Part shown: piece after piece, positions 1 through 42,329 of the stretch
How positions within the stretch are numbered: position 1 is the first letter of the stretch
How the letters are laid out: each line of letters starts with the position of its first letter
From: an uncultured Pyrinomonadaceae bacterium
Lineage (GTDB): Bacteria > Acidobacteriota > Blastocatellia > Pyrinomonadales > Pyrinomonadaceae
NCBI GenBank assembly: GCA_902805935.1
Contig: CADCUR010000024.1
Span: forward strand, 1 to 42,329
Length of the DNA: 42,329 nt
Direction: 5' to 3'
Made by a program: the position numbers and the translations under genes
Notes under the pieces: generated by a model
Seen by the model: the letters and a program-made list of their open reading frames with translations, nothing else
The model's database searches: none
Told to the model about the DNA's origin: nothing

Positions 1-128
1 AAAACCTGAAAACAGTGAAGAGTAATGCCAAGATGCTAATGATTAAAGCTGAGTTATTCATTTAATTGTTTGGCGTTAATATAGGACACATTTAGAATTC
101 AAGAAGCCGCCGCGTTATTGATCAACCG

Positions 129-177
129 GAACGCCGTTGATAATACCGCTTAACTTTGCGTATTATCAACGGCGTTC
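129..177. terminator. Long perfect hairpin downstream of nrdJ
   Basis: The two 18-bp arms at 129-146 and 160-177 are exact reverse complements around a 13-nt loop. The hairpin begins 28 nt beyond the nrdJ stop codon, so it probably ends or protects that transcript. No clear T-run follows on the minus strand, so it is not a textbook intrinsic terminator. It could instead be a 3'-end stability hairpin. Nothing else was recognised in 1-204. Confidence 0.55.
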
Positions 178-204
178 GTTTGTTTCGGAGTTGCCGACAG
201 TCGG

Positions 205-2838
205 TTATTTACATTTTGAATAACCGCAATCGCGGCAGAAATCGCAGCCTGATGCGTGTTCGAGCTGTCCTTTGCATTCGGGGCAAGCGCCGATCAGACT
301 CGACATTTTCGATTCGGTCGGCTTTACATCAATCGTTTCCGCTGTCGCCGCTACTGCCGCCGTTTTGCCGATTTGTCTTTCGGAGGCGGGCAGATTTCGC
401 AAGCGTCGGTCGGTCAGAAGCAGACATTCGGCAATCGCCTGTTCGGGCGATGTCAGCAGGCGTTCGTTGAACCAGACGGCGTGCGTTCCCGTTACTTTAT
501 TCAAACTGCGGGCGACTTCTTTGGCATCGAATCCGCCGCGCAGCATTCGGGAGGCGAGCAGTCCGACGCCTTCGGAAATCGGACCCGTGGCAAAAACTTC
601 CAAAACCGTTTCGCCGTTGTGATTGACCGTCACGTAAAGATTCACGTTGTCGAACGGGATGCGCCACGTCGAACCTTGCAGTTCGCGCGGGCGGTCAATT
701 TTCTCCGCCTTTGCCGTTTTCGTTTCAATTTTCGTCTCGGATTTCGTTTCGGGAACGGTTTGCAGCGTGGTCAATTCGTTGCATTCCTGAACGACGATTT
801 GCTCGACCGCTTCCGTTTCGTCTGCCGCCGCGTCCGGTTTTTTCTCTTCGGCTTTCATCGAAGTCAAAACCTGTCCGTCGCGCGAGCCGTCGCGGTAATA
901 CGAAACGCATTTGCAGCCCAAATCCCTGGCAAGACGATAAAGCTCGTCAACCGATTCAACCGTATCGTCGTTTGCGCCGTTGCAGGTTTTCGACACGGAA
1001 TTGTCCACATTGCGCTGCGCCGCCGCGAGAACCTGAACGTGCTGTTTCGACGTGATATTCAGCGCCGAGATAAAATACGGCGGCAACTTTTCTTCGTTGT
1101 CCACGACGAACTGCGCGGCTTGTTTGATTGATTCCTCGTCGGTTTGGTCAACCGTCACGCCCAACGCTTCCGCCGCCAATGTGTGAACGTAAGTTCTAGT
1201 TCCAATCGTATCCTGACGAACGTAAGCCCAAGAAAAATTCGGTTCACAGCCGCTCGAAGTTTCGGCGACTAAACTAATTGTTCCGGTCGGCGCAATGGTC
1301 GTCGTCTCGTAATTTCTCGGCGTTAGCGGCACGTCGCGCGAGATGCCAATTTCGTCATAAATAAATTCGGCGTAGGCTTCGCGGTTCGCCTCAAATTCTG
1401 GAAACACGCCTTTTTCCGCACCTATTTTCAGAGACGCCTTCCACGCTTCGCGGCGGACGAAACCCATCACCTTGTCCATCAAATCAATAGAAGCCTGTTC
1501 GCCGTAAGTGATTCGCAGTTTCAGACACAAATCGGCAAAACCCATAATTCCCAGACCGACCGGACGAGTGCGCTTCACCACGTCGTCAATCGAATCGAGC
1601 GGGAAATCGCCCGCGTCAATCACATTATCGAGAAATTGCGTGCTGAGCTGCGTGACTCTTGCCAATCTTTCCCATTCTACGCATTCGTCAACGTTCGTGC
1701 CGTCGCCAATCTTTTTATAAAACTTCGATAAATCAACGCTTCCGAGATTGCACGAATTTGAGAAGTGGAGAAACTGTTCGCCGCACGGATTGCTCGCGTA
1801 AATCGGTCCCATCGAAGCCATCATATGATTATGACGATTCACCTGGTCAATAAACGCGATGCCCGGCTCGGCGTATTTGTGCGCCGAAGCGATAATTCGG
1901 TTCCAGACATCGGGCGCGTAAATCATTCCGGTCTGCGGCGGTTCTTCAGTCGTGCAGTTAGATAAATCAGTATTTTCAAAAGCGAATTTGTCGGCGAACG
2001 TTACGGTTTCGCCGTTCGGTCGGCGATAAATGACGTAATCGGCTCCGGTAACGGCATCGAAAATCGCCTGTGTCCACGGCTCGCCGTCAAATTCGGTCTG
2101 AAACCATTTTTTATTATCAACTGCCTCCAAAAATTTATCGGTAACATTGACGGAAATGTTGAAATTCGTCAGCGAATGCTGGTCGTTTTTCGCGTGAATA
2201 AATCGCAAAATATCCGGATGCGAAACGCGCATCATACCCATATTCGCGCCGCGCCGCACGCCGCCCTGTTTGACGACTTCGGTCATCGTGTTGACGATGT
2301 TCATAAACGAGACCGGACCCGATGCCACGCCGCGCGTCGAGTTGACCATCGCGCCCGCCGGACGCAAAAATTCGTAAGTCATTCCCGTGCCGCCGCCGGT
2401 TTGATGAATAATCGCCGCTGCCTGCGCGTGTTCCATAATGCCTTCAATCGAATCGGGAACGTTCAGCACAAAGCACGCCGCGAGCTGTCCTTTTGGCTTG
2501 CCCGCGTTAACCAAGCAAGGCGTATTCGGAACGAATTCGCGGTTGAGCATAATCTCTAACATTGAGTTGTAAAAATAATCGCGCATCACCGGGTCCTGCT
2601 CGGCGCGAGAGACGTGACCGACGACGCGACGCGCGATGTCCGACCAGGTTTCGAGCGGTTCGCCATTCGCATCTTTCAGCGAATAGCGTTTGCCGACGAC
2701 TTTCGAGCCGTTTAAGCCGATCGGTTTAGTTTCGCGCTTTGCGGCAGTCGCGTGACCGTTTCCATTTCCGTTGCCGTTCGATTTTCCGTTTACGGCGACA
2801 ACGCCGCCCGACACCACAGGCTCAAAGACTGTACTCAT
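205..2838 (-). CDS. nrdJ: Adenosylcobalamin-dependent (class II) ribonucleotide reductase
   Basis: Converts ribonucleotides to deoxyribonucleotides in the cytoplasm using a B12-generated thiyl radical. The 877-aa product has the class II/NrdJ layout: an N-terminal Cys in NTPCLVNAG (about residue 108), the [13 protein letters not shown] region, the catalytic SNPCGEQ motif (about 349-355), and a Cys-rich tail (CPEC...[12 protein letters not shown]) for redox turnover. A Lys/Glu/Thr-rich linker precedes a C-terminal TSCPD-like segment. A Gly/Asn-rich low-complexity stretch lies near the N-terminus. I chose the ATG at 2838 because AAGGTGAG sits just upstream of it; a GTG at 2847 is the alternative. 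It is transcribed away from hslO, and its promoter carries NrdR-like boxes. No cobalamin riboswitch was recognised in the 5' region. The family call is secure. Confidence 0.95.
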
Positions 2839-2993
2839 TTTGCTCACCTTTCCTTTCGCCGTTTTCTCTAGAGACAGCGATATTATATTTTAGAATTTTT
2901 GACCGCTTTACGCACTTCCTAAAACGCGGGTTTTGAAGAACTGATTTTTTGGTTTTGGCTTGAGTAGATTTGTGTTTGTTTTCCTCAAGTGAA

Positions 2994-3052
2994 AAGCAAT
3001 ATACCGTGATTCAAATCCGCTTGTCAACAAGATAATGCACAATATATTGTGC
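2994..3052. promoter_or_regulatory. Pair of NrdR-box-like palindromes
   Basis: The known NrdR box is approximately acaCwAtATaTwGtgt. The site at 3037-3052 (GCACAATATATTGTGC) is a perfect 16-bp palindrome matching 14 of 16 positions. A weaker site at 2994-3009 matches about 12 of 16. The sites are 43 bp apart start to start, close to four helical turns. NrdR sites typically come in pairs on the same helix face. The weak site overlaps the predicted -10 and the strong site lies upstream of the -35. NrdR itself is not encoded in this window. Confidence 0.7.
2998..3027 (-). promoter_or_regulatory. Predicted sigma70-type promoter of nrdJ
   Basis: On the minus strand TTGACA (3027-3022) is followed after 18 nt by TATATT (3003-2998). 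This predicts a start near 2990 and a leader of about 150 nt. The -10 element lies inside an NrdR-box-like sequence, which fits repression of nrdJ. The rest of the nrdJ-hslO gap (2839-3199) holds only this promoter region and presumably the hslO promoter. Confidence 0.6.
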
Positions 3053-3199
3053 CTGTCATAATTTTTTAACCAAAATGTCGTGTAAGTTAATGTAATTCCT
3101 TAACTTCTGCGATTGAAAATAATTTTTCGCCTTTAATGTTGAATTTCTCGCCGCCAGTCTGTTTGACTTTCACATTAAAATTTACCGAAAATAATTGTT

Positions 3200-4093
3200 A
3201 TGGACAAACTCATACACGGCACCGCCGCCGACGGAACAGTGCGCGTTATGGCGGCAATCACCACCGAAACAGTCGCCGAAGCGATTCGCCGACATCAAAC
3301 TTCGCCGACCGTCTCCGCCGCTCTCGGTCGTCTCCTAACCGGAACGCTGCTGCTCGCCTCCGGTCAGAAAGAATTAGACCGCCTGACGGTAAAAATCGAA
3401 GCCGACGGCGCGGTCGAAGGAATTACCGCCGAAGCCGGCGCGGACGGCAAAGTGCGCGGCTATGTCAAAAATCCGTATGCCGAACTGCCGCCGAAGGAAA
3501 ACGGAAAATTCGATGTCTCCGGCATTGTCGGCGGCGGAATGTTCTACGTCATCCGCGAAACCGGCTACGACATCGGACTTTACCGCGAGCCATACGTCGG
3601 AAGCGTTCCTATCGTCTCGGGCGAGATCGCCGAAGACTTCGCTTATTACTTGGCAAAATCAGAACAAATTCCGTCCGCCGTTCTGTTGGGCGTGCTGCTC
3701 GAAAAACAAGCGCCGTTCGTCAAGGCTTCGGGCGGCGTGATAATTCAAATGATGCCCGGCGCAAACGAACATATCATCACGATGATCGAAGACACGATCA
3801 GCCACGCGCCGCATATCACGAGCATTATCAACGAAGGCGCGTCCGCACGAAATTTGGTTAAACTCGCGCTGGGCGAAATTGATTTTGAAATTCTCGAAGA
3901 AAAGGAAGTCGCTTTTGATTGCAACTGCTCATTTGAGCGCGCCGTTTCTTTAATCAGTTCGTTAGGGCGCGAGGAAGTCGCCGCGATGCTCGCCGAAGAT
4001 AAGGGAGCGAAAATGACGTGCGGATTTTGTAACGAAATCTACACGCTCGATGAAGCGGATTTACAAAAAATGCTTGAAACGGAAAAAGTCTAA
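3200..4093 (+). CDS. hslO: Hsp33 redox-regulated holdase chaperone
   Basis: A cytoplasmic chaperone that becomes active when oxidation releases its zinc. The 297-aa product matches the family in length. The C-terminal zinc centre is visible as C241-x-C243 (FDCNCSFERA) and C274-x2-C277 (MTCGFCNEIY). The N-terminal fold has the family features of the HGTAADGTVR start and the GGGMFYVIRETGYDIGLYRE region. It is divergent from nrdJ, with a gap of about 360 nt. A 10-bp hairpin follows 27 nt after the stop. All four zinc cysteines are intact. The Shine-Dalgarno sequence is weak. Confidence is high. Confidence 0.96.
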   Translation: MDKLIHGTAADGTVRVMAAITTETVAEAIRRHQTSPTVSAALGRLLTGTLLLASGQKELDRLTVKIEADGAVEGITAEAGADGKVRGYVKNPYAELPPKENGKFDVSGIVGGGMFYVIRETGYDIGLYREPYVGSVPIVSGEIAEDFAYYLAKSEQIPSAVLLGVLLEKQAPFVKASGGVIIQMMPGANEHIITMIEDTISHAPHITSIINEGASARNLVKLALGEIDFEILEEKEVAFDCNCSFERAVSLISSLGREEVAAMLAEDKGAKMTCGFCNEIYTLDEADLQKMLETEKV

Positions 4094-4120
4094 AAACCGA
4101 CTTTTGCCTTTTGTTCGTTA

Positions 4121-4149
4121 CACGACGGCGGAGTTGAAGCGCCGTCGTG
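4121..4149 (+). terminator. Hairpin after hslO
   Basis: Perfect 10-bp arms, CACGACGGCG (4121-4130) and CGCCGTCGTG (4140-4149), flank a 9-nt loop just past the hslO stop. No T-run follows on the plus strand, so this is a terminator-like or stability hairpin rather than a proven terminator. It could also serve the decayed minus-strand gene that ends at 4194. Confidence 0.5.
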
Positions 4150-4193
4150 CAGCAAATTAAGCAATCACGTTTCACGTTTGAAAACGGCGCCGC

Positions 4194-4481
4194 TTAAGGC
4201 ACAAACGCAGCAGGGATTGGTCTGTCATTGGCAGCGCCGAATTGAAGCGCGCCGAAACCTTGCTGCAAACGAAGCAGATACCAAATTCCGTCTCGATAAA
4301 CCGCAATATCGGTTTTCCCGTTTCCGTCGTAATCTCCCGCAACAGGCAGATCGCCGCTTAAACCCCAATTTACGTAGCGGGGTTGATTGGTTGACGATTC
4401 GATTACAGCCCATAAACCGGCGCGATAAAGAGCAAAATCGTCTCTGCCGTCGCCGCTATTAAAAATGCATAAAAATGAAGT
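4194..4481 (-). pseudogene. Remnant of an FG-GAP/VCBS-repeat protein (C-terminal end only)
   Basis: Reading the minus strand from about 4481 down to a TAA at 4194-4196 gives an open frame with no start codon. It contains typical FG-GAP/VCBS repeat wording: NSGDGRDDFALYRAGLW, then GDLPVAGDYDGNGKTDIAVY, then RDGIWYLLR and LQFGAANDRPIPAAFVP. These repeats form beta-propellers in secreted or surface proteins. The frame is closed upstream by a stop near 4485, and no further repeats are visible up to 4637. I read it as the surviving tail of a deleted gene. The remainder of the 544-nt gap between hslO and the next gene, apart from the hslO hairpin, shows nothing recognisable. Confidence 0.75.
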
Positions 4482-4637
4482 TTTTTACTACAAATGGATT
4501 AGGGAAAGCGAACTAATGATTATGCGGATGAATCGGCACAACACTCATTAACAGTGTATTGTCAGGAATCACTCCGCAAAATAACCTTATACGCGGAGCA
4601 TTTATATATTAATGCGCCGCGCAATGTAAAGAAAATT

Positions 4638-5114
4638 TCAATCGGTCTCCAATTTTCGGTAATTGCCGTGAAAATAAACGAGCGGCTCGCCGTCGCCGAT
4701 TGTCGCCCGTTCGATTTGACCGACGAAAATCGTGTGGTCGCCGCCGTCGTGAGAATTTACCAGCCGACATTCCAGATTCGCCAGCGCGTCTTCCAAAACC
4801 GGCAAATCGTCTATTCCCAAATCGTATCCGACCGCTTCAAATTTGTCGGGCAGGTATGAAGCGAAACGGTCGGAGACGTATTGCTGGTCTTGGCGCAAAA
4901 TGTTGACGACGAACGAACCGGTTTCGGCGAGCGCGTAATGGCTGCCAGTGTTTTTATCAATGCAGACGAGAATGAGCGGCGGCTCTAACGAGACCGAGCA
5001 AAACGCGCTGACCGTGATGCCGTGCAGTCTTCCGCTCGCGTCCCTTGCGGTGACGACCGTCACCCCGCTGGCAAAACGCCCGAGAGCGCGCCGAAATTCA
5101 TCTTTGCTAATCAT
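4638..5114 (-). CDS. Flavin reductase-like (FMN-binding split barrel) protein
   Basis: A 158-aa protein of the flavin reductase-like family, small FMN-binding enzymes that often supply reduced flavin to a partner oxygenase. Family signatures include the N-terminal FRRALGRFASGVTVVTA, then GITVSAFCSVSLEPPLILVCI, a GSFVVNIL strand and a C-terminal LVYFHGNYRKL. Length is normal for the family. AGGAAA lies about 9 nt upstream of the ATG. It follows dcd on the same strand by 32 nt and may be cotranscribed. No monooxygenase partner is in the window, so the substrate is unknown. Confidence 0.88.
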   Translation of the reverse strand: MISKDEFRRALGRFASGVTVVTARDASGRLHGITVSAFCSVSLEPPLILVCIDKNTGSHYALAETGSFVVNILRQDQQYVSDRFASYLPDKFEAVGYDLGIDDLPVLEDALANLECRLVNSHDGGDHTIFVGQIERATIGDGEPLVYFHGNYRKLETD

Positions 5115-5146
5115 TAAAATTTCCTGAAATCGCGTCGCGCGAACGA

Positions 5147-5740
5147 TTAAACTTTCGCGTAGGTCAAGCCGGTCTGACCTTGATATTTTCCGCCGCGGTC
5201 TGAGTATGAAACGGCGCAGTCTTCGTCCGATTCAAAAAACAAAATCTGCCCGATGCCTTCGTTGACGTAAACCCTCAGCGGCAGATTCGCCAGATTCGCA
5301 ATCTCGACGACGAGTCTTCCTTCCCAACCGGCTTCGAGCGGCGTGGCGTTCACGAGCAGTCCGGCGCGCGCATACGTACTTTTTCCAATCGCTAAACCAG
5401 TTACGTTGCGCGGCATTTTGAATGTCTCGACCGTTACGCCCAAACCGTAATGATGCGGCGGCAGCAGATAGTATTTCGCGCCGTCTTCGGCGACTCGCAA
5501 GTTCGGTTCGATTAAAGAATCGCTTTCGTTAAAGTGTTTCGGGTCAATTTCCATTGCGTGAACCGACGAAAAGATGCGAAAGCCGTCGTCCGCCAGACGC
5601 ATATCGTAGCCGTAGCTCGATGCGCCCGCGCTGATAATGCGGTTGCCGTTTTCTTCGCGGACGAGCTCCGGCAGAAACGGACTGATCATTTGCTGTTCAA
5701 CCGCCATTCGGCGCAACCATAAATCCGATTTGATGCTCAT
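5147..5740 (-). CDS. dcd: dCTP deaminase
   Basis: Deaminates dCTP to dUTP, feeding thymidylate synthesis. The 197-aa product from the internal ATG at 5740 shows the family's SYGYDMRLADDGFRIF motif and the core GLAIGKSTYARAGLLVNATPLEAGWEG, which carries the catalytic Glu region, plus GGKYQGQTGLTYAKV at the C-terminus. The frame stays open to 5806, but I reject that start. A start there would place the strong intrinsic terminator at 5763-5799 inside the coding region, and the extra residues are unlike the family N-terminus. The nucleotide-metabolism theme fits nearby nrdJ, although the two are not in one operon. Confidence 0.93.
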   Translation of the reverse strand: MSIKSDLWLRRMAVEQQMISPFLPELVREENGNRIISAGASSYGYDMRLADDGFRIFSSVHAMEIDPKHFNESDSLIEPNLRVAEDGAKYYLLPPHHYGLGVTVETFKMPRNVTGLAIGKSTYARAGLLVNATPLEAGWEGRLVVEIANLANLPLRVYVNEGIGQILFFESDEDCAVSYSDRGGKYQGQTGLTYAKV

Positions 5741-5755
5741 AAAAAAGTTCGGGTA

Positions 5756-5799
5756 ATAAAAATGGAAAGCGATAAGAAAATTTAACTTATCGCTTTCCA
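5756..5799 (-). terminator. Intrinsic terminator after the DUF4097 gene
   Basis: Arms of 14 bp at 5763-5776 and 5786-5799 are exact complements with a 9-nt loop. On the minus strand they are followed by TTTTTATTA. The element lies 44 nt past the stop of the gene at 5843, so it should end the sigma/anti-sigma/DUF4097 transcript before dcd. Confidence 0.85.
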
Positions 5800-5842
5800 A
5801 ATTCAAAATGTCGAAAATATAAAATTTGTAAACTCTGCGGTT

Positions 5843-6715
5843 TTATTTTTCCGTTTCCATGAGCTTCAGCGTTCCGTCGCCGACCGTAAAACTGAGCGGC
5901 GCGCCGCCGTTGCCCGCTTTCGCCGCCATTGATTTTTCGGTAAATTTCGTGCGGTCGCGCGGCTTCAAATTGACGAGCGCGTTTTCGATTTGCCCGCCGC
6001 GCAAAACTTGCGCGTCAACGTTGGCGTTTAAGTTAAACGGTAACTGAACGGTCATCGTGCCGAGGGCGACCTGCACGTCCGCGCTGCGCCCGCGCCAACT
6101 GCGGTTCGGAACGACGACCGCCACGTCGCCTTTGCCGATAGTGGCGAAAAACGTGCCGCCGATTAAATTGAATCGAGCGTTCGATTCCAAAAAATTTACC
6201 CGCATCGTCCCTTCGACGTTCGACAAATTTAAATCGCCGCGTCCACCGTCAATGTTGATGTCGGAATAGGCGGGAACTCGTATGACGTAATCAATTTTGA
6301 ACGGCAGCGCCAGAAGATCTTTCGGGAACTTTTTCGACACGCGCTTCAGATAATTTTTGTCGTGCGTGCCGACGCTCGTAATGCGGATGTGTCCGAAATC
6401 GTCGTCAATGACAAAACCGTTCACTTTGGCGAGTTCAGTTAAATCCGCTTCGCTTCCGGCTTGCATCTCGACTTCCGCCGTTATTTCCACCTGGTTTTTA
6501 CTCCAGCCTTCGACGGTGATCGAACCCTGCGGCGCGCCGATAATCGAGACGGTTCCGCCGACGCCGAACTCGACTGTTTCGGTTTTGTAATTCGTGCGTT
6601 TGATGAGCGGTTTGTTTTGCTTGATCGCCTTTTGCTCGTCCTGCGCGAAACACGTGGGGAGAAAAAGAACAATTGAAATTGCAGATAAACACAGATGAAC
6701 GCAGATTTTTTTCAT
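5843..6715 (-). CDS. Secreted DUF4097-type beta-strand-repeat protein (1)
   Basis: A 290-aa protein with a clear N-terminal signal peptide (MKKICVHLCLSAISIVLFLPTCFA, cleavage near AQD). The rest is beta-rich, with repeats of the kind found in DUF4097 putative-adhesin proteins: SIIGAPQGSITVEGW, then IDGGRGDLNLSNVEGTMRV and GKGDVAVVVPNRSW. DUF4097 proteins are predicted surface or periplasmic proteins of unknown function. It is the last gene after sigma factor, anti-sigma and a paralogue, with a 106-nt gap to the paralogue and its own terminator. This suggests it belongs to the envelope response controlled by that sigma factor. The C-terminal Lys/Arg-rich segment before FTVGDGTLKL is unlike the first paralogue. 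Confidence 0.75.
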   Translation of the reverse strand: MKKICVHLCLSAISIVLFLPTCFAQDEQKAIKQNKPLIKRTNYKTETVEFGVGGTVSIIGAPQGSITVEGWSKNQVEITAEVEMQAGSEADLTELAKVNGFVIDDDFGHIRITSVGTHDKNYLKRVSKKFPKDLLALPFKIDYVIRVPAYSDINIDGGRGDLNLSNVEGTMRVNFLESNARFNLIGGTFFATIGKGDVAVVVPNRSWRGRSADVQVALGTMTVQLPFNLNANVDAQVLRGGQIENALVNLKPRDRTKFTEKSMAAKAGNGGAPLSFTVGDGTLKLMETEK

Positions 6716-6821
6716 ATTGTTATTTTTATTTTCTGGACGCTTTAAACAGCTTGTAGATTAGCTTTCAGAAGAGGCAAAAATATTATAGCAGAATCTTGGT
6801 TTACTCGGCGTGTTTAAATTT

Positions 6822-7595
6822 TTACCGGCGAATAAACGAGATATTTCCGCGCTGGTTCGTCACCGAAATAGCCGCGCTTCCGTCGCCCGTTTGTCCGATC
6901 ACGCGACGACCGTCGCCGAATCTCATGCCCGAATTCCCGAAATCACCGAGCGAGATGTTGCGCGTCGAAGGCGCGGTGGCAATCAGTCTGAATGAAGAGT
7001 TAAAAGGAATGCGGATATTGATGTTGCCGCGCACCGAGGTAAAGCGATAACTGCCGCCAGCCTGAATCGTGCCGTCGTAGAAAATATCGCCGATGCCGTT
7101 TTCCGCCGCGACGTTCTCCGCGCTGATGTTGGTCAAAGTAATATCGCCTTCGGTTGAGATGTGAGCGCGAACCAAACCGCCGCGCACGCCGCTGACGGTC
7201 AGATTCCCCATTCGCGTTTCGATGTCAACCGAAGCCGAATAGGGAACTTTAATGAGAAAATTGACGTTGCCGACTTCCGTTTTTCCTTGGTTGTCTTTAA
7301 CAAGATTGATGTCAATCGTGCCGCTCAAACTTCGCGGGGCGATGTTCGCCGCCGGCGCTTCGAGGTAAGCCGAGATGTTGATTTCCTCTCGATCCCAGCC
7401 TTCGACGATGACTTGACCGGTGCGATTCGTCAGTTGCAGGCGGACGTTTTTACTCGCCGGATAAATTCGAGAGAACTTTTTCTGCGCGGAAACTTCCGAA
7501 GCCGCGGCTGAAGAAAACGCAAAGAAAAAAACTACGCTTAAAAGGAGCATCGTAGTTTTATTTTGAGTGAAGAATTTTTTCGTGATCCAATTCAT
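6822..7595 (-). CDS. Secreted DUF4097-type beta-strand-repeat protein (2)
   Basis: A 257-aa exported protein. A Lys/Thr-rich start is followed by a hydrophobic segment (TMLLLSVVFFFAFSSAAA) ending near VSAQ, which is a signal peptide. The mature part has the DUF4097 pattern of short beta strands, e.g. LTNRTGQVIVEGW, VDIETRMGNLTVSGVRGG, GDITLTNIS and FTSVRGNINIRIPF. The VEGW strand is shared with the downstream gene at 5843, so the two are paralogues. It begins 15 nt after the anti-sigma stop, which implies one transcript. Its function is unknown; a role at the cell surface is inferred from the signal peptide. Confidence 0.78.
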   Translation of the reverse strand: MNWITKKFFTQNKTTMLLLSVVFFFAFSSAAASEVSAQKKFSRIYPASKNVRLQLTNRTGQVIVEGWDREEINISAYLEAPAANIAPRSLSGTIDINLVKDNQGKTEVGNVNFLIKVPYSASVDIETRMGNLTVSGVRGGLVRAHISTEGDITLTNISAENVAAENGIGDIFYDGTIQAGGSYRFTSVRGNINIRIPFNSSFRLIATAPSTRNISLGDFGNSGMRFGDGRRVIGQTGDGSAAISVTNQRGNISFIRR

Positions 7596-7610
7596 TTGCT
7601 GTAACCGAGT

Positions 7611-8324
7611 TTATAATTCGGAGAATTCGCGCAGCAGCGCCATTTTTTCGTTGAGCGCCGAATCGAGCATTTCGCCCGAAAGATCGTCGTTCGGATTCTC
7701 CTGCAAAATTTTGTCGTATTCGTAAACCGTCTGGTCAATCTCGCGCAGATTGCGGTCGAACGCCTCGCGCAAATTCGCCGCCCATTTCGCTCGTTTTTCG
7801 CCGACGCGCCGGTTCCAATACTCGATTGCCGTCTGCTGTTCTTTGATGCGGTTTTCTCTGGTTTGCTGCGGCGTTTCAACAAGACCGATTTTTCCGAGCG
7901 CGCGGTCGAAAACGCTCGGCGCAACGTTTCCAGCCGATGCGTCGCCCGCCGAATAGTTTCGGATTCCGACAATCGTCAGCAGCGAGCTAACCAGCGCAAT
8001 TCCGAAAATTGAAGCGAAAACCTGCGCAAAGGAAAACTGCCATCCGCGCTTCGGTTTTTCATCTTTAATTTCTTTGGGAAGTTCAGCGGCGATTTCGGTT
8101 TCGATTAAGTTATTGATGCGGCACCAGAGAGCTTTTGAATTTGGCGGCAGAGTATGTTCAGTTTCGTCGAGATTGCAAAAGTCGAGAATCATTGCGAAGT
8201 CTTCGCACATCTTGGCGCATTCGAGACAAACCGCCAAGTGCGTTCGGATACTCGCCGAAACGTCGGCTTCGAGTTCGTTATCCAGGTAAACGCTGATTAA
8301 TTCTTGACATTGTTCGCAGTTCAT
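7611..8324 (-). CDS. Membrane anti-sigma factor with zinc-finger (zf-HC2)
   Basis: A 237-aa protein probably holding the ECF sigma factor encoded just upstream. Residues 1-40 form the anti-sigma zinc-finger: Cys3/Cys6, then H29-x3-C33-x2-C36 (HLAVCLEC). A single membrane segment follows at about residues 95-120 (FAQVFASIFGIALVSSLLTIVGI). The C-terminal half is charged and probably helical or coiled (RENRIKEQQTAIEYWNRRVGEKRAKW) and should lie outside the membrane as a sensor. It is 125 nt downstream of the sigma gene and 15 nt upstream of the DUF4097 gene. The signal it senses is unknown. Confidence 0.85.
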   Translation of the reverse strand: MNCEQCQELISVYLDNELEADVSASIRTHLAVCLECAKMCEDFAMILDFCNLDETEHTLPPNSKALWCRINNLIETEIAAELPKEIKDEKPKRGWQFSFAQVFASIFGIALVSSLLTIVGIRNYSAGDASAGNVAPSVFDRALGKIGLVETPQQTRENRIKEQQTAIEYWNRRVGEKRAKWAANLREAFDRNLREIDQTVYEYDKILQENPNDDLSGEMLDSALNEKMALLREFSEL

Positions 8325-8449
8325 CGCTCGTAATTTCGCACAGAGATATTAGTTGTTTTTTTTGTTACTGCCCGCCCGGAATTGTTGACTTCAATTTTTA
8401 TAGATTGCCCGCGGCGGCTTTAAGTTGCCTTGTAAAATTTACAAAATCT

Positions 8450-9115
8450 TTACAATTCGTTTTGCTTGATGAGCAGTCCGCGTAGTTTGAGACGCGCTTT
8501 GTGCAATTGCGATTTCGACGTGCCGACCGAAATCCCCAGAATCCGGGCGACTTCTTCGTGTTCGTATCCTTCGACATCGTGCAGCACGAACGCGCTTTTG
8601 TAACCGGGCGGCAATTGTTCAATCGCTCGTTTCAAAGCGATGCGGTCAAGCACCGGCATCTTCGATTGATTCTCGGTTCCCGGCACGATTTGTTCCGGCA
8701 TCTCGCCGTCTTCGCTGGTTTTTTCATTCTTTACACTGCGCCGCCGAAAGTGCATTAAAACCTGATTGACCGTCAAGCGGTGTAGCCAAGTGGAAAACGC
8801 CGAATCGCCGCGAAAGCTGCCGATTTTGCGAAAAAGCTGAATGAAAACTTCCTGCGTCAAATCTTCGGATTCGGTCTGGCTGCCGGTCATTCGCAAACAG
8901 AGCGAATATGTTCGCCGGTGATAGCGCTCGTAAAGACGCTCAAATGCGGCGATGTTTCCGAGCGCGGCAAGACGAGCCAAATCGAAATCGGTTGCGCCGT
9001 CTTCGATCGCGTCGGTATTAACCGCCTGAGGAGAAAGAAGAATGGAAAGGCTCGCTTCCGTATCCTCAGTTTGAAAAACGCCGTCGCGCATTTCCGCAAT
9101 CGAGGTTCCGTCCAT
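8450..9115 (-). CDS. ECF-type RNA polymerase sigma factor
   Basis: A 221-aa sigma-70 family protein with regions 2 and 4 only. Region 2 is at about residues 50-115 ([56 protein letters not shown]). Region 4 is at about 155-215, with the [30 protein letters not shown]. The first 45 residues are an extra acidic extension. An AGGAG Shine-Dalgarno lies 7 nt upstream of the ATG. It heads the operon with the zf-HC2 anti-sigma and the two secreted DUF4097 proteins, so it is likely a RpoE-like envelope-response sigma factor. Confidence 0.93.
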
Positions 9116-9210
9116 AGCTGCTCCTAAAAAATTGCTTTCGGGATTTAGTAAATCGTTGGTGTCTATGATGTGCCGCCTCCAAAATTTGGTTGCTTCGTCC
9201 GGGCAGTGTT

Positions 9211-9239
9211 ATTTTATGACAAGACGCGAAAAAGGTAAA
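9211..9239 (-). promoter_or_regulatory. Predicted promoter of the ECF sigma operon
   Basis: On the minus strand TTTACC (9239-9234), a 17-nt spacer and TAAAAT (9216-9211) form a fair housekeeping-type promoter about 100 nt upstream of the sigma gene. I saw no clear ECF autoregulatory motif. The gap 9116-9509 otherwise contains the repeat at 9243-9281, its degenerate inverse at about 9391-9440, and the comM upstream region. Confidence 0.4.
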
Positions 9240-9242
9240 TAC

Positions 9243-9281
9243 AAAAGTGAAAAAGTGGAAAAGTGAAAAGGTGAAAAAGTT
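9243..9281. repeat. GTGAAAA-type purine repeat, copy 1
   Basis: This 39-bp stretch is built of GTGAAAA/GTGGAAA steps and is identical base for base to 23079-23117. A degenerate inverse copy follows at about 9391-9440 (CACTTTTTCACTGTTTCACC), so the pair forms a loose inverted repeat around about 110 bp. A third, related element lies at 17372-17439. The role is unknown; related pairs elsewhere sit between convergent genes. Confidence 0.75.
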
Positions 9282-9509
9282 AATTTGACGTAATAAAAAC
9301 TTGCTCATCAAACCTAGACCACGTTTTGATTCGGCTGAGAAATCTGGCTGGAATTGTTGAATTCCGCTGCTCGCCGCTAAACGCCAAGCTCACTTTTTCA
9401 CTGTTTCACCTTTTGACTTTTCCGCTTTTCTACTTTTTCGCTCGCTCGAAATCTGTTATAAATTCAAGCACTCCGTTTTTTATAATTGTTTCGTGTGAGA
9501 TGAAAATTT

Positions 9510-11078
9510 ATGCTTTTCCTCGTGCAGTCCGCCGCCGTCTACGGCATTGACGCCCTTCTCGTGGACATCGAAGTCAATCTGCAGCCGGTTAAAGGCGAAG
9601 CCGATTCCGCGCCGACCGTTTTGATCGTCGGTTTGCCCGACACCGCCATCCGCGAATCGCGCGAACGCATCCGCGCCGCCATCACCAACAGCTCGTTCTT
9701 TTTCCCGTTTCATAAAACAACCATCAATCTCGCGCCCGCCGATGTCAGAAAAGAAGGCGCAAGTTTCGATCTGCCGATTGCTTTGGGAATCCTCGGCGCG
9801 AACGGCGATTTGGGAAACGCCGAATCTTTGGAAAACACTTTGAGCATCGGCGAATTGTCGCTCGACGGTCGCGTGCGCCCGGTTCGCGGCGCGCTTTCGA
9901 TTGCGCTGCGGGCGCGAGACAATGGCATCAAAAATTTGCTGCTGCCCGAAGAAAACGCTACCGAAGCGGCTGTCGTCGCGGGCGTTGACGTTTATCCGGT
10001 CAAGGATTTGCGCGAAGCCGTCGAACTGTGCCGCGATTTGTCGGGCGGAGGTGCGCCGCGCGCCGCGCCGTTAAAATTAGACATCAACGAATTAAAAAGA
10101 AGCGAAAATAAATATCGCGTGGATTTTTCGGAAGTGCGCGGGCAGCAGAATACGAAACGCGCCCTCGAAATTGCCAGCGCGGGCGGACATAATATCTTAT
10201 TGATTGGTCCGCCGGGTTCGGGAAAAACGATGCTGGCGAAGCGCCTGCCGACGATTTTGCCGCCGCTCGAATTTGAAGAATCCTTGGAAATCACAAAAAT
10301 TCACTCGGTTGCCGGGCTGACGGGAAAAACCGGCTTGATTACCGAGCGTCCGTTTAAAAATCCGCATCACACGGTTTCGCAAGCCGGACTGATCGGCGGC
10401 GGCTCAAATCCGAAACCGGGCGAAGTTTCACTGGCTCACCTAGGCGTCTTGTTTCTCGACGAATTGCCCGAATTCGATAGAAATGTTCTGGAAGTTTTGC
10501 GCCAGCCGATGGAAGACAAGCAGGTGACGATTTCGCGCGCCGCCGCGTCTTTGACTTTTCCGGCGAGCTTTACGCTCGTCGCTTCGATGAATCCGTGTCC
10601 GTGCGGCTATTTCGGCTCGACGCGCGAATGCCAATGCTCGCCGCTGCAAATCCAGCGTTACGTCGGCAAAATTTCGGGTCCGTTGCTCGACCGAATTGAT
10701 ATTCACATAGACGTTCCGGCGGTCAATTTCAAAGAATTGCGTGGGCGCGGTGTTCCCGCCGGCGAGAGTTCCGAAACGATTCGCGGGCGCGTAATAAAAG
10801 CGCGCGAAATTCAACTCGAAAGATTCAGCGGGGACGGCGTGTTTTCCAATTCGGCGATGTCGCCCGCGCAAATCAGAAAGTTCTGCGCTCTTGATTCTGA
10901 CAGCGAAAATCTTCTCGAACGGGCGATGCTCAAACAGGGTTTGTCAGCCCGCGCACACGACAGAATTTTGAAAGTCGCCAGAACTATCGCCGATTTGGAG
11001 TCGAGCGAAACAATCGAATCGAATCATCTCAGCGAAGCGATCAATTACCGCTCGCTCGACAGAAATTATTGGACGTAA
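9510..11078 (+). CDS. comM: YifB/ComM family Mg-chelatase-like AAA+ ATPase
   Basis: A 522-aa AAA+ protein. ComM, the characterised relative, is a helicase that promotes branch migration during natural transformation. Residues 1-165 are the ChlI-like N-terminal domain ([34 protein letters not shown]). The ATPase core has Walker [16 protein letters not shown], Walker [10 protein letters not shown], and the Cys-rich [11 protein letters not shown]...CQC element typical of YifB. The C-terminal Mg_chelatase_C helices end in [14 protein letters not shown]. The length is normal. It appears monocistronic, with a bidirectional-looking hairpin at 11217-11265 downstream. Whether the organism is transformable cannot be judged here. 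Confidence 0.93.
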
Positions 11079-11117
11079 CTATTCGATTAGAATTTCGGTT
11101 CTGCGTTTGATTTTCAT
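11079..11117 (-). pseudogene. Truncated paralogue of the small zinc-ribbon-like protein
   Basis: A minus-strand mini-frame starts at ATG 11117 and reads MKIKRRTEILIE before a TAG, ending against the comM stop. It matches the first 12 residues (MEIKRRSKILIE) of the 61-aa protein at 12685-12870. The similarity continues upstream of the start codon: both have GACTTTTAATTTTAA just 5'. I infer a partial gene duplication cut off by comM. Confidence 0.6.
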
Positions 11118-11216
11118 AGTTTCTCAATTAAAATTAAAAGTCGTTTTGCTTGTAATGTGCGCCGATGAAGTGGTTGAAAAAAAGAACTCTCAGGCTCTTC
11201 AATAAAATTTTTAGCT

Positions 11217-11265
11217 CTGATTGAACCGCCCCTTTTTGCTCAGGTGTCGAGCGCGGTTCAATCAG
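11217..11265. terminator. Hairpin terminator between comM and the NDN-repeat gene
   Basis: The arms CTGATTGAACCGC (11217-11229) and GCGGTTCAATCAG (11253-11265) are exact complements. GTTTTCTTT follows on the plus side and an A/T-rich run follows on the minus side. It lies between convergent genes and could terminate both. Confidence 0.65.
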
Positions 11266-11302
11266 GTTTTCTTTAGTGATTTATTGGCACATTCTCTAAA
11301 GA

Positions 11303-12562
11303 TTAGTTAGCTGCAGCTTTGTAGGCTTTACGATACATAAAGTAAGCCCTTTTATAATCGCCCGCAGCTTTAGCCTCGTCGCCCTGCGCGAGCAACGAAT
11401 TAGCCTGCGCCGTGCTTGAGCCGGCAAGATTTGTAATCGCCTGAACGACAATCGTGCGCACCAGTTCGAGATAACCGCCTCTGACCGCCGGAAGAATAAA
11501 CACGGCAACCGGAGTCGCGCTTTCAACCGCCGCCAAATCAGCTGCGATGTGCATCCGCAGCAACTCGTCTTTATTGGCGTTGGCGTTGACGATAATCTCT
11601 GATTTGGCGTTGGCGACCGCTGTCGTAATCGTTACCGTATTGGCGTTGTCATTGTTGATAATCGCCGTTTTGTTGGAATTATCGTTGTTGATAATCGCCG
11701 TCTTGTTCAGATTATCGTTATTAATAATCGTCGTCGTGTTCTGATTGTCGTTGTTGACAATCGCTGTTTTAGAGTTGCTTATTGCCGTCGTGATTGTCGT
11801 TGCGTTGGCGTTGTCGTTATTGACGATTGTGTTTGTGCTGTTAGTAACTTGTTGTGTAATCCCGGCTTCAAAAGCGGCGCTGCTGCAGTCGTCGCCGATG
11901 GCTTTGAGAGTTTCGGCGGTTAAGACACCGCCCTTGAAACCTGCTCTAATGCCCGTGGAAATCGCACGCGCGAGAATCGTCAAACCGTCGGTCGGAAGCA
12001 GCTCCATAACGGCGTCGGCGGCAATCTCCAAGGCTTTGACGGCTGCAATGTCGGTGTTGCTCGGAACGTCCTCTGGATTCGGGCATTCGTCCGGCGTAAT
12101 TGCATCGAGTGACACACCGCCGCTCTTTTTAAGCGCCAGTCTGGTTTCGATTTGCTGCCGCAATCCCGGTTTAATCAACGAATTAAGCGCGCGCGAACCG
12201 TCTCGCCAGCCGGGAACTTTCGCGTAAGCTTCGCGCAGTTTCTCCAAATCGTCCGGTTTCATTGCGGCAAGATTTTGTCTGGCTATAGTAATCTGCTCGA
12301 CCGAACGCGAGCCGGATTGAGCGAGTTTTTTGTGAACGGCGGGAATGGCGTCGAAAAGCCGCAGAGCGCCTTCTATCTCGGCTAAGAAATCATCGTATTC
12401 CTGCCGAAATTCTTCGACATCAGCGGACGCATCCATAATTCGATTTAAGCGCTCGCGCTCAAGTTCTTTCGAGTTTTGCGCGGAAACGGGTGAAACGAAT
12501 GCGAATTGCAAAACAAACAGCAAACCGCCTAAACTCAATAATAAACTGCGTAGATTTTTCAT
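11303..12562 (-). CDS. Secreted protein with tandem 11-residue NDN repeats
   Basis: A 419-aa protein of unknown function. Residues 1-28 are a signal peptide ending VSAQ. Residues 30-235 are mainly helical. Residues 243-332 are Asn/Thr/Ile-rich, with four exact-length 11-residue units at 266-309 (TAIVNNDNQNT, TTIINNDNLNK, TAIINNDNSNK, TAIINNDNANT) and degenerate units on each side. A C-terminal helical region ends in a TPR-like pair (LAQGDEAKAAGDYKRAYFMYRKAYKAA). An 11-residue period with paired Ile suits a hendecad coiled coil, so a surface or periplasmic stalk is a reasonable inference. It appears to be a single-gene unit. I do not recognise a named family. Confidence 0.75.
   Translation of the reverse strand: MKNLRSLLLSLGGLLFVLQFAFVSPVSAQNSKELERERLNRIMDASADVEEFRQEYDDFLAEIEGALRLFDAIPAVHKKLAQSGSRSVEQITIARQNLAAMKPDDLEKLREAYAKVPGWRDGSRALNSLIKPGLRQQIETRLALKKSGGVSLDAITPDECPNPEDVPSNTDIAAVKALEIAADAVMELLPTDGLTILARAISTGIRAGFKGGVLTAETLKAIGDDCSSAAFEAGITQQVTNSTNTIVNNDNANATTITTAISNSKTAIVNNDNQNTTTIINNDNLNKTAIINNDNSNKTAIINNDNANTVTITTAVANAKSEIIVNANANKDELLRMHIAADLAAVESATPVAVFILPAVRGGYLELVRTIVVQAITNLAGSSTAQANSLLAQGDEAKAAGDYKRAYFMYRKAYKAAAN
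11636..11767 (-). repeat. Four tandem 33-bp coding repeats (NDN units)
   Basis: These encode residues 266-309 of the protein at 11303-12562. Each 33-bp unit encodes one 11-residue unit with the invariant NNDN core. Third-codon changes (AAT/AAC, ATT/ATC) and variable residues show the copies are old enough to have diverged while keeping length and phase. The repeat also leaves a spurious open frame on the plus strand. Confidence 0.85.
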
Positions 12563-12684
12563 AATTTTTTCTTCTCTTTTTCCTCTTTTTATTTTTGATA
12601 AATTTTGAAAACGAACATCGTTTTCCGTGTTGATTGATTACAAAGCCTGTTCGCGGCGAGCAATCATTTGTTGATATTTGTCCT

Positions 12685-12870
12685 CTAACCTTTTAGGTCT
12701 TCAATGCGCGTTTTTCCGCTCGACAAATTGGTAAGCGGCGCGGCGTTTTCAGCGGCGAGCATTTTTTCGCCGCAATGCGGGCAAACGATTTGTTCTAGCG
12801 ATTCAGAATTGCGAATGGCGATTTCGCGTCGCATTTCAATTAAAATCTTGCTTCTGCGTTTGATTTCCAT
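12685..12870 (-). CDS. Small zinc-ribbon-like protein of unknown function
   Basis: A 61-aa basic protein with one CPHCGEKM knuckle at about residues 34-41 after a charged helix (MEIKRRSKILIEMRREIAIRNSES). Only one CxxC pair is present, so zinc binding would need dimerisation or another partner. A truncated copy of its N-terminus and upstream sequence at 11079-11117 supports it being a real, duplicated gene family. It is divergent from the winged-helix/PD40 gene. No strong Shine-Dalgarno is visible. A DNA- or RNA-binding role is only a guess. Confidence 0.55.
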   Translation of the reverse strand: MEIKRRSKILIEMRREIAIRNSESLEQIVCPHCGEKMLAAENAAPLTNLSSGKTRIEDLKG

Positions 12871-12996
12871 CGTTGGTTGTTTAAAATTAAAAGTCCCTTC
12901 AGATTTGTTTTACGCGGTGACAACAAACTTATAAAAAAGAGCGCGGAAAAGTCTGGAAAAAAAGCCGGATTTTTTTTGGATAAAATTTTGGATAGT

Positions 12997-15276
12997 GTGA
13001 AACCTCACGAAACAAACGACATCTACGACTTCTCCGGGTTCCGTCTCGACGCGCGAAAACGCCGTCTCTGGCGTGGCGATGAAGTCGTCGCACTCACACC
13101 GAAGGAGTTTGAAGTATTATTTTTTCTCGTGAAACGCGCCGGTCAGGTAGTTGAAAAAGAAGAATTGCTCAATGCGATTTGGACGGACGTTTACGTGGAA
13201 GAAACGACGCTCGCACGAAACGTTTCGTGGTTGCGGCAAAAACTCGGAGCGGCGAGCGACGGCGCAAAACTGATTGAAACCGTTCCGAAACGCGGCTATC
13301 GTTTTGTGCCGGAAGTAACTCGCAGCGAAAACGCGCCCGTCGTCCGCGCCGAAGAAAAAATCATTCAGCGCATCGTCATTGAAGAAACAATCACGCTTGA
13401 CGAAGCCGAAGCAATCGCCGCGTCAAAGAATTTAAATCTTGCTGAATCCAATTTACCGACGCCGAAACTTCTCAATCCGCAACCCAAAATTAATAATCGA
13501 AAATCGTTTTGGCTCCCGCTCGCGTTCGCTTTTGTGGCTTTGGCGGCAATCGGTTTCGCGGTTTATCAATATTTTTCTTACAAATCGGTGCCGAAAGTGA
13601 TTGTCGCTACGCGCCCCGCGCCGTTTTCCGGTTTGCCGGGACGCGAAAACTTTCCGGCTTTTTCCCCGGACGGAAAGTTGTTGACTTACGTCTGGAACGG
13701 CGGCGTGGGCGAAAATTACGACGTTTACGTCAAGCAAATCGGCGCGGGCGAACCCGTGCGGCTGACTGATACAAAAGAAGACGAAGTTCATCCGGTTTTC
13801 TCGCCCGATGGTTTGCAGGTCGCTTTTGTCCGCACGTTTTCCAATAAGAGCGAAGTTTTTCTGGTCCCGACGCTCGGCGGCGCGGAACGCAAAATCTGCG
13901 ATTTAAGTCGAACTTACTCGCGTCTGTCGTTTTCGCCAGATGGACAAACGCTCGCCGTGACCGACGCCGACTCGGAAGACCAGCGCGAAGGCATTTTTCT
14001 GATTGACGTGCAAACAGGCGCGAAACAACGCAAAACATCGCCGCCCGATTCTGCCTCGGACATTGCCGCGCGTTTCTCGCCCGACGGCAAAACTCTGGCT
14101 TTCGTGCGCAATTTCGGTGGTGCGTCCGACGAATTATTTGTTGTTTCCGTTAGCAAAAATGACAATGCATCGGAAACACAATTGACTTTCGATAAGACCG
14201 GAATAATCGGCTTAACTTGGAATGCCGACGGCACAAAAATTGTTTACGCTTCGAAAACGACGGCGATAACGTCGAATTTGCATCAGATTTCGATTCGCGG
14301 CGGCGCGTCCGAGTTAATTGTGACAAACGGCAAAAACGTCACGAATCCAATCGTTTCCGCCGACGGGAAGATGCTCGCTTTTGTCGAAGGCTCATTTAAG
14401 ACAAATATTTTGCAAATCGAGAGAGAAACGTCCGTAATGCGCCGGCTTATCGAATCGAGCGGCGACGACGACAGCCCTAATTTGTCGCCTGACGCCAGAC
14501 AAATCGCTTTCGTCTCGAACCGCACGGGGAACGGGGAGATTTGGATTGCCGATGCCAGCGGCAAAAATCAGCGACAATTAACAAATTTGCTCGATTCAAA
14601 CGAAAAACGCGACCAGTCACCGACCGATGCGCCGAATTCGGCGGGCAGTCCGCGCTTTTCGCCCGACGGACGATTCGTTGCTTACGACGCGCAAATCAAC
14701 GGCAACGGCGACATTTTTGTCGTCTCCGCCAACGGCGGCGCGGCGCGGCGTCTGACCTCCGATTCGACACAGGAAGTTTTGCCCGCATGGAGTTCCGACG
14801 GACGATGGATTTATTTCGCATCAAATCGCGGCGGCGATTTTAATTTATGGAAAATTCCCGCCAGCGGCGGCGACGCCGTTCAGGTTACCAAACAAGGCGG
14901 TTTTGAATCGTTTGTCGCGCCGGACGGCAAAACGGTTTTTTATACAAAAGCGCGCGGCGCTGCCGGACTCTGGCAAGTTTCGATTGACAACGGCGAAGAA
15001 CAACCTGCGGCTGATTTGCCGGAAGCCGGGTATTGGCGTTATTGGACGGTAACGCCGACGGGCATTTATTTTCTCGCCCCGATGAGGAATTCTTCTTATC
15101 AAATTAAATTTTACGATTTTGCCAGCCATCAATTAAAAACAATCGCGCATACGGAAAAAACGCCGATTTGGACTTATCCGGGTTTGAGCGTTTCCTCGGA
15201 TGCCAAAACAATTCTTTATACACAGTCAGACCAAAACGCCAGCGCCATTATGCTTGCCGAATTGCCTGAATACTAA
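12997..15276 (+). CDS. Membrane winged-helix regulator with PD40/TolB-like propeller
   Basis: From the GTG at 12997 the product is 759 aa. Residues about 9-107 form an OmpR/PhoB-type winged helix (DFSGFRLDARKRRLWRGDE, LTPKEFEVLFFLVKRAG, ETVPKRGYRFVPEV). One membrane helix lies at about 171-192 (FWLPLAFAFVALAAIGFAVY). About 550 residues of PD40/WD40-like propeller blades follow, repeatedly showing FSPDG or SADGK (e.g. FSPDGKLLTYVW, SSDGRWIYFASNRGG). This is a CadC/ToxR-like arrangement: a cytoplasmic DNA-binding domain with an outer sensor. The frame extends to a TTG at 12877, but that start would crowd the divergent small gene (start 12870) and adds Lys/Phe-rich residues unlike the family. 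Target genes and ligand are unknown. Confidence 0.88.
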   Translation: MKPHETNDIYDFSGFRLDARKRRLWRGDEVVALTPKEFEVLFFLVKRAGQVVEKEELLNAIWTDVYVEETTLARNVSWLRQKLGAASDGAKLIETVPKRGYRFVPEVTRSENAPVVRAEEKIIQRIVIEETITLDEAEAIAASKNLNLAESNLPTPKLLNPQPKINNRKSFWLPLAFAFVALAAIGFAVYQYFSYKSVPKVIVATRPAPFSGLPGRENFPAFSPDGKLLTYVWNGGVGENYDVYVKQIGAGEPVRLTDTKEDEVHPVFSPDGLQVAFVRTFSNKSEVFLVPTLGGAERKICDLSRTYSRLSFSPDGQTLAVTDADSEDQREGIFLIDVQTGAKQRKTSPPDSASDIAARFSPDGKTLAFVRNFGGASDELFVVSVSKNDNASETQLTFDKTGIIGLTWNADGTKIVYASKTTAITSNLHQISIRGGASELIVTNGKNVTNPIVSADGKMLAFVEGSFKTNILQIERETSVMRRLIESSGDDDSPNLSPDARQIAFVSNRTGNGEIWIADASGKNQRQLTNLLDSNEKRDQSPTDAPNSAGSPRFSPDGRFVAYDAQINGNGDIFVVSANGGAARRLTSDSTQEVLPAWSSDGRWIYFASNRGGDFNLWKIPASGGDAVQVTKQGGFESFVAPDGKTVFYTKARGAAGLWQVSIDNGEEQPAADLPEAGYWRYWTVTPTGIYFLAPMRNSSYQIKFYDFASHQLKTIAHTEKTPIWTYPGLSVSSDAKTILYTQSDQNASAIMLAELPEY

Positions 15277-15528
15277 ATTAAAACGTGCTATAAAGTGACT
15301 CGCCAGGAATTCCCAATATACCGTCTGAAAGGTAAAGCGTCTCAAAAATGCCTCCTTATCAGACAACTACAAATCAGCTTTTGGTAATCCTCAATAAACA
15401 ATTATTTTCCGGCAGCTCAAATTAGAACACTCGTCAAAATCGCGTTATCAAAGACATAATTGAGCGAAAATGCTAAAATAAAAAATTCGTTTTAACGGTT
15501 CAACTATAGATAAGCAGCGAAACTGGAA

Positions 15529-17358
15529 ATGATTGCAGAAAACTTAATCGGTTTTGAAAATTTGCCGCAGACGATTCCGCATTTTTGCCTCGAATCGTTT
15601 CGTCGCCACGCCAAACCTGACGCGCTCAGTCATAAAATAAACGACGTTTGGGAAAATCTTTCGGGTGAGGCGGTAATCGAGCGAATCAAATACATCGCGC
15701 TCGGTCTCGCCGATTTGGGCGTCAAAGCGGGTGACCGCATCGCCATCATTTCCGAAAATCGTCCCGAATGGTCGCTGACCGATTTGGCGATTTTGTCCTT
15801 ACGCGCCGTCAACGTGCCGATTTATACGACGCAAGCCGTCGAACAGATTCGCTATATCTTGGAAGATTCGGGCGCGAAGATGCTGTTCGTGTCAAGCAAA
15901 AAGATTCTGCGCCACGCCGAAGACGCGATTCAATCGGTCGAGCGACTCGAAAAATTGATTTTCTTCGACGCCGACGCCGTTCCCGAAAACGACAGTCGGG
16001 CGCTTGATTATCAAACTTTAGAAAATCGCGGCAGAGAATTAGAGAAAATTGACTCGCAAATTTTTGAAACGAACTTAAAACAAATTCAAACCGACGATTT
16101 GGCGACGATTATTTACACTTCCGGGACGACGGGCGAGCCGAAGGGCGTGATGCTGACGCACGAAAATTTTACGTCGAACATCACGGCTGTCTCGAAGGGT
16201 TTGCCGATTAAAACAACAGACCGTTCGTTAGCCGTTCTGCCGCTCTCTCATATTTTCGAGCGCACAGTTTTTTACGTGTTGTGCGCCAATGGCGTGGCGA
16301 TTCATTTCTGCCCGTCGTTCGACCAGATTGCGACTTTTCTGAGCGAAGTTCGTCCAACGATTATGACCGCCGTGCCGCGTCTGTTCGAGCAGGTTTATCA
16401 TAAAATCGTTAAGAAAGGAAAATCGGCGGGCGGCTGGAAAACGTCGTTGTTCGATTGGGCGCTCGTCGTCGGACAAGAGTATTGGAACACAAAAGACCGG
16501 GGGGAATTCGTATCGCCACTGTTGAGAGTCAAACATTCGATTGCCAGTCGGCTCGTATTCTCAAAATGGCGCGCGGGCGTCGGCGGCAGCATCAGGTTTT
16601 TCGTCTCGGGCGGCGCGCCGCTGTCCAGAAAATTATCAAACGCTTTTTGGGCGGCGGGCATTCCGGTTTTGCAAGGCTACGGAATGACCGAAGCCTGCGT
16701 CACCTGCGTCAATCGCCCGGACGACAGCAAAGTCGGCTCAATCGGAACGCCGTTTGAAGGTATCGAAATGAAAGTTGCCGAATCGGACGGCGAGATTTTG
16801 ATTCGCGGAAAAAATGTGATGCGCGGCTATTTCAATAACCCGGAAGAAACCGCCAAAGTCATAGACGAAGACGGTTTTTATCACACGGGCGATGTCGGCT
16901 ACATTGACGAAGACGGACATTTTTTTATCACCGACCGCAAAAAGGATTTGTTTAAATTGTCGAACGGCAAATACGTCGCGCCGCAGCAGGTCGAAAGCCT
17001 TCTGAAACAATCGCCGCTCGTCTCGCAAGCGGTCGCCGTCGGTTCGGGCAGAAAACAAGTCGGTGCCCTTATCGTTCCCGATTGGGAAACGCTCAAACAA
17101 ACTTTAAGGGAAGAGGGAATTTCCGCCGAAGATTCGCGCGAGGAACTTTGCGAAAACCCGCACGTCGTCAAACGCGTGCAGCGCGACGCCGTCGAATTCA
17201 CCAGAGAATTGAACGATTACGAAAGAGTCAAACGAGTTTATCTGCTGCCGCGCGAATTCTCGATTGATAAGGGCGAGATGACTCCGACGCTGAAGATAAA
17301 GCGCGGCGTGATTGACGAAAAGTATGATGAAGCGATTGACGAGATTTGCGGCAGTTGA
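15529..17358 (+). CDS. Long-chain fatty acid-CoA ligase (AMP-binding)
   Basis: A 609-aa adenylate-forming enzyme that activates fatty acids to acyl-CoA. It shows the P-loop-like [21 protein letters not shown], the YGMTEACV motif, the [36 protein letters not shown] hinge region, and a late Lys in [12 protein letters not shown]. The domain plan is that of eukaryote-like/FadD15-type long-chain acyl-CoA synthetases. GGAAATG at the start gives only a weak Shine-Dalgarno. The gene stands alone and ends convergently with the small zf-HC2-like gene across the 25-bp inverted repeat at 17372-17439. Exact chain-length specificity cannot be read from sequence. Confidence 0.93.
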
Positions 17359-17371
17359 AAGCAAGAAAAAA

Positions 17372-17439
17372 GAAAAGCAGAAAGGTGAAAAAGTTGATTG
17401 AATGCGCGTTAAGCCAACTTTTTCACCTTTCTGCTTTTC
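17372..17439. terminator. 25-bp perfect inverted repeat between convergent genes (GTGAAAA type)
   Basis: The arms at 17372-17396 and 17415-17439 are exact 25-bp complements with an 18-nt loop. The left arm contains GAAAGGTGAAAAAGTTG, related to the repeats at 9243 and 23079. The right arm forms the last codons of the minus-strand gene ending at 17409. It probably acts as a bidirectional terminator, with its stem flanked by poly-purine/poly-pyrimidine sequence. Confidence 0.75.
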
Positions 17440-17756
17440 CACGTTTTTCCTTTTAACGCTTTATCATCGCTGAGCAATTTATTGAGCGTGAAAAAATCTT
17501 TGTGCTTATTGCCTAAAAGAGCTTCGGCGAGTTCGTAAAGGGGAAGCGGAATTTCGACTTTGGCAACCGTTTCTTCCGATTGCGGATAGTGCGCATAAAA
17601 TTCGACTTCCGAGTCGCAGAATTCACAGGCGGCGAGATGCTTTTCGATTCCTCCGCGCTCTCTGGACGAAACCTCGCCGTTTTGAAACGCCAGCAGTTCC
17701 TGCGACGAAGGACAATTAGTGCTTTTACAAAAAGTTACCATTTTTAATGAAACCAT
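17409..17756 (-). CDS. Small zf-HC2-like zinc-finger protein
   Basis: A 115-aa soluble protein with an anti-sigma-type zinc finger: Cys10, Cys15, then H40-x3-C44-x2-C47 (KHLAACEFC). There is no membrane segment and no sigma gene beside it, so it is an orphan of the zf-HC2 type or a structural relative. The last residues (roughly KSRKVKKL) are encoded by the right arm of the 17372-17439 inverted repeat, which suggests a repeat-derived C-terminus. The start may be M1 (17756) or M6 (17741); neither has a clear Shine-Dalgarno. Function is unknown. Confidence 0.7.
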   Translation of the reverse strand: MVSLKMVTFCKSTNCPSSQELLAFQNGEVSSRERGGIEKHLAACEFCDSEVEFYAHYPQSEETVAKVEIPLPLYELAEALLGNKHKDFFTLNKLLSDDKALKGKTWKSRKVKKLA

Positions 17757-17996
17757 ATTACAAAATTTGACCGAAAAAAACTTTGCTTTCTCGCGTCATA
17801 GAATCAAATGGTTAAAGAAGGACGATTGTTACAAGAAAAGTAAATCCGCAATACCCGCCTGCTTCCAAAACTCGGGGTATTAAAAAGCGAAAAACCATTC
17901 CGATTTCTTAGGCGAGCCGAAAGAAAGTGTTTCTAAGCGTAGAAATAGTTGCACTTACGCAGGTAGTTAAACAATTAAAAAACATACAAAAAAAAG

Positions 17997-18025
17997 TTGC
18001 TCAATTCCAAAATAATTGCTACCAT
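17997..18025 (+). promoter_or_regulatory. Candidate promoter for the sigma-like gene at 18273
   Basis: TTGCTC (17997-18002), a 17-nt spacer and TACCAT (18020-18025) form a moderate promoter. Transcription from here would begin close to the first hairpin of the leader at 18029. The upstream part of the gap (17757-17996) is A/T-rich with no gene recognised. Confidence 0.35.
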
Positions 18026-18028
18026 TGA

Positions 18029-18220
18029 ATTGTCGTCGGGAAGAGAGCAACCGCCTGACCGACAATCTGCCAAATTAACTGTTCAAAGCTCGGAGTTAAT
18101 TTACTTTTTCTAACCAATCACTAAATTACAAGTTTCAGGGTGAGACGGTTCGCCGGAAGCAGAAAAAATCTCAATCGGGAATGAGATTGCTGCATCTGAA
18201 CAGCGGAGCAGGTGAAACTT
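18029..18220 (+). promoter_or_regulatory. Foldable 5' leader upstream of the sigma-like gene
   Basis: Complementary arms are nested or serial. They are ATTGTCG/CGACAAT (18029-18035 with 18060-18066), AAATTAACT/AGTTAATTT (18072-18080 with 18094-18102, then ACTTTTTCT), and AAGTTTCA/TGAAACTT (18130-18137 with 18213-18220). Inside the last pair sit a CGG-TTCG-CCG tetraloop hairpin and AATCTCA/TGAGATT. The leader ends 52 nt before the ATG. The second hairpin with its T-run could be an attenuator. I cannot match it to a known riboswitch. Confidence 0.4.
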
Positions 18221-18272
18221 TCTTAAAAAATCAAACTGCAAAATCAAAAAAAGGACAATCGAAAGGTTTAAT

Positions 18273-19430
18273 ATGAGCGCAACCAAAGAGCAGCAACTTC
18301 TGCCGAAATCTGTCCAGACCCGGCAGATAAAAGTCGGCAAATGGAACGAAAGCCTCAAAAAATCTGATGTCAATCAGATTTGGACGGAACTTCACCGGAT
18401 AGTTTCATCGCATCCGCTCGTGCGGGCTTCAAAACGCGCGGGCTTTCTCGTTGAAGAGGGAAGACACAACGCCTACACGGATTTAACGCAGGAACTTTTC
18501 GTCGCGCTGCTCGGCAAGGAACGTTTCGCGCACTATATTGACACGGGAATGACCGACGCGGAAGTCGAAGCGGAAATCAGCCAAATCGAGCTGACGAATA
18601 TGCTGACCGCCGAGCTGCGCAAACGCTATCCCGAATCTTACCGTCTCGCCCGCCGCGTTTCGACCCTTATTCAAACCGGGAAAACTTTCAAGCGTTTCGA
18701 CAATATCAATAGCCCGGACGTTCACCGCCGCCTCGCCGACAGACTTTACGGTTTGGCGGAATGGAAAAACGAAAAGACGCGCCGGAACGTGCAGGAAATG
18801 GAAGAGCGCGTGAAAATCGTTTCTTTCCAGAGCCGCGATACGAGAATGGTCGGCTGCACGGGCGACGCGCAAATCGTCATTAGTAATGTCGAACTCGAAA
18901 AGCTGATTGTTCGCGTTTTCAAAGCGATTGATTCGCCCGTTGACGTGCGTTCGCTTCGTTCGTTCGTGATGTCGCGCCTGCCGATTATGGACATTTATCT
19001 GGTTCCGGTCGGCGGCGGCGGAAGCGACAACGGCGAAGAAGATAAAATGGAATTCGATTTCGCCGACACGCGCGAGAATCCTGAAGAAAACGTTCTGCGG
19101 CGCGAAGGCGAATTGACGGCGGCGAGTTTTGTGGATGATTTTTTGAACAACTTAAACAAATCGGTGCGTGGAAAAACCAAACAATACAACCGGATGATCA
19201 ATGTTCTGTGGTATTGCTATCTGATAAGCGACTCCGGCACGCAGCTCGAAGTCGCCGAAATGCTCGGCGTGTCCGATTCGCTCGTTTCCGACTACCGCAA
19301 GCGCATCGAAGCAAACTTGCAGCAGCTTTCTTTTAACGGCGTCAACGAAGCCAGACAATTTGAAAAAGCCCTGCGTCGCGCCGTCCGCGAGATTATCGCG
19401 GTTGAAAAAGCAGAGAAAGTATCCGTCTAA
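18273..19430 (+). CDS. Divergent sigma-factor-like protein
   Basis: A 385-aa cytoplasmic protein without a close match I can name. Residues about 67-80 (AYTDLTQELFVALL) resemble sigma region 2.2. Residues about 323-345 (TQLEVAEMLGVSDSLVSDYRKR) form an HTH like sigma region 4. Roughly 240 residues lie between them, including a Gly/acidic linker (VGGGGSDNGEEDKMEFDF), far longer than in ordinary ECF factors. There is no signal peptide or membrane helix. GAAAGG lies about 8 nt upstream of the ATG. The gene follows a structured leader and ends in a 22-bp intrinsic terminator, so it is a single-gene unit. It could be a sigma-like transcription factor or another HTH regulator; the sigma link is inference. 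Confidence 0.7.
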   Translation: MSATKEQQLLPKSVQTRQIKVGKWNESLKKSDVNQIWTELHRIVSSHPLVRASKRAGFLVEEGRHNAYTDLTQELFVALLGKERFAHYIDTGMTDAEVEAEISQIELTNMLTAELRKRYPESYRLARRVSTLIQTGKTFKRFDNINSPDVHRRLADRLYGLAEWKNEKTRRNVQEMEERVKIVSFQSRDTRMVGCTGDAQIVISNVELEKLIVRVFKAIDSPVDVRSLRSFVMSRLPIMDIYLVPVGGGGSDNGEEDKMEFDFADTRENPEENVLRREGELTAASFVDDFLNNLNKSVRGKTKQYNRMINVLWYCYLISDSGTQLEVAEMLGVSDSLVSDYRKRIEANLQQLSFNGVNEARQFEKALRRAVREIIAVEKAEKVSV

Positions 19431-19524
19431 AAAAGGCAGCGCAAACTCTCACAATTAAATAGCACTCGAACTCTCAACAACTCAACAAAAAATTTAACCT
19501 ACCAGAACAGAGGAACGGAAAGAG

Positions 19525-19581
19525 AAATTCCGTCAGAATTGATTTTGTTTTTTTCAAAATCAATTCTGACGGAATTTTTTA
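19525..19581 (+). terminator. Strong intrinsic terminator
   Basis: The 22-bp arms at 19525-19546 and 19556-19577 are exact complements with a 9-nt T-rich loop, followed by TTTT. It lies 95 nt after the sigma-like gene. Confidence 0.88.
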
Positions 19582-19882
19582 TCTGCTGACAAAAGACAAA
19601 TCACTCGGAACAGACTCGCATCAAACTCAACCTTGACGTATTTTTCCGACCGGGCAATTCGCATCGCGGAGAGCAGACGAAAGGATTTTTCACATTTTCA
19701 CAGAGGTATTTAAAAGCGGCGATTGCGCACTGCATTTTGCGTCGGCGCGAGAAGCGTTTATTCTAGTTTTGGCGGCGAACGGCGGGCGAGAAAAAGACAC
19801 CCGCGCGAATTTAGAATTTATCGTTTCGGCGGGCGGTGGCAGGCGAAACGGAAACGCCGCCAGCGCGTGTAAAATCAATGAT
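19582..19882 (+). other. Intergenic stretch before the heparinase-like gene
   Basis: About 300 nt without a supported gene. The heparinase frame stays open back to 19769, but the residues it would add are Gly/Arg/Ala-rich and unlike the family. TAAAAT at 19870-19875 could be a -10 element, but no convincing -35 was seen. Confidence 0.4.
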
Positions 19883-22111
19883 ATGTTAGTGCAGGCAACT
19901 GAAAAGACTGTCAATCAGCCGGACGCGGAACTCGTTCAAATGGTTGACGCGGCGGCGTTCGGAAATGAAGAAATCACGGCGGATAACTTATTAGAGAAAT
20001 TCCGCGAAGACGCGCAGTTTAACTTTTTCCCAGGTCTCCGGCAGAAGGAAGAAGTTACGCGGATCTTCAAAAATCAATTTGCCGCCAGCGCGAAGGCATT
20101 CATCGAACGAGCCGAAAAAATTGTTATGGGCGAATTCAATTCATTCGGCGACGAAAATTTGAATTTCGCCGAGGGGAAATTCGATCACGAATTTAATTGT
20201 CAACAGTATTTTTTCACGCTCGGCGCGGCGTTCTGGCTGACCGGCGACGAACGCTATGCTCAGTGTTTCACGAGTCGTCTCGCCGATTGGATGCGGGAAT
20301 ATCCGCCGGATGACGACATCAATCAGGCGAGCGGTCTGGAAGTCGCTTTTCAGGCGATGTCCTGGATTTGGGCGTTTCACTTTTTTAAGGACGCAAAACA
20401 TTTTACGCCCCGACTTTTTCAACAGGCGCTAAAATTTGTTTGTCGGCACGGCGAATATCTGACGAAAAATCTCTCGACCGCCGACCGCCCGACCGTTCGA
20501 TTGACCGCCGAAGCGCTCGGGCTTTATTACCTCGGAACGCAATTTCAATTTTTCAAAGCGGCGCGCGCCTGGCGCGAAACGGGCGCGAAAATTCTTTTTG
20601 AAGAACTCGACCGCCAAATTCCGCGGGACGCCGAGCATTTTGAACAATCAATTTGCCGTCAGCGAGACGCGGCGGATTTTTACACGCATTTTTTCATCTT
20701 GCAAACTTTGAGCGGCGAAGAAACCGATAAAGACTCGCAAATAAAACTTGGCGCGAAACTGCAATCACTCGTTGATTTTCTGATGTTTGCGGCTCGTCCC
20801 GACGGGACGGCGCCGATTATCGGCGACGCTGATGGCGGAAGATATCTGCCGCTCGGCAGCGGAAAGCGCGACGACTTCCGCGCCGCGCTTTCGACGAACG
20901 CGGTTTTGTTCGAGCGCGGCGATTACAAATTCGTCGCCGGAGAATTCGCCGAAGAAACGCTCTGGCTTTTGGGCGGCGCGGGCGAACTGAGTTTTGAAAA
21001 TTTGGCGGCGCTGATTCCCGACGAAAGCTCTGCCGCGTTCGAAGCGAGCAATTATTACATTATGCGCGACGGCTGGACGAAGACGAATAATTTTTTACTA
21101 ATCGCCGGCGGCGCGTCCGGCGCGCTCGCCGTTGATCTCGCCGTCGGCGGCGAGCCAACGTCTTTGGTTAATTTGGAAATTTACGCTCGACACAAATCGG
21201 GCGAAGTGAGCGATTGTTTTCGTTCAATCGAAGAGCGCTGCGCGCCGCCGGTTGACGACGAATCGCCGCCCACAACGACGGGTGAAGTTAGCCGCAAAAC
21301 AAAAGTCCGCACCGAATTGAGCCGATGGATTTCCGAGCCGCGTTTCGATTTTTTTGAAGGCTCGCGCAACGCTTGCGGGCAGTCGCCGCCGACGCACACG
21401 CGCAGCGTTTTGTTTTTGAAAAACGATTACTGGATTTTTCGGGATTTTGTAAAAGCGTCCGGCGAACACGATTACAAATTAAATTTTCATTTCAGAGGCG
21501 CAGCCGACCCGCAAATCGAATCGGCGGAAAACGGAAACGGCTGCTTCATCAAAACGCCCGACGCGAAAAGCGGCATTCGGCTGTTCACCTTTGGCGACAA
21601 CGGCGAATGGCAGCGCAAGACGAGTTCGATTTCCGGTTGCGACGGCGGAACCTTTGACGCGCCGCTTCTGCAGTTCGCCGCAAGCGGCACGGGCGCACAG
21701 GAATTTTTCACATTTCTGCTGCCGACAAAAGCGAACGCGGACGCGCCGCAAGTTCGCGAAACCGAAATCATCGGCGGACGCGCCTTTATCGTCAATTTCA
21801 GAGGCTTTCAGGATTTGCTGGTTTTCACCGACGGCGGGCAAATCGTCCGCACGGAAATCTTCGACACGAACTTTTCTTTTTTGTGGGCGCGCGTCGGCGC
21901 CGAAGAAATTTTGCCCGAAGAATTCGTTTTAATCGGCGGCACTCATTTCGCTTTGGACGACAGAGAAATTATCAATCACCCGCGCGAGTTGGAATCGGCG
22001 ACGGCGCGGCGTTTTGACAATAAATTAAACGTGCAAACGCCCGAAGGCGTTTTCAATGTGTCGCTTCCGCAGAAGCATTCGACTGCTTACATTGCGAACA
22101 ATCAGACTTGA
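19883..22111 (+). CDS. Heparinase II/III-like polysaccharide lyase
   Basis: A 742-aa protein from the ATG at 19883. The N-terminal 350 residues are the helical heparinase II/III N-terminal type (FDHEFNCQQYFFTLGAAFWLTGDERYA, GLEVAFQAMSWIWAFHFF, EYLTKNLSTADRPTVRLTAEALGLYYLG). A GDADGGRYLPL turn leads to the beta-rich heparinase C-terminal part (YIMRDGWTKTNNFLLIAGG, FLKNDYWIFRDFV, HDYKLNFHFRGA). Such enzymes cleave acidic polysaccharides by beta-elimination and often sit near exopolysaccharide genes. No signal peptide is visible with this start, which is odd for a secreted lyase. No glycan operon surrounds it, so its substrate is unknown. Confidence 0.83.
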   Translation: MLVQATEKTVNQPDAELVQMVDAAAFGNEEITADNLLEKFREDAQFNFFPGLRQKEEVTRIFKNQFAASAKAFIERAEKIVMGEFNSFGDENLNFAEGKFDHEFNCQQYFFTLGAAFWLTGDERYAQCFTSRLADWMREYPPDDDINQASGLEVAFQAMSWIWAFHFFKDAKHFTPRLFQQALKFVCRHGEYLTKNLSTADRPTVRLTAEALGLYYLGTQFQFFKAARAWRETGAKILFEELDRQIPRDAEHFEQSICRQRDAADFYTHFFILQTLSGEETDKDSQIKLGAKLQSLVDFLMFAARPDGTAPIIGDADGGRYLPLGSGKRDDFRAALSTNAVLFERGDYKFVAGEFAEETLWLLGGAGELSFENLAALIPDESSAAFEASNYYIMRDGWTKTNNFLLIAGGASGALAVDLAVGGEPTSLVNLEIYARHKSGEVSDCFRSIEERCAPPVDDESPPTTTGEVSRKTKVRTELSRWISEPRFDFFEGSRNACGQSPPTHTRSVLFLKNDYWIFRDFVKASGEHDYKLNFHFRGAADPQIESAENGNGCFIKTPDAKSGIRLFTFGDNGEWQRKTSSISGCDGGTFDAPLLQFAASGTGAQEFFTFLLPTKANADAPQVRETEIIGGRAFIVNFRGFQDLLVFTDGGQIVRTEIFDTNFSFLWARVGAEEILPEEFVLIGGTHFALDDREIINHPRELESATARRFDNKLNVQTPEGVFNVSLPQKHSTAYIANNQT

Positions 22112-22191
22112 TAACTTCCGATTTGTAATTGTAATTCTCCGACATTTGTTATAATCGAAAACACAAATTTACCCGAAGGAGAAATTCGATT

Positions 22192-22410
22192 ATGCAAGAC
22201 GTTCAAAACATTCCAAATCCTGATGTCAATTCGCCTGACGCGGGCGATGATTTCGGCAGCCATCCGCGCAATCAGGACATCGAAAGACCGGACGAAGACA
22301 TTCCCGTGCCGCCGGACGGAAATCGCAACGCACCGATTGAAGAGCCGCCGACCACACAGGATAGAGCGCCGATTGAAGAAGACGAAACCGAGCCGAAACG
22401 CATCGCTTGA
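22192..22410 (+). CDS. Small acidic, proline-rich protein
   Basis: A 72-aa protein, strongly acidic and rich in Pro, Asp, Glu and Asn (DVNSPDAGDDFG, ERPDEDIPVPPDG, APIEEPPTTQDRAPIEED). It has no hydrophobic core, signal peptide or Cys and is probably intrinsically disordered. A good Shine-Dalgarno (GAAGGAG) lies about 10 nt upstream of the ATG, which is the main reason to accept it. The unit APIEE occurs twice. I do not recognise the family. Confidence 0.65.
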   Translation: MQDVQNIPNPDVNSPDAGDDFGSHPRNQDIERPDEDIPVPPDGNRNAPIEEPPTTQDRAPIEEDETEPKRIA

Positions 22411-22538
22411 AAATCTTTTTTATCTGCTAACAGACGCCGGGACTACATGAAATCAGAGAATGTCGAAACAAAACTTTGCGAAGTTTCGGTGTTCTTTGAT
22501 GGATGAGTTTTTAGCGTCGCTTATGATAAAAATGATTT

Positions 22539-23102
22539 ATGAAAATTCTCGATGTCGGCTGCGGCGCGAACAAACACAAAGGCGCGATTGGACTAGACAA
22601 TAATCCGCGCACGGCGGCTGACGTGATTCACGATTTGGGAGTCGTGCCGTATCCGTTCGCCGACGACGAATTCGATTTAATAGTGTCCAACCACGTCGTC
22701 GAACATATTCCCGACGTAATGGCTTTCGTTACGGAACTTTACCGCATCACAAAACCGGGCGGACGCATAAAACTGCTGACGCCGCATTACACGAATCCCG
22801 ATTGGGCGAACGACCCGACGCACCGCAATCATTTCAATTCTTATTCGTTCAATACGTTCATCGCCGACCGGCAGGTTTTCGATTTTTATACGGACGTGCG
22901 TTTAAAGCCGGTTCGCACGTATGTTTCACTGGCGAATTTATGGAAAGCCGCGGGCATCGAATTTCTCGTTAACCTCGATTGTAAGTCGCCGAAGTTTCGC
23001 TTCACGCGCAAATTTTGGGAGCATTATTTGAGCTACATTTTTCGCGGCAAAGAATTGCGTTTCGAGTTTGAAGTTATCAAAAGTGAAAAAGTGGAAAAGT
23101 GA
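22539..23102 (+). CDS. Class I SAM-dependent methyltransferase
   Basis: A 187-aa protein with the SAM-binding motif ILDVGCGANKHKGAIGLD at the N-terminus, then YPFADDEFDLIVSNHVVEHIPD and ELYRITKPGGRIKLLTPHY, typical of Methyltransf_11-type enzymes. The PDWANDPTHRNHFNSYSF segment is common in methyltransferases near cell-surface glycan genes. The last residues (about KSEKVEK) are encoded by the GTGAAAA repeat at 23079, so the C-terminus is probably repeat-derived. Substrate is unknown. It is convergent with the MATE gene. Confidence 0.88.
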   Translation: MKILDVGCGANKHKGAIGLDNNPRTAADVIHDLGVVPYPFADDEFDLIVSNHVVEHIPDVMAFVTELYRITKPGGRIKLLTPHYTNPDWANDPTHRNHFNSYSFNTFIADRQVFDFYTDVRLKPVRTYVSLANLWKAAGIEFLVNLDCKSPKFRFTRKFWEHYLSYIFRGKELRFEFEVIKSEKVEK

Positions 23103-23163
23103 AAAGGTGAAAAAGTTTGCTTGCCGCTAATCGTCCTGCTTATTCACTTTTCCACTTTTTCAC
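23079..23163. repeat. GTGAAAA-type purine repeat, copy 2, with inverted arm
   Basis: Bases 23079-23117 are identical to 9243-9281. Part of this unit (23083-23103) is an exact 21-bp complement of 23143-23163, giving a long hairpin between the convergent methyltransferase and MATE genes. The left arm overlaps the last codons and stop of the methyltransferase, and the right arm stops just before the MATE stop codon at 23166. It probably works as a bidirectional terminator. Confidence 0.8.
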
Positions 23164-23165
23164 CT

Positions 23166-24641
23166 TTAAACTTTTTTCTCTTTCCATTTCCCGCGTTTGA
23201 AAAGAATCGCCGAGACAATCGCCAGCACCGAAAACGCCACGGTTATCGCCCAGAAAACTCCGTCGGGTCCGAGTTTGAAATGATACGACAAAACGTAGGC
23301 GAGCGGAATTTCAAACAGCCAGAAAATGAACAGATTCAAATAGGTCGGCGTCCAGGTGTCGCCCGCGCCGTTGAACGACGATTCCAAAACCATCCCGAAA
23401 GCGTAAAACACAAAACCGTAAGCGACAATGTGCAGACAACTCGTGCCGTAAGCCAGAACGTCCGGCTCGATAGTGAAAAATCCGACGATTGCCTTTGAGA
23501 AAAATAAAAACAGCAAACCGACTGCGCCGAGAACCGCCGCGTTGATAAACGCCGCTTTCCAGACGCTCTTTTCCGCGCGTTCGGGCTTGCCCGCGCCGAG
23601 GTTTTGCCCGACGAGCGTCGCCGCCGCGTTGCTCAAACCGACCGCCGGCAGCAGCGCGAACATAATCACGCGCAAGCCGATGACGTAACCGGCAATCGCC
23701 TCGCTTCCGAAACCGGCGACGACGCGCACGAGCGCGCTCCAGCTCGCCGTCGCAATCGTGAACTGCAAAACGGCGGGCGCGGCGATTTTAACGAGACCCG
23801 AAAAAATTTCCGAGTCAAACTTCCAGTGTTCTTTACGAATCGTGATGCGTCCGCTTTTGCGAATCAAATACCACGCGGCGAATACGACTCCGACGCCGCG
23901 CCCGATGGTCGTGCCGACCGCCGCACCGGTCACGCCGAGTTTCGGAAAAACCCAAACGTCGAGCAACCACTGCGGCGCATTGATATTGAAAAACGCGAAA
24001 ATATCAGGACCGTAAATAAAACACGGCGCGAGAAAAATATTCAAAAGATTTGCCAAAAACAAAACGCGCATCGCAATTGCCGCGTCGCCCGCGCCGCGAA
24101 AAATCGCGTTCAGCAAAAACAGAAAAACGATGACCGCATTGCCGCCGAGCATAATGCGCGTAAACGTTGTGCCTTGTTCGACAACTTGCGGTTCGGCGCC
24201 GAGCAGAGATAAAAACGTGGGCGCGAAAATGATACCGACGACGCTCATCACAACCGAAACGCTCACGCCGAGATAAATCGCGTGCGCCGCCGTTCGCGCC
24301 GCGCCATCCGCATCTTTTTCCCCAGTCCGTCGCGCGACGGTCGCCGTCGCGCCGATACTCAAACCGATGGCGACCGCGTAAACAATTGCCAGCATTGATT
24401 CAGTGAGACCGACAACGGCAACCGCGTCCGCGCCGAGCCTTGCGACAAAGAAAATGTCCACGATGGCGAAAACGCTCTCCATCAGCATTTCCAGAATCAT
24501 CGGAACGCTCAACAAAAAAATCGCCAGTCCGATTGAACCCTGCGTAAAATCGCGCTCGGAACCGGCAACGGCTTCGCGCAAAATTGACCAAAAAGAATTT
24601 TTCTCCGTCCGCACAGACAGATTTTCCGTATTAATAGACAT
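23166..24641 (-). CDS. MATE family efflux transporter
   Basis: A 491-aa integral membrane protein with about 12 hydrophobic segments and the MATE pattern: SVPMILEMLMESVFAIVDIFFVARLGADAVAVVGLTES at the N-terminus, an internal repeat half starting with VKIAAPAVLQFTIATASWSALVRVVAGFGSEAIAGYVIG, and GQNLGAGKPERAEKSVW. MATE proteins export cationic drugs or metabolites using a Na+ or H+ gradient. A charged N-terminal stretch of about 28 residues precedes the first helix. The leader may carry an attenuator. The C-terminus ends KRGKWKEKKV next to the purine repeat. Confidence 0.93.
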   Translation of the reverse strand: MSINTENLSVRTEKNSFWSILREAVAGSERDFTQGSIGLAIFLLSVPMILEMLMESVFAIVDIFFVARLGADAVAVVGLTESMLAIVYAVAIGLSIGATATVARRTGEKDADGAARTAAHAIYLGVSVSVVMSVVGIIFAPTFLSLLGAEPQVVEQGTTFTRIMLGGNAVIVFLFLLNAIFRGAGDAAIAMRVLFLANLLNIFLAPCFIYGPDIFAFFNINAPQWLLDVWVFPKLGVTGAAVGTTIGRGVGVVFAAWYLIRKSGRITIRKEHWKFDSEIFSGLVKIAAPAVLQFTIATASWSALVRVVAGFGSEAIAGYVIGLRVIMFALLPAVGLSNAAATLVGQNLGAGKPERAEKSVWKAAFINAAVLGAVGLLFLFFSKAIVGFFTIEPDVLAYGTSCLHIVAYGFVFYAFGMVLESSFNGAGDTWTPTYLNLFIFWLFEIPLAYVLSYHFKLGPDGVFWAITVAFSVLAIVSAILFKRGKWKEKKV

Positions 24642-24684
24642 ACAAAAATATTTTTTATTGATTACCGAAAAATGAAAAAAGCGG

Positions 24685-24727
24685 ATTCGCTCCGTGCGTC
24701 GGGGTTTGCCGCAGAAAGCGAGCGAAT
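24685..24727 (-). promoter_or_regulatory. Possible attenuator hairpin in the MATE leader
   Basis: On the minus strand ATTCGCTC and GAGCGAAT (24727-24720 with 24692-24685) pair around a G/C-rich 27-nt loop and are followed within 4 nt by TTTTTTC. This hairpin with a T-run lies about 45 nt upstream of the MATE start, so it could stop transcription before the gene. A weak promoter (TTACAC, 18 nt, TATATT) lies further upstream near 24772-24801. The rest of the gap to 24996 shows only near-repeats (CGGTCAATCGCTG / CGGTTGATCGCCG) and the VWA gene's upstream region. Confidence 0.35.
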
Positions 24728-24996
24728 ATAGAAAAGACGCGAAGTTTTAGCGGACAAGGATTCTCATAATGTTTGTCAATATATCACGACGAGGAGAAGA
24801 AGTGTAAATGACAATATGAAATTTTTGAAAATTAAATGTTTACTTTAATCGTTCTGAAGAGTGAAAACACTCGCAAGTTGGTAATGGATAGCGGAAAACA
24901 ACCAGCGGTCAATCGCTGTCATCTACCGGTTGATCGCCGTTCAGAAATTATTGCCTTTTAATCGGTAAACGATTTATTATTAGGAATCGAAAAATT

Positions 24997-25683
24997 ATGA
25001 GCGACCACACCTATAATTACGACGAGCAGCAGCCGTTTGCCGCCGCCGAGTTCGCTGAAAATCCCGAGCCGCGCTGTCCATGCGTCCTTCTGCTCGACAC
25101 TTCCGGCTCGATGCAAGGCAACTCGATTGACGAACTCAATCGCGGGCTGCAGGCGTTTCGGGAAGAACTCTACAACGACAGCTTGAGTATGAAGCGCGTC
25201 GAGATTGCCGTCATCACTTTCGGTCCGGTCAGCGTAATGCAGGATTTCACGACCGCCGACAATCTGCGACCCGTCCGGCTCGAAGCCGCCGGAGACACGC
25301 CGCTCGGCGCAGCAGTCGGGCGCGGATTAACTTTGCTCAAACAGCGCAAAGAGATTTTGCGCTCGAACGGCATCAAGCTTTTTCGCCCGTGGATTTTTCT
25401 GCTGACCGACGGCGCGCCAACCGACCGATGGCAGCATTTGCCGCCGATTATCCGCGCGGGCGAGGAAAACAAATCGTTTTCGTTTTTCGCGCTCGGCGTT
25501 AAAGACGCGGATTTTACGGTTTTAAAACAAATCGCCGTGCGCGAGCCGATGCGTCTCGAAGGCGTGCGCTTTAAGGAATTTTTCCTGTGGCTGTCGGCGT
25601 CCCTGAAAAACGTTTCGCGGTCGAATCCGGGCGATAAAGTTTCGATTCCCGATTACAAACCATACGGTTGGGCGGACGTTTAA
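24997..25683 (+). CDS. VWA-domain protein of a kinase/phosphatase triad (YegL/TerY-like)
   Basis: A 228-aa cytoplasmic protein that is almost entirely a von Willebrand A domain. The MIDAS motif is D34-T-S-G-S (LLLDTSGSM), followed by the TPLGAAVGRGL Thr and the LLTDGAPTD Asp. Similar stand-alone VWA proteins (E. coli YegL and the TerY group) are encoded with a PP2C phosphatase and an unusual kinase, exactly the arrangement here. Its TAA overlaps the ATG of the phosphatase gene (TAATG), implying translational coupling. Its binding partner is likely the kinase or its target, which is inference. Confidence 0.9.
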   Translation: MSDHTYNYDEQQPFAAAEFAENPEPRCPCVLLLDTSGSMQGNSIDELNRGLQAFREELYNDSLSMKRVEIAVITFGPVSVMQDFTTADNLRPVRLEAAGDTPLGAAVGRGLTLLKQRKEILRSNGIKLFRPWIFLLTDGAPTDRWQHLPPIIRAGEENKSFSFFALGVKDADFTVLKQIAVREPMRLEGVRFKEFFLWLSASLKNVSRSNPGDKVSIPDYKPYGWADV

Positions 25684-26468
25684 TGAACTTTTCGGGAAAA
25701 TGGCGTTACGCTCGGGCATCCGTCATCGGGTTGGCGCATCTCAATCAGCAAACCGAATGTCAGGATAGACTCGCGTGCCGCGCGATTGAAACAAAGGCGG
25801 ACGGCGAAGTTTTAATCGCAGCAATTGCCGACGGCGCGGGCAGCACGACAGACGGACAGACGGGCGCAGAAATCGCCTGCGAGTTTTTTGCCAATCAGGT
25901 TGAAGATTTTTTGAAATCGAGCAACGCTTCGGTAAGTTCTTTGAACGAAGATTTCGGCAAACGATGGATTGAATTTTTTCAAGCGCGGATCGCCGAGATT
26001 GCGCGAGAGAATAAAAAGGAAATGCGCGATTACGCCTCGACGCTTGTCGCGGCTGTTATCGGCAAAACCGGTGCAGCGTTTTATCAAGTCGGCGACGGCG
26101 GCGCGGTTTACTCCGCCGACGGAAAATCCGAAAGCTACCGATTCGCCGTCGAACCGAACGAATCGGAATACGTGAATATGACCGAATTTTTGACGGACGA
26201 CGCGGCAGCAGACAGCCTGCGGTTTCGATTCATTGAATCGGCGATTGAAGATTTGATTTTATTTTCCGACGGCATTTTCGCCGTCGCCGTTAATTATCAA
26301 ACGAATCAGCCGCACGAGCCGTTTTTGATGCCGATGATAGCGCCGCTCAGAAGCGGAACCGCAGCAAACAATTTGAATGAAAAACTGGAAAAATTTCTTG
26401 CGTCACCTAAATTGAACGAGAAAACCGATGACGACAAAACGATAATTTTAGCTTCGCGGCACGCATAA
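25683..26468 (+). CDS. PP2C-type Ser/Thr protein phosphatase (PphC/YegK-like)
   Basis: A 261-aa soluble phosphatase. PP2C metal-binding motifs are visible: IAAIADGAGSTTDGQTGAEIAC (Asp50-Gly51), then LILFSDGIFAVA, and the terminal KTDDDKTIILA. It should dephosphorylate proteins modified by the kinase encoded next. The frame begins at 25668, but the ATG at 25683 is preferred because it overlaps the VWA stop codon by one base and starts with the family-like MNFSGKWRYARASVIGLAHL. A 75-nt gap with a 10-bp inverted repeat (26476-26505) separates it from the kinase gene. Confidence 0.92.
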   Translation: MNFSGKWRYARASVIGLAHLNQQTECQDRLACRAIETKADGEVLIAAIADGAGSTTDGQTGAEIACEFFANQVEDFLKSSNASVSSLNEDFGKRWIEFFQARIAEIARENKKEMRDYASTLVAAVIGKTGAAFYQVGDGGAVYSADGKSESYRFAVEPNESEYVNMTEFLTDDAAADSLRFRFIESAIEDLILFSDGIFAVAVNYQTNQPHEPFLMPMIAPLRSGTAANNLNEKLEKFLASPKLNEKTDDDKTIILASRHA

Positions 26469-26543
26469 GTTTTAGGTTTCAAGTTGTAGAGCAAAAACTT
26501 GAAACTTCAAACTGGACACTTAAAACCTTTAAAACTTAAATTT

Positions 26544-29294
26544 ATGCCCACGTATTACGACAGCCAAAACAACGCTCACGTTTTGAACGAACGCATCGGA
26601 AGCGGCGGCGAAGGCGCGGTTTTTTTCTGCGGCGAAGATTTCAAAACGGTCGCCAAAATTTATCACGAGCCAATTTCCGAAGAGAAAGCCGAGAAGCTGC
26701 GCTGGATGGCGGCGCATAAAAACGACCGATTATTAAAAGTCGCGGCTTGGGTCGTTGACGTTTTGACCGACGCGCCCGGCGGAACAGTGGTCGGCTTTTT
26801 GATGCCGAGCGTCAAAGCCAAAGAGATTCACGAGCTTTATTCGCTGAAAAGCCGCCGCGTTTATTTTCCCGAAGCGACCTGGCATTTTCTCGTCCACACG
26901 GCGGCGAACGTCGCGCGCGCTTTTTACAATCTGCACTGCGGCGACCACGTAATGGGCGACGTCAATCACGGCAACTGCGTCGTTCTGGCGGACGGCACGG
27001 TGAAATTGATTGACTGCGACAGCTACAGCATCCGCACCGATAAAATGCGTTACCCGTGCGAAGTCGGCGTGGCGACGCATCTCGCGCCCGAATTGCAGGG
27101 CGCGAATCTGCGCGATGTCGAGCGCCTCGCCAATCACGACAATTTCGGTCTCGCCGTGATAATTTTTCAACTGCTTTTTTTGGGCAGACATCCGTTTGCG
27201 GGAAATTATCTCGGCGGCGAAGACAAATCAATCGAAGACTGCATCCGCGAGTATCGTTTCGCTTACGGAGACAACGCCGCCCTCAAAAACGTCCGGCAAC
27301 CGCCCGGAACTTTGCCGCTCGATGCCGTTAGCCCGCGCGTCGCGCTGATGTTTGAACGCGCGTTTATAACTGAAGCCCGACCCGAACCGCGCGAGTGGAT
27401 CGAAGCGCTCGAAGATTTGGCGAACAGTTTGGAGCAGTGCGCTTTGCATCCGGGACATCTTTATTTCAACCGTTTGGCGGCGTGTCCGTGGTGCGAAATC
27501 GAAGCGCAGACCGGCTTGATGCTATTTCCGTTCGTCACCGCCGGCGCGCATCCGGGCGGTGAAAAACCGTTTAATATCTTTACGGTCGAAAATTTAATCG
27601 CCAATCTCGGCATCTCGAACGCGCTGCCCGCTAAACCGCCGCCGGTCGCCGCGCCGCTGCCGCCGACGGCTGAAGTCGTCGAGGCGAAAAGAGAAAATCG
27701 AAAAAAGACGACTATCAGTTTGATTGTCCAGTTTTTCGGATTGATTTTTTTGATGGCGGTTTTAGGCGTCGGCGTCGCCGCCTTTTTCGGAATGTGTGCG
27801 CTGATTGTCTGGCTGTTTTACACAAACAACTCGGTCAAATATCTGCGCGAAGAACTCGAAGAGAATCTCTCGGACGCGCAGCAGAAATGGGCGGCGTTAG
27901 AGAACGAATGGGCGCGCAACCCTCTGCCGAAACTCGACGACGATTTATCAAGCGTCAAAAAGAAAATCGCCGAATATCAAAAATTTCAACAAACCAGCGT
28001 GCGGCGGGCGAAACATTTGCGCGAAGCCGACGCGCGTCGCCGGCAGCACGCGCATCTGCGTTCGGCGCGGCTCGCCGACGCGGAAATTTCCGGCATCAGG
28101 GAAAAACAAATTCGCATTTTGCTCGATAACAATTTTGAAACGGCGGCGGATATGGACAGCGGTCGGCTGCGTTACCTGCCGGAAATCGGCGCACGGACGA
28201 TTGCCAAACTGCTCGACTGGCGCAGGGAAATCGAAACGAATTTCAATGCCGAACCCGACGAAGATAATTTGAGAGAAGAACAAATGAAGCTCGCCGTCGA
28301 AGCGGCGGGCGAGCGGCGGCGCATCGAACGGGAAATCGAAAATTCGCTTATTTCCCTGCGTTCCGGCGCGGTCTATCTGCGCCGCCGCGGCGCGGAACTT
28401 TCAAAACAGGCGGCGGAACTCGCCAGCCGTCTCGCGCAGACGAAAAGCGACGCCAAGCATCTCGGCACAAATTCTCCGGCAATCGTCGGCTTGATTTTGA
28501 TTACGTTTCTAACGCCGTATTTCGGATTTATCGTCCTACAGATAAACCACTCGCGAACGGTTTCGTTGCACAACCGTAGCGGTTATGGCACGACTGCCGC
28601 TGCACCTCCGCTGCCGAAATCGGGTGCCGCTTATCCGAAAGTTGAATATAACCTTCCGAAAGAAGACTACGCCGACCTGGAAATCGCTATCATGCCCGAC
28701 GCGACGCGCACCGAATACGCGGAAAATCTGTTGGCGCAAACTTCGCAGTTTACATATGAAACCCCTGATTATAAGAGAGACGAGCGGAAAATGCGGCTGG
28801 CAATTCGCTTACAGCCGAACGATACACGCTTTCTGAATCAACTCGGTTACGCTTTATACGAGCAGCAAACATACAATGAATCGCTCAAATATTTAAACCG
28901 TTCTTTGAAGATTGAAAGCGAAAACAGCGAAACTAAAATTTTCATCGGCATCAATTATTTGCGTATGGAACGATTCAAAGACGCCCGACAAATTCTCACC
29001 GAAGTAACCGACCGCTACGATTCTTCGTTTGAAGGTTTCTACAATCTCGGTTTGGCGCACAGCGGGCTGAAACATTACGCGGCGGCGATTGCGGCGTTGC
29101 GGCGGGCGGCTGAAATCAATCCGGGCGACGCGGACACGCGCTATCAACTCGGCTACTGTTTTTACAAATCAGGCGAGACAGACAAAGCCTACAAGCAGTA
29201 TGAAATTTTGCTCGGTCTCGACAAGACGATGGCGGATAAATTATACAAAGAAGCTAAAATCGTTCCGCGAAAAGTCATTGTCGAATCGAAATAA
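26544..29294 (+). CDS. YegI-like protein kinase with HhH, three membrane segments and TPRs
   Basis: A 916-aa multidomain protein from the ATG at 26544 (a start at 26499 would add an atypical leader). Residues 15-290 are a divergent kinase: Gly-rich GSGGEG (19-24), Lys38 (VAKIY), catalytic GDVNHGN (138-144) and metal-binding DCD (157-159). A Cys/His segment (LHPGHLYFNRLAACPWC) follows. Two adjacent membrane helices lie at about 391-427, then a coiled coil and a helix-hairpin-helix (about 517-565, LRYLPEIGARTIAKLLDWR). A third membrane helix is at about 645-667, then about three TPRs to the end. Kinase plus HhH matches E. coli YegI (COG4248 type). The C-terminal membrane/TPR part is an addition not present in the short E. 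coli protein. Confidence 0.88.
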   Translation: MPTYYDSQNNAHVLNERIGSGGEGAVFFCGEDFKTVAKIYHEPISEEKAEKLRWMAAHKNDRLLKVAAWVVDVLTDAPGGTVVGFLMPSVKAKEIHELYSLKSRRVYFPEATWHFLVHTAANVARAFYNLHCGDHVMGDVNHGNCVVLADGTVKLIDCDSYSIRTDKMRYPCEVGVATHLAPELQGANLRDVERLANHDNFGLAVIIFQLLFLGRHPFAGNYLGGEDKSIEDCIREYRFAYGDNAALKNVRQPPGTLPLDAVSPRVALMFERAFITEARPEPREWIEALEDLANSLEQCALHPGHLYFNRLAACPWCEIEAQTGLMLFPFVTAGAHPGGEKPFNIFTVENLIANLGISNALPAKPPPVAAPLPPTAEVVEAKRENRKKTTISLIVQFFGLIFLMAVLGVGVAAFFGMCALIVWLFYTNNSVKYLREELEENLSDAQQKWAALENEWARNPLPKLDDDLSSVKKKIAEYQKFQQTSVRRAKHLREADARRRQHAHLRSARLADAEISGIREKQIRILLDNNFETAADMDSGRLRYLPEIGARTIAKLLDWRREIETNFNAEPDEDNLREEQMKLAVEAAGERRRIEREIENSLISLRSGAVYLRRRGAELSKQAAELASRLAQTKSDAKHLGTNSPAIVGLILITFLTPYFGFIVLQINHSRTVSLHNRSGYGTTAAAPPLPKSGAAYPKVEYNLPKEDYADLEIAIMPDATRTEYAENLLAQTSQFTYETPDYKRDERKMRLAIRLQPNDTRFLNQLGYALYEQQTYNESLKYLNRSLKIESENSETKIFIGINYLRMERFKDARQILTEVTDRYDSSFEGFYNLGLAHSGLKHYAAAIAALRRAAEINPGDADTRYQLGYCFYKSGETDKAYKQYEILLGLDKTMADKLYKEAKIVPRKVIVESK

Positions 29295-29326
29295 TTTTCT
29301 TCGACGGATTTTCAACTTTGGGCAGA

Positions 29327-29368
29327 AAAAATTCGCTTGCCGGTTGTCGTCACGGCGAGCGAATTTTT
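29327..29368. terminator. Bidirectional terminator between the kinase gene and clpA
   Basis: The 16-bp arms at 29327-29342 and 29353-29368 pair with a single mismatch around a 10-nt loop. The right arm ends in TTTTT, and on the minus strand the left arm reads out as TTTTT too. It serves the convergent kinase (stop 29294) and clpA (stop 29402) genes. Confidence 0.8.
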
Positions 29369-29401
29369 ATGTAACTGAAAACGGATAGCGATTGCCGGCG
29401 G

Positions 29402-31657
29402 CTAAAAATCCAAAACCAATTCGCCTTCTTGCTCTTCAACCGCAACGCTGCCGCCGTCGGTTAATTTGCCGAAAAGAATTTCATGTGCGAGCGGCTGCTT
29501 GATTTTATCGTGAATCAGCCGCGACATCGGACGCGCGCCGTATTTGCCGTCGAAACCATTTTTAGCCAGCCATTCTTTCGCTGTTTCGTCGAGTTTTACA
29601 AGGACGCGCTTTTCGGCTAACTGTCCGTTTAATTCTTTGATAAATTTATCAACAATTGATTTGATATTTTCAAAATCTAAAGCCTTAAACGGCACCCAGG
29701 CATCGAGCCGGTTGCGAAATTCCGGCGAGAACGTGCGTTCGATTGCGCCTTTCGCCTGACCCTTCGTTTCCGTCTGATTGCGAAAGCCGACGCCGCCCGA
29801 AGACAATTCGCGCGCGCCTGCGTTAGTCGTCATAATCAAAATCACGTTGCGGAAATCCGCCTTTTTGCCGTTGTTGTCGGTCAAGGTCGCCGAATCCATC
29901 ACTTGCAATAATAAATTGAAAAGATTCGGATGCGCTTTTTCGATTTCGTCCAAAACTAGAACGGCGTGCGGCGTTCGCATAATCGCCTCGGTCAGCAGTC
30001 CGCCCTGGTCGAAGCCGACGTAGCCGGGCGGCGCGCCGATCAGACGCGAGACCGTGTGCGGCTCGGCGTATTCGCTCATATCGTAACGCATAAATTCGAC
30101 GCCGAGCTGTTCCGCCAGTTGTTTCGAGAGTTCGGTTTTGCCGACGCCGGTCGGACCCGAAAACAGAAACGAGCCGACGGGCTTTGTTTCGTGTCCGAGA
30201 CCGGCGCGGGAAATTTGAATCGCGTCAACTACTCGATTTATCGCGTCATCTTGTCCGAAAATGACGTTTTTCAAGTCCTCGCGTAGAGTTTTCAATCTGT
30301 CCTTTTCATCTGCAACAACCGTCTTCGGCGGAATTTTCGCCATTCGCGCAATCGTGCTTTCGACCATCGAAACGCCAATCATCTTCGGGCGTTTGTCTTC
30401 CGCCAATAATTTTGTCGCCGCGCCGACTTCATCAATTACGTCAATCGCTTTGTCGGGCAGATGCCGGTCGTTGATGTATTTTCCGGCGAGTTCAGCAGCA
30501 ATCTTTAAGGAATCGTCCGAGTATTTTACGCCGTGATGTTCTTCATAAAATTTCTTCAATCCTTTTAAGATTTCGTAAGTTTCGTCAACGGTCGGCTCGC
30601 CGATTTCGATTTTTTGAAAGCGCCTGGCTAAGGCTCGGTCGCGCTCGAACGCGGCTTTATATTCGCTGTAAGTCGTCGAGCCGATGCAGCGCAATTCTCC
30701 GGCGGCGAGCGCGGGTTTTAAAATGTTTGAAGCGTCCATCGAACCGCCCGAAACCGCGCCCGCGCCGACAATCGTGTGAATCTCATCAATAAAAAGAATC
30801 GCGTTCTTCTCTTTTTTGATGTCGTTGATAATGGCTTTGAAACGCTGTTCAAAATCGCCGCGATAACGAGTTCCTGCTAAAACCGCGCCCATATCGAGCG
30901 CGAAAACTTTCGCGTCCTTTAAAACTTCGGGAACTTCGCCCTCACTAATTTTCAGTGCCAAGCCTTCCGCCAGTGCGGTTTTGCCGACGCCCGGTTCGCC
31001 GACGTAAAGCGGATTGTTTTTCTTGCGCCGACACAAAACCTGCACGGTGCGTTCGATTTCCTCGCCGCGTCCGATGATCGGGTCAATGCCGCCTGCTTTG
31101 GCTCGCGCCACGAGTTCGACGGTGAAACTTTCGAGCGGTTTTTTCTTTTTGCCGCCCGCCGCGCGTTCTTCGGCGAATTCCTCTTCGTCGCCGTCGCCCG
31201 CCGGTTGCGGCGAAAAGTCGTCGTCAATTTTCGAGATGCCGTGCGCGATGTAATTTAAAATATCGAGCCGCGATACGCCCTGTTGTTTCAGCAAATAAAC
31301 GGCGTAGCTCTGCTCGGCTTGAAAAATCGCGGCGAGAATGTTTCCGCCGTTGACCGCCTTCTGCCCGCTGCCTTCCGCCTGCAAAATCGCGTATTGAATC
31401 GTCGCCTGAAACGTCGAAGTCAGCTCCGGCATCTGTTTTACTTTCGCGGGCATTTTCTCTAAAACGTCGGCGAAATAATCTTCCAAAGCCTTGGCGAGTT
31501 CTTCGATCTGCGCGCCGCAGTTATACAGAATGTCGCGCGCCGCCGTGTCTTCCAGCAGCGCGAACAGCAGATGCTCCAACGTCACGTATTCGTGTTTGTA
31601 TTTCACGGCTTCGTCAACCGCGTAGCTTAATGTTTCTTCTAATTCTCTGGTTAACAT
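29402..31657 (-). CDS. clpA: ClpA, ATPase subunit of the Clp protease
   Basis: A 751-aa Hsp100 unfoldase that feeds substrates to ClpP in the cytoplasm. It has an N-terminal Clp_N repeat domain (1-145), an acidic then Lys-rich linker, a D1 AAA domain with Walker A GEPGVGKT (about 220-227) and Walker B AILFIDEIHT, and a D2 domain with GPTGVGKTELSKQLA. The ClpP-binding IGF/IGL-type loop appears as GVGFRNQ. There is no long middle domain, which separates it from ClpB and ClpC. The adaptor clpS lies 43 nt upstream in the same operon, supporting ClpA rather than ClpC. No clpP in the window. Confidence 0.96.
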   Translation of the reverse strand: MLTRELEETLSYAVDEAVKYKHEYVTLEHLLFALLEDTAARDILYNCGAQIEELAKALEDYFADVLEKMPAKVKQMPELTSTFQATIQYAILQAEGSGQKAVNGGNILAAIFQAEQSYAVYLLKQQGVSRLDILNYIAHGISKIDDDFSPQPAGDGDEEEFAEERAAGGKKKKPLESFTVELVARAKAGGIDPIIGRGEEIERTVQVLCRRKKNNPLYVGEPGVGKTALAEGLALKISEGEVPEVLKDAKVFALDMGAVLAGTRYRGDFEQRFKAIINDIKKEKNAILFIDEIHTIVGAGAVSGGSMDASNILKPALAAGELRCIGSTTYSEYKAAFERDRALARRFQKIEIGEPTVDETYEILKGLKKFYEEHHGVKYSDDSLKIAAELAGKYINDRHLPDKAIDVIDEVGAATKLLAEDKRPKMIGVSMVESTIARMAKIPPKTVVADEKDRLKTLREDLKNVIFGQDDAINRVVDAIQISRAGLGHETKPVGSFLFSGPTGVGKTELSKQLAEQLGVEFMRYDMSEYAEPHTVSRLIGAPPGYVGFDQGGLLTEAIMRTPHAVLVLDEIEKAHPNLFNLLLQVMDSATLTDNNGKKADFRNVILIMTTNAGARELSSGGVGFRNQTETKGQAKGAIERTFSPEFRNRLDAWVPFKALDFENIKSIVDKFIKELNGQLAEKRVLVKLDETAKEWLAKNGFDGKYGARPMSRLIHDKIKQPLAHEILFGKLTDGGSVAVEEQEGELVLDF

Positions 31658-31700
31658 AATTCAAAAAGGCTTTGATGAAATTATTTCAAAATTCGTTTTA

Positions 31701-32018
31701 CTATTCTTCTTCAACCGTGCAAAGTAGCGGATATTCTTGCGCGCGGGCGAGATTCATCGCTTTTTCGGCTTTCATATTAGCGACTTCAAACGAATAAACG
31801 CCCGCAATGCCGATGCCTTCGTGATGAACTTTGAGCATAATCGCAAATGATTCCGCCGCATCGCGCAGAAAGACGTGCGTTAAAACGAAGACGACGAATT
31901 CCATCGTCGTAAAATCGTCGTTGTGCAAAATGACTTTGTAAAGCGGCGGTTTTTCGAGCCGCGTGTCGCTTTCGGTCATCACGTCGCCGTCGGTTTCGAT
32001 GTCGGGAAAATCTGGCAT
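31701..32018 (-). CDS. clpS: ClpS, adaptor for ClpA
   Basis: A 105-aa adaptor that delivers N-degron substrates to ClpAP. The core has YKVILHNDDFTTMEFVVFVLTHVF (Asn-Asp-Asp pocket), then IMLKVHHEGIGIAGVYSFEVANMKAEKAMNLARAQEYPLLCTVEE, typical of the family. The acidic N-terminal extension of about 20 residues is normal for ClpS. It heads the clpS-clpA operon with 43 nt between the genes. Confidence 0.96.
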   Translation of the reverse strand: MPDFPDIETDGDVMTESDTRLEKPPLYKVILHNDDFTTMEFVVFVLTHVFLRDAAESFAIMLKVHHEGIGIAGVYSFEVANMKAEKAMNLARAQEYPLLCTVEEE

Positions 32019-32057
32019 ATAAGAAATTTACCACAGAGACAGAGAGAAAACAGAAAG

Positions 32058-32142
32058 AAAATTTACAGGGGTAAAAAGATGAACAGGGATATTTAACTCG
32101 TCTGTTTTATCCTTGTCTATCTACTTCATTCCTGTAAATTTT
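32058..32142 (-). terminator. Imperfect long hairpin after the dehydrogenase gene
   Basis: AAAATTTACAGG (32058-32069) pairs with CCTGTAAATTTT (32131-32142). The 61-nt interior is partly self-complementary (e.g. ACAGGGATA against TATCCTTGT). It begins immediately after the dehydrogenase stop on the minus strand and precedes clpS. It is a probable terminator or repeat-type 3' element. Confidence 0.55.
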
Positions 32143-32144
32143 TC

Positions 32145-33257
32145 TTAAATCTTATTCACTTCAAAATACGTTTTAATCGCTTTGTATTCGCCCGCGTTGT
32201 TTAGAATCTCGAAAACTTTTTCGTAGTTTTTCAAGCCTTCGACCGGGTGCGTCAGCATTCGCGCGAGCCAGCCCGCATACATCGCTTCGCACAAAGCCAA
32301 ATCTTTGACGCCGAGTTCGAAATGTTCGCGGTTGGCATTGACCGTGCCGAACATCGCGCGGTTGCCGAGAACGAATTGCTGGTTGATTCGATCCGACGGC
32401 ACTTCGACGGTTTTGTCGCCGCCCGTGACAGACGATAAAATCAAAACGCCGTTTTCGTTCAAACTTTGCATCGCGTCGAAGACGATTGGCGAGTAGCCCG
32501 TGCATTCAAAAATCAAATCGTATTCGCCGTATTTTTTGGTCGAATCCTGGACGGAAATTTCCGCCGTCGAATCGTAAGTCGCGCCAATCGCTTCGCACAA
32601 TTCGGCGTTCAAATAACCTTCGCGCTCGTTGCGCCCGAAGCCGTGAACTTCATAACCGCGCAGGCGCAGAGCCATCACGGTAAGCAATCCGACGCTGCCC
32701 GTTCCCAGAACGGCGGCGGTTTTCGGTCGCCAGATTTTTAAGCGTTCCTGAATATCCGATGCCTGCTTCAAACCTTTTTCGATAATCGAAAGCGGCTCTA
32801 AAAGCACAGCAACGTCTTTTATCGCGGGCGGAATCTTGATTAAAAAATCTGCGCTTTCGGCGTAAAACTCCGCCATATATCCGTGCAGCCGCGAGATGCC
32901 GCGCTCGAAATATTCGCTGTCGGTCGTAAAATCCTGCTCGCCGATGCGGTCGTAGAAACTGTGTCCCGGACGGCGCACAGTTGCGACGACGAAATCGCCG
33001 ACGGCTAGTTCATTGACGCTTTCGCCGACTTCGGCAACGCGCCCGAAATTTTCGTGTCCGAGAACTAAAAAATCGAAGCCTTCCGGCGCGATGCCGTATT
33101 CGGCGTTGTTGATTTCTCTGTCCGTGCCGCACGCGCCGACGCGCAAAACTTCGACCAAAACGCCGCGTCCGTCTTTCACGTCCGCGACATTCGGTTTGTC
33201 TATTTCGACAAGGCGAGCGCTGTCTTTTTGTTTCGGCGTTACTGCGATTGCTTTCAT
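32145..33257 (-). CDS. Zinc-type dehydrogenase resembling glucose 1-dehydrogenase
   Basis: A 370-aa MDR-family NAD(P)-dependent dehydrogenase, most like archaeal/bacterial glucose 1-dehydrogenases with the Glu_dehyd_C type C-terminus. Catalytic zinc residues are present: Cys43 (RVGACGTD), H68-E69 (LGHENFG) and E154 (LLEPLSI). The nucleotide-binding motif is AVLGTGSVGLLTVMALRLRG. The lobe that normally holds a structural zinc through several Cys is altered: VRRPGHSFYDRIGEQDF has no Cys at all. This suggests loss of the structural zinc. It stands alone between hairpins, so its true substrate is uncertain; a sugar or polyol is likely. Confidence 0.85.
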   Translation of the reverse strand: MKAIAVTPKQKDSARLVEIDKPNVADVKDGRGVLVEVLRVGACGTDREINNAEYGIAPEGFDFLVLGHENFGRVAEVGESVNELAVGDFVVATVRRPGHSFYDRIGEQDFTTDSEYFERGISRLHGYMAEFYAESADFLIKIPPAIKDVAVLLEPLSIIEKGLKQASDIQERLKIWRPKTAAVLGTGSVGLLTVMALRLRGYEVHGFGRNEREGYLNAELCEAIGATYDSTAEISVQDSTKKYGEYDLIFECTGYSPIVFDAMQSLNENGVLILSSVTGGDKTVEVPSDRINQQFVLGNRAMFGTVNANREHFELGVKDLALCEAMYAGWLARMLTHPVEGLKNYEKVFEILNNAGEYKAIKTYFEVNKI

Positions 33258-33374
33258 AATTTTTCGCTCGAATAATTTACTAAAAGTTTATATGAATTTC
33301 GTTTCGTCATCAGTTTCGATAATACTTTTCAGACGCCGAATTCTGAAACTCAAATGATGAGGTTTACTCGAAGC

Positions 33375-33412
33375 GAAAGGCGCAAACTAACCTTGATTAG
33401 TTTGCGCCTTTC
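33375..33412 (-). terminator. Hairpin after the Mn-catalase gene
   Basis: The 16-bp arms at 33375-33390 and 33397-33412 are exact complements with a 6-nt loop, beginning 22 nt past the catalase stop. A T-run precedes rather than follows the stem on the minus strand, so it is terminator-like but not textbook. Confidence 0.65.
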
Positions 33413-33434
33413 AGCTCTGAAAAAAATCCTTGTT

Positions 33435-34325
33435 TTAACCGAACAAACGTTTGGCGACCTCGGCGAGAAATTCCGGTTCGATTCCGGGCGCGTTCAGTTG
33501 CGGCTCTTCATCCAAATCCGGCGGGTCGAAACCTTCGGGCATATCTTCGTCGGCGACGAACAATTCCGAACCGTCAATTGGGTGTTCGCCTTTCCAGATT
33601 TGTCCGATTTCCCTGAAATCTTTCGGACTCCAGCGAAACATAATGCGGTGCAGACCTTCGTCTTCGAGCTTTTTGGCTTCGGGGAATTTGCTGTTATCTA
33701 AATCGGGAATCGGGAACATCGGTTTGAGATTAACGCCGGTTAAAACTTCCAGAGCTTTGGCGTAAGCGACGATGTGAACGCCGCCGCGCACAAGCAAATA
33801 ACCGACGGCGGCGCGGGCGCACGGGTCGCTCGTCATCTCGTAAACGCGCATTTTGTTGGCGCGCGCTCCGCATTCCAAAAAGAAATTGTGCAGAAGATCG
33901 AGTTTGAGATTGCCGCTCGAAAAAACGTTCTGTCCGTGCCACGGCGCGCCCATCGAATCAACCGGCAGCGCCGTCTGACCGCTGGCGATAAAATGATACG
34001 TGTTGCGCGCGTCGGTCGCGTCGGCGAGCGGCGTCTTGGACGGGTCTTTGCCGCGCACCGTCGTGCCGGTAAGCAGCAAATTAATCGTATAGGAAAGCGT
34101 TTCGATGTGACTGTATTCTTCGGCGGCGATGCTCGCAATCAAATCGTAAAACGGACGAAGTTTATTGCGCCCGCGAAAGTTGAACGACTGAAAAGTGTAG
34201 TTCATCAGCGTGGACATTTCGCCGAATCTGCCGCCGAGCAGTTCTTGGACGGCGGCGGCGTCGTTCGCCGACGGATTTTTCGGACGCGGTAAATCAACCG
34301 CTATTTTGTCGAATCTTGAAATCAT
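33435..34325 (-). CDS. Manganese (non-haem) catalase
   Basis: A 296-aa di-manganese catalase that breaks down hydrogen peroxide. All five metal ligands of the family can be placed: E36 (RFGEMSTLMNY), E70 and H73 (EEYSHIETL), E151 (FFLECGAR) and H184 (RGGVHIVAYAKALE), matching the spacing of the characterised lactobacillar enzyme. The C-terminal extension ends in an acidic, Pro-rich tail. A strong Shine-Dalgarno (AAGGGAG) precedes the ATG. It is monocistronic. Together with hslO it gives the region an oxidative-stress flavour, but the two are far apart. Confidence 0.94.
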   Translation of the reverse strand: MISRFDKIAVDLPRPKNPSANDAAAVQELLGGRFGEMSTLMNYTFQSFNFRGRNKLRPFYDLIASIAAEEYSHIETLSYTINLLLTGTTVRGKDPSKTPLADATDARNTYHFIASGQTALPVDSMGAPWHGQNVFSSGNLKLDLLHNFFLECGARANKMRVYEMTSDPCARAAVGYLLVRGGVHIVAYAKALEVLTGVNLKPMFPIPDLDNSKFPEAKKLEDEGLHRIMFRWSPKDFREIGQIWKGEHPIDGSELFVADEDMPEGFDPPDLDEEPQLNAPGIEPEFLAEVAKRLFG

Positions 34326-34604
34326 TTTTTCTCCCTTAATCGTAACCCTTAGTTGATGTGTTGCCGACGATAAATCGCCGCCTGCGCTCCCGACAGATAT
34401 TGCGCGGCTGATTCAGCATCCGCTCGTTTGTCGAATCGAGCGAAATTTACGGGTTAAACGCTCGTCCGACTTTTCTTTGACAAATACGCCGACGCTTCGC
34501 GCGGTGCGCTCGAAATTTTTTAGAATCCAAAGTTTTACGCGGCTCGTTTAGCGTGTTCGGAAAAGTATAACCGATGTGCGTTCGGATAAGTGTGTAAAAG
34601 CGAA

Positions 34605-34651
34605 CGGACGACCAAATAAAAATCGCTTTCGCAAAAATCGTCGGTCGTCCG
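34605..34651 (-). terminator. Hairpin after mqnD
   Basis: CGGACGACC (34605-34613) pairs with GGTCGTCCG (34643-34651), with a further internal hairpin in the loop (ATCGC/GCGA). It starts 27 nt past the mqnD stop and is followed on the minus strand by TTCGCTTTT. The rest of the gap 34326-34604 holds the Mn-catalase upstream region and nothing else recognised. Confidence 0.6.
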
Positions 34652-34677
34652 CCTCGAATATTTATTGATAAATCGTT

Positions 34678-35526
34678 TTATTCGACGAAATCAACTTCGA
34701 CCTGATTTGGAATAATGCCTCTCTCGTAGCCTTTCTTCAAAAGAAGCTGCACGGCTTCTCTGCCGCGGTCGGTGTAATCGAGCGTCAATTCATTAACCCA
34801 CATCGCCACGAATCGGTCGGCTAATTCCGGCGGCATATCGCGGGCGAACTGCATCGCGTAGGCGAGCGCGTCTTCGCGGTTGTCGAGCGAATACTTGATG
34901 CTTTTGTGCAGATGCCCTGAAACCTTCCGCATCAAATCGCCCCCCAAATCGCGCCGGATGGCGTTGCCGCCCATCGGCAGCGGCAAACCGGTTTCCTTGA
35001 ACCACCACTCGCCCAAATCAAGAACTTTGTTCAAACCCATCTGCTTGTAAAAAAGCTGTCCTTCGTGAATCAAAAGCCCCGCGTCGGCTTTGCCTTTCTG
35101 CACCGCGTCAATGATTTTATCGAACGGGACGACCGTGTATTCAAACTCCTGATTGTAAATTCGCAGAGCTAAAAAGGCACTGGTCAATTCGCCCGGCACG
35201 GCGATTTTCAAATTTGGAATATCGTCGGCTTTGTGGTGTTCCTTGGCGACGAGAATCGGACCGTATTTATCGCCGATGCTCGCGCCGTGCGGCAGCAGCG
35301 CGTATTTGTCCGAGACGTAGGCGTAGGCGTGAAAGCTAATCGCCGTTACGTCGAACACGCCGTTTTTCGCGTCTTCGTTGAGCGATTGAATATCCTTCAG
35401 AGTGTGTTCAAATTTCAAACCGCCGGTCTCCAGCTTGTTCGTCGCCAAGCCGTAGAACATAAAGGCATCATCCGAGTCGGGCGAATGAGCGACGGTGATC
35501 GTCTTTTTTTCGGGTTTTGCGTTCAT
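34678..35526 (-). CDS. mqnD: MqnD, 1,4-dihydroxy-6-naphthoate synthase (menaquinone, futalosine route)
   Basis: A 282-aa enzyme that cuts cyclic dehypoxanthine futalosine to 1,4-dihydroxy-6-naphthoate. The family-typical [16 protein letters not shown] start, the [25 protein letters not shown] segment, the [14 protein letters not shown] loop, [14 protein letters not shown] and [22 protein letters not shown] are all present. The length is normal for MqnD (MqnA is the related enzyme but has different motifs). Downstream of ubiX and a methyltransferase on the same strand with short gaps, so the three may form one transcript. This implies the organism makes menaquinone by the futalosine pathway. 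Confidence 0.93.
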
Positions 35527-35544
35527 AAGTGAAAAAGGTGCAAA

Positions 35545-36297
35545 TCAGATTTTTCCGTAGAAAACTTTGGTGTCGTATAAGATGTCTATTTTACCGCTTT
35601 CCGAGTGTTCTGCAAAAAGCGATTCGAGATTTTTTATCATCTCCGCAAAACGCGGATCGTCTGCCGAAGGAACGTAAGAAGACGACAGCATTCTGCCCTT
35701 TAAGCCGTCGAAATCAACGGTCTGCGCGTTGCGGAAAATCGCTTCACGAAAATCCGTCTGAAAAAAATCTCGCAAAGTTTCTTTCGTGATATTCTCGTGA
35801 CGCACCGTCTCATAATCCGTGCCGAATTCGATTAAAAGATTTTCGTAGTCGCGCAAAAACTGCGTCGTGTCGAGTTGGCGTTCATTCCACAGCAAGACGA
35901 CGAAGCCGCCGTCTTTTAAGATTCGCTCGAATTCCTGGCGCGTTTTCGCTTCGTCAAACCAATGAAAGGCTTGCGCAGCGACGACGAAATCAATTGAGTC
36001 ATCGGCGAGCGTCGTGTTCTCCGCCGTGCCGTCAATCGTTCTGAAATTCGGAAAATCGCGCAGAAATTCGTTCGCTGCTGCCCGCATCAATTCGTTCGGC
36101 TCAACCGCTAAAACTTTGTTCCCGTTCTCCAGAAAAATCTTCGCGGAAATGCCCGTCCCCGCGCCGATGTCGGCAACGACAGAATGCGGACGCAGATTCA
36201 TTTCGTCACGAAACAAATGGAGAACTTCGGGCGGATAACCGGGACGATATTTGACGTAATTCTCCACGCGGTCGGAAAATCTCTCGACGGTGTTCAT
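35545..36297 (-). CDS. Class I SAM-dependent methyltransferase
   Basis: A 250-aa protein with the SAM motif VVADIGAGTGISAKIFLENG and the downstream ADDSIDFVVAAQAFHWFDEAKTRQEFERILKDGGFVVLLWN, typical of the Methyltransf_11/trans-aconitate-like group. The frame extends to 36414, but that overlaps ubiX. The ATG at 36297 (MNTVERFSDRVENYVKYRPGYP) matches the usual family start and gives a 35-nt gap from ubiX. It sits between ubiX and mqnD, but the sequence does not resemble MenG/UbiE closely enough to call it a quinone methyltransferase. Substrate is unknown. Confidence 0.88.
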   Translation of the reverse strand: MNTVERFSDRVENYVKYRPGYPPEVLHLFRDEMNLRPHSVVADIGAGTGISAKIFLENGNKVLAVEPNELMRAAANEFLRDFPNFRTIDGTAENTTLADDSIDFVVAAQAFHWFDEAKTRQEFERILKDGGFVVLLWNERQLDTTQFLRDYENLLIEFGTDYETVRHENITKETLRDFFQTDFREAIFRNAQTVDFDGLKGRMLSSSYVPSADDPRFAEMIKNLESLFAEHSESGKIDILYDTKVFYGKI

Positions 36298-36299
36298 TG

Positions 36300-36325
36300 A
36301 TTTAATACCGAGATTTAATACCGAG
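36300..36325. repeat. 13-bp tandem duplication
   Basis: ATTTAATACCGAG is present twice in direct tandem just upstream of the methyltransferase start and downstream of ubiX. Likely a slippage duplication. Confidence 0.7.
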
Positions 36326-36332
36326 AATTTTA

Positions 36333-36950
36333 TCACGCCTCCGTGACTTCTTCGCCGGTCCATTGCGTTTTTTTTGCGTGCGGAATGTCGAATTGGTCTA
36401 AAATTCGGTAACACAAATGATTGACCAAATCATCAATCGTTTTCGGTTTGTGATAAAAGCTCGGACTCGCCGCCAAAATCGTCGCGCCCGCGCGCGCGAC
36501 GCGCAGCATATTTTCGAGATGAATTTGATTAAATGGCGTCTCGCGCGGAACTAAAATCAGCTTTCGATTTTCCTTCAAACAAACGTCCGCCGCGCGGTGA
36601 ATCAGATTCGTTCCCGCGCCCGAAGCGATGGCGCCCAAAGTTCCCATCGAACACGGCACGACGATCATTCCGGCTTGTTTGTTCGAGCCGCTCGAAGGTT
36701 TCGCCGCCAGATTGTCGAGCCGCCAGTAGCGAATCAATTTTGCATCTTCAGCCAAGCCGAGCCATTCATTGATTTTTTTCGGGTTCGGCTCTCTCAGGTT
36801 CACGCCGAGTTCGACCTGCGCGACGGTCGGCACGACATCGGACATAATTAGATTTATCGTCTCGACCGCGCCGCTTTGCGCGAGCAACTGCAAAGTGCGC
36901 TGCGCGTAAATCGTGCCTGACGCGCCGGTAACGGCAACGGTTAATTCCAT
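36333..36950 (-). CDS. ubiX: UbiX-type flavin prenyltransferase
   Basis: A 205-aa enzyme that prenylates FMN to make the prFMN cofactor of UbiD-type decarboxylases. Signature regions are the N-terminal VAVTGASGTIYA flavin loop, VVPCSMGTLGAIASGAGTNLIHRAADV, and LILVPRETPFNQIHLENMLRVARAGA. The ATG at 36950 is chosen because MELTVAVTGASG is the usual family start; the extra 15 residues to 36995 are not. Near mqnD this fits the late decarboxylation step in the futalosine pathway, which is thought to use UbiX/UbiD-like proteins. No UbiD homologue is in the window. Confidence 0.93.
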   Translation of the reverse strand: MELTVAVTGASGTIYAQRTLQLLAQSGAVETINLIMSDVVPTVAQVELGVNLREPNPKKINEWLGLAEDAKLIRYWRLDNLAAKPSSGSNKQAGMIVVPCSMGTLGAIASGAGTNLIHRAADVCLKENRKLILVPRETPFNQIHLENMLRVARAGATILAASPSFYHKPKTIDDLVNHLCYRILDQFDIPHAKKTQWTGEEVTEA

Positions 36951-37163
36951 AAGAATTTCAACTCTAGCACTTTTACAAAACGCAAATCCAATCAAAGCGA
37001 ATCAATCTGACGGGCGCGGCTTTCAGATTGACCGACGGCGACGGAAATTAGTTTTGGAAAAACTTTCTTTTTCGCCTTATTTACTAAACCGAAGTCGTTT
37101 GAAACCGTATGGCATCCGAATTGCCAAAGTCAAAGCGGCTGAATTCCTCAAAGGGGTAAAACG

Positions 37164-37283
37164 ATGAACGAGTCGAAAATTATAGAAAGTGCGGTTTTGT
37201 TAAATTTGCTCAGTCACAATTTTGTGGCGCAGACGTTTATCAAACTCAGCACGGTTTATAAATACGTCGGGTTTTTCGTTTGA
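37164..37283 (+). CDS. Possible 39-aa small protein
   Basis: ATG 37164 to TGA 37281-37283 encodes 39 residues (MNESKIIESAVLLNLLSHNFV...YKYVGFFV). AAGGGG lies about 8 nt upstream and a terminator-like hairpin (37321-37357) follows. There is no homology I recognise. The 477-nt gap between ubiX and larB otherwise holds only a 9-bp inverted repeat at 37002-37031. Could equally be non-coding. Confidence 0.25.
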   Translation: MNESKIIESAVLLNLLSHNFVAQTFIKLSTVYKYVGFFV

Positions 37284-37320
37284 AATTTACCTCACGACTA
37301 ATCTCACCTCGCATCCTCAA

Positions 37321-37358
37321 AAAAAGAACGGCGATTTTTTAATCGTCGTTTCTTTTTT
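37321..37358 (+). terminator. Terminator-like hairpin upstream of larB
   Basis: AAAAAGAACGGCGATT (37321-37336) pairs with AATCGTCGTTTCTTTTT (37341-37357) with one small bulge/mismatch around TTTT, and the right arm runs into a T-tract. It would end any transcript coming through 37164-37320. Confidence 0.7.
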
Positions 37359-37427
37359 TAAAGTATCGGCAGACTCCACGATGACGCAAAAATGACCCGC
37401 TTTTGTATTTTGTATTAAAATGATTTT

Positions 37428-38189
37428 ATGAAAGAAAGCGACATCGCCGAAATTTTATCAGCGCATACGAGCGGCGCGATTTCAACGAGCGAAGCCACCG
37501 AAAAAATAAAAAATCTGTCTTACGAAAACATCGGCTACGCGCGCGTTGACCACGCCCGCGCCGCCCGGCAAGGCTTTCCCGAAGTGATTTTCGGGCAGGG
37601 AAAAACGCGCGAACAAACCGTCGGCATTTTTGAACGACTCGTTGCCCGTTCGCCGAACGTTTTAATCACCAGAACCGACGCCGAAACTTACGGTGAAATC
37701 CGCAACGTTTCGACCGACGCCGAATGGCACGAAGCAGCCAGATTGATTCGCGTCTGGCGCGATAAGGAAGAATTAGGAACAGGTGAAATCGCCGTCGTTA
37801 CCGCCGGAACATCCGACATTCCGGTCGCCGAAGAAGCCGCGCTGGTTGCCGAAACGATGGGCAACCGCGTCAAAAGAATCTGGGACGCCGGGGTTGCGGG
37901 AATCCACCGGATCTTATCGGAGAGGGAAGTTCTGCAAACGTCGCGCGTCGTCGTCGTCGTCGCCGGAATGGAAGGCGCGTTGCCATCGGTCGTCGGCGGA
38001 CTGGTGCGAGTTCCGGTTATCGCCGTGCCGACGAGCGTCGGTTACGGCGCGTCGTTCGGCGGCGTCGCCGCGCTTCTGGGAATGCTCAATTCGTGCGCCT
38101 CAAACGTCACTGTCGTCAATATCGACAATGGCTTCGGCGCAGGCTTCGTCGCCAGTTTGATTAACAGGAAAGCAGAGAAGAAAAATTAA
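37428..38189 (+). CDS. larB: LarB, nickel-pincer cofactor biosynthesis carboxylase
   Basis: A 253-aa protein of the LarB family (PurE-like), which carboxylates and hydrolyses nicotinic acid adenine dinucleotide in the first step of the nickel-pincer cofactor needed by LarA-type lactate racemases. It shows [21 protein letters not shown] near the N-terminus, [24 protein letters not shown], and the PurE-like [48 protein letters not shown]. larA, larC and larE are not in the window, so the rest of the pathway must be elsewhere or absent. The stop codon overlaps the start of a 33-bp hairpin. Confidence 0.94.
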
Positions 38190-38259
38190 CCGCGAAAAAA
38201 CACGAGCGGCACGAAACATTATCTTTAATGTTTCGTGCCGCTCGTGTTTTTTCGCGGTT
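38188..38259. terminator. 33-bp perfect hairpin between larB and the BlaR1-like gene
   Basis: The arms at 38188-38220 and 38227-38259 are exact 33-bp complements with a 6-nt loop (ATCTTT). The left arm starts within the larB stop codon. It is followed by TTTAAAAATTT. It lies between convergent genes and should terminate both. Confidence 0.85.
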
Positions 38260-38289
38260 TAAAAATTTCCGCGTCTATACGGTGAAATT

Positions 38290-40323
38290 TTATTTCTTAT
38301 CTTTCATCGCTTGCCAAGTTTTCCAAACTGATTCGTGAACGCGCGGCTCATCGCGCAGTTTTTTGCCTTGCGCCATCTGCCAGCGTTCAAACCAGGAAAT
38401 TCCCGATTGAGTTTCAATCACGGCTTCTTTTGTTTGATAGGCTTCGTCCGCTTGCGCTTCGTCCATCGAGACGAATTTGTAGCCGCGCTTTGCCAGCATT
38501 CCAAAAAATTCGTCCGCCGTGTCGGTGATTAAACGGCTCGGTGTCAGCACTAGAGTTTGAGCGATGTCGCGCCCGAACATTTCCGTCGAATACGCTTCGT
38601 AATGTTCGGTCATTCTGGTCATATAATCGAGATAATCGGCGCGGATTTCCTTCATCGTATTTACGTCGTTGTCTTTGCGCGCCATATCGTAGGCGAAAGA
38701 ATAAACCCATTCGCTGTTGTCGAAAGTGTATTTAACCGAACGCAAGCCGCGCGTCGTCAGCCAATTTTCAAAACGATTTTTATCTTCAAGCGTTTTTCCG
38801 TTATTTAGAAACGGATAGCTGAAATAGCGCAGCGGCAAACTTTTTTCCGCCAGAATTTTCTTCGTAATCGTTTCGTTTTTCTCCACGTTGGCGACGTATT
38901 CGTCAAACGGCGTGTTGTGAAACCAAATATGTTTGTAGCCGCCGATGCCGATTTCAAATCCGGCGTCGCGCCACGTCCGAACGATTTCCGCCCGCACCGG
39001 ATACATTTTCTCGCCGTCGGAAATTTGCGCGCCCTGCACGAATCCGATTGCCGGAACGCGGTGCGCTTTCAATTTTTCAACCAGTAGGCGCATCGTCGCG
39101 TCCGCGTCTTTCGGCGGATTTTCCATCCGGTCGAGCGGCGGAATCGAGACGAAGCCGACCGCCATTTTTCGTTCCTTGCCGTTATTTAATTTTGTTTGAG
39201 CATTGACAGGCGAGTCGGTCGCCTGTGAAAATAAACCTAGAAGAAGTGCTAAGATAAGCGCCGAAACCAAACTCGCCGACCAAAGTGAATTTTGGAATAC
39301 GCCTGTCTTGGCATTTTTATTTTCGATTATTCTTTGAATGCGTATCATTAATTTGCCTCCGTTTGCCGCCACCAAAACAGGCGACCTGGTTTGCTTCGCC
39401 AGTTGGCGAAACTCCTCTAAATTTGCCAACGCATTGGCATAAACGATTGAAGAATTCTCCAGCATTTCCACTACCGCGTCGTCGCACGCGCACTCGCGTT
39501 CGCGTCTGATTTGCGCCGAAATCCACCACGCGGCGGGATGATAGAAAAATATAATCTCGACGAGACTCTGCGCGAAATTTACCGCGTAATCATAGCGCCG
39601 AATATGAACGAGTTCGTGCGCGAGAATCGTTTCCAGCTCGCGCGGGTTCATACCGAAAAACACGCTTGTCGGAATTAAAACAATCGGCTTCAACCAGCCG
39701 ATGACCATCGGCGTTTCGACGATTTTCGATGAAACAAGCACGACCGTTTGTTTGATTTTCAGACGTTCGCCGAGCGCGGCGAATCTCGCCTGCCAATCAT
39801 CGTCCGGCACAGACGCGCCGCACGTTTTATAAACGTGAAGCTGCCAGACTCCGCCAAACAAGCGAACGGCGGAAAAAAGGATTCCCAAAAACCATAAGCC
39901 GACCAGAACGGGCGTCGCGGCTGAGAAATTTTCCGCCAAGCCGTTTTGCCAACCGTTCACTGAAGTAAAAAAATCTTCCTCAATAAGATCAACGGCTGCG
40001 GTGTTTTTGAGCGGCGAAAAATTCTCCGGCGGTTGGATTTTTTCAACATCAATTTTCGCGGTTTCCGATTTAGAATTGACCGAAGTCTGAGTTGCGCTCG
40101 ATGTTTTTTGCGACAGAAAGATGAAAGTCGTAACCGGCAAAATCAAAGCCAGAACAAGCGCGAAAAGCGAAGTCAGGTAACGCGAGTTCGCCGAAGATTT
40201 AGTCGCGGCGCGCAGCGCGAGGTGTAGCCAAAACCCGATGAAAGCGATTTCCCAAATCGAATGCAAAAGCGTCCAACCGAGATTTTCAATTAGTTGTGAA
40301 TTCGCCAAATTCTCTAAAATCAT
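38290..40323 (-). CDS. BlaR1-like M56 metalloprotease fused to a NodB-like domain
   Basis: A 677-aa membrane protein. The N-terminal half is an M56 (BlaR1/MecR1) protease with four membrane segments (near 18-40, 52-71, 138-158, 345-365), zinc site H236-E-L-V-H240 and RERECACDD (273-282). In BlaR1 the signal from an outer penicillin-binding domain triggers this protease to remove BlaI. Here the outer part (387-677) instead resembles a polysaccharide deacetylase (NodB) fold: FEIGIGGYKHIWFHN (456-470) and RYFSYPFLNNG (499-509) recall NodB motifs 2 and 3. The catalytic Asp-Asp of motif 1 is not evident, and one motif-2 His is Gly461. It is therefore probably a glycan-binding sensor rather than an active enzyme. 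Start overlaps the blaI stop by ATGA. Confidence 0.85.
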   Translation of the reverse strand: MILENLANSQLIENLGWTLLHSIWEIAFIGFWLHLALRAATKSSANSRYLTSLFALVLALILPVTTFIFLSQKTSSATQTSVNSKSETAKIDVEKIQPPENFSPLKNTAAVDLIEEDFFTSVNGWQNGLAENFSAATPVLVGLWFLGILFSAVRLFGGVWQLHVYKTCGASVPDDDWQARFAALGERLKIKQTVVLVSSKIVETPMVIGWLKPIVLIPTSVFFGMNPRELETILAHELVHIRRYDYAVNFAQSLVEIIFFYHPAAWWISAQIRRERECACDDAVVEMLENSSIVYANALANLEEFRQLAKQTRSPVLVAANGGKLMIRIQRIIENKNAKTGVFQNSLWSASLVSALILALLLGLFSQATDSPVNAQTKLNNGKERKMAVGFVSIPPLDRMENPPKDADATMRLLVEKLKAHRVPAIGFVQGAQISDGEKMYPVRAEIVRTWRDAGFEIGIGGYKHIWFHNTPFDEYVANVEKNETITKKILAEKSLPLRYFSYPFLNNGKTLEDKNRFENWLTTRGLRSVKYTFDNSEWVYSFAYDMARKDNDVNTMKEIRADYLDYMTRMTEHYEAYSTEMFGRDIAQTLVLTPSRLITDTADEFFGMLAKRGYKFVSMDEAQADEAYQTKEAVIETQSGISWFERWQMAQGKKLRDEPRVHESVWKTWQAMKDKK

Positions 40324-40706
40324 TTTGATTCTCCTTTCTTTTCCGCCTCTTGAATCAACTGTCGAATCTGTTTCAAATCCTCGGCTGTCGTCTCGGTCTC
40401 TAAAACCTGCTGCACCAATCGCAAAGCCGAGCCGCCGAAAACTTTTTGCAAGACATCCTTCAACATCTGTTTGCCCGTTTCGTTCTGTTTAATCTTCGCC
40501 CGGTAAACGTGCGCCCGATTCGTCCTGTTACGCTCGACCAGATTCTTCTCGTCCATCAATTGCAACAGCTTTAAGACTGTGGTGTAGCCGGTCGGCTTAC
40601 GCCGGTCGAGAACTTCGTGAACCTCGCGGACGGTCGCCGCATCACGTTCCCAAAGGACGGACAGAATCTCTAATTCGGCTTGGGTTGGTTTGGTTTGCTG
40701 TGCCAT
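40320..40706 (-). CDS. blaI: BlaI/MecI-family transcriptional repressor
   Basis: A 128-aa winged-helix repressor of the Penicillinase_R family. The DNA-binding half has QAELEILSVLWERDAATVREVHEVLDRRKPTGYTTVLKLLQLMDEKNLV, and the C-terminal part is the dimerisation/cleavage region (KQMLKDVLQKVFGGSALRLVQQVLE). The four-base ATGA overlap with the M56 gene shows tight coupling. Two mirror-image 16-bp palindromes in its promoter are its probable operators, so the pair is likely self-repressed until the M56 protease is activated. Confidence 0.92.
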   Translation of the reverse strand: MAQQTKPTQAELEILSVLWERDAATVREVHEVLDRRKPTGYTTVLKLLQLMDEKNLVERNRTNRAHVYRAKIKQNETGKQMLKDVLQKVFGGSALRLVQQVLETETTAEDLKQIRQLIQEAEKKGESK

Positions 40707-40711
40707 AAATC

Positions 40712-40764
40712 ATGATTTACGAAAACTTTCGTAAATCATATACGAAAGTTTTCGTAGTTGTCAA
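40712..40764 (-). promoter_or_regulatory. blaI promoter with two BlaI-type operators
   Basis: On the minus strand TTGACA (40764-40759), an 18-nt spacer and TATGAT (40740-40735) form a strong promoter. Between and after these lie TACGAAAACTTTCGTA (40718-40733) and its exact reverse complement TACGAAAGTTTTCGTA (40741-40756), spaced 23 bp centre to centre. The first extends to 13-bp arms (40712-40739). One operator lies in the spacer and the other covers the predicted start, only a few bases from the ATG at 40706. Confidence 0.85.
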
Positions 40765-41044
40765 GCGATAAACAGCGATGAATAAAGTTTGCTGTCGAAG
40801 AGTGTGTAATTTGCTGGCGGTGAGACAAAAAGACAGCGCCTGCGGTGATGGCACTGTGCTGGATTTGTTACTGTTTCGGCATATTGCTGAAAACTGATTA
40901 CATCGTTAAGCGAAGCGGTTGTGACGCTCTGACCAAAGACAAAATTAGCGAATCAAACACAGAACACATTAAATTTTACCAAAGCGGTTTTGATTGACAT
41001 TAAATTTAACTTTTTCGGCGTTTAATTAAACCGGATTGCGACCG
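40765..41044. other. Intergenic region upstream of blaI
   Basis: With the promoter it makes a 338-nt gap. It is A/T-rich and contains no supported gene, RNA or clear terminator for the glycosyltransferase gene that ends at 41045. Confidence 0.4.
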
Positions 41045-42274
41045 CTACCTTCTGCGAACTCCTAAAATGCTTGTAAAAAAGCTAAAAAGAATTGATTCAA
41101 AACCCAGGGAAGCCAAGGTCACGCCGGGAATCACCAGGCGTAAGGTGTGGCTGTATTCAAGATTACCGAAATTAGCATCGCGCCACGCATTGATGGTAAA
41201 ACCTAATAAAATTAATCCTGCCAAGAGCATAATCAGGCTAATCAGCACTCCGGTTTCCAAGCTGACCGTTTTATATAAGCGGTTAAGGCGTTTGTCTTCC
41301 GGCACCATTTTTTCATTGATCGCAAATGTTTTAGTCAAAATTGCAAACAAAATCGCTTGGAAACCGGAAGTGATAAAAAAACTCGAAAAAAGCAGCGTAT
41401 GCACATCGAAATTGATTCGCCCGGCGATTGTCAATCCGGGCATACCCAGAATGTAACCGATTATCCCCAGAAAAATGAGAAAACAGCCGGGAATAAAAAA
41501 AAGCCATTTCGGGCTGTATAGCAGAAAAAAACGAAGCGTTCGCCAGCCGTCGCGGAACGTATTCAAGTGCGGCGGATGCGATTTGCGTCCGTCTTGGTGC
41601 AAGGTGATCGGGACCTCGGCGATTCGGGTGCGGTAGAGACTCGACTTAATAATCATCTCGGTGGCGAATTCCATTCCCGTGCATTGTTGATTAAGCGAAT
41701 CGTAGTGAGCTTTGGTAAAACCGCGCATTCCGCAATAAACATCGTGTATCGGAGCATAAAACCAAGTTCGAGCCATAATGGAAAACATCGGGTTTCCCCA
41801 CCAGCGATGAAGAAATGGCATCGCTCCGGGCAGAATCGTGCCGCCGCCGCTCGGCAATCTGCAGCCTTGAACTAAATCGTAGCCTTCGCGCAGTTTTTCG
41901 ACGAATTTCGGAATTTCGAGAAAATTGTAACTGTCGTCGGCGTCGCCCATAATGACGAATTTTCCTCGTGCTGCTGAAATACCGCCCATCAAGGCGCTGC
42001 CGTAACCTTTTTCTTCGACGTGGACGACTCGCGCTCCGAGGCGGCGCGCTATTTCAGGCGAATCGTCAGTGCTGCCGTTGTCGGCAACAATAATTTCACC
42101 GGAAATATTGTTTTCCGAAATCGCTTGCCAAGCCTTTTCGATACAAACGGCTAAAGTGTCCGATTCGTTTAAGCAGGGCATAACGACCGAAAGCTCTACG
42201 TTTCCAGTCCCATCAAAATTATCTTTTTCTATTGTTGCTGGCGACTCTTTGGTTAATAAATTGATTGATTCCAT
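41045..42274 (-). CDS. Family 2 membrane glycosyltransferase (DPM/DPG-synthase type)
   Basis: A 409-aa protein. Residues about 27-250 are a GT2 domain: SVVMPCLNESDTLAVCIEKAW, IIVADNGSTDDSPEIARRLGARVV, and a DxD site in VIMGDADDSYNF. Three to four membrane helices follow (WLFFIPGCFLIFLGIIGYILG, FSSFFITSGFQAILFAILT, VLISLIMLLAGLILLGF, plus a terminal pair). This architecture is common in polyprenyl-phosphate sugar transferases that feed surface glycans or protein glycosylation. The acceptor is unknown. Its 5' side reaches near the window edge, and the upstream gene, if any, lies outside. Confidence 0.9.
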   Translation of the reverse strand: MESINLLTKESPATIEKDNFDGTGNVELSVVMPCLNESDTLAVCIEKAWQAISENNISGEIIVADNGSTDDSPEIARRLGARVVHVEEKGYGSALMGGISAARGKFVIMGDADDSYNFLEIPKFVEKLREGYDLVQGCRLPSGGGTILPGAMPFLHRWWGNPMFSIMARTWFYAPIHDVYCGMRGFTKAHYDSLNQQCTGMEFATEMIIKSSLYRTRIAEVPITLHQDGRKSHPPHLNTFRDGWRTLRFFLLYSPKWLFFIPGCFLIFLGIIGYILGMPGLTIAGRINFDVHTLLFSSFFITSGFQAILFAILTKTFAINEKMVPEDKRLNRLYKTVSLETGVLISLIMLLAGLILLGFTINAWRDANFGNLEYSHTLRLVIPGVTLASLGFESILFSFFTSILGVRRR

Positions 42275-42329
42275 AAAATAAACTTTTAACCACTCACCCG
42301 TTTTTAGATTCTTTTAAGCCGTAAAACTT

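Follow-up and report, generated by a model that had tools for sequence, protein, structure and literature searches.

What does a kinase of the poorly understood YegI family sense? The locus at positions 24,997 to 29,294 of the window (the whole 42,329-nt stretch of Acidobacteria DNA that was analysed) offers a handle on this question, as its kinase carries one more predicted membrane helix than usual and, behind it, a domain of repeats that is probably located outside the cytoplasm. Three co-oriented genes were found, coding for a VWA protein, a PP2C phosphatase and a kinase in that order. The first (24997..25683, + strand) encodes a YegL-type VWA protein of 228 aa (Pfam VWA, E 4.9e-08) with 55% identity to E. 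coli YegL across 219 aligned positions; its residues D34-S36-S38, T101 and D138, which we take to be MIDAS-like, were invariant across the 14 rows of the alignment. The second (25683..26468, +) encodes a PphC-type PP2C phosphatase of 261 aa (PP2C_2, E 1.1e-43) showing 32% identity to E. coli PphC, with D28, D50-G51, D138-G139, D196-G197 and D249-D251 invariant across 15 aligned rows. The two genes overlap by 1 nt, the TAA stop and the ATG start sharing one base (TAATG), and 75 nt separate the PP2C stop from the ATG at 26544 that opens the kinase gene (26544..29294, +; 916 aa), a start residue shared by homologues in the alignment. Neither the VWA nor the PP2C protein matched a solved structure at E ≤ 0.001. 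The kinase aligned to E. coli YegI with 29% identity (residues 5–636 against 8–644 of 648). The initial annotation had described a VWA/PP2C/kinase triad of the yegL/pphC/yegI type with an overlap between the VWA and PP2C genes, and the coordinates, the Pfam matches, the shared base and the three identities bear this out: by sequence, yegL, pphC and yegI of E. coli have their orthologues here, and the locus is a predicted YegL/PphC/YegI signalling triad in a form that is lineage-specific in its kinase. Relatives keep both the order and the architecture (the gene order of the triad recurs in 14 of 16 loci of the class and in 20 of 25 loci outside it), which argues against a chance arrangement.

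The kinase domain (aa 1–298, 26544..27437, +; Pkinase, E 1.6e-06) contains K38, D139, N144, D157/D159 and D199, and catalytic residues are present in both it and the phosphatase; K38, D139, D157, D159 and D199 were identical in all 41 homologues and N144 in 33 of them. Its Pkinase score of 28.1 bits is slightly below the Pfam cut-off of 31.7, in line with the earlier description of the kinase as divergent, and among solved structures the core matched only distant kinases. A segment at 201–219, whose hydropathy of 1.56 exceeds the threshold for a membrane helix, was rejected as such since it is part of the kinase domain. Directly downstream lies a C299-H305-C314-C317 motif (aa 299–317, 27438..27494, +), identical in 41/41 homologues, which is a candidate metal site.

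The kinase domain is followed by a predicted membrane hairpin. Helix 1 (about aa 389–407, 27708..27764, +) was placed by hydropathy and a low-confidence model helix at 376–406, and helix 2 (about aa 411–430, 27774..27833, +) by a charge-free block with a GxG turn and a break in the model helix at 407–410. The block spans 43 residues (389–431) with the glycine turn at its centre and is best read as two helices, not one; it measures 40–48 residues in 11 of the 16 class homologues. Three of the 25 outside homologues (L078, L079 and L082) have no clear second segment, and a hairpin in YegI-type kinases appears typical rather than strict. The net charge before the hairpin is positive in the class homologues (mean +2.4), which fits a cytoplasmic kinase.

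Beyond the hairpin, the structure models contain helical arm 1 (aa 431–507, 27834..28064, +), an HhH-like tip (aa 513–567, 28080..28244, +; pLDDT 89–95) and helical arm 2 (aa 573–645, 28260..28478, +; part of a single helix 573–670 in both models), with long helices flanking a compact domain (pLDDT 80–95 over about residues 440–629). From about 80 helical residues, the length of this stalk is estimated at about 12 nm. The distance from helix 2 to the conserved F567 is 139–142 residues in 11 of the 16 class homologues and 153–163 in the other five, and from F567 to the start of helix 3 it is 76–82 residues in all 16. One fixed stalk length throughout the 16 (arm 1 87–88, arm 2 79) was considered and dropped, as the arm 1 figure hinged on gap placement; the near-constant length of arm 2 was retained. 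A classical coiled coil is not supported for the arms, their hydrophobicity peaking at 3.6–3.7 residues where 3.5 is expected. A Foldseek search with the stalk returned nothing at E ≤ 0.001 (best E 0.057); its weak matches include the dynein stalk and the Rad50 and Smc coiled coils. The HhH had been proposed in the initial annotation, and it stands by the alignment of the tip to the HHH_5 region of YegI and by the structure model; Pfam made no HhH call in the window kinase, called HHH_5 in two of the 16 class homologues, and found it in E. coli YegI below its cut-off. Residue 517 of the window kinase is a glycine in 12 of the 16 class homologues versus 17 of 25 outside, and erosion of the HhH glycines is not uniform.

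Everything up to this point, from the kinase domain through the hairpin to the two arms and the HhH between them, corresponds, as judged by alignment, to the standard YegI anatomy, and the new part is only what follows: a predicted membrane helix 3 (about aa 646–668, 28479..28547, +; KD 2.36), a linker (aa 669–742, 28548..28769, +) and a TPR domain (aa 743–892, 28770..29219, +). The linker is mostly disordered and rich in S, A, E, T, P and N, with predicted helices from 711. The TPR domain matched Pfam TPR families down to E 1.2e-13 over about residues 735–900, was modelled with pLDDT 80–97 per ten residues, and matched MamA structures in Foldseek (4xi0, 5lfl and 5lfm; TM-score 0.87–0.89 by target length). 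The three hydrophobic segments noted earlier were recovered, two within 389–431 and the third as helix 3; model pLDDT is under 50 at residues 321–412, 424–434 and 638–705, so that the membrane segments are of low confidence in the models, and in the 16 class homologues these segments look like membrane helices.

The distribution of the extension was surveyed in the window's own phylum and three others. Among 162 genomes of the class, 16 full-core homologues were found, all with helix 3 (KD 1.82–2.72) and a C-terminal extension that is kept in an open frame at identities down to 29%; Pfam called TPRs in 15 of them, the exception being L116. None of the 25 full-core homologues outside the class had helix 3 or the extension. 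These 25, E. coli YegI included, have full or nearly full cores, with kinase-only rows and rows cut by contig ends (L061–L065, L068, L069, L074, L092–L104 and L117) excluded, as were matches given no locus. While the window kinase continues for 349 residues after F567, 18 of the 25 end 65–81 residues past the same Phe, and the other seven have tails of 89–163 residues in which no segment after arm 2 scores above 1.15. Since helix 3 starts 76–82 residues past this Phe, it appears to have been added where arm 2 stops. Six plasmid copies tried, out of 48 matching plasmid records, showed no match to the extension. Whether the C-terminal part is simply the family standard therefore has two answers: outside the class it is not (0/25), and within the class it is (16/16), which makes the TM3-TPR kinase a lineage-level variant within a known triad. 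Its occurrence is patchy, with no copy in the eight other genomes of the window's genus. In a quick tree the extension needs three changes and L023 groups with L078 and L079; a single clade of the 16 class homologues was not rejected (p-AU 0.229).

According to PMC13232886, YegI is a membrane-bound kinase with autophosphorylation activity, and PphC dephosphorylates it. For the window kinase we lean modestly towards a model in which the hairpin would hold a cytoplasmic kinase domain at the membrane, while the two long arms, possibly packed antiparallel, would extend from it into the cytoplasm, bear the HhH-like tip and come back to the membrane. There the chain of a standard YegI stops; here helix 3 would cross and leave the TPR domain tethered to the outer face, where it would bind some protein or peptide of the cell envelope. 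The binding state of the TPRs would be passed through helix 3 and the stalk to the kinase and alter its autophosphorylation, the PphC-type phosphatase would reset the kinase, and the YegL-type protein may use its metal site to bind either of these enzymes or the substrate of both. An outer location of the TPRs is favoured by helix parity and by the position of helix 3: its near-constant distance from F567, at the usual end of the family, is in keeping with a stalk coming back to the membrane. The charges flanking helix 3 differ little between its two sides (mean K+R 2.2 before and 1.8 after; net −0.56 and +0.31); they do not decide the side of the TPRs and lend no support to an outer one.

This symmetry, along with the Pro and Gly that helix 3 often contains in the class homologues and by which it could be a re-entrant loop, speaks for cytoplasmic TPRs, a reading that we regard as unlikely and yet deserving of weight. 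Helix 3 would then be re-entrant or in-plane, or the first block would cross only once and shift the parity, and the TPRs would be a scaffold for cytosolic substrates or for PphC/YegL partners; binding of chaperones or substrates by bacterial TPR kinases is discussed in PMC1262709. However, helix 3 is strongly hydrophobic in all 16 class homologues, a disordered tether comes after it, the charge-free first block is in most of them too long for a single membrane helix, and a single crossing would put the HhH outside. Rather doubtful, to our minds, is that the TPR domain would serve to localise the kinase within the envelope and sense nothing, which would be consistent with the protein binding of TPRs and with the resemblance to MamA, a magnetosome scaffold. 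A chance fusion to an otherwise ordinary YegI, or a decaying, functionless tail, would agree with the patchy occurrence of the kinase, but the retention of the extension in all 16 homologues contradicts this reading and makes it highly improbable. Starting again from the preferred model with outer TPRs, one may speculate further, with some scepticism, that YegI in this class was turned from an inward-looking device, its HhH tip fit for nucleic acid, into an outward-looking receptor by the addition of helix 3, exactly at the point where the stalk meets the membrane again, and of periplasmic TPRs; the HhH hairpin glycines would have eroded in much of the class, and the stalk, rooted in the membrane at either end, would be the lever from TPR occupancy to the kinase.

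Compared with known systems, the locus shares with E. coli YegL/PphC/YegI the three orthologous proteins, their order and the succession of kinase, Cys/His motif, TM hairpin, arm, HhH and arm, whereas E. coli YegI (648 aa) stops at the end of arm 2 without helix 3 or TPRs, and in E. coli K-12 pphC is separated from yegI by yegJ, which runs on the opposite strand. The TerY-P triad, reportedly described by Anantharaman et al. in 2012, is said to consist likewise of vWA, PP2C and kinase and to be tied to Ter genes. This alternative from the initial annotation was set aside: a search for TerD alone gave no match in the window's genome, which is about 90% complete. The PASTA kinases PrkC and PknB belong to another kinase branch and have PASTA in place of TPR. 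They share the arrangement of kinase inside and sensor outside, according to the consulted part of PMC13147305. The same part describes Xanthomonas citri PknS as a cytoplasmic kinase with a TM helix and, in the periplasm, a TPR domain that modulates autophosphorylation, as proposed for the window kinase; forms of PknS without the TPR domain were phosphorylated without a stimulus and the full protein was not (PMC13147305). PknS differs in being a canonical Hanks-type receptor kinase with one predicted TM helix and the sigma factor EcfK as its target, and that section of its description mentions no HhH stalk and no VWA or PP2C partners (PMC13147305). Belonging to a different kinase branch, PknS is a precedent for the principle by analogy only. 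The earlier suggestion of an undescribed membrane-spanning device was therefore too strong as a principle; for the YegI family it stands, in that no description of a member with a periplasmic TPR was found in the accessible text of open-licence papers. Actinobacterial GAP1-N2 neighbourhoods similarly combine an active kinase, often with zinc ribbon or TM helices, with PP2C and a stand-alone vWA (PMC7159879); their kinase is tied to GAP1-N2 GTPases, and the excerpt of that source mentions no HhH stalk or TPR.

The YegI kinase type is modular: it was seen carrying only the HhH stalk, TM3-TPR or a topoisomerase-type zinc ribbon, and a branch matching over the kinase only carries WD40 propellers. 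The TM3-TPR form is a testable model of kinase control by a shared stalk and, occurring naturally and probably with its binding domain facing the envelope, could be used as bait for the missing signal of YegI-type kinases.

A general fission, with a TPR gene beside the outside kinases, was rejected: apart from L130, with such a gene 1.8 kb downstream, and L136, with one at a distance of 6.3 kb, none was seen in the stretches examined. A defence system was also discarded, PADLOC matches being weak and confined to the kinase or TPR parts, and no conserved fourth operon member was found in the class loci. A divergent upstream gene, which from its motifs we take to be NAD kinase-like, occurs in 8 of the 15 class loci, and two loci have MatE; such neighbours reflect synteny rather than partnership.

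In the window, a VWA protein (228 aa), a PP2C phosphatase (261 aa) whose ATG overlaps the stop codon of the VWA gene (TAATG), and a kinase (ATG at 26544, 916 aa) are encoded by three co-oriented genes at 24997–29294. The initial annotation had compared this organization to E. coli yegL/pphC/yegI, and all three proteins were indeed homologous to the E. coli set (55% identity to YegL, 32% to PphC and 29% to YegI). The YegI alignment spans residues 8 to 644 of 648 (E. coli numbering), and the kinase domain, a Cys/His motif, the membrane hairpin, the arms and the HhH are thus common to both proteins. According to a published description (PMC13232886), E. coli YegI is a membrane-bound kinase that phosphorylates itself on serine, and PphC dephosphorylates it. 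In the 3.87 Mb assembly containing the window, the triad is preceded by a Pfam MatE transporter gene (23166–24641) and followed by genes for a Clp-type ATPase and a ClpS adaptor, all on the opposite strand. A MatE-type gene adjoins the triad only here and in one relative (G045, L048 11633–13057), while another neighbour, not MatE-type, is common to 8 of 15 loci of the class Blastocatellia.

To search the class, a profile of the kinase core was run over 162 genomes (E <= 1e-40), giving matches in 20 genomes, 16 of them across the whole core. These 16 homologues were compared with 25 from outside the class: one belonging to a different group within the phylum, five from the phylum of a Burkholderiales genome, two from that of a Gemmatimonadetes genome, 16 from that of an Armatimonadetes genome, and E. 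coli YegI. The order VWA-PP2C-kinase was found in 14/16 class loci (the others being a contig with the kinase alone and a locus without a visible VWA gene) and in 20/25 outside loci (otherwise the kinase alone in 10–17 kb, three cases, or close to a contig end, two cases). All 16 class homologues carried a third hydrophobic segment (KD 1.82–2.72) and a C-terminal extension, in which Pfam called TPRs in 15; the exception we take to be L116, a homologue with a shorter tail, which the local TPR profile does match (5e-23 on L143), L116 itself being among the source sequences of that profile. None of the 25 outside homologues had a TPR call or a helix-3-like hydrophobic segment after arm 2, and six plasmid copies (638–719 aa) matched neither the TPR nor the extension profile. 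The proposal that the TPR module goes beyond the standard architecture therefore holds for the family at large, but within the class the module is the usual form. The tree allowed no firm choice between a single and a multiple origin of the extension, and the kinase was found in none of eight other genomes of the window's genus (71–95% complete).

The spacing of the core points to where the extension was attached. Helix 2 was separated from F567, a conserved Phe that follows the HhH, by 139–142 residues in 11/16 class members and 153–163 in five, compared with 132–146 in 24/25 outside proteins and 118 in L082, which has no clear helices. From F567 to helix 3, all 16 class homologues had 76–82 residues, and 18/25 outside proteins terminate 65–81 residues past the equivalent position, which indicates, as judged from these lengths, that helix 3 is joined on where arm 2 of the YegI family ends. 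The first hydrophobic block was charge-free over 40–48 residues in 11/16 class members, in many cases around a central GxG or GPG, which fits a two-helix hairpin, and shorter or charge-broken in the other five. A net charge of +2.4 ahead of the hairpin supports a cytoplasmic kinase; the charge rule gave no clear verdict at helix 3. In two AlphaFold models a compact tip is flanked by long helices and arm 2 continues unbroken into helix 3 (pLDDT 80–95 for about residues 440–629 in the second model); the TPR part, modelled at pLDDT 80–97, resembles MamA, and confidence was low for the membrane parts and the linker. The simplest reading would be a stalk of cytosolic helices rooted in the membrane at both ends, with the TPR domain on the outer side. 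Three YegI-type homologues (L078, L079 and L082) lack a clear second membrane segment, so a membrane anchor is not universal in these kinases; L078 and L079 cluster with the TPR-bearing L023 in a quick tree.

Kinase residues K38, D139, D157, D159 and D199 were unchanged in 41/41 aligned homologues, as were C299, H305, C314 and C317 (27438–27494, aa 299–317); these four lie between the kinase and the hairpin and likely form a zinc site, which the initial annotation did not mention. Likewise invariant were the VWA protein's MIDAS-like residues (14 rows) and the Asp residues of the phosphatase (15 rows). An R-C-P-C motif directly ahead of the VWA D-x-S-x-S (25072–25083, aa 26–29) is invariant in 14/14 rows, including YegL, and may serve in metal binding or redox chemistry. 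Compared with nine family relatives (L040–L048), the VWA protein was the most conserved member of the triad (76–84% identity, against 62–71% for the phosphatase and 43–53% for the kinase), suggesting that it probably contacts some conserved partner. Two HhH-hairpin glycines were largely lost in the class: that at position 519 (R in the window) was kept in 21/25 outside versus 7/16 class homologues and that at 547 (E) in 23/25 versus 4/16, with no such loss at 517 (17/25 versus 12/16). If the YegI HhH binds nucleic acid, this hints at a tip less tied to it where TPRs are present, although the 16 class members are related and the loss may be a single event.

Most likely, the TPRs would bind a partner in the envelope and, through helix 3 and the stalk, set kinase activity, by analogy with X. 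citri PknS. In that kinase, truncations without the periplasmic TPR domain were phosphorylated without stimulus, unlike the full protein, and failed to complement, showing that such a domain is able to restrain a membrane kinase (PMC13147305). The general idea of a membrane-spanning kinase with TPRs outside is accordingly already known, and the suggestion that this device was undescribed stands only for the YegI family, for which no TPR-extended kinase was found in the open-licence literature.

Other C-termini and contexts were also observed. Pfam found a topoisomerase-type zinc ribbon in 2/25 outside homologues, likely L072 and L073 from their C-terminal sequence, and the YegI-type kinase L152 is annotated with a C4 ribbon of this type. 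WD40 propellers end the kinase-only matches L053, L117, L092, L093, L097 and L100, L053 lying in a VWA-PP2C-kinase triad. In E. coli, the HSP70-family gene yegD adjoins yegI, and on a Cupriavidus plasmid (L148) an annotated J-domain protein is encoded near the triad on the opposite strand. On a Sinorhizobium plasmid (L150), the triad comes after hxsB, hxsC and hxsA, genes of the His-Xaa-Ser radical SAM system, with all of them on one strand. A kinase-domain relative (28.7% identity, E 2e-19) lies at 6874–7854 of MT836238.1, an unannotated faecal phage contig.
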